Below are positions 1-64,000 of a DNA stretch of 64,000 bases, piece after piece. The position numbers and the translations under genes were made by a program. The notes beneath the pieces were generated by a model. That model saw only the letters and a list, made by a program, of their open reading frames with translations. It ran no database searches and was not told the DNA's origin. Position 1 is the stretch's first letter. Each line of letters begins with the position of its first letter. The DNA lies in the NCBI RefSeq assembly GCF_023242475.1, contig NZ_JALJFG010000003.1, positions 186,001-250,000 of the forward strand, in the 5' to 3' direction. The DNA is from Pseudomonas sp. MWU15-20650. GTDB taxonomy: Bacteria; Pseudomonadota; Gammaproteobacteria; Pseudomonadales; Pseudomonadaceae.

Positions 1-1
1 A

Positions 2-838
2 GGTATTTCGATCGACAGCCAGGAATTCAGCAACCTGTCGTTCCAAGGCGGTGTTTTCGATCGCGTGTCGCCACGTACCGAACAAAGCCTGTCGAAGTTC
101 CGTTCCGAATACGGTAACGGCCAGACCACCGACAAGGTGAAAACCCTGGGCTTCAACTACCAGCCTTTCAAGAGCCTGAAAACCAGCGTGTTCGCGGCTA
201 ACGTCGAGGACTTCTGGAACCAGTACTACGTCGGCGCCACTCACGAACTGGGCGACAGCAGTGTCCTGGGTCTGACCACCGGCCTGAACTACTATAAAAC
301 CACCGACACCGGCAGCAAGAAGATGGGCAAGATCGACAACGACACTTACTCGTTGTCTCTGGGCCTGACTCACCAGGCACACAGCCTGACCTTCGCCTAC
401 CAGGCCATCAACGGTGACGAATACTTCGACTACCTGCACGAAACCAACGGCATCTACCTGGCCAACTCCCTGACGTCCGACTTCAACGGACCGAACGAGA
501 AGTCCTTCCAGATCGCCTACGGCCTCAACATGGCTGAATACGGCGTGCCAGGCCTGAAGTTCAATGCCTACTCGGCGCGCGGCTGGGGTATCGACGGTAC
601 TCACTACACCGGCACCGCCTACGGTGAATCGGGCGTGCGCCGCAGCGACCTGCGCCTGATGGACGGCGAAACCCACCAGGAATATGGCGTTGGCGCGTCC
701 TACGCGATCCAGAGCGGCTCACTCAAGGCAACCACCATTCGTGGCACCTACGTGACCCACCGCGCCAGTGAAAACCAGGCTGACGGCAACATCCGTGAAT
801 TCCGCCTGGTCACCACCATCCCGTTCAATATTCTTTAA
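2..838 (+). CDS. opdP: OprD-family outer membrane porin, C-terminal part (OpdP-like)
   Basis: This is the C-terminal ~278 residues of an outer membrane beta-barrel porin; the frame is open at the left edge, so the signal peptide and first strands lie outside the window. Alternating aromatic/polar strands, a repeated tyrosine-rich pattern and the C-terminal strand ending in IPFNIL are typical of OprD porins, which take up amino acids and small peptides. It lies 80 bp upstream of a dipeptide-binding protein gene, the arrangement of PA4501 (opdP) and dppA in P. aeruginosa. The peptide-uptake role and the OpdP name come from this synteny. Other OprD paralogues cannot be excluded without the N-terminus. 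Confidence 0.85.
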   Translation, partial: GISIDSQEFSNLSFQGGVFDRVSPRTEQSLSKFRSEYGNGQTTDKVKTLGFNYQPFKSLKTSVFAANVEDFWNQYYVGATHELGDSSVLGLTTGLNYYKTTDTGSKKMGKIDNDTYSLSLGLTHQAHSLTFAYQAINGDEYFDYLHETNGIYLANSLTSDFNGPNEKSFQIAYGLNMAEYGVPGLKFNAYSARGWGIDGTHYTGTAYGESGVRRSDLRLMDGETHQEYGVGASYAIQSGSLKATTIRGTYVTHRASENQADGNIREFRLVTTIPFNIL

Positions 839-852
839 TTAGCGCCAGGTAC

Positions 853-879
853 ACGGCGGGCTCAGGACGAGCCTGCCGT
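853..879 (+). other. Intercistronic hairpin between porin and dppA
   Basis: Two 11-nt arms (853-863 and 869-879) pair around a 5-nt loop, with one G-T wobble. No T-run follows, so this is more likely an mRNA-stabilising or processing hairpin at the porin 3' end than a full terminator. It sits 40 bp before dppA. Confidence 0.55.
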
Positions 880-918
880 CTACGCTTGTCTGGCTCCATC
901 GATTGCAGAGGGCTCTGA

Positions 919-2517
919 ATGAAAATGCTCCCGTTACAAGCTGCCATGGCCGCTGCGCTGTTGAGCGTGGCGATCGGCGTTTCGGCCAAACCGCTGGTGG
1001 TCTGCACCGAAGCCAGCCCGGAAGGTTTCGACCCGGTCCTGTACACCACCGCCGTGACCGCCGATGCCGCCGCTGAAACCATGTTCAACCGCCTGGTGGA
1101 TTTCAAGCCAGGTACCACCGAGGTGGTTCCGGCACTGGCCAAGGCCCTGCCGGAAATCAGCGCCGATGGCCTGACCTACACGTTTCACCTGCGTGACGAC
1201 ATCAAGTTCCACACCACCGACTACTTCAAACCCACGCGCAACCTGAACGCCGACGACGTGCTTTGGAGCTTCCAGCGCCAGCTGGACCCGAATCACCCGT
1301 GGCATAACAAGTCCCTCGTGGGCTACCCGTACTTCGAAAGCATGGGCTTCAAGGAACTGCTCAAGCGCGTAGAGAAGACCGACGACCACACCGTCGTCTT
1401 TACCCTGACCCGTCCTGAAGCTCCGTTCCTGGCTGATCTGGGCATGGCATTCTCTTCAATCCACTCGAAGGAATACGCCGACCAGTTGCTCAAGTCCGGT
1501 AAAACTGAAGACCTCAACGCCAAGCCTATCGGCACTGGCCCATTCGTCTTCAACCGATATCAGAAAGATGCCCAGGCGCGCTTCAGAGCCAACCCGGACT
1601 ATTTCCGCGGCAAGCCGGCGGTCGACCCGCTGATTCTGGCGGTCACCACCGATAACAACGTGCGGCTGCAGAAGCTCAAGGCCAACGAATGTCAGATCGC
1701 GTTGTTCCCCAAGCCGGATGACATTCCAAGCATCAAGAAAGACCCAAACCTGAAGGTCGATGAACTGGCGGCGATGACCACCAGCTACACCGCGATGAAC
1801 ACCACCCACAAGTACATGAGCGACGCGCGGGTACGCCACGCGATCAATATCGCGTTCGACAAGGCCGGTTATACCGAAGCGCTGTTCGGCAAAGGCAATG
1901 CGGTCGTGGGCACCGGCCCGTATCCGCCGACCTTGCTGGGTTTCAGTGAAAAGCTGAAAAACCCACCGCGCGACCTGGATAAGGCGCGCGCCCTGCTCAA
2001 GGAAGCCGGCGTGCCGGAAGGCACCGAATTCACCCTGTTCACCCGCAACGGCGGCGGCCCGACCAACCCTAACCCGATGCTCGGCGCCCAGCGCATGCAG
2101 GCGGATCTGGCCCAGATCGGCCTGAAGATCAATATCAAAGTCATGGAATGGGGCGAGATGCTCAAGCGGGCTAAAAACGGCGAGCACGACATGGTGTCGG
2201 CGGGCTGGGTCGGTGATAACGGCGACCCGGATAACTTCCTCACCCCGAACCTGAGTTGCGATGCAGCCAAAAACGGCGAAAACTACGCCCGCTGGTGTAA
2301 CAAAGAGTTTCAAGACTTGATCGACAAAGCCCGTGCAATCGCGGAACCGGCCAAACGGGCCGCGCTCTATGAACAAGCACAGGATGTCTTCGAAAAGGAC
2401 CAACCATGGCTTCCCATGGCTTACCCGAAACTGTTCACCGCCATGCGCAAGAACGTAGAAGGCTTCATCCAAAGCCCTCTGGGTACGAATAACTTCGCCA
2501 CCACCCAGGTGAAGTAA
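919..2517 (+). CDS. dppA: Periplasmic dipeptide-binding protein
   Basis: This is a family 5 extracellular solute-binding protein (SBP_bac_5) that captures di- and tripeptides in the periplasm for the DppBCDF transporter. The 532-residue product starts with a signal peptide cleaved near SA/KP at residue 23, then shows the family N-terminus (VVCTEASPEGFDP). The length matches DppA proteins. The start ATG follows GAGGGCTCTGA. It is first of five co-directional dpp genes, and strong hairpins flank it on both sides, an arrangement often linked with higher expression of the binding protein than of the membrane parts. Pseudomonads often carry several DppA paralogues with different peptide preferences; the preference here cannot be read from sequence. 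Confidence 0.95.
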   Translation: MKMLPLQAAMAAALLSVAIGVSAKPLVVCTEASPEGFDPVLYTTAVTADAAAETMFNRLVDFKPGTTEVVPALAKALPEISADGLTYTFHLRDDIKFHTTDYFKPTRNLNADDVLWSFQRQLDPNHPWHNKSLVGYPYFESMGFKELLKRVEKTDDHTVVFTLTRPEAPFLADLGMAFSSIHSKEYADQLLKSGKTEDLNAKPIGTGPFVFNRYQKDAQARFRANPDYFRGKPAVDPLILAVTTDNNVRLQKLKANECQIALFPKPDDIPSIKKDPNLKVDELAAMTTSYTAMNTTHKYMSDARVRHAINIAFDKAGYTEALFGKGNAVVGTGPYPPTLLGFSEKLKNPPRDLDKARALLKEAGVPEGTEFTLFTRNGGGPTNPNPMLGAQRMQADLAQIGLKINIKVMEWGEMLKRAKNGEHDMVSAGWVGDNGDPDNFLTPNLSCDAAKNGENYARWCNKEFQDLIDKARAIAEPAKRAALYEQAQDVFEKDQPWLPMAYPKLFTAMRKNVEGFIQSPLGTNNFATTQVK

Positions 2518-2530
2518 TAAGAAAAACGCT

Positions 2531-2556
2531 CGGTGCCGTCGACATCGACGGTGCCG
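2531..2556 (+). other. Strong intercistronic hairpin after dppA
   Basis: A 12-bp stem (2531-2542 with 2545-2556, two G-T wobbles, core CCGTCGA/TCGACGG) closes a 2-nt loop just behind the dppA stop. There is no T-run. Such structures protect the upstream mRNA from 3' decay or cause partial termination, which would raise DppA relative to DppBCDF. Confidence 0.6.
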
Positions 2557-2592
2557 AACCTGCCTAACCGGCTGATTGAGGTACACAACAAG

Positions 2593-3603
2593 ATGTTTAG
2601 TTTTATTGCCCGCCGATTGGGGTTATTGATCCCCACGTTTTTCGGCATCACGTTGCTCACCTTTGCGTTGATTCGCATGATCCCCGGCGACCCCGTCGAA
2701 GTCATGATGGGCGAACGACGAGTCGACCCCGAGATGCACGCACAGGCAATGGAACGCCTTGGTCTTAACAAGCCGTTGTATGCACAATACCTGGACTACG
2801 TCGGCAAACTCGCCCACGGCGACCTGGGTGAATCCCTGCGTACGCGCACCAGCGTGTGGACCGAGTTCACCGCCCTCTTCCCCGCGACCCTGGAACTGTC
2901 CATGGCCGCCCTGTTGTTCGCCGGCGTCCTGGGCCTGTTGGCCGGGGTGATCGCGGCCTTGAAGCGAGGATCCCTGTTCGACCATGGGGTGATGGGCATC
3001 TCCCTGGCGGGATATTCGATGCCGATCTTCTGGTGGGGCCTGATCCTGATCATGTTCTTCTCGGTGAGCCTGGGCTGGACCCCGGTTTCCGGGCGTATCG
3101 ACCTGCTCTACGACATTGAGCCGCGCACCGGTTTCATGCTGATCGACACCCTGCTGGCTGACGAGCCGGACGCGTTCTGGGACGCACTGCACCACCTGAT
3201 CCTGCCGGCCATCGTGCTCGGCACCATCCCACTGGCGGTGATTGCGCGGATGACCCGTTCATCCATGCTCGAAGTGCTGCGCGAAGACTACATCCGTACC
3301 GCCAAGGCCAAGGGCCTGTCACCGGCCCGCGTGGTATTCGTGCACGGCCTGCGCAACGCGCTGATCCCGGTGCTCACCGTGGTCGGCCTGCAAGTCGGCA
3401 CCCTGCTGGCCGGTGCGGTACTGACCGAAACCATCTTCTCGTGGCCCGGCATCGGCAAATGGCTGATCGAAGCCATTGGCGCGCGGGACTATCCGGTGGT
3501 GCAAAACGGCATCCTGTTGATCGCCTGCCTGGTGATCGTGGTGAACTTCGTGGTGGATATCCTCTACGGCTTCGCCAACCCACGCATCCGTCACCAGCGC
3601 TGA
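2593..3603 (+). CDS. dppB: Dipeptide ABC transporter permease DppB
   Basis: Inner-membrane subunit of the dipeptide importer, 336 residues, close to E. coli DppB (339). The N-terminus (MFSFIARRLGLLIPTFFG) is the classic DppB/OppB start, followed by about six membrane segments. The cytoplasmic EAA loop that contacts the ATPases is seen as EDYIRTAKAKGLS. An in-frame start 60 nt upstream would add 20 polar residues before the conserved N-terminus and overlap the hairpin, so ATG 2593 was chosen. It pairs with DppC, whose gene follows after 4 bp. Confidence 0.95.
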   Translation: MFSFIARRLGLLIPTFFGITLLTFALIRMIPGDPVEVMMGERRVDPEMHAQAMERLGLNKPLYAQYLDYVGKLAHGDLGESLRTRTSVWTEFTALFPATLELSMAALLFAGVLGLLAGVIAALKRGSLFDHGVMGISLAGYSMPIFWWGLILIMFFSVSLGWTPVSGRIDLLYDIEPRTGFMLIDTLLADEPDAFWDALHHLILPAIVLGTIPLAVIARMTRSSMLEVLREDYIRTAKAKGLSPARVVFVHGLRNALIPVLTVVGLQVGTLLAGAVLTETIFSWPGIGKWLIEAIGARDYPVVQNGILLIACLVIVVNFVVDILYGFANPRIRHQR

Positions 3604-3607
3604 GATC

Positions 3608-4525
3608 ATGACCATGAGCACACCTACGCAAGCGGTAGCAGTCGATCAAAGCCTGCTGTATCCGTCCCCTTACAAAGAATTCTGGCAAGCGTTCTCCAAG
3701 AACAAAGGCGCGGTTGCCGGCCTGCTATTCATGTTGCTGATCGTGTTCTGCGCGATCTTCGCCCCCTGGGTTGTACCGCATAACCCCAGCGAACAATACC
3801 GCGACTTCCTGCTGACCCCGCCGGCCTGGCTGGAAGGCGGGCAGATGCAGTTCCTGCTCGGCACCGACGAACTGGGCCGTGACCTGCTCTCGCGCCTGAT
3901 CCAGGGCTCGCGCCTGTCGCTGCTCATCGGCTTGTCGTCAGTAGTGATGTCGCTGATCCCCGGCATCCTGCTGGGCCTGTTCGCCGGGTTCTTCCCACGC
4001 CTGCTCGGCCCGACCATCATGCGTCTGATGGACATCATGCTGGCCCTGCCGTCACTGCTGCTGGCCGTTGCCATTGTCGCGATCCTCGGCCCTGGCCTGA
4101 TCAACACCGTGATCGCCATCGCCATCGTGTCCCTGCCGTCCTATGTCCGTCTGACCCGCGCCGCGGTGATGGGCGAACTGAACCGCGACTACGTGACCGC
4201 CGCTCGCCTTGCCGGCGCCGGCTTGCCACGCCTGATGTTCGTCACCGTGCTGCCTAACTGCATGGCACCGCTGATCGTCCAGGCCACCCTGAGCTTCTCT
4301 TCGGCGATCCTCGATGCCGCCGCCCTGGGTTTCCTGGGCCTTGGCGTCCAGCCGCCAACCCCAGAGTGGGGCACCATGCTGGCTTCGGCCCGTGACTACA
4401 TCGAACGCGCCTGGTGGGTGGTAAGCCTGCCGGGTCTGACCATTTTGCTCAGCGTGCTGGCAATCAACTTGATGGGTGACGGCCTGCGCGATGCGCTGGA
4501 CCCGAAACTCAAGAACGCCGCCTGA
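3608..4525 (+). CDS. dppC: Dipeptide ABC transporter permease DppC
   Basis: Second inner-membrane permease of the dipeptide importer, 305 residues. It has the N-terminal OppC-type segment ([17 protein letters not shown]), the [13 protein letters not shown] motif typical of DppC/OppC, about six membrane helices and an EAA loop ([14 protein letters not shown]). It forms the translocation pore with DppB. ATG 3608 or ATG 3614 could be the start. It is 4 bp from dppB and 10 bp from dppD, so the genes are very likely co-transcribed. Confidence 0.95.
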
Positions 4526-4535
4526 GGAGATTCCC

Positions 4536-5504
4536 ATGTCACTGTTAGAAATCAAGAATCTCAACGTCCGCTTCGGCGACAGCACCGCCGTGCCGGTGGT
4601 CGATGGCCTCGACATTAGTGTCGACAAAGGCGAGGTCCTGGCGATCGTTGGCGAGTCGGGCTCGGGTAAATCCGTGACCATGATGGCGCTGATGGGCCTG
4701 ATCGAGCATCCGGGGATTGTCACCGCCGACGCCCTCAACTTCGACGGCAAGGACATGCTCAAACTGAGCAACCGCCAGCGTCGGCAGATTGTCGGCAAAG
4801 ACCTGGCCATGGTCTTCCAGGACCCGATGACTGCACTGAACCCCAGCTACACCGTGGGTTTCCAGATCGAAGAAGTGCTGCGCCTGCATTTGAAAATGTC
4901 CGGCAAGCAAGCACGCAAGCGCGCCATCGAACTGCTCGAAAAAGTCGAAATCCCAGGCGCTGCCAGCCGAATGGATGCCTACCCGCACCAACTGTCCGGC
5001 GGGATGAGTCAACGCGTGGCCATCGCCATGGCGATCGCCGGCGAGCCGAAACTGCTGATCGCCGATGAACCCACCACCGCGCTGGACGTAACCATCCAGG
5101 CGCAGATCATGGACCTGCTGCTGGCCCTGCAGAAAGAGCAGAACATGGGCCTGGTACTGATCACTCACGATCTCGCGGTGGTGGCAGAAACCGCCCAGCG
5201 CGTGTGCGTGATGTACGCAGGCCAAGCGGTAGAAGTCGGCCAGGTACCGCAACTGTTCGACATTCCGGCGCATCCTTACAGCGAAGCGCTGCTCAAGGCG
5301 ATTCCCGAGCACAGCCTCGGCGCCACCCGCCTGGCCACGCTGCCCGGCATCGTGCCCGGCCGCTATGACCGTCCTCAGGGTTGCCTGCTGTCGCCACGTT
5401 GCCCGTACGTGCAGGAAAACTGCCGCACCCAACGCCCTGGCCTTGATCCGAAAACCAACAGCCTTGCGCGCTGCTTCTACCCCTTGAACCAGGAGGTGGC
5501 GTAA
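4536..5504 (+). CDS. dppD: Dipeptide ABC transporter ATPase DppD
   Basis: One of two ATPases that power dipeptide import at the cytoplasmic face. The 322-residue protein has Walker A GESGSGKS at residues 39-46, signature LSGGMSQR, Walker B LLIADEP and a switch histidine in LITHDLAVV. The C-terminal oligopeptide-transport domain carries the cysteine cluster (CLLSPRCPY, then further Cys) typical of DppD/OppD, which in some homologues binds an iron-sulfur cluster. The start follows GAGGAGATTCCC. An upstream in-frame ATG at 4476 lies inside dppC and was rejected. Confidence 0.95.
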
Positions 5505-6475
5505 TGGCCGTCGTTCTTACCGCCCGCGACCTCACCCGTCACTACGAAGTGTCCCGTGGCCTGTTCAAGGGCCATGCCACTGTGCGGGCCCTTAATGGCG
5601 TGTCCTTTGAGCTGGAAGCCGGCAAGACCCTCGCCGTGGTCGGCGAGTCGGGATGCGGCAAATCCACCCTGGCCCGTGCGCTGACGCTGATTGAGGAGCC
5701 GTCTTCGGGCTCCCTGAAGATTGCCGGCCAGGAAGTCGCCGGCGCCGACAAGGCCCAGCGCAAGCAATTGCGCAAAGACGTGCAGATGGTGTTCCAAAGC
5801 CCGTATGCCTCATTGAACCCGCGCCAGAAGGTCGGCGATCAACTCGGCGAACCCCTGCTGATCAACACCAACCTGTCCGCCGCCGAACGCCGCGAAAAAG
5901 TGCAGGCCATGATGAAGCAGGTGGGCTTGCGCCCCGAGCATTACCAGCGCTACCCGCACATGTTCTCCGGTGGCCAGCGCCAACGGATTGCACTGGCGCG
6001 CGCGATGATGCTGCAACCCAAAGTGCTGGTGGCGGATGAGCCGACCTCGGCGCTGGACGTGTCGATCCAGGCCCAGGTGCTCAACCTGTTCATGGATCTG
6101 CAGCAGGAGTTCAACACCGCCTACGTGTTCATCTCCCACAACCTGGCCGTGGTGCAACACGTTGCCGATGACGTGATGGTGATGTACCTCGGCCGTCCGG
6201 TGGAAGTGGGCCCCAAGGAAGACATCTACGCACGCCCCCTGCACCCGTACACCCAGGCGCTGCTGTCGGCCACCCCGACCATTCATCCGGACCCGAACAA
6301 GCCCAAGATCAAGATCGTCGGTGAACTGCCCAACCCGCTGAACCCACCGCCTGGCTGTGCTTTCCACAAGCGCTGCCCGTATGCAACGGCGCGGTGCAGC
6401 ACCGAGGAGCCGCAATTGCGCGCCTTGGATAATCGCCAGGTGGCTTGCCACTACGCTGAGCAGTTTGTGGCCTGA
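5504..6475 (+). CDS. dppF: Dipeptide ABC transporter ATPase DppF
   Basis: Partner ATPase of DppD, 323 residues, with Walker A GESGCGKS near residues 47-54, signature FSGGQRQR, Walker B and a C-terminal peptide-transporter domain with cysteines (CAFHKRCPY). The ATG overlaps the dppD stop by one base (TAATG), so translation is probably coupled and keeps the two ATPases near 1:1. It is the last gene of the dpp operon and is followed by two terminator-like hairpins. Confidence 0.95.
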   Translation: MAVVLTARDLTRHYEVSRGLFKGHATVRALNGVSFELEAGKTLAVVGESGCGKSTLARALTLIEEPSSGSLKIAGQEVAGADKAQRKQLRKDVQMVFQSPYASLNPRQKVGDQLGEPLLINTNLSAAERREKVQAMMKQVGLRPEHYQRYPHMFSGGQRQRIALARAMMLQPKVLVADEPTSALDVSIQAQVLNLFMDLQQEFNTAYVFISHNLAVVQHVADDVMVMYLGRPVEVGPKEDIYARPLHPYTQALLSATPTIHPDPNKPKIKIVGELPNPLNPPPGCAFHKRCPYATARCSTEEPQLRALDNRQVACHYAEQFVA

Positions 6476-6480
6476 GCGGC

Positions 6481-6512
6481 AAAAAAATACCCTGGGGATA
6501 ACCCCAGGGTAT
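6481..6512 (-). terminator. Inverted repeat with A/T tract after dppF, acting mainly on the minus strand
   Basis: A near-perfect stem ACCCTGGGG/CCCCAGGGT (6489-6511) with a short loop is preceded on the plus strand by seven A residues, so on the minus strand it reads stem plus T-run. It would end transcription coming from the small minus-strand gene at 6585-6848. Confidence 0.65.
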
Positions 6513-6527
6513 GACTCGAGTTCTACC

Positions 6528-6575
6528 GCCCCACCCGTCGGATTGCGCATCAGTCCGGCAGGCGGGGCTTTTTTT
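6528..6575 (+). terminator. Intrinsic terminator of the dpp operon
   Basis: Arms 6528-6542 and 6554-6568 pair (GCCCC with GGGGC at the base, with a few wobbles or mismatches inside) and are followed by seven T residues. It lies about 55 bp after the dppF stop in the direction of dpp transcription. Confidence 0.65.
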
Positions 6576-6584
6576 CACAGTGAC

Positions 6585-6848
6585 TTATGTATCGCTGTCA
6601 CTGTCACTGGTGTCATCGTCGTCTGGGGGCACTTGCTGGTCGTCGTCACCCTTGGAGCCGCCCTGGTCTTCATCACCGGCCTCTGACTCGCTCTTAGCCA
6701 GTTGCAAGCCACTCGCCTGCACCGACTTCGCCGCCATAAACCCCGGCGCCTGGCCCTGCACAGCCGTATTGGCCCATGCAGACGAGATGCCCAGCGATAA
6801 CATCACCAGCACTTTTAGCAACAGCACTAAACGTTGAAAGATAGTCAT
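6585..6848 (-). CDS. Small exported acidic protein, function unknown
   Basis: An 87-residue product with a clear signal peptide (hydrophobic residues 5-22, cleavage near AWA/NT at residue 26). The mature part is short and polar and ends in an extremely acidic, low-complexity tail of Asp and Ser (DDDDTSDSDSDT). I do not recognise a family. The tail resembles calcium-binding or disordered acidic segments, but that is only a composition match. It stands alone on the minus strand between dppF and a second small exported protein gene and ends at a terminator. ATG 6848 is the only sensible start, since the signal peptide begins there. Confidence 0.6.
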   Translation of the reverse strand: MTIFQRLVLLLKVLVMLSLGISSAWANTAVQGQAPGFMAAKSVQASGLQLAKSESEAGDEDQGGSKGDDDQQVPPDDDDTSDSDSDT

Positions 6849-6945
6849 GGTCGATTTCCGTCCAGTCAGTGAGTCACGTGCGTCGGCGTTCGACCGTCGC
6901 TGTGAATTAAGCTAGTTCCAATCCTGGGTTTGCGCCACTTGCGCC

Positions 6946-7191
6946 TCAGGTATCCCCATCATCATAGGTTTCGCTGGCTTCTCCGTCGTTGTACGGGTTT
7001 TCAGTATCTTCCTTGGGGGCGGGCTGAGCCTGCGGTTGCCAACCACCGGAGTTGACTTCGTGCTGCTTTTTCTTGGTGACCGGACCGGTGTCCTTCCACT
7101 GTGGCGCTCCTGCGTCCGCCAGTGCCGGAAGGGCCGTCAGCCCCAGGGCGGCCAGCAACACCAAGGGAAGGACGCGTTGAGCATTTCGCAC
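6946..7191 (-). CDS. Small exported protein with acidic tail, function unknown
   Basis: An 81-residue product with a signal peptide (cleavage near ALA/DA at residue 26) and a mature part of about 55 residues rich in Gln, Pro, Asp and Glu, ending EASETYDDGDT. There are no cysteines and no recognisable domain. A GGAGGTCTCC-type ribosome binding site lies just upstream of the ATG on the minus strand (bases 7193-7202). It is next to, and co-directional with, another small exported acidic protein gene (98 bp gap), and both end in an Asp-rich tail closing with Asp-Thr, so they may be a functional pair. Function is unknown. Confidence 0.65.
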   Translation of the reverse strand: MRNAQRVLPLVLLAALGLTALPALADAGAPQWKDTGPVTKKKQHEVNSGGWQPQAQPAPKEDTENPYNDGEASETYDDGDT

Positions 7192-7272
7192 GGAGGTCTC
7201 CTTTGTAGTCGGTGGTTAAACGCTAGACCCAATGCCGGATTCTCGCCAATTCATAGCGTTATGGAGACCCAA

Positions 7273-7362
7273 ATGTGGAAAGGGGCTTGCCCCCGATGGC
7301 GGAGTGTCAGTACCCAATGTACTGGCTGACACACTGCTATCGGGGGCAAGCCCCTCCCACAT
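7273..7362. repeat. REPIN-type palindromic repeat
   Basis: Two inverted REP copies face each other: the left arm begins ATGTGGAAAGGGGCTTGCC and the right arm is its complement, ending CCCCTCCCACAT, around a variable centre holding a smaller inverted repeat (CAGTAC/GTACTG). This matches pseudomonad REPINs, non-autonomous elements moved by a RAYT transposase elsewhere in the genome. It lies between a small gene and the 3' end of prfC. Confidence 0.85.
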
Positions 7363-7384
7363 TTTGTTTTGCGGCGCTCAGACC

Positions 7385-8968
<1,584 letters not shown>

Positions 8969-9041
8969 GGGAAATCGCCTGGCAGGTGAGTCAAAAAAGG
9001 GCGGCGAGTATAGCGCAAACCGAGGGTTACAGACCACCGCT

Positions 9042-9093
9042 CACCCCATTTGGGGTGGCTAAATGCTTCCAAGTGTGGAACCTTTTAAAAGGT
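9042..9093. promoter_or_regulatory. Two close palindromes upstream of the osmoprotectant operon
   Basis: CACCCCA/TGGGGTG (9042-9057, 2-nt spacer) and a perfect 14-bp palindrome ACCTTTTAAAAGGT (9080-9093) lie 22 bp apart between the divergent prfC and ABC-transporter genes. They could be operators or, for the first, part of a weak hairpin. No known regulator motif was recognised. The rest of 8969-9299 shows no gene. Confidence 0.35.
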
Positions 9094-9299
9094 AGAGACG
9101 TCCACTCCCCTGCTACCGCACTCGTGACAGGGGCTGAAAAATCAGCAAGTTAGTCTGACGAGGCTGCGCTCATGGCTCGATCGCATACCGCGTTGCCGGT
9201 ATCGGCGAGCTGCTTTTCGCGAACTCATTCGAAGGCAGCCAGACCTGGCATTGCCGCTCGGAGATGTGTTCGCCGACAGAAGAAAAAAGGAGTCCGCCT

Positions 9300-10016
9300 G
9301 TGGCTATTCGCTATGGCAAAGGGCTGATAGGAGGAGCGGTTGTCGTCGCTCTCCTGGCCCTGCTGGTCCACTGGATCGGCATCAACACGATCGAACTGTA
9401 CCGCGACGATTTGTTGTTTTACCTGCAAGCACACCTGATCCTCGTTCTTGTCTCCATGCTGGCAGCCCTCGTTGTAGGGATCCCCGCCGGTATCCTGCTC
9501 AGTCGACCGAACATGGTCGGGCGTGCAGAACGCTTCATGCAGATCTTCAACATCGGCAACACCGTCCCTCCCCTGGCCGTCCTGGCCATCGCCCTCGGCG
9601 TCCTCGGCATCGGCAGCGGCCCGGCCATCTTCGCGCTGTTCCTCGCGTCCTTGCTGCCCATCGTACGTAACACCTATGAAGGCTTGAAAAACGTACAGGG
9701 TTCCTTGAAAGAAGCCGCCACCGGCATCGGCATGACGCCGCGCCAGGTGTTGTTTCGCGTGGAATTGCCCAACGCCGTGCCGATCATCATCGGTGGCGTG
9801 CGCGTGGCCCTGGCGATCAACGTCGGTACCGCACCGCTGGCCTTCCTGATCGGTGCCAATAGCCTGGGCAGCCTGATCTTCCCCGGCATCGCCTTGAACA
9901 ACCAGCCACAACTGCTGCTCGGCGCCGCGTGCACCGCGCTGCTGGCGTTGTTGCTCGACGGTCTGGTGACCCTGGCCAGCCGCCTCTGGCTGGAACGCGG
10001 GCTACGTCCGTCTTAA
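9300..10016 (+). CDS. Osmoprotectant (glycine betaine/choline type) ABC permease
   Basis: Inner-membrane permease of about 238 residues with five to six membrane segments and the BPD_transp_1 EAA region (LKEAATGIGMTPRQVLFRVELP), as in OpuCB/YehW proteins. The sequence NIGNTVPPLAVLAIALGVLGIG is typical of quaternary-amine permeases. GTG 9300 is preferred because AAGGAG sits 7 nt upstream; an in-frame ATG at 9264 would add a polar, non-conserved stretch. First of a four-gene set: permease, binding protein, permease, ATPase. The substrate is inferred from the family and not proven. Confidence 0.85.
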   Translation: MAIRYGKGLIGGAVVVALLALLVHWIGINTIELYRDDLLFYLQAHLILVLVSMLAALVVGIPAGILLSRPNMVGRAERFMQIFNIGNTVPPLAVLAIALGVLGIGSGPAIFALFLASLLPIVRNTYEGLKNVQGSLKEAATGIGMTPRQVLFRVELPNAVPIIIGGVRVALAINVGTAPLAFLIGANSLGSLIFPGIALNNQPQLLLGAACTALLALLLDGLVTLASRLWLERGLRPS

Positions 10017-10036
10017 GGCTTGGCAAAGGAATTCAC

Positions 10037-10930
10037 ATGAAAAAACTGACATTGATATTGAGCTGCGTCCTGCTGTTGGCAGGGTTTGCGCAAGCCGCTG
10101 AAAAACCGCTCATCCGCATCGGCGCCCGGGTCTTCACTGAACAGACCCTACTCGCCGAAATCACCTCCCAGTACCTGCGCACCAAGGGCTACGACACCCG
10201 CGTGACCGGCGGACTGGGCAGCAACCTGGCGCGCAGTGCCCAGGAAAGCGGGCAACTGGACCTGATCTGGGAATACACCGGCGTGTCGCTGGTGGCCTAT
10301 AACCACGTCGATGAGAAACTCGACAGCGAACAGTCCTACGCCCGGGTGAAAGAACTCGACGCGAAAAAAGGCTTGGTCTGGCTCTCCCCATCGAAATTCA
10401 GCAACACCTACGCCCTGGCCCTGCCAGAGAACGTGGCCAAGGCATTCCCGCAGATCAACAGCATCAGCGACCTGACCACCGCCCTGGCCGAGAAGCCCCG
10501 TGAAAACCGCCTGGTGGCCCTCGACACCGAGTTCGCCAACCGCTCCGACGGCATGGGTGGCATGGTCAAGCTGTATGACATGAACCTCACGCGTAAAAAC
10601 ACCCGGCAGATGGACGCCGGCCTGGTCTACACCGCGCTGCGCAATGGCCAGGTGTTTGCCGGTTTGGTCTACACCACCGACGGTCGCCTCAACGCGTTCA
10701 AATTGAAGCTGCTGGAAGACGACAAGCACTACTTCCCGGACTACACCGCCGCGCCGGTGGTGCGTCAGGTTTATCTCGACGCGCACCCTGAATTGGCCGC
10801 AGACCTGAAGCCACTGGCCGCGCTGTTCGACGATGAAACCATGCGCCAGCTGAACGCGCGGGTTGACGTCGACCATGAAAGCCCGTCCGCCGTGGCCGCA
10901 GACTTCCTGCGCCAACATCCAATCAACTGA
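10037..10930 (+). CDS. Osmoprotectant ABC transporter substrate-binding protein
   Basis: Periplasmic OpuAC-family binding protein, 297 residues, with a signal peptide cleaved near AQA/AE (residue 20) and the family opening IRIGARVFTEQTLLAEI. A region rich in aromatic residues (WEYTG, then further Tyr/Trp) would form the cage for a quaternary ammonium ligand. The start ATG follows AAAGGAATTCAC. It is placed between the two permease genes, 20 and 14 bp away. The closest known type is OpuCC/YehZ, which binds glycine betaine, choline or carnitine, sometimes with low affinity. Confidence 0.87.
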   Translation: MKKLTLILSCVLLLAGFAQAAEKPLIRIGARVFTEQTLLAEITSQYLRTKGYDTRVTGGLGSNLARSAQESGQLDLIWEYTGVSLVAYNHVDEKLDSEQSYARVKELDAKKGLVWLSPSKFSNTYALALPENVAKAFPQINSISDLTTALAEKPRENRLVALDTEFANRSDGMGGMVKLYDMNLTRKNTRQMDAGLVYTALRNGQVFAGLVYTTDGRLNAFKLKLLEDDKHYFPDYTAAPVVRQVYLDAHPELAADLKPLAALFDDETMRQLNARVDVDHESPSAVAADFLRQHPIN

Positions 10931-10944
10931 TAAGAGGAGAAGAC

Positions 10945-11598
10945 ATGGAATTCCTGAACGCCTTTTCCCATCTTGATTGGGCCCAAGTCCTGCACCTGAC
11001 CTGGCAGCACATCACCCTGGTTGGCATTGCAGTGATCCTGGCAATCGTCGTGGGGGTACCCCTGGGCGTGCTGATGACCCGCTTCCCGACGCTCGCCGGT
11101 CCGTTGCAAGCCAGCGCCACGGTGCTGCTGACTGTGCCGTCCATCGCCCTGTTCGGCCTGCTGCTGCCGTTCTACTCCAAATTCGGCCAGGGCCTTGGGC
11201 CGATGCCGGCGATTACCGCTGTGTTCCTCTACTCCCTGCTACCGATCATGCGTAACACCTACCTCGCCCTCACCGGCGTGGAACCGGGTATCCGTGAAGC
11301 CGCCAAAGGCATCGGCATGACGTTCGGCCAGCGCCTGCGCATGGTCGAGTTGCCCATCGCCGTGCCGGTGATCCTTGCCGGCGTGCGTACCGCCGTGGTG
11401 ATGAACATTGGTGTGATGACCATCGCCGCCACCATCGGCGCCGGTGGCCTGGGTGTGCTTATTCTGGCTTCCATCAGCCGCAGCGACATGTCGATGCTGA
11501 TTGTCGGCGCCGTGCTGGTCAGTCTCCTGGCCATCTTCGCCGACCTGCTTCTGCAATGGCTGCAACGCTCGCTGACTCCAAAAGGACTGCTCAAATGA
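10945..11598 (+). CDS. Osmoprotectant ABC transporter permease (second)
   Basis: A 217-residue permease with about five to six membrane helices and an EAA loop (GIREAAKGIGMTFGQRLRMVELP). The length and the LLTVPSIALFGLLLPF motif fit OpuCB/OpuCD-type subunits. An AAGAGGAGAAGAC ribosome binding site precedes the ATG. Its stop overlaps the ATPase start (ATGA), so translation is coupled. It is shorter than the first permease of the operon, as usual for this two-permease design. Confidence 0.88.
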   Translation: MEFLNAFSHLDWAQVLHLTWQHITLVGIAVILAIVVGVPLGVLMTRFPTLAGPLQASATVLLTVPSIALFGLLLPFYSKFGQGLGPMPAITAVFLYSLLPIMRNTYLALTGVEPGIREAAKGIGMTFGQRLRMVELPIAVPVILAGVRTAVVMNIGVMTIAATIGAGGLGVLILASISRSDMSMLIVGAVLVSLLAIFADLLLQWLQRSLTPKGLLK

Positions 11599-12752
11599 TC
11601 GAACTTCAAAACCTGACCAAGACTTTTCAAAGCAACGGCAAGACCGTCTCCGCCGTGAACGACGTAAGCCTGACCGTCAACGAAGGCGAGATTTGTGTAT
11701 TTCTCGGCCCTTCGGGCTGCGGCAAGAGCACCACGCTGAAAATGATCAACCGCCTGATCAAGCCGACCTCGGGCAAGATCCTGATCAACGGTGAAGACAC
11801 CACCGACCTCGACGAAGTGACCCTGCGCCGCAATATCGGCTACGTGATCCAGCAGATCGGCCTGTTCCCCAACATGACCATCGAGGAAAACATCGTGGTG
11901 GTGCCCAAGCTGCTGGGCTGGGACAAGCAGAAATGCCACGACCGTGCCCGTGAATTGATGAGCATGATCAAGCTGGAACCCAAGCAGTACCTGCACCGCT
12001 ACCCGCGTGAACTGTCCGGTGGCCAGCAACAGCGGATCGGCGTGATCCGTGCCTTGGCGGCGGATGCGCCGTTGCTGCTGATGGATGAACCGTTCGGCGC
12101 GGTGGACCCGATCAACCGCGAGATGATCCAGAACGAGTTCTTCGAGATGCAACGCGCGCTGAACAAGACCGTGATCATGGTCAGCCACGACATCGACGAA
12201 GCCATCAAGCTGGGTGACAAGATCGCCATCTTCCGCGCCGGCAAGCTGCTGCAGATCGACCACCCGGACACCCTGTTGGCGCACCCGGCTGATGAGTTCG
12301 TCAGCAACTTCGTGGGCCAGGACAGTACCCTCAAGCGCCTGCTCCTGGTCAAAGCCGAAGACGCGGCGGATAACGCCCCATCGGTGAGCCCCGAAACCCC
12401 GGTGGCCGATGCCCTGGAGCTGATGGATGAACACGACCGTCGCTACGTGGTGGTCACCTGTGCCGAGAATAAAGCGCTGGGTTATGTGCGACGTCGTGAC
12501 CTGCACCGTCAGGCCGGCACCTGTGGCCAGTACCTGCGCGAGTTCAACGCCACGGCGGCGTATGACGAGCATTTGCGCATCCTGCTGTCGCGCATGTACG
12601 AGTTCAACCGCTCGTGGTTGCCGGTGATGGACGCGGAACGGGTGTTTCTGGGTGAAGTGACTCAGGAGTCGATTGCCGAGTACCTGAGCTCCGGTAAGTC
12701 GCGTGGGGGCAAGACCAGTATCGTTTCCCCAGCCGAGACCGCCCTGGCCTGA
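11595..12752 (+). CDS. Osmoprotectant ABC transporter ATPase with CBS domains
   Basis: A 385-residue ATPase with Walker A GPSGCGKS (about residues 38-45), signature LSGGQQQR, Walker B LLLMDEP and switch histidine in MVSHDIDEA. After residue ~260 follows a C-terminal CBS-type region (VADALELMDEHDRRYVVV and a second copy), which in OpuA-type systems senses ionic strength or nucleotides and gates transport. ATG 11595 overlaps the permease stop by 4 nt. Last gene of the operon; no clear T-run terminator follows, and the first REPIN starts 18 bp downstream and may serve as the 3' structure. Confidence 0.9.
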   Translation: MIELQNLTKTFQSNGKTVSAVNDVSLTVNEGEICVFLGPSGCGKSTTLKMINRLIKPTSGKILINGEDTTDLDEVTLRRNIGYVIQQIGLFPNMTIEENIVVVPKLLGWDKQKCHDRARELMSMIKLEPKQYLHRYPRELSGGQQQRIGVIRALAADAPLLLMDEPFGAVDPINREMIQNEFFEMQRALNKTVIMVSHDIDEAIKLGDKIAIFRAGKLLQIDHPDTLLAHPADEFVSNFVGQDSTLKRLLLVKAEDAADNAPSVSPETPVADALELMDEHDRRYVVVTCAENKALGYVRRRDLHRQAGTCGQYLREFNATAAYDEHLRILLSRMYEFNRSWLPVMDAERVFLGEVTQESIAEYLSSGKSRGGKTSIVSPAETALA

Positions 12753-12770
12753 CACACTGCGGTAAAAAAT

Positions 12771-13655
12771 GTGGGAGGGGGCTTGCTCCCGATGGCAGTG
12801 GGTCAGCTGAGAATAAGCTGACTGATCCACCACTATCGGGAGCAAGCCCCCTCCCACACTTGGATCTGCTGTGTGTCTGTTATTGAAGGTGCTGGCTTTG
12901 CCGGCGGCGGTTGCTATTTCAGGCAGTTTGTCCTGACACAGCATGGGAGGGGGCTTGCTCCCGATGACGGTGGGCCAGCTGAGGATAAGCTGACTGATCC
13001 ACCACTATCGGGAGCAAGCCCCCTCCCACACTTTGATCTGCTGTATGTCTGTTATTGAAGGTGCTGGCTTTGCCGGCGGCGGTTGCTATTGCAGGCAGTT
13101 TGTCCTGACACAGCACCGTAAAAAGGTGGGAGGGGGCTTGCTCCCGATGGCGGTGGGTCAGCTGAGGATAAGCTGACTGATCCACCACTATCGGGAGCAA
13201 GCCCCCTCCCACACTTGGATCTGCTGTGTGTCTGTTATTAAAGGTGCTGGCTTTGCCGGCGGCGGTTGCTATTGCAGGCAGTTTGTCCTGACACAGCACC
13301 GTAAAAAGGTGGGAGGGGGCTTGCTCCCGATGACGGAGGGTCAGCTGAGGATAAGCTGACTGATCCCCCACTATCGGGAGCAAGCCCCCTCCCACACTTG
13401 GATCTGCTGTATGTCTGTTATTGAAGGTGCTGGCTTTGCCGGCGGCGATTGCTATTTCAGGCAGTTTGTACTGACACAGCACCGTAAAAAGGTGGGAGGG
13501 GGCTTGCTCCCGATGACGGTGGGTCAGCTGAGGATAAGCTGACTGATCCACCGCTATCGGGAGCAAGCCCCCTCCCACACTTGGTTCTGCTGTGTGTCTG
13601 TTATTGAAGGTGTTGGCTTTGCCGGCGGCGGTTATTATTTCAGGCAGTTTGTACT
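12771..13655. repeat. Tandem array of five REPIN palindromes (period 172-183 bp)
   Basis: Five palindromes begin at 12771, 12943, 13126, 13309 and 13492, each about 88 bp: GTGGGAGGGGGCTTGCTCCC, a centre with CAGCTGA..TCAGCTTA-like inverted bases, then the complement ending CCCCCTCCCACAC. They are separated by a ~95-bp linker that is nearly the same each time (contains CTGTTATTGAAGGTGCTGGC and GGCAGTTTGT.CTGACACAGCA). The last three spacings are exactly 183 bp; the first is 172, lacking ACCGTAAAAAG-type bases. A stray half (CCTCCCACAT) follows at 13675. Copies differ by only a few bases, which points to recent tandem amplification. No gene is expected here. Confidence 0.92.
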
Positions 13656-13799
13656 GGCTGTTCACCCAATTGTCCTCCCACATTTGCTCTGTGGTGTGTC
13701 AGGAAAATCTCATCGATTTGCCCCATTCGGGGAACATCAATCCGTCACACCGGTCGGTTACATAAGTAGCTGCACCGGGTCTCGCGACGAACGCGTGCA

Positions 13800-14048
13800 A
13801 AAACGCGACATTTTTAGTTGATCTATAGCCCCTCACGTCCTAAAGTTCGCGCCGAACGTCCATGCTGGAAACGATCCATCCGGCTCAAGTACTGACGACG
13901 AGACAGCAAGGCCAAGGGCAGCGTTTATTCCCATGGCCTTTTTGCTTTCGGCGACATGCCTTGGGAAGTAGGCGAACCAAAGTGGGGATACGGAGGACGT
14001 TCATTTGCACCCATTGATCAAATTAGTTTGCCCTTAGGAGTTCCCAGC
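13800..14048 (+). promoter_or_regulatory. Leader of the ornithine decarboxylase gene; no protein gene seen
   Basis: The ~390 bp from the last REPIN to speC hold no convincing reading frame. The part from about 13800 includes a terminator-like hairpin (separate entry) about 105 bp before the speC ATG. The segment CCAAGG in the hairpin's 5' arm can also pair with CCTTGG at 13959-13964, giving an alternative fold. This is compatible with a small RNA that ends at 13943 or with an attenuated speC leader. The Shine-Dalgarno TTAGGAG sits 8 nt before ATG 14049. Confidence 0.4.
13908..13943 (+). terminator. Terminator-like hairpin in speC leader
   Basis: Arms AAGGCCAAGGG (13908-13918) and CCCATGGCCTT (13930-13940), with one A-A mismatch and an 11-nt loop, are followed by TTTTTG. 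It has the full form of a Rho-independent terminator but lies upstream of a gene in the same direction. Confidence 0.7.
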
Positions 14049-15212
14049 ATGTCGATCAACGTCGAAGACTATTTCGCGCGCGCCACTTTTGACAAAATGA
14101 AGGCATTCGCCGACAAGCAAGAAACCCCGTTCGTGGTGATCGACACCGCGATGATCAGCCAGGCCTACGATGACCTGCGCGCCGGTTTCGAATTCGCCAA
14201 GGTGTATTACGCCGTCAAGGCCAACCCGGCCGTCGAAATCATCGACCTGTTGAAAGACAAAGGTTCGAGCTTCGATATCGCCTCGATCTACGAGCTGGAC
14301 AAGGTCATGGACCGTGGCGTCAGCCCGGACCGTATCAGCTACGGCAACACCATCAAGAAATCCAAGGACATCCGCTACTTCTTTGATAAGGGCGTGCGCC
14401 TGTTCTCCACCGACTCCGAAGCCGACCTGCGCAACATCGCCAAGGCCGCGCCGGGCTCGAAAGTGTATGTGCGCATCCTCACCGAAGGCTCGACCACGGC
14501 TGACTGGCCGCTGTCGCGCAAGTTCGGCTGCCAGACCGACATGGCCATGGACCTGCTGATCCTCGCCCGAGACCTGGGCCTGGTGCCGTACGGCATCTCG
14601 TTCCACGTGGGTTCGCAACAGCGCGACATCAGCGTGTGGGACGCGGCCATCGCCAAGGTCAAAGTGATCTTCGAACGCCTGAAAGAAGAAGACGGCATCC
14701 ACCTGAAACTGATCAACATGGGCGGCGGCTTCCCAGCCAACTACATCACCCGTACCAACAGCCTGGAAACCTACGCCGAAGAAATCATCCGTTTCCTCAA
14801 GGAAGATTTCGGTGATGACCTGCCGGAAATCATCCTGGAGCCTGGCCGTTCGTTGATCGCCAACGCCGGTATCCTGGTCAGTGAAGTGGTCTTGGTTGCG
14901 CGCAAATCGCGCACCGCCGTCGAGCGTTGGGTATACACGGATGTGGGCAAGTTCTCCGGCCTGATCGAAACCATGGACGAAGCCATCAAGTTCCCGATCT
15001 GGACCGAGAAGAAAGGCGAGATGGAAGAAGTGGTCATCGCCGGCCCAACCTGTGACAGCGCCGATATCATGTACGAAAACTACAAGTACGGCCTGCCACT
15101 GAACCTGGCGATTGGTGACCGTTTGTACTGGCTGTCGACCGGTGCCTACACCACCAGCTACAGCGCGGTTGAGTTCAATGGTTTTCCACCGTTGAAGTCT
15201 TACTACGTGTAA
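14049..15212 (+). CDS. speC: Ornithine decarboxylase (fold type III, PLP)
   Basis: Cytosolic PLP enzyme that turns L-ornithine into putrescine, the first step of polyamine synthesis. The 387-residue protein is of the alanine-racemase fold: PLP lysine at Lys57 in YYAVKANP, HVGSQQ, the phosphate-binding EPGRS, and the catalytic cysteine of the second subunit in GPTCDSAD (about Cys335). This size and motif set fit the Pseudomonas SpeC/PA4519 type and not the 700-residue E. coli SpeC. ATG 14049 has TTAGGAG upstream; an in-frame ATG at 13956 falls just after the terminator hairpin and was rejected. Activity on lysine as well is possible in this family. Confidence 0.93.
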   Translation: MSINVEDYFARATFDKMKAFADKQETPFVVIDTAMISQAYDDLRAGFEFAKVYYAVKANPAVEIIDLLKDKGSSFDIASIYELDKVMDRGVSPDRISYGNTIKKSKDIRYFFDKGVRLFSTDSEADLRNIAKAAPGSKVYVRILTEGSTTADWPLSRKFGCQTDMAMDLLILARDLGLVPYGISFHVGSQQRDISVWDAAIAKVKVIFERLKEEDGIHLKLINMGGGFPANYITRTNSLETYAEEIIRFLKEDFGDDLPEIILEPGRSLIANAGILVSEVVLVARKSRTAVERWVYTDVGKFSGLIETMDEAIKFPIWTEKKGEMEEVVIAGPTCDSADIMYENYKYGLPLNLAIGDRLYWLSTGAYTTSYSAVEFNGFPPLKSYYV

Positions 15213-15224
15213 GAATGCCGCACA

Positions 15225-15257
15225 CAAAAAACCCATGACGTGTCATGGGTTTTTTTT
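15225..15257. terminator. Bidirectional terminator between speC and Sel1 gene
   Basis: A perfect ACCCATGAC/GTCATGGGT stem (15231-15250) is flanked by A-run on the left and T-run on the right. It can end speC from the left and the minus-strand Sel1 gene from the right. Confidence 0.88.
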
Positions 15258-15260
15258 GGC

Positions 15261-16010
15261 TCAGGAAAATGTCGCGGCGCGTTGCTGGTAGGCCACCGCC
15301 ATTGCGCGAATCTGCGGGTCATTCGCCGCCGCCAGTGCCTTGTGCGCCGTGCGCAGGAATTTGAGGTTGCCGCCTGCCAGCGCCTTGTGCAACCACGCCA
15401 GCGCTTCGGCGATTTGGCCTCTATCGGCCAGCACCGCCGCATAGCTGAACTGCCCGCGAAAATCCCCGCCTTCGGCTGAGCGTCGATACCATTGGACAGC
15501 GGCATCCAAGTCCCTGGCACACCACTGGCCAGACTCCAGATAGCGCCCCACCAGGTTCATCGACTTGGCGTGGCCCTGCTCTGCCGCCTGGCGATAAAAG
15601 CGCAGCGCTTGCGATTGCTCTTGCACGACGCCGCGGCCGGTGGCCAGCAAGTTGGCGTAGTTGTACTGCCCCCAATCCAACCCTGCCTCTGCCGCCAAGC
15701 GATACGCACGCGCCGCCGCCGCTTCATCCACGGGGCAACCCCAGCCATGCTCCAGGCAGCGACCGACCATATTGCGTGCCATCAGGTGGCCACCCTGCGC
15801 CGCGATCTGGAACCAACGCAACGCCAATGCTTGATCACGTTCAATACCACGTCCGTCCAGCAGGATCTGCCCGAGCAGCGCCTGGGCATCGACCACGCCT
15901 TGCTTGGCCGCCATCAGAATCGCCTGGGCGGCGCGTACTGGAGAATCGTCGAGCATGGATTGCAACTGCTCGACGCTGAGCACTTCTTGGCGACGTAATA
16001 AAAACCCCAT
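15261..16010 (-). CDS. Sel1/TPR repeat protein (PA4516-like)
   Basis: A 249-residue soluble protein built almost wholly of ~36-residue Sel1-like repeats (GRGIERDQALALRWFQIAA, GHAKSMNLVGRYLESGQ, and others), which form alpha-solenoids for protein-protein contacts. No signal peptide is seen (MGFLLRRQEVLSVEQ). It lies 1 bp downstream of the PiuC-type hydroxylase gene on the same strand, as PA4516 does next to PA4515, so it belongs to this iron-uptake locus by position. Its partner is unknown. Confidence 0.82.
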   Translation of the reverse strand: MGFLLRRQEVLSVEQLQSMLDDSPVRAAQAILMAAKQGVVDAQALLGQILLDGRGIERDQALALRWFQIAAQGGHLMARNMVGRCLEHGWGCPVDEAAAARAYRLAAEAGLDWGQYNYANLLATGRGVVQEQSQALRFYRQAAEQGHAKSMNLVGRYLESGQWCARDLDAAVQWYRRSAEGGDFRGQFSYAAVLADRGQIAEALAWLHKALAGGNLKFLRTAHKALAAANDPQIRAMAVAYQQRAATFS

Positions 16011-16011
16011 T

Positions 16012-16692
16012 TCAGACCTCGACCCAACGGCGCAGCAGGTTGTGATACGTGCCGGTGAGTTGGATCAGCGCCGGGTGGTCGGGTACATCACGGGTCAATT
16101 GCTGGATCGCACCGTCCATCTCGAACAGCAGCGTGCGCTGGCTGTCTTCACGCACCAGGCTTTGGGTCCAGAAAAACGAGGCGTAGCGCGTGCCACGGGT
16201 CACGGCGTTGACCTTGTGCAGGCTGGAACCGGGGTACAGCACCATATCGCCTGCCGGCAGTTTTACCCGTTGCAGGCCGAAGGTGTCCTGGATCTCCAGC
16301 TCACCACCGTCGTACTCCTGCGGGTCACTGAAGAACAGCGTGGAGGACAGATCGGTGCGCACCCGATCAAAGCTGCCCTTGGCTTGACGTACTGCGTTAT
16401 CGATATGGAAGTCGAAACTACCACCGGCGGTGTAGCAGTTGAGCAGCGGCGGGAAGACTTTGTGCGGCAACGCCGCAGACATAAACAGCGGGTTTTTCCA
16501 CAAACGCTCCAACATTGCCGCGCCGATTTCCTTGGCCAAGGGGTGGCCTTCAGGCAACTGCAGGTTGTGTTTGGCTTTGGCGGACTGATGCCCGGCAGTG
16601 ATTTTACCGTCAGCCCAGTCGGTGTTTTCCAGGGCTTGGCGAATGCGCAACACCTCCTCACGAGAGAACAGGCCGGGAATGTGCAGCAACAT
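16012..16692 (-). CDS. piuC: PKHD-type Fe(II)/2-oxoglutarate hydroxylase PiuC
   Basis: A 226-residue 2-oxoglutarate/Fe(II) dioxygenase-fold protein. Iron ligands are visible as His96 and Asp98 (FHID) and His159 (GSSLHKV), with the 2OG-binding arginine at Arg169. It is the PiuC/YbiX family, whose genes sit beside TonB-dependent catechol receptors and are iron-regulated; the true substrate is not settled. ATG 16692 was chosen because the family starts MLLHIPGLF; a longer frame to 16824 would run into the control region. It is divergent from piuA, so both likely share an iron-responsive promoter region. Confidence 0.92.
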
Positions 16693-16722
16693 GGGGCGAT
16701 ACCTGAAACCGGAGAGGCGCCA

Positions 16723-16744
16723 ATGGTATTGATTCTTATCCACT
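16723..16744. promoter_or_regulatory. Possible Fur box between piuC and piuA
   Basis: On the minus strand the stretch GATAAGAATCAATACCATT resembles the 19-bp Fur consensus at roughly half to two thirds of positions. Iron control of piuA/piuC is expected from the family. The match is weak and was judged by eye, so this is only a candidate. Confidence 0.3.
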
Positions 16745-16897
16745 CTGTAAAACACGAGGACGAACGAGATCGTAAAAACCGTAAGCAAAAAGTGTAAAGA
16801 ATGTAAATTCGGCGTTAATAGCAATGTATCGCAATTGATAGAAAGTCTTGTTCAGCCTATATTCCGCGACCTCACATCCTTGGGGAAAGGACACGTC

Positions 16898-19192
16898 ATG
16901 TCGCGCACTTCTATAAAAATACCTGCCAGTTCACCACGCATGCTGGCCTCGGCCATCGGCGTTGCACTCAGTGCCAGCTCTGCCGCCCATCTGGCGCAAG
17001 CGGCTGAAGACACCGAACAAAAAGGCGAGCGCAACACGATCTCCCTCGGTGCTACCAACATCACCGGCCAGGAGCAGGACAACACGTCCTATCAGGTAGA
17101 AAAAGCTTCCTCGCAGAAATACACCGCACCGTTGGTGGACACACCGCGTTCGGTCACCGTAGTCCCGCAACAAGTTCTCAAGGACACCGCCGCCACCTCG
17201 CTGCAGGATGCCTTGCGCACCGTACCGGGCATTACCTTCGGCGCCGGTGAAGGTGGCAATCCCCAGGGCGACCGTCCGTTCATCCGTGGCTTTGACGCAC
17301 AGGGCGACACCTACCTCGACGGCGTACGCGACACCGGAGGCCAGAGCCGCGAGATCTTCGACATTGAGTCCATCGAAGTCAGCAAAGGCCCGAACTCCTC
17401 GTTCGGCGGTCGCGGTTCGGCCGGTGGCAGCCTCAATCTGGTGAGCAAGACCCCACAAGCGCGGGACTTCACCAACGGCGGCTTCACCTATGGTTCCGAC
17501 CAGACGCGCCGCTACGTGCTCGACGTGAACCGCCAGTTCCTCGACACCGCCGCGTTCCGCTTGAACCTGATGAGCCACGAACAGAATGTCGCCGGTCGCG
17601 ACGCCGTCAACTACGACCGCTGGGGCGTGGCGCCATCGCTGACCTTCGGCCTGGGCACCCCGACCCGCGTCAACCTCAGCTACTACCACATGGAAAGCGA
17701 CGACCTGCCGGATTCGGGCATGCCTTATGGCTACAGCAACAGCGGCGCCAAGGCCGTCCATGTACATGACAAGCCAACCGACGGCGGCGACAGCAACAAC
17801 TTCTACGGTTTGAAAGACCGCGACTTCCGCAAGACCCGCGCCGACATCAGCACGTTCTCCATCGAGCACGACCTGAACGACAACATGACGCTGAAAAACA
17901 CCCTGCGTCATGGCAGCACCGGCCAGGACTATATCCTGACGCAACCTGACGACAGCCAGCACAACGTTAACCAGTTCGGTACCGTGTGGCGTCGTGCCAA
18001 CACACGGGTGTCGACCACCGAAACCACCACTAACCAGACCGACCTGTTTGGCAATTTCCAGTTGGCGGGCATGAAGCATTCGTACTCCACCGGCCTGGAG
18101 TTCACCGGTGAAGAAACCCGCGTCAGCGGCTACACCGTCACGCCAAACAGCAACCCTACCGGTGGTTGCACACCGGGCAAGGTCGGCAACAGCGGTGGCA
18201 GTTGCACGTCCTTGGGTAACCCGAACCCGGACGACGCCTGGACCGGCAGCGTGGCCCGCAACTACATGGGTACCAACACCAAGGCCACCAGCCGCGCCGC
18301 TTACGTGTTCGACACCATCGAGCTGGACCCGAAATGGCTGCTGAACGCCGGCCTGCGCTACGACACCTTTGACACGGTGGCCAACACCAATGCCACGACC
18401 GGCCGCACTAAAATCAAGAATGACAGCCAGTTCTTCAACTGGCAGGCGGGCCTGGTGTGGAAACCGCTGGATAACGGCAGCATCTATACCTCCTACGCCA
18501 CATCGGCATCGCCACCGGGCGGCCTGGTCGGCGAAGGCGCCGACGGCAACCCGCTCTCTGCCGGCGCCGCGACCAGCGACCTGCAACCGGAAGAAACCGT
18601 CAACTACGAGCTGGGCACCAAGTGGGACCTGTTCCACAACCGCCTGTCCCTGACCGCTGCGGTCTTCCGCACCGAGAAGAAAAACACGCGCATCCTGGTC
18701 GATTCGATGACCTACCAGAACGCCGGCGAGTCCCGCGTCGATGGCCTGGAATTGTCCGCCAGCGGCAAGCTCACCGATCAGTGGCAGGTATTCGCCGGCT
18801 ACAGCTACCTGAAAAGCGAACTGGTGGATGCCGGCCTCAACGGCCGTAACGGCGCCGTCACCGCCGGCTCCAACAAAGGCAATGAAATGCCCAACACGCC
18901 GAAGAACACCTTCAGCCTGTGGACCACGTATGACCTCACGCCAAAGCTGACCATCGGCGGCGGCGCGTTCTACGTCGATCAGGTTTACGGCGACGCGGCC
19001 AACACAGTGTACGTGCCCTCTTACACTCGCTACGACGCCATGGCCAGCTACAAGCTGACCAAAAACATCGACCTGCAATTGAACGTGCAGAACCTGACCG
19101 ACAAGACCTACTACGACAAAGCCTACGCGGCGCACTTCGCCAACCAGGCGGCCGGTCGTACGGCCTTGTTGACCACCAGCTTCCACTTCTAA
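16898..19192 (+). CDS. piuA: TonB-dependent catechol-siderophore receptor PiuA
   Basis: Outer membrane receptor of 764 residues, CirA/Fiu/PiuA type, that imports iron bound to catechol compounds using TonB energy. A long signal peptide ends near AQA/AE (residue 34). The plug domain follows (VDTPRSVTVVPQQVL, RPFIRGFDAQGDTYLDGVRD, GGRGSAGGSLNLVSK), then a 22-strand barrel ending in TTSFHF. ATG 16898 has GGGGAAAGGA upstream; the frame extends to 16835 but those residues precede the signal sequence. PiuA homologues in P. aeruginosa are a route for catechol-conjugated cephalosporins. It is followed by its own terminator. Confidence 0.94.
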   Translation: MSRTSIKIPASSPRMLASAIGVALSASSAAHLAQAAEDTEQKGERNTISLGATNITGQEQDNTSYQVEKASSQKYTAPLVDTPRSVTVVPQQVLKDTAATSLQDALRTVPGITFGAGEGGNPQGDRPFIRGFDAQGDTYLDGVRDTGGQSREIFDIESIEVSKGPNSSFGGRGSAGGSLNLVSKTPQARDFTNGGFTYGSDQTRRYVLDVNRQFLDTAAFRLNLMSHEQNVAGRDAVNYDRWGVAPSLTFGLGTPTRVNLSYYHMESDDLPDSGMPYGYSNSGAKAVHVHDKPTDGGDSNNFYGLKDRDFRKTRADISTFSIEHDLNDNMTLKNTLRHGSTGQDYILTQPDDSQHNVNQFGTVWRRANTRVSTTETTTNQTDLFGNFQLAGMKHSYSTGLEFTGEETRVSGYTVTPNSNPTGGCTPGKVGNSGGSCTSLGNPNPDDAWTGSVARNYMGTNTKATSRAAYVFDTIELDPKWLLNAGLRYDTFDTVANTNATTGRTKIKNDSQFFNWQAGLVWKPLDNGSIYTSYATSASPPGGLVGEGADGNPLSAGAATSDLQPEETVNYELGTKWDLFHNRLSLTAAVFRTEKKNTRILVDSMTYQNAGESRVDGLELSASGKLTDQWQVFAGYSYLKSELVDAGLNGRNGAVTAGSNKGNEMPNTPKNTFSLWTTYDLTPKLTIGGGAFYVDQVYGDAANTVYVPSYTRYDAMASYKLTKNIDLQLNVQNLTDKTYYDKAYAAHFANQAAGRTALLTTSFHF

Positions 19193-19213
19193 ACGCGGTC
19201 AACGTTCGACCAG

Positions 19214-19245
19214 AAGCCCCACGCATCGGATGCGTGGGGCTTTTG
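19214..19245 (+). terminator. Terminator after piuA
   Basis: Arms AAGCCCCACGCA (19214-19225) and TGCGTGGGGCTT (19231-19242), a perfect 12-bp stem, are followed by a short T-run. Confidence 0.9.
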
Positions 19246-19316
19246 CGTGTAAAACGACAACTCACGGCATAATGCGCGCCGTAGCATACAAACCCAGATG
19301 AGCGAGGCAGTCCGAC

Positions 19317-21842
19317 GTGTTGAAGAAAACCCTGTTCCAGTTGCACTGGTTCTTCGGCATAACCGCCGGGCTGGTGCTGGCCTTGATGGGGGTTACCGGG
19401 GCGGCGGTCTCGTTTCAGGATGAAATCCTGCGGGCACTCAACCCGAAGGTACTGAGCGTCGAGAAGCGCGAGGCCGGTGTGCTGCCGCCCGCCGAGCTGG
19501 TGCGCAAACTGGAAGCCACCGAAGGCAAGACCGTATCAATGCTGTGGGTGGAAAGTGAAAGCGGCAACGCCGCGCGCGTGTTCTTCACCCCGCCACCGGG
19601 CGAGCGGCGCGGCCAGATGCGCTACTTCGATCCCTACACCGGCGACTACAGGGGCGATGCCGTCGGCCAGGACGTGTTCGGCTTTATCCTGCAGTTGCAC
19701 CGATTCCTGGCCATGGGTGAAAACGGCCGGCAAATCACCGCCGCCTGCACGCTGATCCTGCTGTTCTTCTGCCTCTCCGGCCTGTACTTGCGCTGGCCGC
19801 GCCAGGCGTCGAACTGGCGCGCCTGGTTGACGCTGGACTGGCGCAAAAAAGGTCGTAGCTTCAACTGGGACCTGCACTCGGTGTTCGGCACCTGGTGCCT
19901 GCTGTTTTATCTGTTGGCGGCACTGACCGGGCTGTATTGGTCCTACGACTGGTACAACCAGGGCGTGACCAAACTGCTGTCCGACGCCCCGCACAATGAG
20001 CGCATGCGCAAGCGCGGCCCACCGCCCCAAGGCCCTGCGCCCGTGGCCAACTACGACGCCATCTGGAGCAGCATCTACAGCAACGCCGGCCCTGGCTTGA
20101 GCGCCTACAACATCCGTATGCCGGCCGTCGCCGGGCAGCCGGCCATCGTCTATTACCTGCTCAAATCATCGCCCCATGACCGCGCGTTGAACCAGATCAA
20201 CCTGGACCCGGCCACCGGCGAGGTCAAATCCCACGACCGCTACGCCAGCAAGACACTCAAGTCCCAATTACTGACCAGTGTCTACGCGCTGCACACCGGC
20301 AGCTACTTCGGCCTGGTGGGGCGGATTATCCTCACCGTCAGCGCGCTGTGCATGCCACTGTTCTTTATCACCGGCTGGCTGCTGTACCTTGACCGTCGTC
20401 GCAAAAAGCGCCAGGTGCAGGAGGCGCGCAAGAGCCTCAGCCCCCCTCATGGCGACGCGCCGGCCTGGCTGATCGGCTTTGCCAGCCAGAGCGGTTTTGC
20501 CGAACAACTGGCCTGGCAGACCGCGGGGCAATTGCAGGCCGCAGGCCTGACAGTGACGGTACAACCCCTGGGCAGCGTCAGCCGCGAAGACCTGAGCCAA
20601 TCGGACAATGCGCTGTTCGTGGTCAGTACCTTCGGCGACGGCGAAGCGCCCGACAGCGCTCGTGGCTTTGAGCGCAGCGTGCTCGGCCAGAACATGCCTC
20701 TCAAAGGCTTGAGCTACGCCGTGCTGGCCTTGGGTGATCGCCAGTATGAACACTTCTGCGGCTTTGCCCGGCGCCTGCATTTCTGGTTGACCCACCAGGG
20801 CGGCAACCCGTTGTTTGCGCCGGTGGAAGTCGACAGCGGCGACCCCACCGCCCTGCTGCAATGGCAACAACAGCTTGGCCAACTGACCGGCCACGCACCT
20901 GCGGCGGCCTGGCAGGCGGCCCAGTATGAAACCTGGACCTTACGCCAGCGCACCCTGCTCAACCGTGGCAGTGTCGGCGCGGACGTCTACCTGCTGGGCC
21001 TCACGCCACCCGTGCCACACAGTTGGTTGGCCGGAGACTTGGTGGAAATCCTGCCGCGCAACTGCCCGTGGGCCATCGAGCACTTTCTCGATGGCCTGGG
21101 CCTGGCCGGCAGCGACGGCGTGCTGATCGATGGTCTGCCGCAATCCCTCAACCAAGCCTTGGCCACTCGCCAATTGCCGGACAACCGCACTCATCTGGTC
21201 GGCCTGCATGCACAAGCACTGGTGAACGCACTGGTGCCCCTGGGCCTGCGCGAGTACTCCATCGCCTCGATTGCCAGCGATGGCGTGCTGGAGCTGATCG
21301 TGCGCCAGGAACGCCACCCCGACGGCAGCCTGGGGCTTGCCTCTGGTTGGCTGACTGAACACGCAGCCATCGGCTCGGGCATCAGCCTGCGCCTGCGCCG
21401 CAACAGCGGTTTCCATCTGCCGGACGCACCGGTGCCACTGATCCTGCTGGGCAACGGCACGGGCCTCGCGGGCCTGCGCAGCTTGCTCAAGGCGCGCATT
21501 GCCGAGGGTCAACAGCGCAACTGGCTGCTGTTTGGCGAGCGTAATATCGCCCACGACTACTTGTGCCAGGACGAACTGCAAGGTTGGTTGGCCAGTGGAG
21601 ACCTGGTACTGCTGGACCTGGCGTTTTCCCGCGACCAGGAGGAGAAAATCTACGTACAGGATCGCCTGCGCGAATCGGCAGATGTGCTGCGTAAATGGCT
21701 GGCGGAGGGCGCCGCGATTTATCTGTGCGGCAGCTTGCAGGGCATGGCGACGGGCGTGGATGAAGCGCTTGTGGATATCCTGGGGAGAGAGGCAGTGGAG
21801 CGGTTGATCGAACAGGGCCGCTATCGCCGGGATGTCTACTGA
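19317..21842 (+). CDS. piuB: PepSY-domain membrane flavoprotein reductase (PiuB/PA4513-like)
   Basis: An 841-residue fusion. Residues 1-~370 are a PepSY-TM region with about four membrane helices and a large periplasmic part. Residues ~380-520 are a flavodoxin-like FMN domain ([18 protein letters not shown]), followed by a sulfite-reductase-type FAD domain ([10 protein letters not shown]) and an NADP-binding end ([27 protein letters not shown]). The layout suggests electrons passing from NADPH across the inner membrane, probably to reduce ferric siderophores in the periplasm; this role is inferred. The start is GTG 19317. It follows piuA as PA4513 adjoins PA4514. The symbol is used on synteny. 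Confidence 0.85.
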
Positions 21843-21865
21843 GGCCCTGACGAACACAAATCAAA

Positions 21866-22083
21866 CTGTGAGAGGGGGCTTGCCCTAATGCCAGTCAGTT
21901 AAGAAGGAGCACTATCACTGTGGCGAGCGGGCTTGTCGAATCGTCGCACCGCCCGCGTTGGGCTGCGCAGCAGCCCCAGTAAAGGCACTGAAATTCTTCC
22001 TGAAAGAACTCTGCACCAGATTTTGCGTGTAGATACCTATGCCCCGATAGCGGTACACCACCATCGGAGGCAAGCCACCTCCC
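21866..22083. repeat. Degenerate REP elements, mosaic of two families
   Basis: The 263 bp between the flavoprotein gene and phoD hold decayed REP pieces: GTGAGAGGGGGCTTGCCCT near 21868, a second-family core TGTGGCGAGCGGGCTTGTC near 21920, TTTTGCGTGTAGATACC near 22022, and a right arm ending AAGCCACCTCCCACC near 22083. No gene is seen. The GTAGATACC.ATGC motif recurs at 31966. Confidence 0.6.
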
Positions 22084-22105
22084 ACCGTTTTAACCGCATG
22101 CCAAG

Positions 22106-23647
22106 TCAGGCCGGTTGCAGCTTTTGCTCAAACACCGACACCCCATCCAAGTCCCGCAGAATCACGGTCAATTCTGCCGTCTGCCCATCAATTTGCACCT
22201 CGCCAAAAAACTGAAAGCCGGCCAACGGTGAGGTGTTTTGCGCAGGGGGTGCCTTCTCGAACACCACCTCCGGGCCAAAGGTTTTATCCAGCGGGTTCGG
22301 CCCGAAGCTGCCGGCATTCAACGGCCCGGCCACAAACTCCCAGAACGGCTCAAAATCCTGGAACGCCGCCCGCTCCGGGTGATAGTGATGCGCCGCGCAA
22401 TAGTGCACATCGGCGGTAAGCCACACGTGGTTGCGCACTTTCTGCGCGCGCAAGAACCCGAGCAACTCGGCGATCTCCAGCTCACGGCCTTGCGCCGGGC
22501 CGGGATCGCCATTGGCGATGGCTTCCCAGCGTGGCACGCCCGGGCTGACTTCACCGTCGGGCACACCGAGGCCGATGGGCATGTCGGCGGCCACCACCTT
22601 CCATTGCGCCTGGGACGCCTTGAGTTCGCGCTTGAGCCAGTCCAGTTGTTCACGGCCGAGGAAGGGTTTTTCAGCGCCCAGGTTGTCATCGTTAGGGCCG
22701 CGATAGCTGCGCATATCCAGTACAAACACATCCAGCAGCGGCCCGTAGCTGAGCTTGCGATAAATCCGCCCGCCGCCATCGGCGCTTTGCCGGCGCATCG
22801 GTGAATACTCCAGCCAGGCTTGGCGTGCCCGACCGACCAGCGTGCTGATGTCCTTGGTCTGGTAGCGCTCATCCAATTGCTTGCTGGGCGACCAATTGTT
22901 CACCACCTCATGGTCATCCCACTGCCAGATCTGCGGCACCTCGGCGTTGAAGCGGCGCACGTTTTCATCCAGCAGGTTGTAGCGGTAATTGCCGCGATAC
23001 TCGTCAAGGGTTTCAGCCACTTTGCTCTTGGCTTCGGTGGTGATGTTGCGCCAGATTCGCCCGTCTTCGACGGTCAATTGCGCCGGCACCGGGCCGTCGG
23101 CGTAGATGGTGTCGCCACTGTGGATAAAGAAGTCCGGCAGGCGCAAGCGCATGGCTTCGTAGATGCGCATGCCGCCAATGTCGGGGTTGATGCCAAAGCC
23201 TTGGCCGACGGTATCGCCGCTCCACACAAAGCGAATGTCGCGACGTTGTTGCGGCACGCTGCGCAGGTGGCCGAACCACGGTTCGCTGGCCACACCGGTC
23301 TGCGCATCTTCGAAGTGCACGCGATAGAAAATCGCCTGGTCGACCGGCAGCCCGGTGAGCTCCACACGGGCGGTGAAGTCAGTGCGGCTGTCGGCCAGGG
23401 GCGAGATGAATTTGCGCGGGTTGCTGAACACACTGCGGGTGTCCCACTCCACCACCATCTTTGCCGGGCGATCACTGCGGCTCCAGATCATCGCGCGGTC
23501 GCCCAGCAAGTCGCCGGACTGCACACCATCAGTGAGTTGCGGCCGGTCCTTCACTGAAGCGATCACCGCCGGCGCCAGGCCCGGCAACAACAGGCCAGCG
23601 CCCACGGCTTGCATCACGCGGCGGCGGCCGAGATCGAAGTGGCTCAT
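22106..23647 (-). CDS. phoD: Alkaline phosphatase D (PhoD family)
   Basis: A 513-residue exported metallophosphatase of the PhoD type, releasing phosphate from phosphodi- or monoesters with Ca/Fe at the active site. The N-terminus GRRRVMQAVGAG is a twin-arginine (Tat) signal, expected for enzymes folded before export. Conserved stretches include WSGDTVGQGFGI, HSGDTIYADGP, WDDHEVVNNW and LTADVHYCA, which carry metal ligands. The frame opens at the Tat signal, fixing the start. It stands alone, convergent with the flavoprotein gene. No Pho box was searched for in detail. Confidence 0.92.
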   Translation of the reverse strand: MSHFDLGRRRVMQAVGAGLLLPGLAPAVIASVKDRPQLTDGVQSGDLLGDRAMIWSRSDRPAKMVVEWDTRSVFSNPRKFISPLADSRTDFTARVELTGLPVDQAIFYRVHFEDAQTGVASEPWFGHLRSVPQQRRDIRFVWSGDTVGQGFGINPDIGGMRIYEAMRLRLPDFFIHSGDTIYADGPVPAQLTVEDGRIWRNITTEAKSKVAETLDEYRGNYRYNLLDENVRRFNAEVPQIWQWDDHEVVNNWSPSKQLDERYQTKDISTLVGRARQAWLEYSPMRRQSADGGGRIYRKLSYGPLLDVFVLDMRSYRGPNDDNLGAEKPFLGREQLDWLKRELKASQAQWKVVAADMPIGLGVPDGEVSPGVPRWEAIANGDPGPAQGRELEIAELLGFLRAQKVRNHVWLTADVHYCAAHHYHPERAAFQDFEPFWEFVAGPLNAGSFGPNPLDKTFGPEVVFEKAPPAQNTSPLAGFQFFGEVQIDGQTAELTVILRDLDGVSVFEQKLQPA

Positions 23648-23691
23648 GCAGGTGCCCTCTTGAGTATCAAAAGGGCCACTAAAGCATGTGG

Positions 23692-25407
23692 TTATGACAC
23701 CGTTGCGACAGCCAGCTCAGCAGCTTCCGGACGTTTGATCAGCGCGTACACCAAACCGGTCAACAGGCTGCCGGCAACAATTGCCAGCAAATACAGCAGC
23801 GCATGGTTCATCGCATTCGGGATCACCAGCACAAACAGGCCGCCGTGGGGCGCCGCCAGTTTGCAGCCGAAGTACATCGACAAAGCGCCGGTCAACGCGC
23901 CACCGGCAATGCTGGCCGGGATCACGCGCAGCGGGTCTTTGGCGGCAAACGGGATCGCGCCCTCAGAGATAAAGCACAAGCCCAGGATCATCGCCGCCTT
24001 GCCGGCTTCGCGTTCGGTCTGGGCGAACTTGCGCCGCGCCAGGAGCGTGGCGATGCCCATGCCAATCGGCGGCACCATGCCGGCGGCCATGGTCGCCGCC
24101 ATCGGTGCACCGCTCGACGCCGCCAGCAGGCCGACGGAAAACGCATAGGCCGCCTTGTTGATCGGCCCGCCCAAATCGACGCACATCATGCCGCCCAACA
24201 GGATGCCCAGCAGCACCGCGTTGGTGGTGCCCATGGTGCTGAGAAAATCCGTCAAGCCCGTGAGCAGCCGCGCCACGGGCGGACCGACCAGGTAGATCAT
24301 GGCCAGGCCGGTGAACAAGCTCGCCAGCAGCGGGATGATCAGGATCGGCTTGAGCGCCTCCAGGCTCTGCGGCAATTGCACCAGGCGGGTGATCAGCTTG
24401 ACGCAGTAACCGGCCAGGAAACCGGCGAGGATGCCGCCAATAAAGCCGGCGCCCAGCGTCCCCGCCAGCAGCCCCCCGATCATCCCCGGCGCCAGGCCGG
24501 GACGGTCGGCAATCGAGTAGGCGATATAGCCCGCCAGCAACGGCACCATCAGCATGAACGCCTGGTCACCCACGGTCTTGAGGGCGGCCGCCAACGTGCC
24601 TTTTTCTTCAAAGGCGTGGATACCGAACACAAATGACAAAGCGATCAGCAAACCGCCGGCCACCACCATCGGCAACATGAACGAAACGCCGGTGAGCAGG
24701 TGTTTGTAGACACCGGTTTTTTCCGACTTGGCCGGCGCACCGCTGGCCGCGCTTTCCACTGCCCCTTCGGCCAGGGCCTTGTTGAGGGTCGCCTCGGATT
24801 GCTTGAGGGCAATGCCGGTACCGCAACGGTAGATCTTCTTGCCGGCGAAGCGCTCGGTGGCGACTTCAATATCGGCCGCCAGCAACACCACGTCGGCCTT
24901 GGCGATGGCCTCTGCGCTCAGCGGCGTACGTGCACCAACCGAGCCCTGGGTCTCGACCTGCAAGTCGTAGCCCAGACGTTTGGCGGTCTGCTGCAACGCT
25001 TCGGCGGCCATGAACGTGTGGGCCACACCGGTGGGGCACGCTGTGATCGCAACGATTCGCGGCGCGGTTTTGGCGGTGTCTGTCGGTTCAGCCGCCACAT
25101 AGACCTGCGCGTCCTCAGCCCCTCGACGCAGGACCGCTTCGACATCCGCCAGCGCCTGGGCCGGCGTGCTCTGGAACACACGCTTGCCGATAAACCGCTG
25201 CATCTCCACGGGCGTACTGCTGACCAGCAGCACCCACTCGGCATCGTCGATGATCGCCTGGGACAACTGGCGTTCGGGGCGCGCAACGTCCACCACTTCG
25301 ACGCTGGTGCTCCAGCCCTGGCGCTGCGCGGCGGCATCCAGCAAGCGGGCGCACAGCACGCTGGTGACCATGCCGTTCGGGCAGGCGGTAACAATGGCTA
25401 ACTTCAT
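23692..25407 (-). CDS. fruA: Fructose PTS EIIB'BC component
   Basis: Membrane permease of the fructose phosphotransferase system; imports fructose and phosphorylates it to fructose-1-phosphate. The 571-residue protein has a degenerate EIIB' domain (1-~100), an EIIB domain with phospho-acceptor Cys124 in TACPTGVAHT, and an EIIC domain from ~230 with about nine helices (GGLLAGTLGAGFIGG). ATG 25407 is preferred; a GTG lies one codon upstream. It is last in the fruBKA operon, 11 bp after fruK. Fructose is the only PTS sugar known for most pseudomonads. Confidence 0.95.
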   Translation of the reverse strand: MKLAIVTACPNGMVTSVLCARLLDAAAQRQGWSTSVEVVDVARPERQLSQAIIDDAEWVLLVSSTPVEMQRFIGKRVFQSTPAQALADVEAVLRRGAEDAQVYVAAEPTDTAKTAPRIVAITACPTGVAHTFMAAEALQQTAKRLGYDLQVETQGSVGARTPLSAEAIAKADVVLLAADIEVATERFAGKKIYRCGTGIALKQSEATLNKALAEGAVESAASGAPAKSEKTGVYKHLLTGVSFMLPMVVAGGLLIALSFVFGIHAFEEKGTLAAALKTVGDQAFMLMVPLLAGYIAYSIADRPGLAPGMIGGLLAGTLGAGFIGGILAGFLAGYCVKLITRLVQLPQSLEALKPILIIPLLASLFTGLAMIYLVGPPVARLLTGLTDFLSTMGTTNAVLLGILLGGMMCVDLGGPINKAAYAFSVGLLAASSGAPMAATMAAGMVPPIGMGIATLLARRKFAQTEREAGKAAMILGLCFISEGAIPFAAKDPLRVIPASIAGGALTGALSMYFGCKLAAPHGGLFVLVIPNAMNHALLYLLAIVAGSLLTGLVYALIKRPEAAELAVATVS

Positions 25408-25418
25408 CACAAACCCTC

Positions 25419-26360
25419 TTATTGTTCTGTCAGCGCGCGCACATGGACGCCGCTTTCGAGGCGCGCCAACTGCGCGTCATCGCTGATGCCAAAACCAATC
25501 TGCGTGACCGCCATCGCGGCAATTGCCGTGGCACGACGCAGGGTCGTCTCGGGCAGATCTGCACTGAGCAAGCCATGGAGCATTCCGGCCAGCAGCGAGT
25601 CGCCGGCCCCCACGGTGCTGGCGACACTGACCTTGGGCGGCGTGGCATGCAGCGCGGTGCCCGGGCTGAACCAGTTCACACCGTCGGCGCCATGGGAGAC
25701 CACCACATGCTCGACACCTTGAGCGTGCAATCGCTCGGCGGCTTGGGCCTGCTGCGCGATAGAGTCCACCGCGCAATCCAGCGCATCGGCGAGCTCTGCC
25801 GTGTTGGGCTTGATCAACCACGGGCCCGCCTGCAAGCCCGCACGCAACGCTTCACCGCTGGTGTCGAGGGCAACGTTCAACCCCAGGTTTTTCAGATGCA
25901 CCAATAACCCTTGAAACCATTGTGGGCTGACACCACGTGGCAAGCTGCCGGCGACCACCACGGCAGCGTGTCCCGGCGCAATCCGTGTCAGTTGATCCAG
26001 CAACGCCTGCTGCGCCTGCTCTGTGACCTGCGGCCCCGGTGCGTTGACATCGGTGACCCGGCCATCCTGCTCGGCGATCTTGATATTGCTGCGGGTTTCA
26101 CCGGGCACGCGGATGAATGCATCGATAAACCCACGTTGGGCAATCAATGCTTCGAAGGCTTGCGGGTTGTCTTCGCCGAGAAAGCCACCCACGGTCACTT
26201 GATGGCCCAGGTCGGCCAACACCTGGGCGACATTCACACCCTTGCCGGCAGCATGGGTGAGCATTGCTTCGCTGCGGTTGACTTCACCCGGCTCCAGGCG
26301 CGCCAGGCGTATCGTGAGGTCCAACGCCGGGTTCAGCGTCAGGGTCAGAATCTTCGCCAT
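25419..26360 (-). CDS. fruK: 1-phosphofructokinase
   Basis: Cytosolic PfkB-family kinase, 313 residues, converting fructose-1-phosphate to fructose-1,6-bisphosphate. The N-terminus (ILTLTLNPALDLTIRL) and the catalytic GAGDSLLAG motif near residue 250 are diagnostic. Its ATG directly abuts the fruB stop (0 bp), so translation is probably coupled. Its substrate, fructose-1-phosphate, is also the effector that releases FruR, so FruK activity tunes induction of the operon. Confidence 0.95.
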   Translation of the reverse strand: MAKILTLTLNPALDLTIRLARLEPGEVNRSEAMLTHAAGKGVNVAQVLADLGHQVTVGGFLGEDNPQAFEALIAQRGFIDAFIRVPGETRSNIKIAEQDGRVTDVNAPGPQVTEQAQQALLDQLTRIAPGHAAVVVAGSLPRGVSPQWFQGLLVHLKNLGLNVALDTSGEALRAGLQAGPWLIKPNTAELADALDCAVDSIAQQAQAAERLHAQGVEHVVVSHGADGVNWFSPGTALHATPPKVSVASTVGAGDSLLAGMLHGLLSADLPETTLRRATAIAAMAVTQIGFGISDDAQLARLESGVHVRALTEQ

Positions 26361-29219
26361 TTACACGGCCTCCACAAGGGCACGCACTTCGGCGGGCGAG
26401 CCCAGCACCAGTGCTTGTTGCGCCAGGCGCTGGGCCTCGCTCAGACTGAATTCACGTACCCGCGCCTTCACTTCAGGAATGCTGCGGGCCGACACGCTCA
26501 ACTCATCCACACCCAGGCCAATCAGTACCGGCACCGCCAATGGGTCCGCCGCCAACTCGCCACAGACGCCGACCCATTTGCCATGGGCATGGGCGGCGCG
26601 CACGGTGATGTCGATCAGTTGCAAGACCGCCGGGTGCAAGCCATCGGCCTGGGCTGACAAGGTCGGGTGGCCGCGGTCGATGGCCAGGGTGTACTGGGTC
26701 AGGTCATTGGTGCCGACGCTGAAAAAGTCGACTTCCTTGGCCAGTACCGGTGCCAGCAGTGCGGCCGACGGCACCTCGATCATGATCCCCAGTTGCAGGT
26801 CCGCCACGGGAATTTCCAGGCGCAGGCGCTCGGTCATCTCGCGGGCCGCGCGCCATTCATCCACGCTGCCGACCATCGGGAACATGATGCGCAGCGGACG
26901 GTTGTCCGCTGAACGCAGCAGCGCACGCAACTGGGCTTCCATGACCTGCGGGCGCTGCAGGGTGAGACGAATGCCACGTACGCCGAGGAAGGGGTTTTCT
27001 TCCTTGGCGATCGGCCAATACGGCAGCGGTTTGTCACCGCCCACATCAAGGGTGCGCACCACCAGCGGACGACCGCCGAGGCCATCGAGCACACGGCGGT
27101 ATTCAGCTTCCTGGGTGGTTTCATCCGGGGCTTGCGGGTGGGCCATGAAAATCAGTTCGGTGCGCAGCAGGCCAATACCTTCGGCGCCGTGCTCCACCGC
27201 ACTGGCCACGCCAGCGCTTTCGCCAATATTGGCGAACACTTCCACCGCGTGACCGTCGCGGGTCAGCGCAGGTTCGTGACGTTGCGCCGAAGCGGCTAGC
27301 AGGCGTTGCTCGCGGGTGTCGCGCTCGACAGTGGCGCGTTGCAAGGTGGTGGCGTCGGGGTCGACATGCAGGCGACCACGCTGCCCATCAAGCAGCAATG
27401 GCGTGCCGGCGCTCAGCAGCAACACGGCCGGCCCTGCCCCCACCAGCGCTGGAATACCCAGGGCACGCGCGACGATAGCGCTGTGCGCAGTGGCCCCGCC
27501 CCGGGCGGTAAGGATACCGGCGACACGGACCGGGTCCAGCCGCGCAACGTCAGAGGGGCCGACTTCGTCCATCACCAGAATGTAGGGTTCACTCGGCTCC
27601 TGTACGGTTTCGACACCGCACAGTTGCGCCAGCACACGGCGGCCGATGTCACGCAGGTCGGCGGCGCGCTCGGCCAGCAAGGCGTCTTGCAACGACTCCT
27701 GCTGCTTGGCGGCGGCTTCAATCACGCTCATCCAGGCGGCTTCAGCGCTTTCGCCTTGCTTGAGGCGGGTGTCGACTTCGTCGGTCAGTTCCGGGTCGTC
27801 GAGCATTTCCTGGTGAGTGATGAAAATTTCACGGATGGCCTTGGCTTGGCTGCGTTCGATCAGGCCCTGGATATCACCACGAACTTCGGCCAGCGCGCTC
27901 TGCAGGCGCTGGCGTTCAATCGCAGAAGACTCGCCACGCAGTGGGTAATCGAATGTTTGCTGAATCTGGATATGCGCAGGGCCGATGGCGATGCCCGGCG
28001 CCGCGGCGATCGCCTGGATCTGGCTAGCGCTCGGCGGCGCGCTGAGCGCCGGTTCAAGCTGGACAGGTTCAGGCTGGGTACTCACGGCCGGCAAGGGCTC
28101 TACATCTTCCCCAAGGCCGTCGGCCACAGCCGCCAACAGCGCAGGCAGTGCATCACCGGCAATGGTCGGTTCGGCAACAAATTCCAGCACCTGGCCGCGA
28201 CGTGCACCGAGGCTCAGCAACTTACTCAGGCTTTTGACCGATACGGCACCCACCGGGCCATCGACGATGCGCACGCGGATATCGCCGTCAAAACTTTTCG
28301 CCAACTGCGCGAGGATCTTTGCCGGCCGTGCGTGCAGGCCGTGGGCGTTGGCCAGGGTGATGCGGGCGCTCGGCCAGTCAGGCGGCAATTCGCCACCGAG
28401 GACTTCAAGCACTGCGCGGCTGCTGGTGGCGCGGCCTAGCTCATGGCCGCGGCCTTCAATCAGTAACGCGCACAGGCGTTCCAACAAGGTCTGATGCGCT
28501 TCACCCAGGCTGGCCAGGCAGAACAGGCCGTTGAGCGGTTGGCCAAGGTAACGCATGGGTTTGTCCGGAGTGACGAAAGCCAGGCCCGGGCGCTTCACCG
28601 TCTGCTCGCTGTGCAGCCACCACAGGCCATCGCCCAAGGGCAGCGCGTCGACCTGTTGTAACACCGCCGCAAAGCCGTTGCTCACACAGTCAGCCTGGCG
28701 CAGCAGGCGCGCACCTCGCCACACCAACTCTTCAAAATCATCGGCAGATACCCCGAGGCTGATCATCTGCGCATCCAGCGCCAGCTCCTGCGGCGCACCT
28801 TGCAACAGCTTCAGCAAGGCTTCGGCGGAACCGGCACGGCGCAACGCCTGGCCCAGGTCGGTTTCCCCGAGGGCGCGGGTCAGCAGTTGCAGCAGACGCA
28901 AGTGCTCATCGGATTTGGCGGCAATGCCAATCGCCAGGTAGACGATCTGGCCGTCGCCCCAGTCCACCCCTTCGGGGAACTGCAGCAAGCGCACACCGGT
29001 GGAAAAGACTTGGTCGCGGGTTTCCGGGGTGCCGTGGGGGATAGCGATACCTTGGCCAAGAAAAGTGGAGCCTTGAGCTTCACGGGCTTGTAGACCGCTG
29101 AGGTAGCCCTCGGCAACCAGGCCGTCGGCCACCAATTTGTCAGCGAGCAGGTGCAAGGCAGCAGATTTATCCACAGCCAGCTGGCCCATGGATATCTGCT
29201 CTACAGTGAGCTCAAGCAT
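26361..29219 (-). CDS. fruB: Fructose PTS multiphosphoryl transfer protein (EIIA-HPr-EI)
   Basis: A 952-residue fusion that carries phosphate from PEP to FruA. The EIIA domain has His62 in AIPHGT, the HPr-like domain follows with NAHGLHARP near residue 290, and the EI domain has the active histidine in GGATAHSAIVARALG plus the PEP-binding segments GIGLLRTE and VCGELAAD. All three phosphorylation sites are present. It is first in the fruBKA operon and divergent from fruR. The AGGAGAA ribosome binding site lies at the edge of an inverted repeat (29228-29254). Confidence 0.95.
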   Translation of the reverse strand: MLELTVEQISMGQLAVDKSAALHLLADKLVADGLVAEGYLSGLQAREAQGSTFLGQGIAIPHGTPETRDQVFSTGVRLLQFPEGVDWGDGQIVYLAIGIAAKSDEHLRLLQLLTRALGETDLGQALRRAGSAEALLKLLQGAPQELALDAQMISLGVSADDFEELVWRGARLLRQADCVSNGFAAVLQQVDALPLGDGLWWLHSEQTVKRPGLAFVTPDKPMRYLGQPLNGLFCLASLGEAHQTLLERLCALLIEGRGHELGRATSSRAVLEVLGGELPPDWPSARITLANAHGLHARPAKILAQLAKSFDGDIRVRIVDGPVGAVSVKSLSKLLSLGARRGQVLEFVAEPTIAGDALPALLAAVADGLGEDVEPLPAVSTQPEPVQLEPALSAPPSASQIQAIAAAPGIAIGPAHIQIQQTFDYPLRGESSAIERQRLQSALAEVRGDIQGLIERSQAKAIREIFITHQEMLDDPELTDEVDTRLKQGESAEAAWMSVIEAAAKQQESLQDALLAERAADLRDIGRRVLAQLCGVETVQEPSEPYILVMDEVGPSDVARLDPVRVAGILTARGGATAHSAIVARALGIPALVGAGPAVLLLSAGTPLLLDGQRGRLHVDPDATTLQRATVERDTREQRLLAASAQRHEPALTRDGHAVEVFANIGESAGVASAVEHGAEGIGLLRTELIFMAHPQAPDETTQEAEYRRVLDGLGGRPLVVRTLDVGGDKPLPYWPIAKEENPFLGVRGIRLTLQRPQVMEAQLRALLRSADNRPLRIMFPMVGSVDEWRAAREMTERLRLEIPVADLQLGIMIEVPSAALLAPVLAKEVDFFSVGTNDLTQYTLAIDRGHPTLSAQADGLHPAVLQLIDITVRAAHAHGKWVGVCGELAADPLAVPVLIGLGVDELSVSARSIPEVKARVREFSLSEAQRLAQQALVLGSPAEVRALVEAV

Positions 29220-29227
29220 GCCGTTCT

Positions 29228-29254
29228 CCTAGTTAGTGCGGGGTGCGCACTAGG
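29228..29254 (-). promoter_or_regulatory. Inverted repeat over the fruB leader
   Basis: CCTAG..GTGCG and CGCACTAGG can pair, with a few unpaired bases, in the fruB 5' leader, touching the ribosome binding site. It may dampen translation; this is inference from sequence only. Confidence 0.3.
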
Positions 29255-29346
29255 TATTGTTTTATATAAACAGGTTCAAAAATAACTGACTGAGTGGTCA
29301 ATTGGCAGTAGTTACTCAGTGGCGAATATCGTAAAAATACGCGTGC

Positions 29347-29358
29347 TGAAACGTTTAA
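29347..29358. promoter_or_regulatory. FruR (Cra) operator
   Basis: TGAAACGTTTAA is the exact complement of the FruR operator core TTAAACGTTTCA described for P. putida. It lies in the 284-bp divergent region between fruB and fruR, 128 bp from fruB and 146 bp from the fruR start. FruR is expected to repress fruBKA until fructose-1-phosphate binds. Confidence 0.85.
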
Positions 29359-29503
29359 TCTAGAATTTATGGCAGATTACGCGTTAATTGCGCAAGCTTG
29401 AAGGGCCACTTGGCGCTTGAGCCAAGACATGGGTCGTGTGCAGGAATCGGTTACGATTGGACAAAATGTCGGGGCAAGCTCTAAAAAACAAGGAAATCCC
29501 GGT

Positions 29504-30499
29504 TTGAAACTCAGTGATATCGCTCGTCTGGCCGGTGTGTCCGTTACCACCGCCAGCTATGTCATCAATGGCAAGGCCGAACAGCAACGCATCAGCAGCG
29601 CCACCGTTGAACGGGTGCGCGCCGTGGTCGAAGCCCATGGCTTTACCCCTAACCCTCAAGCCGCCGGGCTACGCAGCCGGCATACGCGCACCTTGGGGTT
29701 CATCCTGCCGGACCTGGAAAACCCCAGTTACGCACGGATTGCCAAGTTGCTGGAGCAAGGCGCGCGCGCGCGCGGCTATCAGTTACTGATCGCCAGCTCC
29801 GACGATGAGGCCGACAGCGAACGCCAACTGCTGCAACTGTTCCGAGCGCGGCGTTGCGATGCGCTGTTTGTCGCCAGCTGCCTGCCGGCCAACGATGACA
29901 GCTATCGCGAGCTGCAAGCCAAAGGCCTGCCGGTTATTGCCATCGATCGGGTCATGGAGGCGAGCCAATTCTGCTCGGTGGTCAGCGATGATCGCCAAGC
30001 CTGCCAACAGCTCACCAGTAGCCTGCTGCAACCGCTGCCCAAACAGATTGTGCTGATCGGCGCACGCCCCGAACTGAGCATCAGCCAGGAACGTACCGCC
30101 GGTTTCCGTGAAGCGTTGCAAGGCTTCACCGGTGACGTGATCGTCGAACAGGGCGACGCCTTCAGCCGCGACTGTGGACGACAGATGATGGAGCAACTGC
30201 TCCATCAATTGGGGCATTTGCCTGACGCACTGGTGACTACGTCCTACGTGCTGCTGCAGGGCGTGTTTGACGCACTGCATGATTTCCCCCTCAGGTCTCG
30301 CCCCCTGCGCCTGGGCACGTTCGGTGATACCCAGTTGCTGGATTTCCTGCCACTGCCGGTCAACGCCATGGCCCAGCAACATCAACTGATTGCCGACACC
30401 GCCCTGCGCCTGGCCCTGGCCGCCATTGAAGAAGAACACTACCAGCCTGGCGTGCACGCTATCGGCCGGACCTTCAAGCAACGTATTCATGGGGCCTGA
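29504..30499 (+). CDS. fruR: Fructose repressor FruR (Cra), LacI family
   Basis: LacI-family regulator of the fructose operon. The N-terminal helix-turn-helix reads KLSDIARLAGVSVTTASYVINGKA, the Cra/FruR hallmark, followed by the periplasmic-binding-like effector domain. TTG 29504 gives 331 residues starting (M)KLSDIARLAG, matching E. coli Cra (334), with AAGGAAA 7 nt upstream. Longer frames from TTG 29417 or ATG 29429 add a 25-29 residue extension with no family support. Its effector in Pseudomonas is fructose-1-phosphate. The tatD-like gene follows after 2 bp, so the two are co-transcribed. Confidence 0.92.
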   Translation: MKLSDIARLAGVSVTTASYVINGKAEQQRISSATVERVRAVVEAHGFTPNPQAAGLRSRHTRTLGFILPDLENPSYARIAKLLEQGARARGYQLLIASSDDEADSERQLLQLFRARRCDALFVASCLPANDDSYRELQAKGLPVIAIDRVMEASQFCSVVSDDRQACQQLTSSLLQPLPKQIVLIGARPELSISQERTAGFREALQGFTGDVIVEQGDAFSRDCGRQMMEQLLHQLGHLPDALVTTSYVLLQGVFDALHDFPLRSRPLRLGTFGDTQLLDFLPLPVNAMAQQHQLIADTALRLALAAIEEEHYQPGVHAIGRTFKQRIHGA

Positions 30500-30501
30500 C
30501 G

Positions 30502-31278
30502 GTGGAGCTGATCGACACCCACACCCATCTGGACTTCCCGGATTTCGACAGAGATCGCCGGGACGTCCTCGCCCACAGTCGCCAACGCGGGGTACGGCGC
30601 ATGGTGGTGTTGGGGGTGTATCAGAACAATTGGCAGCGCCTATGGGACATGGTGCTGGAGGATGAAGGCTTGTTTGCCGCCTTCGGCCTGCATCCGGTGT
30701 ATCTCGATGAGCACAGCCCTGCCGACTTGACGCAATTGGGTGACTGGCTGACCCGGCTGCGCGGCCACCGACAACTGTGCGCCGTAGGTGAAATCGGCCT
30801 GGACTACTTCCTTGAGCACCTGGACCGTGAACGCCAACAAAGCCTGTTTGAAGCCCAACTGAAACTCGCGGTCGATTTCCAACTGCCCGCCTTGCTGCAC
30901 GTACGCCGCAGCCACGCAGCCGTGATTGCTACCCTCAAGCGCATCCGCCTGCCACGCGGCGGCATCATCCATGCGTTCGCCGGCAGCGTTGAGGAGGCCC
31001 GCGAGTACATCAAGCTGGGCTTCAAACTGGGCCTGGGCGGAGCGGCAACCTGGCCCCAGGCCCTGCGCATGCACAAAGTCCTTGCTCAACTACCCCTTCA
31101 AGCCGTGGTACTGGAAACCGACTCGCCAGACATGGCTCCCGCCATGCACCCAGGCCAACGCAACAGCCCGCAATACCTGCCGGACATCTGCACCGACTTG
31201 GCCGAACGGATGGGCATCAGCCCTTCATTGCTGGCCGAGGCGAGTACACGCAACGCGTGCGAGTTGTTCAATTGGTAG
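30502..31278 (+). CDS. TatD-family metal-dependent hydrolase
   Basis: A 258-residue TIM-barrel amidohydrolase-like protein of the TatD family (DNase/exonuclease activity in studied members). Metal ligands are seen in IDTHTHLD at the start, GEIGLDY, LLHVRRSH, IIHAFAGS and ETDSPDM. GTG 30502 is the start and lies 2 bp after the fruR stop. The 3' end overlaps the convergent zinc-ribbon gene by 54 bp. It is a paralogue-type TatD (YjjV-like); the exact member is not certain. Confidence 0.9.
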   Translation: MELIDTHTHLDFPDFDRDRRDVLAHSRQRGVRRMVVLGVYQNNWQRLWDMVLEDEGLFAAFGLHPVYLDEHSPADLTQLGDWLTRLRGHRQLCAVGEIGLDYFLEHLDRERQQSLFEAQLKLAVDFQLPALLHVRRSHAAVIATLKRIRLPRGGIIHAFAGSVEEAREYIKLGFKLGLGGAATWPQALRMHKVLAQLPLQAVVLETDSPDMAPAMHPGQRNSPQYLPDICTDLAERMGISPSLLAEASTRNACELFNW

Positions 31279-31653
31279 CGGGCTGACGGCCTGCAAATTC
31301 AAGGTCATCTTTTGCCGATGACGGGCATATCGCAACACCAGAAAATGGGCCAGCACCGCAATCAGTGAAACGTTGAGCTGCCCGATCACACTGAGCAACC
31401 CCACCCACTCCGCGACCAGTGCCATCAGCAGGGTCGCGCACGTCAAAATGATCATGCCCGGCCGCACCAGCGCCCATTGGTCCAGGGCTCGAAATTGACG
31501 CAACTGCTTGTGGCAACACAACTGCAAGCACGAGTGGCAATACGTACAGCCAAAGGGCTCGTCAATGGCAATGGCGTTCAGTTGCCAAGGCTTGAGCTCA
31601 AAGGTCATGTCACAGTGGGCGCAATGCCCTCTGATGCCAATTACAGCGGTCAT
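31225..31653 (-). CDS. Zinc-ribbon membrane protein, unknown function
   Basis: A 142-residue protein. The first 50 residues carry paired cysteines (CAHC near residue 11, then CTYCHSC and CC), which look like a zinc ribbon. Two hydrophobic helices follow (about 68-85 and 90-108). I do not recognise a named family; the pattern recalls short PqiA-like domains but is not the same. Its 3' end overlaps the convergent tatD by 54 bp. Confidence 0.65.
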   Translation of the reverse strand: MTAVIGIRGHCAHCDMTFELKPWQLNAIAIDEPFGCTYCHSCLQLCCHKQLRQFRALDQWALVRPGMIILTCATLLMALVAEWVGLLSVIGQLNVSLIAVLAHFLVLRYARHRQKMTLNLQAVSPLPIEQLARVACTRLGQQ

Positions 31654-31856
31654 CGCCGTACCTCTTCGAGACCGTTATTAGGTGAATCAAATTTTCGCCT
31701 ATTCGCGCTGCAATAAAAGGCTGACACGTAAATCAGGAAAGGTACTACATCAACAAAACCGAACTCCTGCATAGAGCGCCTACACAGCGCTCCACACAAA
31801 ATGCGTCAACTCAATGACCTGGCAGCGGACCGTATCGATCTCACCGCAGCCCCCCA

Positions 31857-31987
31857 TCGAAGCATAGGTATCTACATAACTTTTGAAAACAGTCATATTC
31901 CCCTGTGGCGAGCGGGCTCGCCACGACAGCCGGTTGGTCACAGATTTTGCGTTCGACGGTAATTGTGTAGATACCGATGCTCATCGA
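31857..31987. repeat. Small inverted-repeat element with REP core
   Basis: A 131-bp palindromic unit. Left arm TCGAAGCATAGGTATCTACA (31857-31876) is the near-complement of the right arm TGTAGATACCGATGCTCATCGA (31966-31987), and within the unit lies a second-family REP core TGTGGCGAGCGGGCTCGCCACGA. It holds no gene and resembles a REPIN of a different group from the GGGAGGGGGC family. The rest of the 31654-31992 gap shows no gene. Confidence 0.7.
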
Positions 31988-31992
31988 AGGGT

Positions 31993-32829
31993 TCAGGGCA
32001 ACACGGTCCAGATGGCAAACCCGGCATACCACAGCACGGCCGCTCGTAGTAGCAGTTCCCACAGGCGATCCAGGCTGTTGATGCCGTCGGCACCCACCAC
32101 GGGTGGCGGGATGTCTGCGGCTGCCAAGCCGACTTTGTCCACCAGCTGTGCAGCGCTGATCTCCCAGCTCAGCAGTTCGTGGAGCATCACACGGCTGACC
32201 CCAACGAAATTGCCCACCAGGGCAAAGCTCGCCGCCAGCAAGCGTACCGGCAACCAGTCAAAGGCATGGCGCAGTTGCGTGGCTCGCTCGGCCACCAGCG
32301 GGTTCTGGCTATGTTCGCTGGCCAACGCCAGCAGGCGATAGGCCAAAGCAGCCACCGGGCCTAACAGGAAGTACCAGAAAATCACGGCGAAAAAGCTTTG
32401 ATATGCCTGCCACAACAGATGGCCTTGAACACGTTCCAGCAATTGCTCGCCACTGTCGGCGCCAACCTTCATGTCGCGCTCGGCCACATGTTCGGCCGCT
32501 TGCAGGTCACCGCGCCGCCACGCATCGCGAAACGGCCCCAGCCCTGCCAACAGATCGCCACGACCCAGGCTGTAGATCACCACCAGCAAATGCACCGGCA
32601 ACGCCAACAAACCATAAGCTACGGGTTCCAACACCAGCAACAGCAGCGCCAGCAACGCCACGGGCAGCAATACCAGCAACAGCAGAATCAGCCAGGGCCG
32701 CTTGCCCATGCGCGGGCTCGACTCCAGCCTGGCCAGCTCACGCAGCCATCCGCCGTCGCGCTGTAACCGCTGGCGCAAGGCCGAGAACTTCTCGATCCAG
32801 ACCGCCAACACCAACACCAGGAAACTCAT
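31993..32829 (-). CDS. ampE: AmpE, membrane protein of the ampDE operon
   Basis: A 278-residue inner-membrane protein with about four hydrophobic segments, matching AmpE (CobD/CbiB-like fold, E. coli 284 residues). ATG 32829 gives the family start MSFLVLVLAVWIEKFS and overlaps the ampD stop by 4 nt. A longer frame at 32874 lies inside ampD. AmpE is encoded with AmpD, but its exact role in sensing beta-lactams is not settled. Confidence 0.9.
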   Translation of the reverse strand: MSFLVLVLAVWIEKFSALRQRLQRDGGWLRELARLESSPRMGKRPWLILLLLVLLPVALLALLLLVLEPVAYGLLALPVHLLVVIYSLGRGDLLAGLGPFRDAWRRGDLQAAEHVAERDMKVGADSGEQLLERVQGHLLWQAYQSFFAVIFWYFLLGPVAALAYRLLALASEHSQNPLVAERATQLRHAFDWLPVRLLAASFALVGNFVGVSRVMLHELLSWEISAAQLVDKVGLAAADIPPPVVGADGINSLDRLWELLLRAAVLWYAGFAIWTVLP

Positions 32830-33389
32830 CGTTCGTGTCCTCCATCCTGCAGGGCGCTGCGAAAGCGCGTCCAATCAAAAGCGGGGCCCGGGTCAGTCTT
32901 GCGGCCCGGGGCGATATCGCTGTGACCACAAATGCGCTGGCGGGTTATATCGGGGTAAGCTGCCAGCAACTGGCGTGTCAAATCGATCAGCGCCGTATAT
33001 TGGGCATCGGTAAATGGCAACTCGTCGGTGCCTTCCAACTCGATCCCAAGGGAAAAGTCGTTGCACACCTCACGCCCCTCGAAGCTGGAAATGCCTGCAT
33101 GCCAGGCTCGGTCCAGGCACGACACAAATTGCGTCACCCTGCCGTCGCGCTCAATCAGAAAATGTGCAGACACCCGTAAGTCGCAAATCCCTTCAAAGTA
33201 GGGATGTTCCGTGACATCAAGGCGATTCTGGAAAAACTCCTGCACTTTACCCGTAGCGAACTGTGCCGGTGGCAAGCTGATGTTATGCACGACCAACAGC
33301 GAGACTTCGCCTTGAGGGCGCTCGTTGAAGTTGGGCGACGGGCAGTGAAGAACGCCCTGGCACCAACCGCTGGCGGGGTCCAACAGCAT
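32826..33389 (-). CDS. ampD: 1,6-anhydro-N-acetylmuramyl-L-alanine amidase AmpD
   Basis: Cytosolic zinc amidase that cleaves the stem peptide from recycled anhydro-muropeptides and so keeps AmpR-controlled beta-lactamase low. The 187-residue protein shows zinc ligands His35 (VVHNISLP), His156 and Asp166 (CGHSDIAPGRKTDPG) and catalytic Glu117 and Lys164, equivalent to the known AmpD set. ATG 33389 gives the family start MLLDPASGWC; a longer frame to 33485 is unsupported. Loss of this gene commonly derepresses ampC in pseudomonads. Confidence 0.95.
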   Translation of the reverse strand: MLLDPASGWCQGVLHCPSPNFNERPQGEVSLLVVHNISLPPAQFATGKVQEFFQNRLDVTEHPYFEGICDLRVSAHFLIERDGRVTQFVSCLDRAWHAGISSFEGREVCNDFSLGIELEGTDELPFTDAQYTALIDLTRQLLAAYPDITRQRICGHSDIAPGRKTDPGPAFDWTRFRSALQDGGHER

Positions 33390-33450
33390 ACTGGCTCCTT
33401 GAATATGACGAGGTGTTACCAGTATGCCGCGTTCAGCCCCATGGTTGCGA

Positions 33451-35607
33451 TCACTTGCCGCGATTGAGTTGACGCAGGCTGCCAATCACCGAAGCCAGCG
33501 CACGGTCGAACAGCAAGCCATCATCCAAGGTGCGCAACACGCCCCGCTTGAAGGCCATAGCCAATTGGGCGGCGCTGTTCTCCAGGACCTTGAGCCCCGT
33601 GCGGTTAACGAAGATATACGTACTGGCCGGGGGCATGATCGCCGTCAGTTTGCAACGCAGCGTGGTTGCGTCGTCTTGCTGGCACTCTACCCAACTGCCA
33701 ACCCGCAACTGGTGAGCCTTGAGCAGGTCTGGGTCATCATTGGGCAGGTTTTCAACGGGTTCCGGCAGCCCGCAGTTGAGGACAAAGGGCTCCCGAACTT
33801 CGATCAGCGCGTCGATGGCCACCCCTTCGAACGCTTGGATGTGCATGGCCTGCAAGCGCACGAAGAACTCACGGGTACTGAAAGGATCGAACGCCGCACG
33901 GGTCAACCCGTCGCGCAATGCCTTGAGCAACCCGGGCAACTGCTCCAGCAAATGCCGGCCCGCCTCGGTGTCTTCCGGCAGGCCAACGCTCCAGATCAAC
34001 TCATCCATGGTGCGCACCCCTGCCTGCCACTGCACCGATTGTTCGCCGTGCTTGAGACAGGCCAGTAACAGCACCTGGCTCCACGCTTGTTGCAAGAATT
34101 GCACAACGACCTGTGGCAGGACTTTGCCCAACAGCCGTCGATTGAGCACTTCTGCCACACGCTGCCGGGCAGCCTCGGTACGCAGGCGCCCCGCTTCGGC
34201 GTCCCGGGTGTGCTGTTCCACCAAGTCGCTGCGCCGCCGCTCATCTGCGCTAAACGCGCTGAATTGCGTCAGTAACTGGGAAAAAATCGTCGGGTCTTCG
34301 ACGAACTCATTCAGCAAGCGCTGCACAATCTGGTCGATACGCAGGTACAAGCTGTCACGCTGGCAGTCATCCTGTGAGCTCCAGCCCATGGCGGCGCTGG
34401 CGATTTCATTGAGCAGCCGCCGTGCCGGATGGCCTGCGCGACTGAACAGGCTCTTGTCCATCACGGCAACCTTCAGCATCGGGATCTGCAAGCGGGCGAT
34501 CAGGGCCTTGAACGCATCGGGTACAGTGCGGTCATTGAGGATGAACTCGAACAGCAGGGCGACCAGGTTGATCACATCTTCGTCGGCATCCTCTACGACC
34601 CGGGACTTGCCACTCTTGACACTGACCCGCGTCAGTAGCTGTTCGAGCTGGTTACGCAGGTCAAAATCGTCCTCGGCCTCGGGCTCCGGTACGTATTGTT
34701 GCAAATGGGAGAGCAGACGCAGCAGGTCGCGGGTCGTAATAGGGTACGGTTCGGCACTGGCTTCGAGGGTTGGCGCCACGCTGCCACGCACAACCGCCAG
34801 CAACGCCTGCAAGGCCGCGAAGGCTGACTGGCCGCTTTCATCGAAGGGTGGGTCGACGGCTGGCTCGCTGGCTGGGTGCTGCAACTCGCGAGCAGCACGC
34901 TCGCCAGGGCGACGGGACGGAATCGCCTTGAGCTCAGGCAAGACGCCGGTGGCGACCAACAATTGATTAGCTTCGCCATACAACTGGTCCGCGTCGCTGA
35001 GGACGTATTTTTCAAAGAGCTTGAGCATGATCAGCTTGACGCGGATCTCCACCCCCAGGCTGCGTCCCGCCTGCAGGAAAAATGTGCAAAGCAGCGCCGG
35101 GCCAAGAGGGTTATCACGATCGTCCAAGTGCCGGCCCAGCAATTCACTCAAGCGCGCACTCAACTGCCCCAGGGCCAAGCCATCTCGGTGTCGCACCCGC
35201 CCCAGCATCGCCTCGAGCGCGACGGCCTTTTCCAGAGCGTCACCGCAGGTGCCGGACGCCGCTTCGTACGACACCACCGGCACAAGATGCAACTCACCGC
35301 GCCCGGCGTGCCCCAGATTGACGAAGGCAGCAAATAGCTGCTCCATGAACACGCGCTCAAAATTCTTGCGCTTGAGGCGCAGGTCGCGCATCGCTTCAAA
35401 GAAAATATGATGGTCAATATTGCTACGGGCCTTGTCGGCCATTTCGAACAAGGTGTCGTCGGCGTTATCGAACAGCTCCTGCAACCCCTGTTGCAACTGT
35501 TGCGCCGCCTTGTCACGCACCTGCAGCAACACCACGGGCAGGCGCGCGAGCGGCGATGGCGTGGGCTGTGCCTTGCTGATAGGCACCACCTTTCCGTCGT
35601 TGTGCAT
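33451..35607 (-). CDS. DUF1631 family protein (PA4523-like)
   Basis: A 718-residue cytosolic protein with no signal peptide or membrane helix, mostly helical, matching DUF1631-type proteins next to ampD in pseudomonads. Its N-terminal half contains KNFERVFMEQLFAAF and similar helices. The last ~110 residues, after a break, are beta-rich (FVNRTGLKVLENSAAQLA), resembling the PilZ-like ends of some c-di-GMP-linked proteins, though no RxxxR motif was verified. ATG 35607 has AGGAGG upstream; an in-frame start at 35766 adds 53 non-conserved residues. Function unknown. Confidence 0.75.
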   Translation of the reverse strand: MHNDGKVVPISKAQPTPSPLARLPVVLLQVRDKAAQQLQQGLQELFDNADDTLFEMADKARSNIDHHIFFEAMRDLRLKRKNFERVFMEQLFAAFVNLGHAGRGELHLVPVVSYEAASGTCGDALEKAVALEAMLGRVRHRDGLALGQLSARLSELLGRHLDDRDNPLGPALLCTFFLQAGRSLGVEIRVKLIMLKLFEKYVLSDADQLYGEANQLLVATGVLPELKAIPSRRPGERAARELQHPASEPAVDPPFDESGQSAFAALQALLAVVRGSVAPTLEASAEPYPITTRDLLRLLSHLQQYVPEPEAEDDFDLRNQLEQLLTRVSVKSGKSRVVEDADEDVINLVALLFEFILNDRTVPDAFKALIARLQIPMLKVAVMDKSLFSRAGHPARRLLNEIASAAMGWSSQDDCQRDSLYLRIDQIVQRLLNEFVEDPTIFSQLLTQFSAFSADERRRSDLVEQHTRDAEAGRLRTEAARQRVAEVLNRRLLGKVLPQVVVQFLQQAWSQVLLLACLKHGEQSVQWQAGVRTMDELIWSVGLPEDTEAGRHLLEQLPGLLKALRDGLTRAAFDPFSTREFFVRLQAMHIQAFEGVAIDALIEVREPFVLNCGLPEPVENLPNDDPDLLKAHQLRVGSWVECQQDDATTLRCKLTAIMPPASTYIFVNRTGLKVLENSAAQLAMAFKRGVLRTLDDGLLFDRALASVIGSLRQLNRGK

Positions 35608-35821
35608 CCTGGCCTCCTGAAACGGCGGTATTGAGAGGGGGGGCAAGAACGGGAGCAGGCCTGGGGAGCGCTGCAAATACCCGGTCACCACCAGGACGTC
35701 AAAGCTATGACGCCAATTGCAAGGCGCGAGATTATCTTGCAAATGAGGGTAGTTGCGCCAGCACACTCTGTCATTGCGCGGTAAATGAGTGGCGAGCCTG
35801 GGTTCAAACGCGCACTGCCCC

Positions 35822-35827
35822 TATAAT
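35822..35827 (+). promoter_or_regulatory. Candidate -10 box for nadC
   Basis: A perfect TATAAT lies 27 bp before the nadC ATG. No good -35 hexamer is seen at the right distance (TGGGTT at 35799), so an activator or extended contacts may be needed. Confidence 0.4.
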
Positions 35828-35854
35828 CGAGGCACTTTGTTTGTGGAGCCTGTT

Positions 35855-36703
35855 ATGCCGAACCTCCGTCTTGCCGACCTCACCGCCGAAATCGAAGCCA
35901 ACGTGCGCCGCGCGCTGCTGGAAGACATCGGCAGTGGTGACATCACCGCGCAGTTGATCCCGGCCGAACGGCTGGCCAAGGCCACGATCATTACCCGTGA
36001 CGACGCCGTTATCGCCGGCACTGCCTGGGTGGATGCCGTGTTCCGCCAACTGGACCCACGGGTCGCCGTGCATTGGCAGGTGGCCGACGGTGAACGGGTC
36101 AGGCCCAACCAGGCGCTGTTCCACCTCGAAGGTCCGGCACGCTCACTGCTCAGCGGCGAACGCTGCGCGCTGAACTTCCTGCAGTTGCTGTCAGGGGTAG
36201 CGACGCGCGCCCAGTCCCTGGCGGACTTTGTCGCCAGTACCCAGGTCAAGCTGCTGGACACTCGCAAGACATTGCCGGGCCTGCGCATGGCACAGAAGTA
36301 CGCCGTCACCTGTGGCGGTTGCCACAATCACCGCATCGGGTTGTATGACGCGTTCCTGATCAAGGAAAACCATATTGCCGCCTGCGGGGGCATTGCCCAG
36401 GCGATCACAGCGGCCCACAAGATCGCCCCGGGCAAGCCGGTGGAAATCGAAGTGGAAAGCCTGGAGGAATTGCGCGAGGCACTGGCAGCGGGTGCCGACA
36501 TCGTCATGCTGGACGAGCTGAGCCTGGAAGACATGCGCGAAGCCGTACGCCTGAACGCGGGCAAGGCCAAGCTGGAGGCCAGTGGCGGGATCAACGAAAG
36601 CACCTTGCTGCCTATCGCTGAAACCGGAGTGGACTACATCTCCATCGGCGCGATGACCAAGGATGTGAAAGCGGTGGATCTATCGATGCGCCTCAGTATC
36701 TGA
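35855..36703 (+). CDS. nadC: Nicotinate-nucleotide pyrophosphorylase (quinolinate PRTase)
   Basis: Cytosolic enzyme of de novo NAD synthesis: quinolinate plus PRPP gives nicotinate mononucleotide, CO2 and PPi. The 282-residue protein has the family motifs [42 protein letters not shown] and the C-terminal [19 protein letters not shown] 35855 gives the usual start (MPNLRLADL); an upstream in-frame ATG at 35789 is unsupported. Followed by a hairpin. Confidence 0.96.
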
Positions 36704-36712
36704 ATGTAGGCA

Positions 36713-36736
36713 AAGGAGCGAGTGTGCTCGCTCCTT
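36713..36736 (+). terminator. Hairpin after nadC
   Basis: A perfect 10-bp stem AAGGAGCGAG/CTCGCTCCTT with a 4-nt loop, 10 bp after the nadC stop. The following bases are CTGTC and not a T-run, so termination may be weak. Confidence 0.6.
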
Positions 36737-36746
36737 CTGTCACGCC

Positions 36747-37052
36747 TCAGATCGCGAGATTATTCATCCCGCAATACTCGTTCCAGTCGACACCCAGCAC
36801 CGCGGCGGCCTCTTTGTGCAACGCAAGACGCGCCGTCTCGAACTCTTCCGGGGTCGAGGTGTACTTCAGGGTCAATTCCCACGGCTGCAAGCCCTGGGCT
36901 TCTGCCTCATCTTCAAACGACCATTGGATCTGGTCTTTTTGATCGTCGGGGCTCAGGTCCTTGATCTCATCCAGCAGTTCCGGCGACTCCGCGACGTACT
37001 TTTTGAGGGCTGCTTCGTGTCGCGCTTCCTGGGTCACTTCTTGTGTGGTCAT
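36747..37052 (-). CDS. Small conserved acidic protein (DUF6388-like)
   Basis: A 101-residue soluble protein without signal peptide or cysteine-rich motif apart from CGMNN near the end. It is acidic and probably helical. It resembles short pseudomonad proteins annotated as DUF6388, an identification made from memory with modest certainty. A TAAGAGAACA stretch upstream of the ATG may serve as ribosome binding site. It stands alone between nadC and tRNA-Thr. Confidence 0.65.
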   Translation of the reverse strand: MTTQEVTQEARHEAALKKYVAESPELLDEIKDLSPDDQKDQIQWSFEDEAEAQGLQPWELTLKYTSTPEEFETARLALHKEAAAVLGVDWNEYCGMNNLAI

Positions 37053-37202
37053 GTTGTTCTCTTAGATCGAGGAATGGGGATGCATCTGGGTCATCAAGGT
37101 TGCGCAGATACGAAAGAGCGAGCATGAATGCCGGCTCGTCTGGCCTTCAGAACCATTCTGGGATCATCTGAAAACATTGCCTTTGAAACAGTGGTGCCTT
37201 TT

Positions 37203-37275
37203 TGCCCGAGACAGGAATCGAACCTGCGACCTTCGCGTTACGAGTGCGCTGCTCTACCAGCTGAGCTACACGGGC
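37203..37275 (-). tRNA. tRNA-Thr (anticodon CGT)
   Basis: The minus strand reads GCCCGTGTAGCTCAG..., with a complete cloverleaf: acceptor GCCCGTG/CTCGGGC (one G-T pair), anticodon loop CTCGTAA with CGT, and T-arm GCAGGTTCGATTCCTGT. CCA is not encoded (TTT follows), so it must be added by CCA-transferase. It lies beside pilA, as in P. aeruginosa, where this tRNA borders the variable pilin cassette. Confidence 0.95.
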
Positions 37276-37339
37276 GGTGGGCTAAAGCTAGCACCGCATT
37301 GGCGATGCAGCAACTGACTCACCTACCGCCCAGCGTCAG

Positions 37340-37753
37340 TTACGCCCCATCGACGCCGCAACCCTTGGCAACGTATTGCGCCTCAGCCGTGGTTGCACAT
37401 GCCCAGCCCGTGGTGGCACTGCGCGTCAATGTGATGGTCTTGCCCAGCACGGGCGCAGGCGCATCGAGTATTTCGCAACGGATGGAGCCGGCACCGGTGG
37501 CTACATCCCCCGCTACGTCGATCTTGCAATTGGCGGTAGGGCTGGTCCCACCGATCAGGGCCAGCGTCGGCACGGTACCCTGGTTGATAACGTCCTCGTA
37601 CCCGGCCTTCAGCGCGGTGATTTCAGCCAACCCCGCCGTGAACTTGGTCTTGGCCTGGTGCTTGGTATACATGGGCAAACCGATGGTGGCCAAAATGCCG
37701 ATGATTGCCACGACGATCAACAACTCGATCAAGGTAAAGCCTTTCTGACGCAT
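37340..37753 (-). CDS. pilA: Type IV major pilin PilA (prepilin)
   Basis: A 137-residue prepilin. The leader MRQKG is cut by PilD before Phe; residues FTLIELLIVVAIIGILATIGLP form the assembly helix, with Glu at +5. Two C-terminal cysteines (about CATTAEAQYVAKGC) would close the D-loop disulfide; two more lie in the middle. ATG 37753 is chosen because it gives the short leader; the frame extends to 37807. It lies between tRNA-Thr and the divergent pilC, but pilB is absent from its usual place. Confidence 0.92.
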   Translation of the reverse strand: MRQKGFTLIELLIVVAIIGILATIGLPMYTKHQAKTKFTAGLAEITALKAGYEDVINQGTVPTLALIGGTSPTANCKIDVAGDVATGAGSIRCEILDAPAPVLGKTITLTRSATTGWACATTAEAQYVAKGCGVDGA

Positions 37754-37955
37754 CACATTCACTCTCCAGAATAGAAACCCAAACAAGGCGCGTCCTGCGC
37801 CCCGCATTGTGCAGCGGCGCCAGTGTACTCATCCGTGAGCAGCCAAACGCACGCAAGAAGCACATTCTGACATTTTATCGCCCACCTACGACCTGTTCGA
37901 GTCCGTCACCTGACTAAGCTATAAAGCTTCGACGACCTGTGTGCGGAAACGTGAC

Positions 37956-39164
37956 ATGAATGACGCTTCAACGATCTACGCCTGGGAAGGCATCAACCGC
38001 AAAGGGCGCAGGGTGTCTGGGCAAACTACTGGCCAAAGCCTGTCGCTGATCAAGGCTCAACTGCGCCAGCAAGGAATCTGCCCCGGCCGTGTGCGCAAAA
38101 AAGCCTCGCACCTGCCAAGCCTTGTTCCACCGATAAAACCCGCCGACATCGCCCTGTTCACCCGCCAGTTGGCAACACTTCTGAAAGCGGGCATACCCCT
38201 GTTGCAAGCCTTCGACATCATTTGCGAAGGCTTCGAAAGCCGGCAGATGCGTGAGCTTATAAAGGGCCTGAAACAGGAGATCGCCGCCGGTAACAACCTG
38301 GCGGCAGCGCTGCGCAAACACCCGCGCTACTTCGATGAGTTGTATTGCCACCTGGTCATCGCCGGTGAACAGGCCGGGGCCCTGGAAACCCTGCTGGAGC
38401 GGCTGGCGGTGCACCAGGAAAAAAGCCAACGGCTCAAGGTGCGAATCAGGAAAGCCATGACTTACCCCATCGCCGTCATCGTGATTGCCTGCCTGGTCAG
38501 CACATTCCTGCTGATCCACGTGGTGCCACAGTTTCAGAACCTGTTTGCCGGGGTCGATGGCCAACTGCCAGGCTTTACCTTGGGCGTGATTGCCTTGTCC
38601 GAATTCCTGCAACAGGCCTGGTGGATGGTAGCGCTGGGCCTGGGGGCAGCCATGGCAGGGTTGCGCCAGGCTTATGGCGCCTCATCTGGTTTTCGTTACT
38701 GGGTGGATACCGGTTTGTTGAACCTGCCGCTGGCAGGCACGCTGCTGAAAAAATCAGCCGTCGCCCGCTACGCGCGTACACTTTCAACCACCTTTGCAGC
38801 GGGTGTGCCCTTGCTGCAGGCGCTGGACTCCGTGGCGGGTGCGACGGACAATGGATTGTTCAAACAGGCGATCAAACATATGCGTCACGATGTCTCCACG
38901 GGCATGCCGTTAAACCAGTCCATGGCCGTCAGCGGCTTGTTTCCTGGCATGGCGATACAGATGACAGCAATCGGCGAAGAGTCCGGCATGCTCGATCGCA
39001 TGCTGGAAAAGGTCGCGAACCACTATGAGGCGGACGTAGACACCCTGGTCGACAACCTCACCAGCTTGATGGAACCGCTGATCATGGTTGTATTGGGCGG
39101 TATTGTCGGCGCGCTGGTGATTGCGATGTACCTGCCGGTCTTTGAACTGGGTACGGCATTTTGA
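37956..39164 (+). CDS. pilC: Type IV pilus inner-membrane platform protein PilC
   Basis: A 402-residue GspF-family protein with two T2SSF repeats (DIALFTRQLATLLKAGIPLLQ and ARYARTLSTTFAAGVPLLQ) and three membrane helices. It anchors the assembly ATPases and moves pilins into the fibre. ATG 37956 is preferred; GTG 37941 is an alternative. In P. aeruginosa it follows pilB, but here only ~200 bp of non-coding DNA separate it from pilA. Its stop overlaps the pilD TTG start. Confidence 0.93.
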   Translation: MNDASTIYAWEGINRKGRRVSGQTTGQSLSLIKAQLRQQGICPGRVRKKASHLPSLVPPIKPADIALFTRQLATLLKAGIPLLQAFDIICEGFESRQMRELIKGLKQEIAAGNNLAAALRKHPRYFDELYCHLVIAGEQAGALETLLERLAVHQEKSQRLKVRIRKAMTYPIAVIVIACLVSTFLLIHVVPQFQNLFAGVDGQLPGFTLGVIALSEFLQQAWWMVALGLGAAMAGLRQAYGASSGFRYWVDTGLLNLPLAGTLLKKSAVARYARTLSTTFAAGVPLLQALDSVAGATDNGLFKQAIKHMRHDVSTGMPLNQSMAVSGLFPGMAIQMTAIGEESGMLDRMLEKVANHYEADVDTLVDNLTSLMEPLIMVVLGGIVGALVIAMYLPVFELGTAF

Positions 39165-40027
39165 GCTTGCTGCTGAGTGAACACCCCTGGGTATTTGTCG
39201 GTATGGCGCTGGTGCTGGGCCTGATCGTCGGTAGCTTTCTCAATGTGCTGGTGTGGCGCCTGCCGAAAATGCTCGAGCGGGAGTGGCGAGCCCAGGCCCA
39301 TGAGATCCTCGGCTTGCCCGCCGAGCCTGCGGGGCCGGCCTACAACCTGATGCGCCCCAATTCCTGCTGCCCGCATTGTGACCACCCGATTCGCCCCTGG
39401 GAAAATATCCCCGTACTCAGCTACCTGATACTCAGGGGGCGTTGCGCCCATTGCAGGGAACCTATCAGCCCCCGTTACCCCTTCACCGAACTGGCGTGCG
39501 CGCTGATCTGCGCCACGGTTGCCTGGCACTTCGGTTTTGGCTGGCAAGCCGGCGCGGTGATGGTGTTGAGCTGGGGGTTACTGGCCATGAGCCTGATCGA
39601 CGCGGACCATCAACTGCTGCCCGATGTGCTGGTGCTGCCGTTGCTGTGGCTGGGGCTCATCCTTAACAGCGCAGACATGCTGGCGACACTGCCCTCTGCG
39701 CTGTGGGGCGCGGTCATTGGATACATGAGCCTATGGAGCGTGTTCTGGCTGTTCAAGCTGGTCACCGGCAAGGATGGCATGGGCCATGGCGACTTCAAGT
39801 TGTTGGCACTGCTCGGTGCCTGGGGTGGCTGGCAGATTCTGCCGATGACACTGCTGATGGCCTCACTGTTCGGCGTGTTTGCCGGGCTGCTCCTGATGCG
39901 CTTGCGCAAGGCCCAGGCGTCGACACCCATGCCGTTTGGACCTTATCTGGCGATTGCCGGCTGGATTGCATTGCTCTGGGGTGGTCAAATAACCGACTTC
40001 TATTTGCAGTCTGTCGGTTTCAGATGA
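39161..40027 (+). CDS. pilD: Prepilin peptidase/N-methyltransferase PilD
   Basis: Inner-membrane aspartic protease, 288 residues, that cleaves and N-methylates prepilins and type II secretion pseudopilins. It has the cytosolic zinc tetra-cysteine region (CCPHCDHP and CAHCREP) and the catalytic aspartates in [11 protein letters not shown] and the GxGD-type site [11 protein letters not shown]. The start appears to be TTG 39161, overlapping the pilC stop (TTGA). The stop overlaps coaE by 4 nt. Confidence 0.94.
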
Positions 40028-40647
40028 CCATTCCTGTTGCAACACCCTGGATCCTTGGCCTCACGGGCGGCATCGGCAGCGGTAAAAGCGCTGCTGCCGA
40101 GCACTTTACCCGCCTGGGCGTCGACCTGGTCGATGCCGACCATGCCGCCCGCTGGGTCGTTGAGCCTGGCCGGCCGGCACTGGCGCGTATTGCCGAGCAT
40201 TTCGGCAGTCACGTGCTGCAGCCTGACGGCCAGCTGGACCGCGCCGCGTTGCGCAAACTGATATTTGAAGTACCCGAGGAACGTCGCTGGCTTGAAGCCT
40301 TGCTACACCCGTTGATTGGCGAAGAGATCCGCAGCCACTTGGCGCGTGCACGGTCGCCTTACGCGATCCTGGTGTCACCCCTGCTGATCGAGTCAGGCCA
40401 ATACAGCCTGACCCAGCGCATCCTGGTGATCGACGTGCCGCAATCGCTGCAGATTCAGCGTACCCTGCAGCGCGACGGCATCAGCGAACACCAGGTGCAG
40501 GCAATTCTCAAGGCCCAGTCCAGCCGCGAAGACCGCCTGAACCATGCCGATGACGTACTGGTCAATGACCAGGACCTTGCCTGGCTGCACAGCGAGGTCG
40601 AGCGACTGCACCACTTTTACCTTACTTTGCGTGGAGGCCGATCATGA
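40024..40647 (+). CDS. coaE: Dephospho-CoA kinase
   Basis: Last enzyme of coenzyme A synthesis, 207 residues, phosphorylating the ribose 3'-OH of dephospho-CoA. P-loop GGIGSGKS at residues 15-22; the [13 protein letters not shown] motif and the VSPLLIESG segment are typical. ATG 40024 overlaps the pilD stop (ATGA), so translation is coupled in the pilC-pilD-coaE-yacG unit. Confidence 0.95.
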
Positions 40648-40844
40648 GCCAACCCTTGACCGTCGAATGCCCAACCTGCGGCGCACCCGTGGAATGGAAA
40701 GCGGCCAACCTCAACCGGCCGTTCTGTTCGGACCGTTGCAAACTCATCGACCTGGGTGCCTGGGCCGCTGAAGAACACAAGATCCCCGTGGCCCCGGATG
40801 CCGAAGACGAACTGTTTTCCGAAGACCTGCCACAGCGCCACTAA
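40644..40844 (+). CDS. yacG: DNA gyrase inhibitor YacG (zinc-binding)
   Basis: A 66-residue protein with a four-cysteine zinc site: [10 protein letters not shown] near the N-terminus and [12 protein letters not shown]. YacG binds GyrB and blocks its activity in studied species. ATG 40644 overlaps the coaE stop by 4 nt. Its stop overlaps that of the convergent small gene by three bases. The acidic C-terminus ([13 protein letters not shown]) is usual for the family. Confidence 0.94.
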
Positions 40845-41056
40845 GGTCGCATAAAGGCATATTCCTGCTGGTCGTCGAGGTTTTCTGCCAGGTATTGCAG
40901 CTCGTCGGCCAGGTCTTCAAAACTGCGCACGCCCTTGCTCTGTTGCACCACCGCACTGAGCATGGCGCGCAAGGTCAAGCCTGGGTCAAAACCGATTTCC
41001 TGCGCCGCGTCCTGGCTTCTGCGCAACTCCTGCCGTGCCCATTCATACACACTCAT
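40841..41056 (-). CDS. Small conserved helical protein (PA4531-like)
   Basis: A 71-residue soluble protein (start [20 protein letters not shown]), probably all helical, with no cysteines. ATG 41056 follows CAGGAGCACGGATCATC, a plausible ribosome binding site; the frame upstream to 41218 is unlikely. It matches by position the short conserved gene next to yacG in Pseudomonas. Function unknown. Confidence 0.7.
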
Positions 41057-41123
41057 GATGATCCGTGCTCCTGGAAGTTTTGCAGAGCATGGGCCTGCAC
41101 AGTTGCATGGGGTTTGATCTGGA

Positions 41124-41813
41124 TCAACGCTGCGAATCGTCATCCTTCCACGGCGCCGAGAGGTAGCGGGTGCGGTTGAACGTCTCCAGCCATTCCGGGC
41201 AGAACACCACCAAGGCACTGATGACCATGCCGTTGATAAAGGCTTCAGGGAAGATGATCAGCCACAAGTAGCCAACAAAGTCTTCCAACCATTCAGGCAT
41301 CGCAAATCGGCCATCGAACCACAACAAACCCAGGCCAACCAACAAGCAGAGTAACGCCGACAGTGCTGCGGCAAAAAAACCGGAACAGAAGATGTACACA
41401 AAGGGGTTTCGCGGTTGTGCCCGCTCCACCAACAACGCACAACCCTCAGTGACCAATACCGGCAACACAATCAGCAGCAGGCCGTTGACGCCGAGCGCAG
41501 CCAGGTCTTGGCGCCCCAACAGCATCAAGCCCAGTTGGGCAGCAAACCCACCGACAATTGCCAGCGGCCAATCCAGCAGCAGGGTCACTGCCGTCATGCC
41601 AATAAAGTGGTAGGAAACCCCGGTATCGAAATCCCGTCGCACCAGCCACAGCATAAATAGCGCAAACACTGTACCGAACAGCAAATGCTGGCGCCGTCGG
41701 TCGGCAAATAACTCAACCCATGGCGAACGCAAAATGGCCCACATCACCACCGGCGCGTACAACAACCCGCCGATGCCGAGGGTAAGCGGCGCCAGAACCG
41801 CTGCACTGATCAC
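41124..41813 (-). CDS. Energy-coupling-factor/CbiM-like membrane protein
   Basis: A 229-residue integral membrane protein with about six helices, resembling the CbiM-like S-component of ECF transporters, usually linked to cobalt or nickel uptake. It shows the family pattern of a hydrophobic N-terminus with a conserved helical core (YHFIGMTAVTLLLDW, FPEAFINGMVISALVV). GTG 41813 gives a hydrophobic start after GAAGG; the frame extends 12 polar residues further to 41849. No T component or ATPase lies beside it, so it is an orphan and its substrate is unknown. Confidence 0.72.
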   Translation of the reverse strand: MISAAVLAPLTLGIGGLLYAPVVMWAILRSPWVELFADRRRQHLLFGTVFALFMLWLVRRDFDTGVSYHFIGMTAVTLLLDWPLAIVGGFAAQLGLMLLGRQDLAALGVNGLLLIVLPVLVTEGCALLVERAQPRNPFVYIFCSGFFAAALSALLCLLVGLGLLWFDGRFAMPEWLEDFVGYLWLIIFPEAFINGMVISALVVFCPEWLETFNRTRYLSAPWKDDDSQR

Positions 41814-41942
41814 AGGTGCAATACCTTCATCAAAAGCCTCACCGCACACCTCATCCCTGGGCTTGCTGCCAAGAGACCAGTCTACACCGACGTTTTAAAG
41901 CAAGACTTCCTGTGGTCATCATTTGAACGCTAAGCTGCAAAT

Positions 41943-42572
41943 ATGGATGACTCAGATTATTTGCGCCTGCTCACCGTAGCAGCCGAACAAGCCAACGCGT
42001 TCCTGTCCAATGCCCGCAAATGGGAGCGCGAGCGTTGGGTCTGCCAGCGCCTGCTGCAAGGCTTGAATGTGCCTTATCGTGCCGAAGAGTTTCACCCCGC
42101 AGGCCAAGAGCCGCCGGACGTGTTATTTCGCGACGCCAGCTTCGAGGTGTTTTTCGTCCTGGATGAAGGCCGCCGCCTGAACGACGAATGGCGCGACGAG
42201 TTGTTGCGGCGACGCAGCGCTTTCTCCTTGAGCCAACTGGTACGACGCGAAGCCAAGCCACGGCGCATACCCGCCCATGAGTTCCTGCTGCGCCTGGCAC
42301 CGACACTGCGTAAAAAAGCCCACAACTACAAAGAGCGCGGGATGGACCTGGGGGAACTGGACCTCATCGCGTTCACCAGCCTCAAGCGCGAAGTGCTGGA
42401 CCTCAACAGCCACTTTCCACCACCGACCGAGTACCTGCGCCAAGGCTGGCGTTCGCTGTCACTGGTAGGCCCGACCTTCGCCCGAGTGCTGTTCGCCCAC
42501 CCCGACGCACCGGATTTCTTGCGCAACAACCTGGGGCGCAGCATAGTATTCGACGTGGGCATCAGCCTGTGA
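41943..42572 (+). CDS. DUF1780 family protein (PA4535-like)
   Basis: A 209-residue cytosolic protein matching DUF1780. It has no signal peptide or membrane helix. The fold of this family has been compared with endonuclease-like cores (conserved D/E residues in PPDVLFRDASFEVFFVLDEGRR), but no activity is known. It starts the small cluster DUF1780-DUF3094-NADH dehydrogenase, all on the plus strand. Confidence 0.82.
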   Translation: MDDSDYLRLLTVAAEQANAFLSNARKWERERWVCQRLLQGLNVPYRAEEFHPAGQEPPDVLFRDASFEVFFVLDEGRRLNDEWRDELLRRRSAFSLSQLVRREAKPRRIPAHEFLLRLAPTLRKKAHNYKERGMDLGELDLIAFTSLKREVLDLNSHFPPPTEYLRQGWRSLSLVGPTFARVLFAHPDAPDFLRNNLGRSIVFDVGISL

Positions 42573-42661
42573 GACGGGCACCGGCTACGCTTGTGGCGAT
42601 ACCGCCAATCTCCTGACTGTAACGTGGCGCCCTTTTGCAACGTCTACCTGACGAGGCCTTT

Positions 42662-42835
42662 ATGACCAGCCGCCTGAACCCCGATGACCAACAGCATGTC
42701 GAAGAGTACCTGCAACTCTCCCAAAACCGAGTCGAGCGCAAGCCTTTCCGGCCGTGGCTGCTCCTGGGTGTGGTGCTGGCGACGGTGATTGGGCTCGGCC
42801 TGCTGAGTCGCCTATTGAGTTACCTGACGCTGTGA
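42662..42835 (+). CDS. DUF3094 small membrane protein
   Basis: A 57-residue protein: a polar N-terminus (MTSRLNPDDQQHVEEYL, then QNRVERKPFRPW) and one membrane helix near residues 32-52. It matches DUF3094, found next to the type II NADH dehydrogenase in Pseudomonas. ATG 42662 follows GAGGCCTT. It may be an accessory of the dehydrogenase, but this rests on position only. Confidence 0.82.
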   Translation: MTSRLNPDDQQHVEEYLQLSQNRVERKPFRPWLLLGVVLATVIGLGLLSRLLSYLTL

Positions 42836-42895
42836 GCTGCCTTGCGCTCGCGGGGGTAACTGCTCCGATTTCTTTTAGCCTTGCGAGATATCCCC

Positions 42896-44194
42896 ATGAC
42901 CCATCGTATTATTATCGTCGGCGGCGGCGCCGGCGGCCTGGAGTTGGCGACCCGCCTGGGTAAGACTCTGGGCAAGCGCGGCACCGCCAGCATCACGCTG
43001 GTGGACGCCAACCTGACCCATATCTGGAAGCCGCTGCTGCACGAAGTGGCGGCCGGCTCGTTGAACTCGTCGGAAGATGAACTCAATTATGTCGCCCAGG
43101 CAAAATGGAACCATTTCGAGTTCCAGCTTGGACGCATGAGCGGGCTTGACCGCGAACAGAAGAAAATCCAGCTGGCCGCCACCCTCGACGAGGAAGGCCG
43201 TGAGCTGGTACCCGCGCGCGTGCTGAGCTACGACAGCCTGGTGATCGCGGTGGGCAGTACCACCAACGATTTCGGCACCGAGGGCGCAGCGCAGCACTGC
43301 CTGTTCCTCGACACCCGCAAACAGGCCGAGCGCTTCCATCAGCAATTGCTCAACCATTACCTGCGGGCCCACGCTGGCCAGACCGATGTGGAAGAAAAAA
43401 TCAGCGTCGCCATCGTCGGCGCTGGCGCCACCGGGGTTGAACTGGCCGCAGAGCTGCATAACGCAGCCCATGAACTGGCGGCCTACGGCCTGGATCGAAT
43501 CAAGCCGGAGAACATGCACATCACCCTCATCGAAGCGGGCCCACGGGTGCTACCTGCCCTACCGGAGCGCATCGGCGGGCCTGTGCATAAAACCCTGGAG
43601 AAGCTCGGGGTGACGGTGCTGACCAACTCGGCGGTCAGCGAAGTGACGGCCGACGCCCTGATCACCAGCAGCGGCCAGGTGATTCCAGCCAGCCTCAAGG
43701 TATGGGCCGCCGGGATTCGCGCACCGGCTTTCCTCAAGGACATTGATGGCCTGGAAACCAACCGCATCAATCAACTGCAAGTGCTGCAAACACTGCAGAC
43801 AACCCGTGACGAAAACATCTTTGCCTTTGGTGATTGCGCAGCCTGCCCACAACCGGGCACCGACCGCAATGTACCGCCACGAGCCCAGGCTGCTCACCAG
43901 CAGGCTTCGCTGCTGGCCAAGTCGCTGAAGCTGAGGATTGAAGGCAAGGAGCTGCCGACCTACAAGTACACCGACTACGGCTCGCTCATTTCACTGTCGC
44001 GGTTCTCGGCAGTGGGTAACTTGATGGGCAACCTGACCGGCAGCGTGATGCTGGAAGGCTGGCTGGCGCGGATGTTCTATGTGTCGCTGTATCGCATGCA
44101 CCAGATGGCCCTGTATGGCTTCTTCCGCACGGCGATGCTGATGCTGGGCAGCAAGATCGGGCGCGGGACCGAGCCGCGTCTCAAGCTTCACTAA
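42896..44194 (+). CDS. ndh: Type II NADH dehydrogenase (NDH-2)
   Basis: A single-subunit, membrane-associated flavoprotein (432 residues) that passes electrons from NADH to quinone without pumping protons. It has the FAD-binding GGGAGGLELA near residue 10, the second nucleotide site VGAGATGVELAAEL near residue 180, and the FGDCAACPQPG motif typical of NDH-2. The C-terminus is hydrophobic and amphipathic (MLEGWLARMFYVSLY) for membrane docking. ATG 42896 was chosen over an upstream in-frame start at 42881. Confidence 0.94.
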   Translation: MTHRIIIVGGGAGGLELATRLGKTLGKRGTASITLVDANLTHIWKPLLHEVAAGSLNSSEDELNYVAQAKWNHFEFQLGRMSGLDREQKKIQLAATLDEEGRELVPARVLSYDSLVIAVGSTTNDFGTEGAAQHCLFLDTRKQAERFHQQLLNHYLRAHAGQTDVEEKISVAIVGAGATGVELAAELHNAAHELAAYGLDRIKPENMHITLIEAGPRVLPALPERIGGPVHKTLEKLGVTVLTNSAVSEVTADALITSSGQVIPASLKVWAAGIRAPAFLKDIDGLETNRINQLQVLQTLQTTRDENIFAFGDCAACPQPGTDRNVPPRAQAAHQQASLLAKSLKLRIEGKELPTYKYTDYGSLISLSRFSAVGNLMGNLTGSVMLEGWLARMFYVSLYRMHQMALYGFFRTAMLMLGSKIGRGTEPRLKLH

Positions 44195-44208
44195 AAACAC
44201 GGCCCCAG

Positions 44209-44298
44209 GTGAGAGGGGGCTTGCTCCCGATGGCGGTGGGTCAGCCAAGTAATGAGTGGCTGGCACACTGTTATCGGGAGCAGACCCCCTCCCACATT
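44209..44298. repeat. REPIN-type palindromic repeat
   Basis: Left arm GTGAGAGGGGGCTTGCTCCC and right arm ATCGGGAGCAGACCCCCTCCCAC pair around a ~50-bp centre. It is the same family as the 12.8-13.6 kb array, with a few substitutions. It lies 14 bp after the ndh stop and may mark its 3' end. Confidence 0.85.
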
Positions 44299-44330
44299 AG
44301 TTTTGTGTTGAGGTTGAGATAATTTCAGGC

Positions 44331-44362
44331 AAAAAAAATCCCCGTATCTTTCGATACGAGGA
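44331..44362 (-). terminator. Terminator after the tRNA cluster
   Basis: On the minus strand, TCCTCGTATC pairs with GATACGGGGA, followed by eight T residues (the A-run 44331-44338). It lies about 10 bp behind the last tRNA-Pro. Confidence 0.85.
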
Positions 44363-44371
44363 CTTTTAATA

Positions 44372-44448
44372 TGGTCGGGGTAAGGGGATTCGAACTCCTG
44401 ACATCCTGCTCCCAAAGCAGGCGCGCTACCGGACTGCGCTATACCCCG
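44372..44448 (-). tRNA. tRNA-Pro (anticodon TGG), copy 2
   Basis: A complete 77-nt tRNA with CCA encoded: CGGGGTATAGCGCAGTC at the 5' end, anticodon loop TTTGGGA and T-arm AGGAGTTCGAATCCCCT. It is identical to the copy at 44624-44700. It lies downstream of an intrinsic terminator (44451-44478), with only 2 nt between T-run and tRNA, so it is probably expressed poorly or by read-through. Confidence 0.95.
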
Positions 44449-44450
44449 GT

Positions 44451-44478
44451 AAAAAAAAGGCGACCTTTCAGTCGCCTT
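44451..44478 (-). terminator. Intrinsic terminator inside the tRNA cluster
   Basis: On the minus strand AAGGCGAC-6 nt-GTCGCCTT is followed by TTTTTT. It lies after tRNA-Lys and just before the last tRNA-Pro. Confidence 0.85.
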
Positions 44479-44542
44479 CTTCGATCAGTGCTTTTGGCCT
44501 CTGATCTTAAGATTCGATTCCAGCCTGAACTGGTCTCAAAAA

Positions 44543-44618
44543 TGGTGGGTCGTGTGGGATTCGAACCTACGACCAATTGGTTAAAAGCCAACTGCTCTAC
44601 CAACTGAGCTAACGACCC
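44543..44618 (-). tRNA. tRNA-Lys (anticodon TTT)
   Basis: A 76-nt tRNA with encoded CCA: acceptor GGGTCGT/ACGACCC, D-arm AGCTCAGTTGGTAGAGC, anticodon loop CTTTTAA (anticodon TTT) and T-arm GTAGGTTCGAATCCCAC. Third in the cluster in transcription order, 5 bp behind tRNA-Pro copy 1. Confidence 0.96.
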
Positions 44619-44623
44619 AAAAA

Positions 44624-44700
44624 TGGTCGGGGTAAGGGGATTCGAACTCCTGACATCCTGCTCCCAAAGCAGGCGCGCTACCGGACTGCGCTATACCCCG
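44624..44700 (-). tRNA. tRNA-Pro (anticodon TGG), copy 1
   Basis: A 77-nt tRNA with encoded CCA, anticodon TGG. Second in the cluster, 5 bp upstream of tRNA-Lys and 10 bp behind tRNA-Asn. Its sequence is repeated exactly at 44372-44448. Confidence 0.96.
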
Positions 44701-44710
44701 GTTTTGAAAT

Positions 44711-44786
44711 TGGCTCCGTGACCAGGACTCGAACCTGGGACCCAATGATTAACAGTCATTTGCTCTACCGACTGAGCTATCACGGA
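44711..44786 (-). tRNA. tRNA-Asn (anticodon GTT)
   Basis: A 76-nt tRNA with encoded CCA: acceptor TCCGTGA/TCACGGA, discriminator G, anticodon GTT in TGTTAAT and T-arm CAGGTTCGAGTCCTG. First gene of the cluster behind a strong promoter at 44877-44904. Confidence 0.96.
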
Positions 44787-44876
44787 ACTACACATTTCAA
44801 ATGTACAACTTTTACTGCGATGTAAGCTTCTCTTCGGCTTGTCCGTATCGCTACGTTCATGTCTCTGAGGCGCGCT

Positions 44877-44904
44877 ATTCTACAATCTTAAAAACCCCTG
44901 TCAA
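44877..44904 (-). promoter_or_regulatory. Sigma-70 promoter of the tRNA cluster
   Basis: On the minus strand, -35 TTGACA (44899-44904), 16-bp spacer and -10 TAGAAT (44877-44882), followed by a GC-rich discriminator (GCGCGCC) of the kind seen in stringently controlled stable-RNA promoters. It lies ~90 bp before tRNA-Asn. The stretch 44787-45035 has no gene. Confidence 0.85.
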
Positions 44905-45035
44905 CCCTTTAAATTGCTTTTAAGACAATGATTTGCGCTTCTTTCTGATTTCTTCTTGGGGAGAAGAAACCCGTGGGCTGACGTTGCTGCGGGGCGCACT
45001 TTACAAGCCTTTGCCTTACAGTTCAACGCCCTATC

Positions 45036-45066
45036 GAAAAAAAAGGCCCCGCAACGCGGAGCCTCT
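45036..45066 (-). terminator. Terminator after clpB
   Basis: On the minus strand, GGCTCCGC pairs with GCGGGGCC (one wobble) followed by a T-run of eight. It lies about 25 bp behind the clpB stop. Confidence 0.85.
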
Positions 45067-45089
45067 TCTTGCAGCACCAACCCATGGGC

Positions 45090-47654
45090 TTAGTGGAAGA
45101 CGATTTCGTCGTCTTTCACCGTGGCAGTGACACGCGAGCCAGGCATAAAGCTGCCCGACAGGATCAACTGGGCCAGAGGGTTCTCGATCCAGCGCTGGAT
45201 CGCACGTTTCAGAGGCCGTGCGCCATATACCGGGTCGTAACCGACCGCGATCAGCTTGTCCAATGCCTCGCCGCTCAGCTCCAGGTCCAGCTCGCGCTCG
45301 GCCAGGCGGCTGCGCAGACGGCCCAACTGGATCTCAGTGATCCCTGCGATCTGATCTCGCGCCAAAGGTTCGAAGATCACGACTTCATCGACCCGGTTGA
45401 TAAACTCCGGACGGAAGTGGGTGGTCAACGCATCCATGACCGCAGCACGCTGGGCTTCACGATCACCCACCAGCTCCTGGATCTGCGCAGAACCCAGGTT
45501 GGAGGTCATCACGATCACCGTATTGCGGAAGTCCACCGTGCGGCCGTGGCTATCCGTCAGGCGACCATCTTCCAGTACCTGCAGCAAGATGTTGAACACA
45601 TCCGGGTGCGCCTTCTCCACCTCATCCAGCAAGATCACCGAGTAAGGCTTACGCCGCACAGCCTCAGTCAGGTAACCGCCCTCTTCGTAGCCCACATAGC
45701 CTGGTGGGGCACCAATCAAGCGAGCTACCGAGTGTTTCTCCATGAATTCGGACATATCGATCCGCACCATGGCCTCTTCAGTATCAAAGAGGAACTCGGC
45801 CAATGCCTTGCACAGCTCAGTCTTACCCACACCAGTCGGGCCCAGGAACATGAACGAGCCGCTCGGGCGATTCGGGTCGGATAACCCGGCGCGCGAACGT
45901 CGCACTGCGTTGGACACCGCCACCACGGCCTCGTCCTGGCCGATGACACGCTGGTGCAACAGGCTTTCCATCTTCAGCAGCTTGTCGCGCTCACCTTCGA
46001 GCATTTTCGACACTGGGATACCGGTCCACTTGGAGACCACTTCGGCAATTTCTTCCTCGGTGACCTTGTTGCGCAGCAACTGGTTCTCAGGCTTGCCATG
46101 CTGGTCGACCATCTGCAGGCTGCGTTCCAGATCCGGGATCACCCCGTACTGCAACTCGGCCATGCGGTTCAGGTCGCCTTTACGGCGCGCAGCTTCCAGC
46201 TCCTGGCGGGACTGCTCGATCTTTTGCTGAATCTGTGCAGAACCCTGTACTTCGGCTTTTTCCGAGGTCCAGATTTCTTCAAGATCCGAATACTCACGCT
46301 CCAGGCGGATGATTTCTTCCTGGAGTTTTCCCAGGCGTTTCTTCGCCGCCTCGTCCTCTTCTTTCTTCAGTGCCTGGGATTCGACTTTCAGTTGAATCAG
46401 GCGCCGATCAAGACGGTCGAGCACTTCCGGCTTGGAGTCGATCTCCATACGGATCCGGCTGGCCGCTTCGTCGATCAGGTCGATGGCCTTGTCGGGCAAC
46501 TGCCGATCGGTGATATAGCGATGGCTCAACTTGGCCGCCGCAATGATTGCGCCATCGGTGATCGCCACTTTGTGGTGGACTTCATAGCGCTCTTTCAAGC
46601 CACGCAAAATTGCAATGGTGTCTTCTTCGCTGGGCTCTTCCACCAATACTTTCTGGAAACGACGCTCAAGGGCCGCGTCCTTTTCAATGTACTGACGGTA
46701 TTCGTTGAGCGTGGTCGCCCCCACACAATGCAGCTCACCGCGCGCCAACGCAGGCTTGAGCATGTTGCCGGCGTCCATGGAGCCTTCGCCTTTGCCGGCG
46801 CCGACCATGGTGTGCAGTTCGTCGATGAACAGAATGATCTGGCCTTCCTGCTTCGACAGTTCGTTAAGCAAGGATTTCAGACGCTCTTCAAACTCGCCAC
46901 GGAACTTGGCACCGGCAATCAACGAACCCATGTCCAGGGACAACAGGCGCTTGCCTTTAAGGCCGTCGGGCACTTCACCATTAATGATGCGCTGGGCCAG
47001 CCCTTCGGCAATGGCGGTTTTACCCACGCCTGGCTCGCCAATCAGAACCGGGTTGTTTTTGGTGCGACGCTGCAGGACCTGGATGGTCCGACGAATTTCA
47101 TCGTCACGGCCAATCACCGGGTCAAGCTTGCCCTCTTCGGCGCGCTTGGTCAGGTCAACGGTGTATTTATCCAGCGCCTGGCGCGACTCCTCATGGTTGG
47201 GGTCGTTCACCGCTTCGCCGCCACGCAGGTTGTTGATGGCGTTCTCCAGGGCTTTCTTGCTCACACCCTGGCCCAGCAACAACTTGCCGAGCTTGCTGTT
47301 GTCATCCATCGCGGCGAGCAGCACAAGTTCGCTGGAGATGAATTGGTCACCTTTCTGTTGGGCCAGACGGTCAGCCTGGTTCAACAGGCGCGCCAGGTCC
47401 TGGGACATATTCACGTCGCCAGTCGGATTCTGGATTTTCGGCAATTGGTCGAGCTCTTTGCTCAACTCCTTGCGCAGGCTGTTGATGTCAAAACCCACCT
47501 GCATCAACAAGGGCTTGATAGAACCACCTTGTTGTTCCAGGAGCGCCTGCATCAAGTGGGCAGGCTCAATCGCCGGATGGTCGAGGCCGACCGCCAGGGA
47601 TTGGGCATCAGATAAGGCCAACTGCAATTTGCTGGTTAAACGATCAATACGCAT
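45090..47654 (-). CDS. clpB: ATP-dependent disaggregase ClpB
   Basis: Cytosolic heat-shock hexamer, 854 residues, that pulls proteins out of aggregates together with DnaK. It has the N-terminal Clp domain ([18 protein letters not shown]), first AAA domain with GEPGVGKT near residue 205, the long coiled-coil middle domain (~400-525; [18 protein letters not shown]) that marks ClpB, and second AAA domain with GPTGVGKT near residue 605. A sigma-32-type promoter lies upstream and a terminator downstream, so it is mostly monocistronic. Confidence 0.97.
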
Positions 47655-47750
47655 TAGTCACCTTCCTTTTGAGCAGGCCGGAGCTATCTAGGAGCGAGTG
47701 AACTCGCGAGAAACACATCCTGAATGATGAAACCTGCCAGATACCCGTAT

Positions 47751-47778
47751 AGATGGGGGGGATTCTGGAAGATTCAAG
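47751..47778 (-). promoter_or_regulatory. Sigma-32 heat-shock promoter of clpB
   Basis: On the minus strand, CTTGAA (-35, 47773-47778), 14 bp, then CCCCATCT (-10, 47751-47758) match the sigma-32 consensus (CTTGAAA/CCCCATNT). It starts about 95 bp before the clpB ATG. Confidence 0.85.
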
Positions 47779-47808
47779 CTACAGACAGTTGACCTGGATC
47801 AGAAGAGT

Positions 47809-48534
47809 CTAGCGCTCAAGCCAGACAAGAGAGGCAAACCGGCCAGTGCGAGGGCTGCGACGGTAAGAAAAGAAGCGCGGATCGGTGACGGTGCAAAAAC
47901 CGCCACCATAGACAGCCGTGATACCGCGGGCAGCAAGCCGCAGGCGAGCCAATTGGTAGATGTCGGCCATGAACTTTCCGGGGTTGCGACTGGGCACAAA
48001 GGCTTCGACCGTTTCGGCATGTTCCTTCATAAAGGCTTCGCGCACTTCCGGGCCGACTTCAAAGGCATTTGGGCCAATTGCCGGCCCCAACCAGACCAAC
48101 ACTTCGCCAGGCTCAGCCTCCAGGCTTTCGAAAGCGGCCTCAAGCACACCCGCCGCCAAGCCACGCCACCCGGCATGGGCCGCTGCGACGCGGGTACCGG
48201 CACGGTTGCAGAACAACGCCGGAAGGCAATCGGCGGTCATCGATGTGCAGGCGATCCCAGGGGTGCTGGTCCAACTGCCATCCGCTTCGGCGATGCGTGA
48301 AGGGTCAGCCTCGACCACAGCCACCCCGTGAACCTGGCGTAGCCAGGCAGGCTGAATCTTGAACGATTCAGTAAGGCGGCGACGGTTTTCAACAACAGCC
48401 TCAAGGCTGTCCTCGACATGATCACCCAGGTTGAGGCTATCGAACGGCGCCAAACTGACGCCGCCCGCACGGGTGGTGACGCAGGCTTTGACCTGAGACG
48501 GCGCGGGCCAGTCAGGAATCAGCCAGTCACTCAT
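47809..48534 (-). CDS. pgeF: YfiH/PgeF multicopper-like oxidase family protein
   Basis: A 241-residue YfiH/LACC1-type enzyme. Members act as purine nucleoside phosphorylase/deaminase or as polyphenol oxidase, and in E. coli PgeF edits peptidoglycan precursors. Conserved metal-binding segments are visible: TRAGGVSLAPFDSLNLGDHV, CLPALFCN (in TADCLPALF) and AAAHAGWRG, plus the C-terminal GGGFCT motif. ATG 48534 overlaps the rluD stop by 4 nt, so it is translated after rluD. Confidence 0.9.
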   Translation of the reverse strand: MSDWLIPDWPAPSQVKACVTTRAGGVSLAPFDSLNLGDHVEDSLEAVVENRRRLTESFKIQPAWLRQVHGVAVVEADPSRIAEADGSWTSTPGIACTSMTADCLPALFCNRAGTRVAAAHAGWRGLAAGVLEAAFESLEAEPGEVLVWLGPAIGPNAFEVGPEVREAFMKEHAETVEAFVPSRNPGKFMADIYQLARLRLAARGITAVYGGGFCTVTDPRFFSYRRSPRTGRFASLVWLER

Positions 48535-49493
48535 CCGATAAATGCCTCACGGTCCTGCTTGAGCAATGACAACAACCAGACCAAGTCGTCTGGAAGAGGC
48601 GATTCCCAGCTCATACGCTTACCGCTCGTCGGATGATCCAGCTCCAGGAAGCGGGCATGCAGTGCCTGGCGAGGGAAGGACTTCAACGATTCAACCATGG
48701 TTGCACTGGCCGCCGGTGGAATGCGGAAGCGACCACCGTAGGCCGGATCTCCGACCAACGGGAAGTTAATGTGCGCCATGTGCACGCGAATCTGGTGCGT
48801 ACGACCGGTTTCCAGCTTGACCCGTACGTGCGTGTGGGAGCGGAAGCGCTCCAGCACGCGGTAATGGCTAACGGCCTGCTTGCCGCCTTCCATCACCGCC
48901 ATGCGCTGGCGCTGCTGGCCGTGGCGGCCGATAGGTGCGTTGATCTTGCCACCCGCCACCACGACGCCGATCACGATGCACTCGTAGATTCGGCTGACGC
49001 TACGGCTCTGCAACTGTGTGACCAGTTGCGTCTGGGCCTGAATGGTCTTGGCCACCACCATCAAGCCGGTGGTGTCCTTGTCCAGGCGGTGAACAATGCC
49101 GCAGCGCGGGACATTGATGATGTCCGGCACGTGGTGCAACAGGGCATTGAGCAAGGTGCCATCAGCGTGCCCGGCAGCCGGGTGAACCACCAGGCCAGCA
49201 GGTTTGTTGATGACCAGAATGTCGTCATCTTCATAGACGATATCCAGCTCAATGTCCTGGGCAACCCATTCTCCCTGGGCTTCCTGCTCGGCAGTCAGCT
49301 CAAGAATCGCACCGCCATGAACTATGTCTCGCGGGCGGATAACCGCTCCATCCACAGTCAGGCGGCCGTCTTTGATCCAGGCGGAAAGGCGCGAGCGCGA
49401 GTGCTCAGCGAATAATTGTGCGGCGACTTGATCGAGGCGTTGGCCGCCCAATTCGGACGGCACCTCTGCGCGAAGTTCAATTTTATCGGACAT
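48531..49493 (-). CDS. rluD: 23S rRNA pseudouridine synthase RluD
   Basis: Modifies U1911, U1915 and U1917 in helix 69 of 23S rRNA. The 320-residue protein has an N-terminal S4 domain (QRLDQVAAQLFAEHSRSRLSAWIKDG, read in parts) and the catalytic motif HRLDKDTTGLMV with its aspartate. It is divergent from bamD, as in PAO1, and overlaps pgeF by 4 nt. Confidence 0.95.
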   Translation of the reverse strand: MSDKIELRAEVPSELGGQRLDQVAAQLFAEHSRSRLSAWIKDGRLTVDGAVIRPRDIVHGGAILELTAEQEAQGEWVAQDIELDIVYEDDDILVINKPAGLVVHPAAGHADGTLLNALLHHVPDIINVPRCGIVHRLDKDTTGLMVVAKTIQAQTQLVTQLQSRSVSRIYECIVIGVVVAGGKINAPIGRHGQQRQRMAVMEGGKQAVSHYRVLERFRSHTHVRVKLETGRTHQIRVHMAHINFPLVGDPAYGGRFRIPPAASATMVESLKSFPRQALHARFLELDHPTSGKRMSWESPLPDDLVWLLSLLKQDREAFIG

Positions 49494-49642
49494 GCTCAGA
49501 CTAGGCGTGGCGTAGCCTTTGGTTTCGGCTGCGCGCTTGTGGTTAAATACGGCGTCTTTTGCCCCGAGGCTTTCAACGGGGCGCTCATCATAACAGGACG
49601 GCCCCGCCCAAGACAGCGGCCGTCATAGGGACGCAAGCCGCC

Positions 49643-50668
49643 ATGCAAGTGAAACACCTGCTGCTGATCGCCATCCTCGCCATGACTGCTGCTTGCTCGT
49701 CAACAAAGGACGTCGTCGACGAAAACCTGAGCGAAGTCGAGCTGTACCAGCAAGCTCAGAAAGACTTGGACAATAATAGCTACACCAGCGCCACAGCGAA
49801 GCTGAAGGCACTGGAGTCGCGCTATCCGTTCGGGCGCTACGCCGACCAGGCCCAGCTTGAGCTGATCTACGCCAACTACAAGAACGCCGAGCCGGAAGCT
49901 GCCAAGTCCGCCGCCGAGCGTTTTATCCGCCTGCACCCACAGCACCCGAACGTGGACTACGCCTACTACATGAAGGGCCTGACCTCGTTCGACCAGGACG
50001 TTGGCCTGCTGGCGCGCTTCCTGCCGCTGGATATGACCAAGCGTGACCCGGGTGCTGCCCGCGACTCCTACAACGAGTTCGCCCAGCTGACCAGCCGCTA
50101 CCCCAACAGCCGCTACGCGCCGGACGCCAAGCAGCGCATGATCTACCTGCGCAACCTGTTGGCCTCCTACGAAATTCACGTAGCCCACTACTACCTGACC
50201 CGCCAGGCGTATGTAGCAGCCGCCAACCGTGGTCGTTATGTAGTGGAGAACTTCCAGGAAACCCCTTCCGTGGGTGACGGCCTGGCAGTGATGACCGAGG
50301 CTTACCAGCGCCTGCACCTGGACGCCCTGGCAAGCACCAGCCTGGAAACGCTGAAACTCAACTACCCGGACCATCCGAGCCTGAAAGACGGCCAGTTCGT
50401 GCCTCAGGTCGCCGAAGCTGACAACCGTTCGTGGCTGAGCAAGTACACCCTGGGCCTGATCGAATCCCGTCCACCGCTGCCGCCGGGCGAAACCCGCGCC
50501 AACCAGGACGTGATCAAACAGTACCAGGACGCCAAGGACGCCATTCCTTCGGACCTCAAGCCACATGACGAGAACGGTGACGTGATCGAAGAGCAGGCAC
50601 CACAGGCCCTAGGAAACAACGAAGACCGCTCGTGGTTCAGCTACATGACCTTCGGTGTGTTCGATTGA
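49643..50668 (+). CDS. bamD: Outer membrane assembly lipoprotein BamD (ComL)
   Basis: Essential lipoprotein of the BAM complex that inserts beta-barrels in the outer membrane. The 341-residue precursor has a lipobox with cysteine in MTAACSS, then TPR helices ([36 protein letters not shown]). The C-terminal tail (~290-341) is longer and more acidic than in E. coli BamD (245 residues), which is common in pseudomonads. ATG 49643 was chosen, since a longer frame to 49559 lacks a signal peptide at its start. Confidence 0.95.
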
Positions 50669-50685
50669 TTGTTTGATGCAACGTG

Positions 50686-50712
50686 AAAGGGAGCCCTCAG
50701 GGCTCCCTTTTT
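50686..50712 (+). terminator. Terminator after bamD
   Basis: A perfect 11-bp stem AAAGGGAGCCC/GGGCTCCCTTT with loop TCA followed by T residues, 17 bp after the stop. Confidence 0.92.
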
Positions 50713-50792
50713 AATGGGCCAGCAGTACTGCGCTGTGCGCATTCCAGGCCCTTGGCTAAACTTGCTTATTCCACGTCGAGAAAGTGCCCATC

Positions 50793-51026
50793 ATGCTTCG
50801 TCTACTGTTCTGGATTGCCGTCATTGCCGCCGCAGTATGGTTCTGGCGCAAATTCAAAAACCCTGCAGCCCTGCAGCAACGGTCCGCCGAGCCAGGTGCA
50901 GCCATGATGGTGCGGTGCGCCCACTGCGGCGTGCATCTACCACAAGATCGCGCGCTGAACTCACGGCAGGAGTGGTACTGCAGCCAAGCGCACCTGGAAC
51001 AAGGGCCAAAGACTATCCAGCGTTGA
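50793..51026 (+). CDS. PP0621-type small zinc-ribbon protein
   Basis: A 77-residue protein with one N-terminal membrane helix (LRLLFWIAVIAAAVWFW) and a four-ligand zinc pattern (CAHCGVHLPQ and YCSQAH). It matches the short pseudomonad PP0621 family. ATG 50793 is preferred to GTG 50784. Its end overlaps the convergent thiO by 14 bp. In PAO1 the pilS and pilR genes lie in this region; here they do not. Confidence 0.8.
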   Translation: MLRLLFWIAVIAAAVWFWRKFKNPAALQQRSAEPGAAMMVRCAHCGVHLPQDRALNSRQEWYCSQAHLEQGPKTIQR

Positions 51027-52122
51027 GGCGACCGACGGGCGCGTAAGGCGCCGGATCAATGATCGGTGTACGCGCCAGCAGCAAATCGGCGAATAGCTGG
51101 CAGGACGCCGGCGCAAGCACCAGGCCGTTGCGGTAGTGCCCACAGTTGAGCCACAACCCCTTGAAACCAGGAACCTCGCCGATATAAGGGATACCCTCCG
51201 GCGAGCCGGGCCGCAAACCAGCCCAGTGCCCCACCACCTCGGCGCCTGCCAAGGCTGGAATCAGCTCAACCGCAGAAGCCTTGAGGCTTTCCAATGCTGT
51301 GTCGGTCGGCGTCTTGTCGAACCCTTCATGTTCCAACGTGCTGCCAATCAGAATGTGTCCATCACGTCGCGGTATCGCATAGCGCCCCTTGGCCAGGACC
51401 ATACTCGACAAGAAGTCCGAAGCGCACTTGTACAAGATCATTTGGCCTTTGACCGGCTCAACCGGCAGCGACAAGCCCAGCGTGCCCAGTAACTTCCCAC
51501 TCCAGGCTCCCGCGGCAAGCACGACCTGATCGCCAAAAACCTGACCTGTGGCCGTATTCACGCCCACCACGGCATCCCCATCCCGAACAAACCCTGAAAC
51601 CTCACATTGCTCGTGAATTGTCACGTCGGGTAACGCCAGCAGCGCAGCTCTAAGGGATTTGACCAGCCGAGGGTTGCGCACATTGGCCACATCAGCCATG
51701 TAGATCGCCTGGGAGTAACCGCCCCCAAGCACCGGAACCGCATCATGGGCGGCCGACACATCCACTTTGCTCAGTGGCCTCCCCTCACGCGCAGCCCAGG
51801 CCAATGCTTCAGCCTCGTCATCCAGATCGAGCCAATACAGCCCCGTCGTGTGAACTTCAGGGTCGACACCGGTGGCAGTAAACAGCCGCTGCGCCAGTTG
51901 TGGATAAAAATCCTGGGACCAATGGGCCAAAGCAGTGACCGCTGGGCTGTAGCGCCACGGATACAACGGCGAAACAATACCCCCGCCCGCCCACGAAGAT
52001 TCCTGCCCCAGCCCCGCACGCTCCAGCAGTATGACCGCCTGCCCTTGGGTGGCCAGGTTGAACGCCGTCAACAACCCAATGACTCCACCGCCGACAATCA
52101 CTACTTGCTGTTGCTTAGCCAT
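51013..52122 (-). CDS. thiO: Glycine oxidase ThiO (FAD-dependent)
   Basis: A 369-residue DAO-family flavoenzyme that oxidises glycine to iminoacetate for thiazole (thiamine) synthesis. The FAD dinucleotide motif VVIVGGGVIGLLTA begins at residue 7. C-terminal GLRPGSPEGIPYIGEVPGFKGL and the GHYRNGLVLAP motif are typical. The start is ATG 52122 (another ATG one codon earlier). The minor pilin genes follow upstream on the same strand, 62 bp away, as in PAO1 where PA4548 neighbours fimT. Confidence 0.9.
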   Translation of the reverse strand: MAKQQQVVIVGGGVIGLLTAFNLATQGQAVILLERAGLGQESSWAGGGIVSPLYPWRYSPAVTALAHWSQDFYPQLAQRLFTATGVDPEVHTTGLYWLDLDDEAEALAWAAREGRPLSKVDVSAAHDAVPVLGGGYSQAIYMADVANVRNPRLVKSLRAALLALPDVTIHEQCEVSGFVRDGDAVVGVNTATGQVFGDQVVLAAGAWSGKLLGTLGLSLPVEPVKGQMILYKCASDFLSSMVLAKGRYAIPRRDGHILIGSTLEHEGFDKTPTDTALESLKASAVELIPALAGAEVVGHWAGLRPGSPEGIPYIGEVPGFKGLWLNCGHYRNGLVLAPASCQLFADLLLARTPIIDPAPYAPVGRLNAG

Positions 52123-52184
52123 CATTTGATCCAGCCGATAAAAAGGGAAAGGCGCGCCCGGCGCCCATTCATCCAGCACTCGCA

Positions 52185-52586
52185 TCACTGCCCCCAGCAC
52201 GTCTTGCGCGACATCTCAGGCTGCGCCCCGGGATTGCTGCGCATACCGGTGCTGGTCAAGCTGAAGGTCCCACAGGCGTCGCTCGCCATGACTGAGTTCG
52301 CGGCAGGCGTCGCTAGCAGGTCAAAATCCTGGGGGTTTAATACAACACTGATTCTATAGTGATCATTGCCCGCGCTGATGCCGCCTGCATCAATAAAAGT
52401 GCCGTTCCTCGTGTAAAAACGCTCCAGATGCTGAGCTTGTTCCGTCAACAACGCGACGACTTGCGCGCGATACACCTTTTTTACCTGGCCGGTGTACCCG
52501 GGATAAGCGATCCCTGCCAGCAACGCGATGATCGCCACGACGATCAGTAGCTCGATCAGGGTAAACCCCTGGCTGTCCGTGCCCAT
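52185..52586 (-). CDS. pilE: Type IV minor pilin PilE-like
   Basis: A 133-residue prepilin with leader MGTDSQG cut before Phe (GFTLIELLIVVAIIALLAGIAYPGY). Two cysteines near the end (DACGTF and KTCWGQ) suggest a disulfide loop, as in PilE-type minor pilins. ATG 52586 gives the short leader; the frame extends far upstream but that part is inside pilX. It is last in the pilV-pilW-pilX-pilE set. PilE naming rests on order and on the C-terminus. Confidence 0.8.
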   Translation of the reverse strand: MGTDSQGFTLIELLIVVAIIALLAGIAYPGYTGQVKKVYRAQVVALLTEQAQHLERFYTRNGTFIDAGGISAGNDHYRISVVLNPQDFDLLATPAANSVMASDACGTFSLTSTGMRSNPGAQPEMSRKTCWGQ

Positions 52587-52597
52587 CCAATTGCTCC

Positions 52598-53128
52598 TTA
52601 TTGAAGTTGCCGCCATAGAATCCGCCGAAACCTCACGCTGCCCTCCTCGTCTACCCGCGCATAGACGGTCTCCAGCACCGTGCGCGATTGGCCACCGAGC
52701 CCGACGGCAGTCACCCGAAACAGCGCAGCCGGGGCATGCGAGGGCAAATGAACCAGCCCGGTACCACCCCCCAGGAATTGAACGCCGTAGAACCCACCCT
52801 TCATGGCCACCCACGTGATCGCCGAGACCGGGTTCACCCCGGCACCCACCAACGAAAAGGCTTCATCGGGGGGCGCACAAGTGATGATTGAGTGACACAT
52901 GGGCAACGTGCGACCAACCGTCTGTACCGCCGACTCCCCCAATCTCAGGCCGCTTTCGGCACGTTGAAACGATTGGTTGCGTTGCCACAGGCTGCCGGCG
53001 TTTTTTTGCTGGGATATCGCGCCCTGCAATGCTGACAACCCCAGCAGTGACAACAGCAGCAGGAATACCAGGCTGACCAGCAACACCATGCCCACCTGCC
53101 GCACATGAATATCCTCACACTTGGTCAT
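52598..53128 (-). CDS. pilX: Type IV pilus assembly protein PilX-like
   Basis: A 176-residue PilX N-domain protein: short polar leader, then VGMVLLVSLVFLLLLSLLGLS as the assembly helix. Cys residues occur at MCHSIITC. The family is diagnostic of minor pilins in the pilVWX cluster. The gene ends 11 bp before pilE and starts 5 bp after pilW; the operon is tight. Confidence 0.85.
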   Translation of the reverse strand: MTKCEDIHVRQVGMVLLVSLVFLLLLSLLGLSALQGAISQQKNAGSLWQRNQSFQRAESGLRLGESAVQTVGRTLPMCHSIITCAPPDEAFSLVGAGVNPVSAITWVAMKGGFYGVQFLGGGTGLVHLPSHAPAALFRVTAVGLGGQSRTVLETVYARVDEEGSVRFRRILWRQLQ

Positions 53129-53133
53129 CGGCC

Positions 53134-53838
53134 CTACCCCAGCCGATTTCGCAGCGCCGCCACGACACTGTAGGTCTGATCTTTCACCCGCCCTGTCGGG
53201 TCTTGCAATGTCATGAGAATACGCACGCTACGTATCAACGCTTCGTCGAATGGGTTGCTGTCGTAACGCACCACCTCCATTGATGCCGGTTTCGCCGCCA
53301 TGCCAAAACTGATCTCGAATGCCCCCACGTTTTCGATCAGTACGGCTTTGGCCGGTGCTGCCGGCGTACTGACCTTCACCTGCCCCGACTCGTAGGTGTA
53401 GGTGAGCTGGCGTAGGGCAAAACGGATCTGCCCAGGGAGAGGCGGGTATGTTCCCTCATAAGCCTGGGCGGCGGTCTTGCAGTCCGACAGTATCGTCCAG
53501 TCAGGCTTGCCGGCACCGTCGCCGACGTTCGCGGTAACCAATGTCAAAGCCTTTGTATTCCCCGACGCCACCCAGCTCACCGGCCGGTGAAAAGCGGCAG
53601 GAGCGCCCTCGATAAATGCCACATCCAGACAACCCAACATGCCCGCCTGGCGGATATCCTGCGTCATCTTGCTCAAGACGAACCGTGCATCATCCTGCAG
53701 CGTCATGGCGGCCTGCTGGCTGGCGTGGGTCAATCGCGAACTGATCAATACCTGGCTCGCCCCCAGTACCAGCAGCAGCCCGACGGCCAACGCCAGCAAC
53801 AATTCCACCAGGCTGAACCCCCATGCACGACGGCTCAT
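53134..53838 (-). CDS. pilW: Type IV pilus assembly protein PilW-like
   Basis: A 234-residue prepilin with leader MSRRAWG cut before FSLVELLLALAVGLLLVLGAS, matching PilW. Its ATG overlaps the pilV stop by 4 nt. PilW helps prime pilus assembly with PilX and PilY1; no pilY1 gene is seen behind pilX here. Confidence 0.85.
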   Translation of the reverse strand: MSRRAWGFSLVELLLALAVGLLLVLGASQVLISSRLTHASQQAAMTLQDDARFVLSKMTQDIRQAGMLGCLDVAFIEGAPAAFHRPVSWVASGNTKALTLVTANVGDGAGKPDWTILSDCKTAAQAYEGTYPPLPGQIRFALRQLTYTYESGQVKVSTPAAPAKAVLIENVGAFEISFGMAAKPASMEVVRYDSNPFDEALIRSVRILMTLQDPTGRVKDQTYSVVAALRNRLG

Positions 53839-54320
53839 TGCAACGCTCCCGGCTCATTGGCGATGCGCCCGACCAGGGTGAAGGTTTCCTGTGCTGCCGG
53901 GCTGTTTACGACCCTCGCATTCTCCCAACTGATGCTGATGGTGACCTCCGGCCCGCTGACCGCCACGGCCCCTTTGGCCCCTTCGCCAGCAAAACCGATG
54001 ATATTGGCCTCAAAGTCATGCAGGTCCACATCACGTACGCTGGCGGTCGAAGTGCTAGGCGGCGCCTGTTCGGATTTACCCCATGAGTAATCAGCGCCTG
54101 TGTTGGCGCGGATTCGGTCGAGCATGTCGTAGGCGATAAAACTGGCCTGGCTGGTCATCCTGGCGCTGTCGGTGTACTTGAGCGCATTGAGCTGGACCAC
54201 CGCCGCCCCCAGGAGGCCGATGGCCAGGATCAACAACGCAACCAGCACCTCGACCAGGGTCATGCCAGATTGGTACCGATAAAAAGCGCGCAAATAAAAT
54301 GTAGGTGGGCTGGCAAGCAT
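53835..54320 (-). CDS. pilV: Type IV pilus modification/minor pilin PilV-like
   Basis: A prepilin with the cleavage region YQSG/MTLVEVLVALLILAIGLLGAA, typical of PilV. From ATG 54320 the product is 161 residues with a 19-residue leader; TTG 54293 (10-residue leader) is an equally likely start and better matches the normal leader length. The frame continues to 54545, but that part is unlikely to be translated. It is first of the pilV-pilW-pilX-pilE operon and divergent from fimT. Confidence 0.8.
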   Translation of the reverse strand: MLASPPTFYLRAFYRYQSGMTLVEVLVALLILAIGLLGAAVVQLNALKYTDSARMTSQASFIAYDMLDRIRANTGADYSWGKSEQAPPSTSTASVRDVDLHDFEANIIGFAGEGAKGAVAVSGPEVTISISWENARVVNSPAAQETFTLVGRIANEPGALQ

Positions 54321-54525
54321 TACCGTCGTCATCCATGTCGAAGGCCAGGGAAAGCAGGTAAAACCTGCCGTACGACCCAAGACTAGCGCCGGTTTTTGGT
54401 CGGCGCTGCGCCCGGAACAAAGGGAAATACTTTGGACAAAAAGGCCAGCATCCAGCGCCAAGGCCCACACGCTATACCTATACCGGCTGTTTGAAGATCG
54501 ACTCGCGTCCACGGAGGGAGCGCAC

Positions 54526-55056
54526 ATGACACAACGAGGGTTCACCCTGATCGAATTACTGCTGGGGCTGATCGTGACCGGCTTCCTGGCGCAGCTGGCG
54601 GTACCCGGCTTCCAGGGATTGCTCGAGTCACAGCAACGCCAAGGCGCAGCCCAGTCCTTGGCCGCCGGGCTGCGCTACGCTCGCTCAGAGGCCATTGCAC
54701 ACAATCGCGCCGTGATCATTCATGCGCGGGACGAGGACTGGAGCCTGGGCTGGCGAGTGATACTGGATGCCAGCGGGCGTGGCCATCTGGACGATGACAA
54801 TCCGGTACTGTTGGAGCAGCAAGGTAACCGGCGCGTTCCGATTGCGGGCAACGGGCCAGTCAAGGATCAAGTGCGTTTCAACGGATTGGGAGAGCCCGTC
54901 TTCACGGGTGGAGGGTTCCGCGCGGGCACCGTACATGTGTGCGATGCGAACCAGGCACAAAGCCTGTATCAGGTCGTGCTGGCCCCCAGCGGACGCATCA
55001 GCCTGCGCAGTGATAAGACCGAACAGGCATTATGCCGAGGCTCTTCCAGCACGTAG
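54526..55056 (+). CDS. fimT: FimT/GspH-type minor pilin
   Basis: A 176-residue prepilin with leader MTQRG cut before FTLIELLLGLIVTGFLAQLA and a GspH/FimT domain (SLAAGLRYARSEAIAHNRAV). The start follows GGAGGGAGCGCAC. It is alone on the plus strand, divergent from pilV, whereas fimT and fimU of PAO1 face the same way as the rest of the minor pilin operon. Whether it is FimT or FimU cannot be decided. Confidence 0.8.
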   Translation: MTQRGFTLIELLLGLIVTGFLAQLAVPGFQGLLESQQRQGAAQSLAAGLRYARSEAIAHNRAVIIHARDEDWSLGWRVILDASGRGHLDDDNPVLLEQQGNRRVPIAGNGPVKDQVRFNGLGEPVFTGGGFRAGTVHVCDANQAQSLYQVVLAPSGRISLRSDKTEQALCRGSSST

Positions 55057-55060
55057 GGGT

Positions 55061-56008
55061 TCAAAGCAACGAACGAACCCGCAGTTCCTTGGGCATGGAG
55101 AACGTGATGTTCTCTTCACGACCGGCCAGCTCATCGGCGCCGGTAGCGCCCCAAGCCTGCAATTGCTGGATCACGCCGCGCACCAGGACTTCCGGAGCCG
55201 AAGCGCCCGCGGTGATCCCGATACGCTCGACACCCTCGAACCAACTGCGCTGCATGTCTTCGGCGCCGTCGATCAAGTAGGCAGGCGTGGCCATGCGCTC
55301 AGCCAGCTCGCGCAGGCGGTTGGAGTTGGAACTGTTCGGGCTGCCGACCACCAGCACCACGTCACACTCATCCGCCAGTTGCTTGACCGCATCCTGGCGG
55401 TTTTGCGTGGCGTAGCAGATGTCATCCTTGCGCGGGCCGCCAATAGCCGGGAAGCGCGTGCGCAGGGCATCGATAACACGGCTGGTATCGTCCATGGACA
55501 ACGTGGTCTGGGTCACGAAGGCCAGGCGATCCGGATTGTGCACCTGCAAGTTGGCAACGTCTTTTTCGTCCTCCACCAAGTAGATGGCACCGCCATTGCT
55601 GGCATCGTACTGCCCCATGGTGCCTTCGACTTCGGGGTGGCCCGCGTGACCGATCAGGATGCACTCACGGCCGTCACGGCTGTAGCGCGCGACTTCGATA
55701 TGCACCTTGGTCACCAGGGGGCAAGTGGCATCGAATACTTTCAGGCCGCGGCCTGCCGCTTCAGTGCGCACAGCTTGCGAAACGCCGTGGGCACTGAAGA
55801 TCACAATAACGTCGTCCGGCACCTGGTCGAGCTCTTCGACAAAGATCGCGCCGCGTGCACGCAAGTCTTCGACCACAAACTTGTTGTGGACAACTTCGTG
55901 GCGCACATAAATCGGCGGCCCGAAGACTTCCAGGGCGCGGTTGACGATTTCGATCGCCCGGTCCACGCCGGCGCAGAAGCCACGGGGGTTGGCGAGTTTG
56001 ATTTGCAT
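55061..56008 (-). CDS. ispH: 4-hydroxy-3-methylbut-2-enyl diphosphate reductase IspH (LytB)
   Basis: Last enzyme of the MEP isoprenoid pathway, giving IPP and DMAPP, with a [4Fe-4S] cluster. The 315-residue protein has the three cluster cysteines: Cys12 in [12 protein letters not shown], one in [12 protein letters not shown] and one in [10 protein letters not shown]. Conserved [10 protein letters not shown] and [11 protein letters not shown] are visible. Upstream neighbours fkpB, lspA and ileS form the conserved envelope/translation operon. Confidence 0.96.
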
Positions 56009-56049
56009 GCTATGCCTCGTGTCTTGCCCTGATAGGCCGAATTCGTCAG

Positions 56050-56502
56050 TCAGAGCGCTTTAACGTCGATGATTTCTACATCAAACGTCAAGGTTTTACC
56101 GGCCAGCGGATGGTTGAAGTCGATGGTCACTTGCGCGTCATCGAAGGCTTTGACCACACCGGGCAACTCGGTATTGGCCGCATCATTGAAGATCACCAGC
56201 AGCCCTTCCGACAGGTCCATGCCATCAAACTGCGAACGCGGGATGATCTGTACATTTTGCGGGTTGGGTTGGCCAAAGGCGTTTTCCGGCAAAATCTGCA
56301 GGTTGCGCTTATCGCCGGCCTTGAAGCCGAACAGGGCCGCCTCAAAACCCGGCAGCAGGTTACCGTCGCCGACCTTGAAGGTCGCCGGGGCCTTGTCAAA
56401 CGTGCTGTCGACCGTGTCGCCATTCTCCAGGCGCAATGCGAAATGCAAAGTGACTTCCGTGTTCTGGCCGATACGTTGTTCAGCCAATACCTGATCAGTC
56501 AT
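56050..56502 (-). CDS. fkpB: FKBP-type peptidyl-prolyl isomerase FkpB (SlpA)
   Basis: A 150-residue SlyD-like FKBP fold with IF domain; the opening is [21 protein letters not shown], the active-site region [13 protein letters not shown], and the end [19 protein letters not shown] 56502 gives the family start ([10 protein letters not shown]); the frame extends to 56583 without support. It overlaps lspA by 8 nt, matching PA4558 between lspA and ispH. Confidence 0.92.
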
Positions 56503-57004
56503 TGACGGTCTCTCCGGTTTTCTTACTTTTGAACATGTCCAGCGCCAACATGATTGCACCGACGGTGATGGCGCTGTCGGCAAAATTGAACGCCGGGAAG
56601 TACCAGCGGTTCTGCCAATGCACCAGGATAAAGTCGATCACATGGCCCAAGGCAATGCGGTCGTACAAGTTGCCCAACGCGCCGCCCAGCACCAGGGCCA
56701 GCGCGATGGCCAACCAGGTGTCATCGCGCCCCAGGCGCTTGAGCCAAACGACCAGCACCGCACCGACCACCACGGCGATCAGGGCAAACAGCCAGCGCTG
56801 CCAGCCGCCGCCGTCAGCCAGGAAACTGAACGCCGCGCCGGTGTTATAGGCCAGGGTCCAGCTGAAGTAATCCGGGATTACCACGATTTGCTGGAACATC
56901 TCCAAGGCGCCTTCGAAATGAGCCTTGCTGACCTGGTCGATAACCAGGACCAGCACACTCAGTACGAGCCAGCCCAGACGTCCAAAACGGCTGGTGTTAG
57001 GCAT
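56495..57004 (-). CDS. lspA: Lipoprotein signal peptidase LspA
   Basis: Inner-membrane aspartic protease, 169 residues, that cuts the signal from prolipoproteins after diacylglyceryl modification. It has four membrane helices and the two catalytic aspartates in [14 protein letters not shown] and [11 protein letters not shown] 57004 overlaps the ileS stop by 8 nt; a longer frame to 57043 would intrude into ileS. Lipoproteins such as BamD depend on it. Confidence 0.96.
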
Positions 57005-59828
57005 AGTGACGAACCTCGCCGGCACCGCTGATGTTGTCGACACAACGACCGCAGATTTCAGGATGCTCAGGGTTCACGCCGACATCTTCACGGCAGTGCC
57101 AGCAACGGGCGCACTTGGGGAAGGCCGACTTGACCACTTTGAGCTTGAGGCCCGGAACCTCGGTAACCACGGCATCCGCCGGGGCCTGGGCGAAAGGTGC
57201 CAGGCTCGCGGTGGAGGTGATCAATACGAAACGCAGCTCATTGCTCAGCTTGGCCAGGTCGGCGGTCAGGCCCTCCTCGGCAAACAGGGTGACTTCGGCT
57301 TGCAGGTTGCCACCGACGGCCTTCGCCGCACGCTGAACTTCCAGTTCCTTGTTCACCGCAACCTTGACGGCCATCACGCCCTCCCAATACTCGCGGCCCA
57401 GCTCGAAGTCGGCCGGCAATTCGGTCAAGCCTTCGTACCAGGTGTTGAGCATGACAGACTCGTTGCGCTCGCCCGGCAGGTATTCCCACAATTCGTCGGC
57501 GGTGAAGGCCAGGATCGGAGCGATCCAGCGCACCAGCGCCTCGGAGATGTGGTACAGCGCGGTTTGCGCCGAACGGCGAGCCTTGCTGTTGGCGCCAGTG
57601 GTGTACTGACGGTCCTTGATGATGTCGAGGTAGAAACCACCCAGCTCCTGAACACAGAAGTTGTGGATCTTCGAGTACACGTTCCAGAAGCGGTATTCGC
57701 CGTAGTGCTCCTGCAACTCGCGCTGCAGTAACAGGGTACGGTCCACGGCCCAACGGTCCAGGGCGAGCATGTCCTCGGCCGGCAGGATGTCGGTGGCCGG
57801 GTTGAAACCGCTCAGGTTCGACAACAGGAAGCGTGCGGTATTACGGATACGACGATAGGCATCGGCGCTGCGCTGCAGGATCTGCTCCGATACAGCCATT
57901 TCGCCCGAATAATCGGTCGAGGCCACCCACAAGCGCATGATGTCGGCGCCCAAGGTGTCGTTGACCTTTTGCGGTGCGATCACGTTGCCCAGGGACTTGG
58001 ACATTTTGCGGCCGTTTTCATCAACGGTGAAACCGTGAGTCAGCAGTTCGCGGTACGGAGCGTGGTCGTCGATGGCGCAACCGGTCAGCAGCGACGAGTG
58101 GAACCAACCACGGTGCTGGTCCGAACCTTCCAGGTACAGGTCGGCGCGCGGGCCGGTCTCGTGGCCCATCGGGTGCGAGCCACGCAGCACGTGCCAGTGG
58201 GTGGTACCCGAATCGAACCACACGTCGAGGGTGTCACTGATCTTGTCGTACAGCGGCGCTTCGTCGCCGAGCAATTCGGCGGCGTCCAGCTTGAACCAGG
58301 CTTCAATGCCTTCCTGCTCGACGCGCTTGGCCACTTCTTCCATCAGTTCGACGGTGCGTGGGTGCAGCTCGCCGCTTTCCTTGTTCAGGAAAAACGGGAT
58401 CGGCACACCCCAGTTACGCTGGCGGGAGATGCACCAGTCCGGGCGGTTGGCGATCATCGAGTGCAGGCGTGCCTGGCCCCAGGCCGGTACGAACTTGGTG
58501 TCTTCGATCGCCTTGATCGCACGGTTACGCAGGGTCTGGCCCTGAACCGGCTCTTTATCCATGCCGATAAACCACTGCGCGGTGGCGCGGTAGATCAGCG
58601 GGGTCTTGTGGCGCCAGCAGTGCATGTAGCTGTGCTTGATGGTTTCGGTGTGCAGCAGAGCGCCGACTTCCGACAGTTTGTCGATGATCGGCTGGTTGGC
58701 CTTGAAGATGAACTGACCACCGAAGAACTCCAGGGACGGCACATAGACGCCGTTGCTTTGCACTGGGTTCAAGATGTCGTCGTTGACCATGCCATAGGCT
58801 TTGCAGGTCACGAAGTCGTCCACACCATACGCGGGCGCGGAGTGAACGATGCCGGTACCAGCGCCCAACTCAACGTAGTCAGCCAGGTACACAGGCGACA
58901 GGCGATCGTAGAACGGGTGACGGAAATTGATCAGTTCCAACGCCGAACCGGTAGTCGTGGCGATCACCGAACCTTGCAGCTCGTAGCGAGCCAGGCAAGA
59001 CTCGACCATTTCCTCGGCCAGCACCAGCAGGCGATCACCGACGTCCACCAGGGCGTAGGTGAATTCCGGGTGCACGTTCAGCGCCTGGTTGGCCGGGATG
59101 GTCCACGGGGTGGTGGTCCAGATCACGATGGCAGCCGGTTTGCCCAGGCTAGCCAGGCCAAAGGCCTCGGCCAGCTTGGCGTCGTCGGCGATCGGGAAGG
59201 CCACGTCGATGGTCGAGGACTTCTTGTCTTCGTACTCCACTTCCGCTTCGGCCAGGGCAGAACCGCAGTCGAAGCACCAGTTCACAGGCTTGAGGCCCTT
59301 GAACACGAAACCGCCTTTGACGATTTCGGCCAAGGCGCGGATTTCACCGGCCTCGTTCTTGAAGTCCATGGTCTTGTACGGGTTGTCCCAGTCGCCCAGC
59401 ACACCCAGACGGATGAATTCGGACTTCTGCCCTTCAATCTGCTCGGTAGCGTAGGCGCGGCACAGTTCGCGGGTTTTATCCGCGCCCAGGTTCTTGCCGT
59501 AGGTCACTTCGACTTTGTGTTCGATCGGCAGGCCATGGCAGTCCCAGCCCGGGACATAAGGCGCATCGAAACCCGAAAGGGTTTTCGAGCGGATGATCAT
59601 GTCCTTGAGAATTTTGTTCAGCGCATGACCGATGTGAATCGTGCCGTTGGCATAAGGAGGGCCGTCGTGCAGGACGAACTTCGGACGATCCTTGCCAATT
59701 TCGCGCAACTTTCCGTACAGGCCAATACTGTCCCAGCGCTGCAGGATCTGCGGTTCGCGCTGTGGCAGGCCGGCCTTCATTGGGAAGGCGGTGTCCGGAA
59801 GGTTTAACGTGGCTTTATAGTCGGTCAT
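56997..59828 (-). CDS. ileS: Isoleucyl-tRNA synthetase
   Basis: A 943-residue class I aminoacyl-tRNA synthetase with the HIGH motif in [16 protein letters not shown] in GRKMSKSLG, an editing CP1 domain in between ([16 protein letters not shown]) and a C-terminal zinc site (CARCWHC, CGRC). It is the bacterial, mupirocin-sensitive form by its zinc finger and size. It lies in the conserved ribF-ileS-lspA-fkpB-ispH run, 14 bp after ribF. Confidence 0.97.
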
Positions 59829-59842
59829 TTAAGGCTCTTCGG

Positions 59843-60781
59843 TTAGCGATGGGCGCTAGGTGCGGCTAGTGCACGGGCGGCGGCGACATCCGCATTGATC
59901 GCCGTTTTCAACGCCTCAAGGGAGGCGAAACGCTGCTCTTCACGCAGCTTCTGGTGGAAAACCACCGTCAAACGCCGGTCATACAAATCACCGGCAAAAT
60001 CCAAAAGGTGAACTTCCAGGTGGGCCTTGCCGTCACCTGCAACCGTGGGCCTGACGCCTATGTTGGCGACTCCCGGCCACGATTGGCCGTCGATATCGAC
60101 ACTCACCAGGTAAACCCCGGTCAGCGGTACACGACGGCGCTTGAGTTGCACGTTGGCAGTTGGCGTGCCCAATTGGCGCGCCAGCTTCTGGCCGTGCAGT
60201 ACCCGGCCCGCAATGCGGAACGGGCGACCGAGCAAGCGCTCGGCCAAGTCGAAGTCGGCAGCGGCCAGGGCGTTACGCACCTGGGTACTGCTCACGCGCA
60301 GGCCATCCAGTTCGACGGTTTGCGCGGCTTCGACAGTAAAACCTTGATTCACACCGGCATGTTGCAGGAAGTCGAAATCCCCGACGCGGTCACATCCGAA
60401 ACGGAAGTCGTCGCCGACCTCCAGGTGCTGCACGCCCAGGCCATCCACCAGGATACGGTCAACGAACTCAGCGGCGCTGAGGCTTTGCAGACGCTGGTTG
60501 AAGGCCAGGCAGAGCACACGGTCCACGCCCTCTTCAGCCAACAACTGCAGTTTGTCCCGCAGGCGGGCCAAGCGCGCCGGCGCCGTTTCCGGGGTAAAGA
60601 ATTCACGCGGCTGTGGCTCAAAAATCACCACGCAGCTGGGCACGCCCAACTCGACCGCTCGCTCGCGTAGCCGAGCCAGGATAGCCTGGTGGCCACGGTG
60701 AACACCGTCAAAGTTGCCAATAGTGGCGACGCAGCCCCGATGCTCAGGGCGCAGGTTGTGGAGACCTCGAACCAGCTGCAT
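59843..60781 (-). CDS. ribF: Bifunctional riboflavin kinase/FAD synthetase RibF
   Basis: A 312-residue enzyme that makes FMN from riboflavin and then FAD. The N-terminal FAD synthetase part has IGNFDGVHRGHQAIL, the riboflavin-kinase part has the C-terminal region TGVYLVSVDIDGQ and a GVRPTVAGDGKAHLEVHLLDF segment. ATG 60781 gives the family start MQLVRGLHNLRPEH; an upstream in-frame start at 60856 is unsupported. Confidence 0.95.
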   Translation of the reverse strand: MQLVRGLHNLRPEHRGCVATIGNFDGVHRGHQAILARLRERAVELGVPSCVVIFEPQPREFFTPETAPARLARLRDKLQLLAEEGVDRVLCLAFNQRLQSLSAAEFVDRILVDGLGVQHLEVGDDFRFGCDRVGDFDFLQHAGVNQGFTVEAAQTVELDGLRVSSTQVRNALAAADFDLAERLLGRPFRIAGRVLHGQKLARQLGTPTANVQLKRRRVPLTGVYLVSVDIDGQSWPGVANIGVRPTVAGDGKAHLEVHLLDFAGDLYDRRLTVVFHQKLREEQRFASLEALKTAINADVAAARALAAPSAHR

Positions 60782-60809
60782 AACGCGCTTCTTGCTCATA
60801 AAGTGGTCG

Positions 60810-60815
60810 ATTATA
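60810..60815 (-). promoter_or_regulatory. Candidate -10 box for ribF-ileS run
   Basis: On the minus strand TATAAT (60810-60815) lies ~29 bp before the ribF ATG. No strong -35 hexamer is seen (TGTCGT at 17 bp). It would drive ribF, ileS, lspA and the genes behind. Confidence 0.45.
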
Positions 60816-60867
60816 ACCACACCCGGCCTCGGACGACAGGCAACAGCGCAGGCCAAATGGGTCCATT

Positions 60868-60889
60868 CGATAAAACAACCGTTTTATCG
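60868..60889. other. AT-rich hairpin between murJ and ribF
   Basis: CGATAAAAC/GTTTTATCG form a perfect 9-bp inverted repeat with loop AACC, 12 bp behind the murJ stop. It lacks a T-run in the murJ direction; it may be a weak terminator or an operator of the ribF promoter. Confidence 0.4.
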
Positions 60890-60900
60890 CGATTAACGCG

Positions 60901-62439
60901 CTAGCCTAATGACTTGCGATTGAAATCCCGCAGGCGGAAACCTTGCAGCAGCAACATCCCGAAGTACACCACCACGCCAGCGACCACCAGCAGGCCCAGG
61001 CGCATGAAACGCTCCAGCATATGCCCCTCGTCCCAAGCCGGCATAACGTGCATCAGCCCCAGTAACACGGCCGACATCATGGCCACCGCCACTAACAGCT
61101 TGAGCGCGAACATCCCCCAGCCCGGCTGCGGCTGGAACATTTGTTGTTTACGCAGTTGATAAAACAGCAGGCCAGCATTGATGCATGCACCGGCACTGAT
61201 AGCCAGAGCCAGGCCGGCATGGGCCAACGGCCCGATAAATACCAGGTTGAGCAATTGGGTGACGACCAGCGTGAAAATCGCGATTTTCACGGGTGTGCGA
61301 ATGTTCTGCTGGGCATAGAAGCCAGGCGCCAGCACTTTGATTACGATAATGCCCAGCAGGCCGACGGAGTAAGCAATCAACGCGCGCTGGGTCATTGATG
61401 CATCAAAGGCGCTGAATTGGCCATATTGGAATAGCGATACGGTCAGCGGCTCGGCCAGGATGCCCAGGGCCAGGGAACATGGCAGCACCAGCACAAAACA
61501 CAGGCGCAGGCCCCAATCGAGGATGCGCGAGTATTCCTGGCGGTCCTTGCTGGCGTAGGTGCGTGACAGGGTCGGCAGCAAAATCGTGCCCAATGCCACG
61601 CCCAGGACACCAGACGGCAGTTCCATGAGGCGGTCGGCGTAGTACATCCACGATACCGAGCCGGATACCAGCAACGAGGCGAACGCTGTGTTGATGATCA
61701 GGGAGATCTGGCTCACCGACACCCCGAGGATCGCCGGCAGCATATTGCGCATCACGCGCCAGACCCCGGTGTCCTTCAGGTTGAGGCGTGGCAGGACGAG
61801 CATGCCGATCTTTTTCAGGTGCGGCAGCTGGTAGAGCAACTGCGCCAGGCCACCGGCCAGCACGGCCCAGCCCAAGGCCATGACCGGCGGATCGAAATAC
61901 GGCGTGAGGAACAGTGCGAAAATGATCATGCTGACGTTAAGCAGCGTCGGCACGAAGGCCGGCACCGAAAAACGGTTCCACGTATTGAGAATCGCCCCGG
62001 CCAGGGATGACAAGGAGATCAGCAATATATAAGGAAAGGTCACCCGCAACAGGTCAGTGGTCAGCGCGAATTTTTCCGGCGTATTGGCAAACCCGGGAGC
62101 CGTGGCCCAGATCACCCAGGGCGCAGCGAGCATACCGGCGATGGTCACCAGCATCAGTACCAGGGTCAACAGGCCCGAGACGTAGGCAATAAAGGTGCGG
62201 GTCGCCTCTTCGCCCTGCTGGGTCTTGTATTCCGCCAGGATCGGCACGAAAGCCTGTGAAAACGCGCCCTCGGCGAAGATCCGCCGCAGCAGGTTGGGCA
62301 ATTTAAAGGCAATAAAGAAAGCATCCGTGGCCATACTGGCGCCAAAAATGCGCGCCAGCAGGGTGTCACGCACGAACCCCAAAACCCGGGAGATCATCGT
62401 GATAGAGCTGACGGCAGCCAACGATTTAAGCAGATTCAT
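60901..62439 (-). CDS. murJ: Lipid II flippase MurJ
   Basis: A 512-residue polytopic membrane protein (about 14 helices, MviN/MATE-like) that flips lipid II for peptidoglycan synthesis. Family features are [23 protein letters not shown] at the start and [18 protein letters not shown]. It is divergent from rpsT, as in PAO1, and lies just upstream of ribF on the same strand. Confidence 0.96.
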
Positions 62440-62610
62440 TGAAAGAGTTTGCGCCTATAGATAAAGAGCAGGCGAACAAAGCGCCCACTTATGCGATACT
62501 GCGCGCCTGCAACAGCACAGAGCCAAAGCTCGCGAGTTTACAGGTCAAGCGCCGGAAATAAATCACCCGCCTCTTCAGATCGACCACTCAGCAGTTCGCA
62601 TCAGCCGCCC

Positions 62611-62639
62611 TTGACAACCCATCAAGTCATCGGCATGAT
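62611..62639 (+). promoter_or_regulatory. Promoter of rpsT
   Basis: TTGACA (62611-62616), 17-bp spacer, then CATGAT (62634-62639), followed by a GC-rich TCGCGGCC stretch. It lies 53 bp before the rpsT start. The GC-rich discriminator fits ribosomal protein promoters under stringent control. Confidence 0.75.
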
Positions 62640-62692
62640 TCGCGGCCTATTTTGTTTGCTATTTCCTAAAAAGTCTTTCGAGGAGCTCGACG

Positions 62693-62971
62693 GTGGCCAA
62701 CACACCTTCCGCCAAAAAACGTGCAAAACAGGCTGAGAAGCGTCGCAGCCACAACGCCAGCCTGCGTTCCATGGTTCGCACCTACATCAAGAATGTAGTT
62801 AAAGCCATCGACACCAAAGACGCTGAAAAAGCCCAAGCTGCTTACGTTCTGGCCGTGCCAGTTATCGACCGTATGGCCGATAAAGGCATCATCCACAAGA
62901 ACAAGGCCGCTCGCCATAAGAGCCGCCTGAATGGCCACATCAAGGCTCTGAGCGTTCCTGCTGCAGCCTAA
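62693..62971 (+). CDS. rpsT: 30S ribosomal protein S20
   Basis: A 92-residue basic protein ([20 protein letters not shown]) that binds 16S rRNA helices early in 30S assembly. The start is GTG 62693, with GAGGAG upstream. Rare start codons on rpsT (UUG in E. coli) take part in its translational autoregulation, so the GTG may matter here. It is followed by a terminator. Confidence 0.97.
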
Positions 62972-63016
62972 GTGGTAACAACTGCCACGCAACCCAGGTT
63001 GTGTAACAGTTAAGAA

Positions 63017-63049
63017 ATGCCCCGTACCGAAAGGTCCGGGGCATTTTTG
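63017..63049 (+). terminator. Terminator after rpsT
   Basis: ATGCCCCG (63017-63024) and CGGGGCAT (63037-63044) pair around a 12-nt loop and are followed by T residues. Confidence 0.9.
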
Positions 63050-63108
63050 TTTGCCCACAGAATCATCATAAATTCCCTCCCACATTTGGATCGCGGTGAA
63101 TCTCAGGC

Positions 63109-63141
63109 AAAAAAACGCCCCGAGCCAGTCGGGGCGTTTTT
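63109..63141. terminator. Bidirectional terminator after slyD
   Basis: ACGCCCCGA/TCGGGGCGT (63115-63137) is flanked by A-run and T-run, so it works for minus-strand slyD and as a second stop for rpsT. A single REP end (CCTCCCACATTTGGATCG) lies just upstream at 63075. Confidence 0.88.
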
Positions 63142-63165
63142 GCTACCACCTGATCAAGACATCAA

Positions 63166-63651
63166 TCAATGGTGATGACCGCCTTCACCGTGGACGTGGC
63201 CGTGAGCCACTTCTTCCTGGGAAGCGTCGCGGATAGCAACGATCTTGACCTTGAAGTTCAGGCGCTGACCCGCCAGAGGGTGGTTACCGTCGACAGTCAC
63301 GTCGTCGCCGTCCAGGTCGCGGATAGTCACGATCTGCATTTGGCCGTCGGGTGCGGAAGCATGGAACTGCATGCCCACTTCCAGCTCGTCGACGCCTTCG
63401 AACATGCTGCGGCTCAGGGTGCTGACCAGCTCGGCGGAATATTCGCCGTAAGCATCTTCAGGTTCTACGGCGACAGTCAGTTCGTCACCGACGTTCTTGC
63501 CTTCCAGAGCCTTCTCCAGGCCCGGGATGATGTTACCTGCGCCTTGCAGGTAGACCAGCGGCGCGCCGCCGGCTGAGCTGTCGATGACCTCACCAGCGTC
63601 GTTGGTCAGGGTATAGTCGATGGAGACAGCCTTGTTAGCGGCGATCGTCAT
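63166..63651 (-). CDS. slyD: FKBP-type peptidyl-prolyl isomerase SlyD
   Basis: A 161-residue cytosolic chaperone and proline isomerase with FKBP and IF domains (GNIIPGLEKALEG, VDGNHPLAGQRLNF). The C-terminus ends in a histidine-rich tail (HGHVHGEGGHHH), a nickel-binding mark, shorter than in E. coli SlyD. ATG 63651 gives MTIAANKAVSIDY; the frame goes to 63981 without support. Confidence 0.94.
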   Translation of the reverse strand: MTIAANKAVSIDYTLTNDAGEVIDSSAGGAPLVYLQGAGNIIPGLEKALEGKNVGDELTVAVEPEDAYGEYSAELVSTLSRSMFEGVDELEVGMQFHASAPDGQMQIVTIRDLDGDDVTVDGNHPLAGQRLNFKVKIVAIRDASQEEVAHGHVHGEGGHHH

Positions 63652-63940
63652 GGGGCGAGACCTTTTGCATAAGAATGAAGAACGGACAAGTCTAAACAAG
63701 GATTTGCCCGAAAGCGAACAGAACCCGGACAGACGGACCCGACCAACGGCATCCTTCATCATTGGGTTCCACCAGGACGACGACCAACACTGGGTCGCCG
63801 AGCTGTCCTGCGGCCACACCCAGCACCTGCGCCACCAGCCGCCCTGGCAGTCGCGTACCTGGGTGCTTGACCCCGCGCAGCGCCTGGAAAAAATAGGCCA
63901 ACCCTTTGCCTGCGGCTGGTGTGCGCAAGGGCACGAATAA
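63650..63940 (+). CDS. DUF3565-type small zinc-ribbon protein
   Basis: About 96 residues; the core is FHQDDDQHWVAELSCGHTQH, then RHQPPWQSRTWVL and CGWC, matching DUF3565, with Cys/His likely to bind zinc. The start is uncertain: ATG 63650 overlaps the first bases of slyD, ATG 63620 lies inside slyD, and a TTG at 63704 is possible. The last 60 bases of the window after its stop show no assigned gene. Confidence 0.7.
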   Translation: MGRDLLHKNEERTSLNKDLPESEQNPDRRTRPTASFIIGFHQDDDQHWVAELSCGHTQHLRHQPPWQSRTWVLDPAQRLEKIGQPFACGWCAQGHE

Positions 63941-64000
63941 CGATAACCTTGGCGCCTGATTCGCGGTAGGCACTCAACCATAGGGTGCCACCCAAGCCAT

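Follow-up and report, generated by a model that had tools for sequence, protein, structure and literature searches.

How can a genome hold the genes of a type IV pilus in their usual arrangement without the gene for the ATPase that extends it? The question arises at one locus of the window, by which we mean the whole 64,000-nucleotide stretch of DNA analyzed here (C23:186001-250000 of a 6.08-Mb assembly in 86 contigs, rated 100% complete): pilA and pilC lie divergently on either side of a short gap, in the place expected of pilB. The features of this cluster are listed below.

35855..36703, plus strand: nadC, conserved neighbor (PF01729 and PF02749)
37203..37275, minus strand: tRNA-Thr (cgt), called by ARAGORN
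37340..37753, minus strand: pilA, major pilin, 137 aa (PF00114, 64.6 bits; PF07963)
37754..37955, no strand: pilA-pilC intergenic gap, expected place of pilB (tblastn, six-frame translation)
37956..39164, plus strand: pilC, inner-membrane platform protein, 402 aa (PF00482, two stretches)
39161..40027, plus strand: pilD, prepilin peptidase (PF01478, 87.7 bits; PF06750, 113.5 bits)
40024..40647, plus strand: coaE, conserved neighbor (TIGR00152)
40644..40844, plus strand: yacG, conserved neighbor (PF03884)

The first codon of pilA (MRQKGFTLIELL) ends at 37753 on the minus strand and the pilC ATG stands at 37956, so the gap measures 202 bp, where PilB would require about 1.7 kb. The cluster is otherwise standard (nadC / tRNA-Thr(cgt) / pilA(-) / pilC / pilD / coaE / yacG); P. 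aeruginosa has the same gene order, but with pilB. A first-pass annotation had described pilB as missing here and the gap as holding neither a frame nor a recognizable pilB remnant. The first two points stand: tblastn with one Pseudomonas PilB at E<=10 returned zero matches in window 37201-38100, and the longest open stretch in the six-frame translation of the 202 bp is about 53 codons. The third does not, as the leader of pilB appears to be kept in this gap and its start in the first codons of pilC, and coding scars persist in some relatives (both described below). With pilB gone from the gap, an extension ATPase, if there is one, must come from elsewhere, just as the annotation had said.

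The neighbor nadC is found in the same order in a P. veronii record and at loci L135 and L136. The P. veronii T1 record (L343, NZ_CP142042.1) is a linear 189-kb sequence that is labeled a plasmid, resembles a chromosome segment, and carries nadC, pilA, coaE, and yacG; a search for plasmids with this region returned no other record; an O-antigen ligase family gene lies beside its pilA.

ATPases available in the genome

A genome-wide search with the T2SSE profile returned four proteins: a GspE, which scores 733 bits against TIGR02533 (cut-off 630); a PilT, at 470 bits against TIGR01420 (cut-off 319); a TadA/CpaF-like protein, whose 358 bits lie below the TIGR03819 cut-off of 373; and a TfpB-type protein encoded on its own. 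None of the four is a PilB (TIGR02538, cut-off 675.65 bits). The first-pass annotation had proposed a genome search for PilB, PilT, PilQ, and PilM to PilP, and had named a complete pilB elsewhere as the finding that would contradict it; no PilB was found, four other proteins being returned in its stead, and the PilT and PilM to PilQ families are present. Set against the classical type IVa pilus, the genome has the major pilin, PilC, and PilD (PF00114, PF00482, and PF01478) and a PilT above its cut-off, and no PilB extension ATPase. We would liken the system to a type IVa pilus, but one that falls short of the family on PilB.

The TfpB-type protein (L002, 570 aa) scores 831.4 bits against the TfpB model NF053534, and we call it TfpB-type because this score misses the curated cut-off of 850 by 19 bits. 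Its scores against PilB (498.5 bits to TIGR02538) and GspE (497 bits) fall well below the respective cut-offs of 675.65 and 630, which places it outside PilB. Over its whole length it is nearer to TfpB than to PilB or GspE: it is 69-70% identical, over 584-586 columns, to the TfpBs of two PilB-positive members of the genus, and 41% and 47% identical to PilB and GspE, respectively, over the ATPase part only. The catalytic motifs are intact (Walker A, Walker B, Asp and His boxes, and two CxxC), and 28 other TfpB proteins of the genus carry the same boxes and CxxC pairs, five of them with slight variation in the His box. An SPFH/Band 7 (stomatin-like) gene lies directly 3' of tfpB in this genome (L002 2733-3653), and one lies near tfpB at 2 of 10 loci of the genus with high TfpB scores (1.5-kb flanks).

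Repeated loss of pilB in the genus

We searched the same 298 genomes of the genus for PilB, TfpB, PilC, the PilT/PilU family, and PilQ. PilB passes its cut-off in 167 of the 298, leaving 131 without it, while PilC (E<=1e-70) is found in 294, the PilT/PilU family (E<=1e-88) in 291, PilQ (E<=1e-90) in 263, and TfpB (E<=1e-200) in 286, with 206 passing the curated 850-bit cut-off. The remaining 12 genomes for TfpB comprise nine with a long match of 630-665 bits, one with a partial match of 668 bits (G076), one with TfpB in two adjacent pieces (G080), and one that is 86% complete and gave no TfpB match (G218). Five of the 131 genomes were set aside, namely two incomplete assemblies (G075 and G223), one with a disrupted pilB (G177), and two whose pilC is broken up and whose PilB-like match is partial (G034 and G080), so that 126 PilB-less genomes remain. 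Among these, TfpB is matched in 125 (including the partial match of G076), PilC at E<=1e-70 in 124 (G110 and G174 have fragments, and G110 is a single-contig genome with a truncated PilC), and the PilT family in 120. TfpB reaches E<=1e-200 in all 167 PilB-positive genomes as well, and it is therefore the older partner left behind, not a replacement acquired upon the loss of PilB. In two genomes (G003 and G117) that have PilC, TfpB is the only GspE/PilB-like ATPase at E<=1e-60. TfpB scores fall in many PilB-less genomes. At ten PilB-less loci with low TfpB scores (L066 and L068-L076), the match ends near position 483 of 584 in nine, whose C-terminal part has diverged, and runs to 582 in L066.

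The arrangement seen in the window recurs. Among the best 80 of at least 577 named PilC loci, a PilB match at E<=1e-50 is present in 72, mostly directly 5' of pilC; of the eight without PilB, five are from Pseudomonas and have pilA head to head with pilC. The comparison with relatives that the first-pass annotation had called for bears this out: at 59 of 60 loci from genomes without PilB over the cut-off (the window included), pilA adjoins and diverges from pilC with no full pilB, and the 60th (L112) retains a disrupted pilB. An rpoB tree built by a quick method from 80 genomes drawn from the 298 (46 PilB-less and 34 PilB-positive) requires 11 changes of PilB state, of which starred branches force at least 7; shuffles need 26 on average. 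Taken alone, the tree fits gain as well as loss. The window's clade, 16 genomes on this tree, forms one PilB-less clade with top support inside PilB-positive lineages.

Judged from the sequences, the direction is deletion, because scars of pilB survive and because PilB is present at 72 of the best 80 PilC loci, most of them outside Pseudomonas. The pilA-pilC gap of G088 holds pieces matching PilB residues 1-31 and 479-566, and the gaps of G274 and G204 match residues 479-502 and 480-516 (E 1e-6 to 1e-14 and 3e-8 for these clear scars). Weaker scars are found in G264 (residues 478-498, E 0.003) and G128 (467-495, E 0.01); a match in G151 (544-566) is at background level (E 0.12) but in the expected spot directly before pilC, and the gap ends of G243, G277, G232, and G021 look, on inspection by eye, like the 3' end of the pilB frame.

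Loss of PilB goes along with lack of a second PilT/PilU-family ATPase: at least two matches to this family are present in 166 of the 167 PilB-positive genomes (the exception is G214) versus 7 of the 131 others (Fisher p ~4e-74, uncorrected for shared ancestry). Of these seven, four (G034, G075, G080, and G177) belong to the genomes set aside, leaving G140, G264, and G274. The last two, near relatives, keep the second ATPase beside scraps of pilB, which suggests that pilB goes before the second ATPase does. Our guess is that the second gene encodes PilU; the notion that it is simply a pilU beside pilT was rejected, as four pilT loci of PilB-positive genomes have no second match within 1.5 kb.

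The leader before pilC and the remaining machinery

The 46 bp at 37910-37955, read on into the first codons of pilC, correspond to the pilB leader and start in PilB-positive relatives, which adds two features to those listed above.

37910..37955, plus strand: putative promoter-like box CTGACTAAGCTATAAA and leader of the former pilB, now 5' of pilC (alignment with the pilB leaders of nine PilB-positive relatives)
37956..37964, plus strand: ATG AAT GAC, start of pilC, probably derived from codons 1-3 of pilB (sequence comparison)

Across 29 loci of the window's clade, the 55 bases 5' of pilC align to the pilB leaders of nine PilB-positive genomes with a mean score of 9.9 (range -1 to 19.5), versus -3.5 to the sequence that normally precedes pilC and -4.8 (sd 3.4) for mononucleotide shuffles; 1 of 5220 shuffles reached the mean true score, and 773 reached the lowest true score. 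(One of the 30 clade loci, L060, was excluded from the leader and sigma54 counts, its alignment beginning off the pilC start.) The protein starts agree: pilC begins MND in 15 of the 29 clade members, with close variants in most others, and pilB begins MND in 9 of 9 PilB-positive genomes, whose own pilC begins MAV or MAT. At the 28 other PilB-less loci compared (L112 and L132 excluded), no candidate pilC start carries the pilB leader, and several retain the pilC leader. By this comparison the window's clade has a deletion of its own, which left pilC under pilB's old control region; pilC there would have inherited pilB's promoter-like box, its leader, and probably its start codon, and pilC and pilD are predicted to be expressed from that region. 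The same count of 0 of 28 led us to reject a leader fusion common to all PilB-less lineages.

On the pilA side, a sigma54-like site about 57-58 bases 5' of the gene, allowing at most 2 mismatches, is present at 8 of 9 PilB-positive loci (the pilA position of the exception, G070, is probably misplaced) and at all nine of the other PilB-less loci compared, chosen for short branches or scars. It is found at none of the 29 loci of the window's clade. This comparison was made by position, with 6 of 500 shuffles reaching 2 or fewer mismatches; a pattern scan over the whole window gave matches at chance level.

The PilM, PilN, PilO, PilP, and PilQ families are all found in this genome, in altered form (L321 5220-8814, C18): the 227-aa PilM is half length and covers 168 of the 340 positions of its profile, a single 323-aa protein combines PilO with PilP, and PilQ is 460 aa. 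It is the most reduced set among the loci compared. All nine PilB-positive loci have full PilM to PilQ, with PilQ of 691-705 aa, and PilQ at 11 other PilB-less loci is 680-692 aa in eight and 573-587 aa in three; one of these 11 (G243) has a short PilM frame. Genus-wide, PilQ goes unmatched at E<=1e-90 in 35 genomes, of which 34 lack PilB and one has it (G069); 15 of the 35 were named by elimination.

What remains is nonetheless under constraint. Pairwise dN/dS (NG86) in PilB-less pairs is 0.08-0.15 for pilC (13 pairs), 0.07-0.24 for pilA (12 pairs; 0.07-0.15 in 8 clade pairs), and 0.04-0.09 for tfpB (5 pairs outside the window's clade), and we found no stop codons in pilA, pilC, or tfpB of these pairs: all three genes are under purifying selection. 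Five PilB-positive pairs gave 0.04-0.06 for pilC, about half the PilB-less values, 0.10 for pilA (two pairs), and 0.02-0.07 for tfpB, for which the alignments of three genomes extended beyond the stop codon. The window also holds a set of minor pilins.

52185..52814, minus strand: pilE-like minor pilin, true start inside the ORF (PF16732, 52.3 bits)
52598..53128, minus strand: pilX-like minor pilin (PF14341, 32.7 bits)
53134..53838, minus strand: pilW-like minor pilin (N_methyl PF07963; named from gene order)
53835..54290, minus strand: pilV minor pilin, 5' end approximate (TIGR02523, 93.7 bits, cut-off 52.2)
54526..55056, plus strand: fimT/fimU-like minor pilin (PF12019, 68.4 bits)

The pilE-like protein matches ComP_DUS, the family of the DNA uptake sequence receptor, and within this set (52185-55056) there is no room for pilY1 between pilX and pilE.

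Candidate explanations and known systems

The reading that we favor, with a probability of roughly 0.6, is an in-place deletion of pilB with leader fusion, after which the remaining machine stayed under selection, most likely as a small pilus or uptake pseudopilus with TfpB for extension and PilT for retraction. pilB would have been deleted in place from a standard pilA/pilBCD cluster; the deletion would have placed the pilC frame behind pilB's promoter-like box and leader, and probably fused it to the pilB start codon, leaving pilC and pilD to be read from pilB's former control region; and selection would maintain what remained. Extension would most likely be driven by the stand-alone TfpB-type ATPase encoded elsewhere and retraction by PilT. 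The product would be a type IV pilus of reduced form or a short pseudopilus for the uptake of DNA. We lean this way because leftovers would hardly be expected to remain open and conserved once PilB is gone, and because TfpB is the only near-universal extension-type ATPase that we see and the sole GspE/PilB-like one in G003 and G117. Between the two options that the first-pass annotation had left, an extension ATPase encoded elsewhere or classical pili that are not built, the evidence thus favors the former, with TfpB, another extension motor, in place of PilB, the latter being the less likely of the two.

Several observations pull the other way: the short PilQ and PilM and the PilO-PilP fusion, the lost sigma54-like site before pilA in the window's clade, the truncated PilC of G110, the 34 PilB-less genomes with PilQ unmatched, the higher pilC dN/dS, and the falling TfpB scores all count against a TfpB-run pilus. 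The first four of these also fit a slowly decaying relict, in which loss of PilB disabled extension, pili are no longer built, and the genes persist through inertia or for side roles such as the processing of type II and minor pseudopilins by PilD. So does P. putida WCS358, for which a passage in PMC4509608 reports a pilA, pilC, pilD cluster without pilB, no PilB ortholog, and no detectable pili; its gap and PilB-less genome resemble ours, and the passage takes the lack of pilB as the reason for the lack of pili and does not mention TfpB. A relict should carry many stops, however, and the open, selected pilA, pilC, and tfpB of PilB-less pairs, together with the persistence of PilC and the PilT family in 124 and 120 of 126 PilB-less genomes, make us regard decay as unlikely, if a serious contender.

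It is far less probable that the work of PilB is done by GspE of type II secretion or by the TadA/CpaF-like protein: both are encoded in this genome, but gspE sits between its own secretin and T2SSF genes, and G003 and G117 have PilC and TfpB with neither a GspE-like ATPase at E<=1e-60 nor a second T2SSF protein at E<=1e-40. That pilB is present and was missed, through divergence or a gap between the 86 contigs, is scarcely credible given the completeness rating, a T2SSE profile that reaches from PilT to CpaF yet recovers no PilB, and the 16 of 16 clade genomes on the rpoB tree, several of them single-contig, without PilB over the cut-off.

For the genus at large, we put at even odds a scenario in which an ancestral machine with two extension motors (PilB and TfpB) and two PilT/PilU-family ATPases switched many times, pilB being deleted first and the second PilT/PilU-family ATPase lost afterwards, to a stable TfpB plus PilT machine; some lineages would then have shrunk PilQ, PilM, and PilO-PilP stepwise towards a minimal uptake pseudopilus, and more than 100 natural pilB knock-outs would have TfpB as their sole motor. 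The DNA-uptake pili of E. coli (Hof) and Haemophilus (Com) have a short secretin and small alignment proteins and keep a PilB/HofB-type ATPase. The genome studied here is like them in its secretin and alignment proteins and differs in having TfpB and PilT instead of that ATPase.

Extension of type IV pili has been ascribed to one highly conserved motor, PilB, according to PMC8213720, which describes TfpB as driving pilus extension in A. baylyi. There, either motor alone allows transformation, a pilB mutant still transforming (PMC8213720; PMC11656802); a pilB pilT mutant is as piliated as its pilT parent, a double motor mutant makes no pili, and with pilT intact pili are seen in neither single motor mutant (PMC8213720). 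Neither motor makes up for the other when overexpressed, and overexpression of tfpB in particular fails to restore transformation to the pilB mutant (PMC8213720). For the favored reading, the transformation of the pilB mutant and the piliation of the pilB pilT mutant count in its support, and the bald single mutants and the failed rescue by tfpB count against it. The same source (Ellison 2021) reports P. fluorescens A506 as the one exception among 16 TfpB-bearing species, with type IV pilus parts and only tfpB, and proposes TfpB as its sole motor, data still being needed. Our genome resembles A506 in having the pilus components with tfpB and without pilB; the A506 account concerns a single exception, and the present analysis covers 126 PilB-less genomes among 298, with repeated loss, scars, the leader fusion, the linked lack of a second ATPase, and selection tests.

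Two further reports touch on the subject: an isolate of P. fluorescens subclade III lacks pilB and several other pil genes (PMC4672498), and mushroom pseudomonads have incomplete pil gene sets (PMC7696170). By the wording of the former, other subclade III strains are annotated with pilB, which counts against the present picture unless the label was put on TfpB or GspE by an annotation pipeline. The WCS358 gap and TfpB as sole motor in A506 are thus already in print; in open-licence PubMed Central we found no account of repeated pilB loss, its scars, the leader fusion, or the link to the second PilT-family ATPase.

If the favored reading is true, roughly four out of every ten species sampled in the genus run their machine on TfpB alone, which bears on the open question of whether TfpB can be a sole motor and offers a comparative system for the contributions of PilB, TfpB, and the second PilT-family ATPase. 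Such bacteria would be natural test cases for a pilus run by an alternative motor, and the matter bears on pili and DNA uptake in the fluorescens and putida groups, which figure in soil work, biocontrol, and biotechnology.

We note in addition a tandem array elsewhere in the window (12765-13656), with a period of 183 bp and about four copies 95% identical to one another behind a variant copy; each 183-bp unit is bounded at both ends by inverted copies of TGGGAGGGGGCTTGC.
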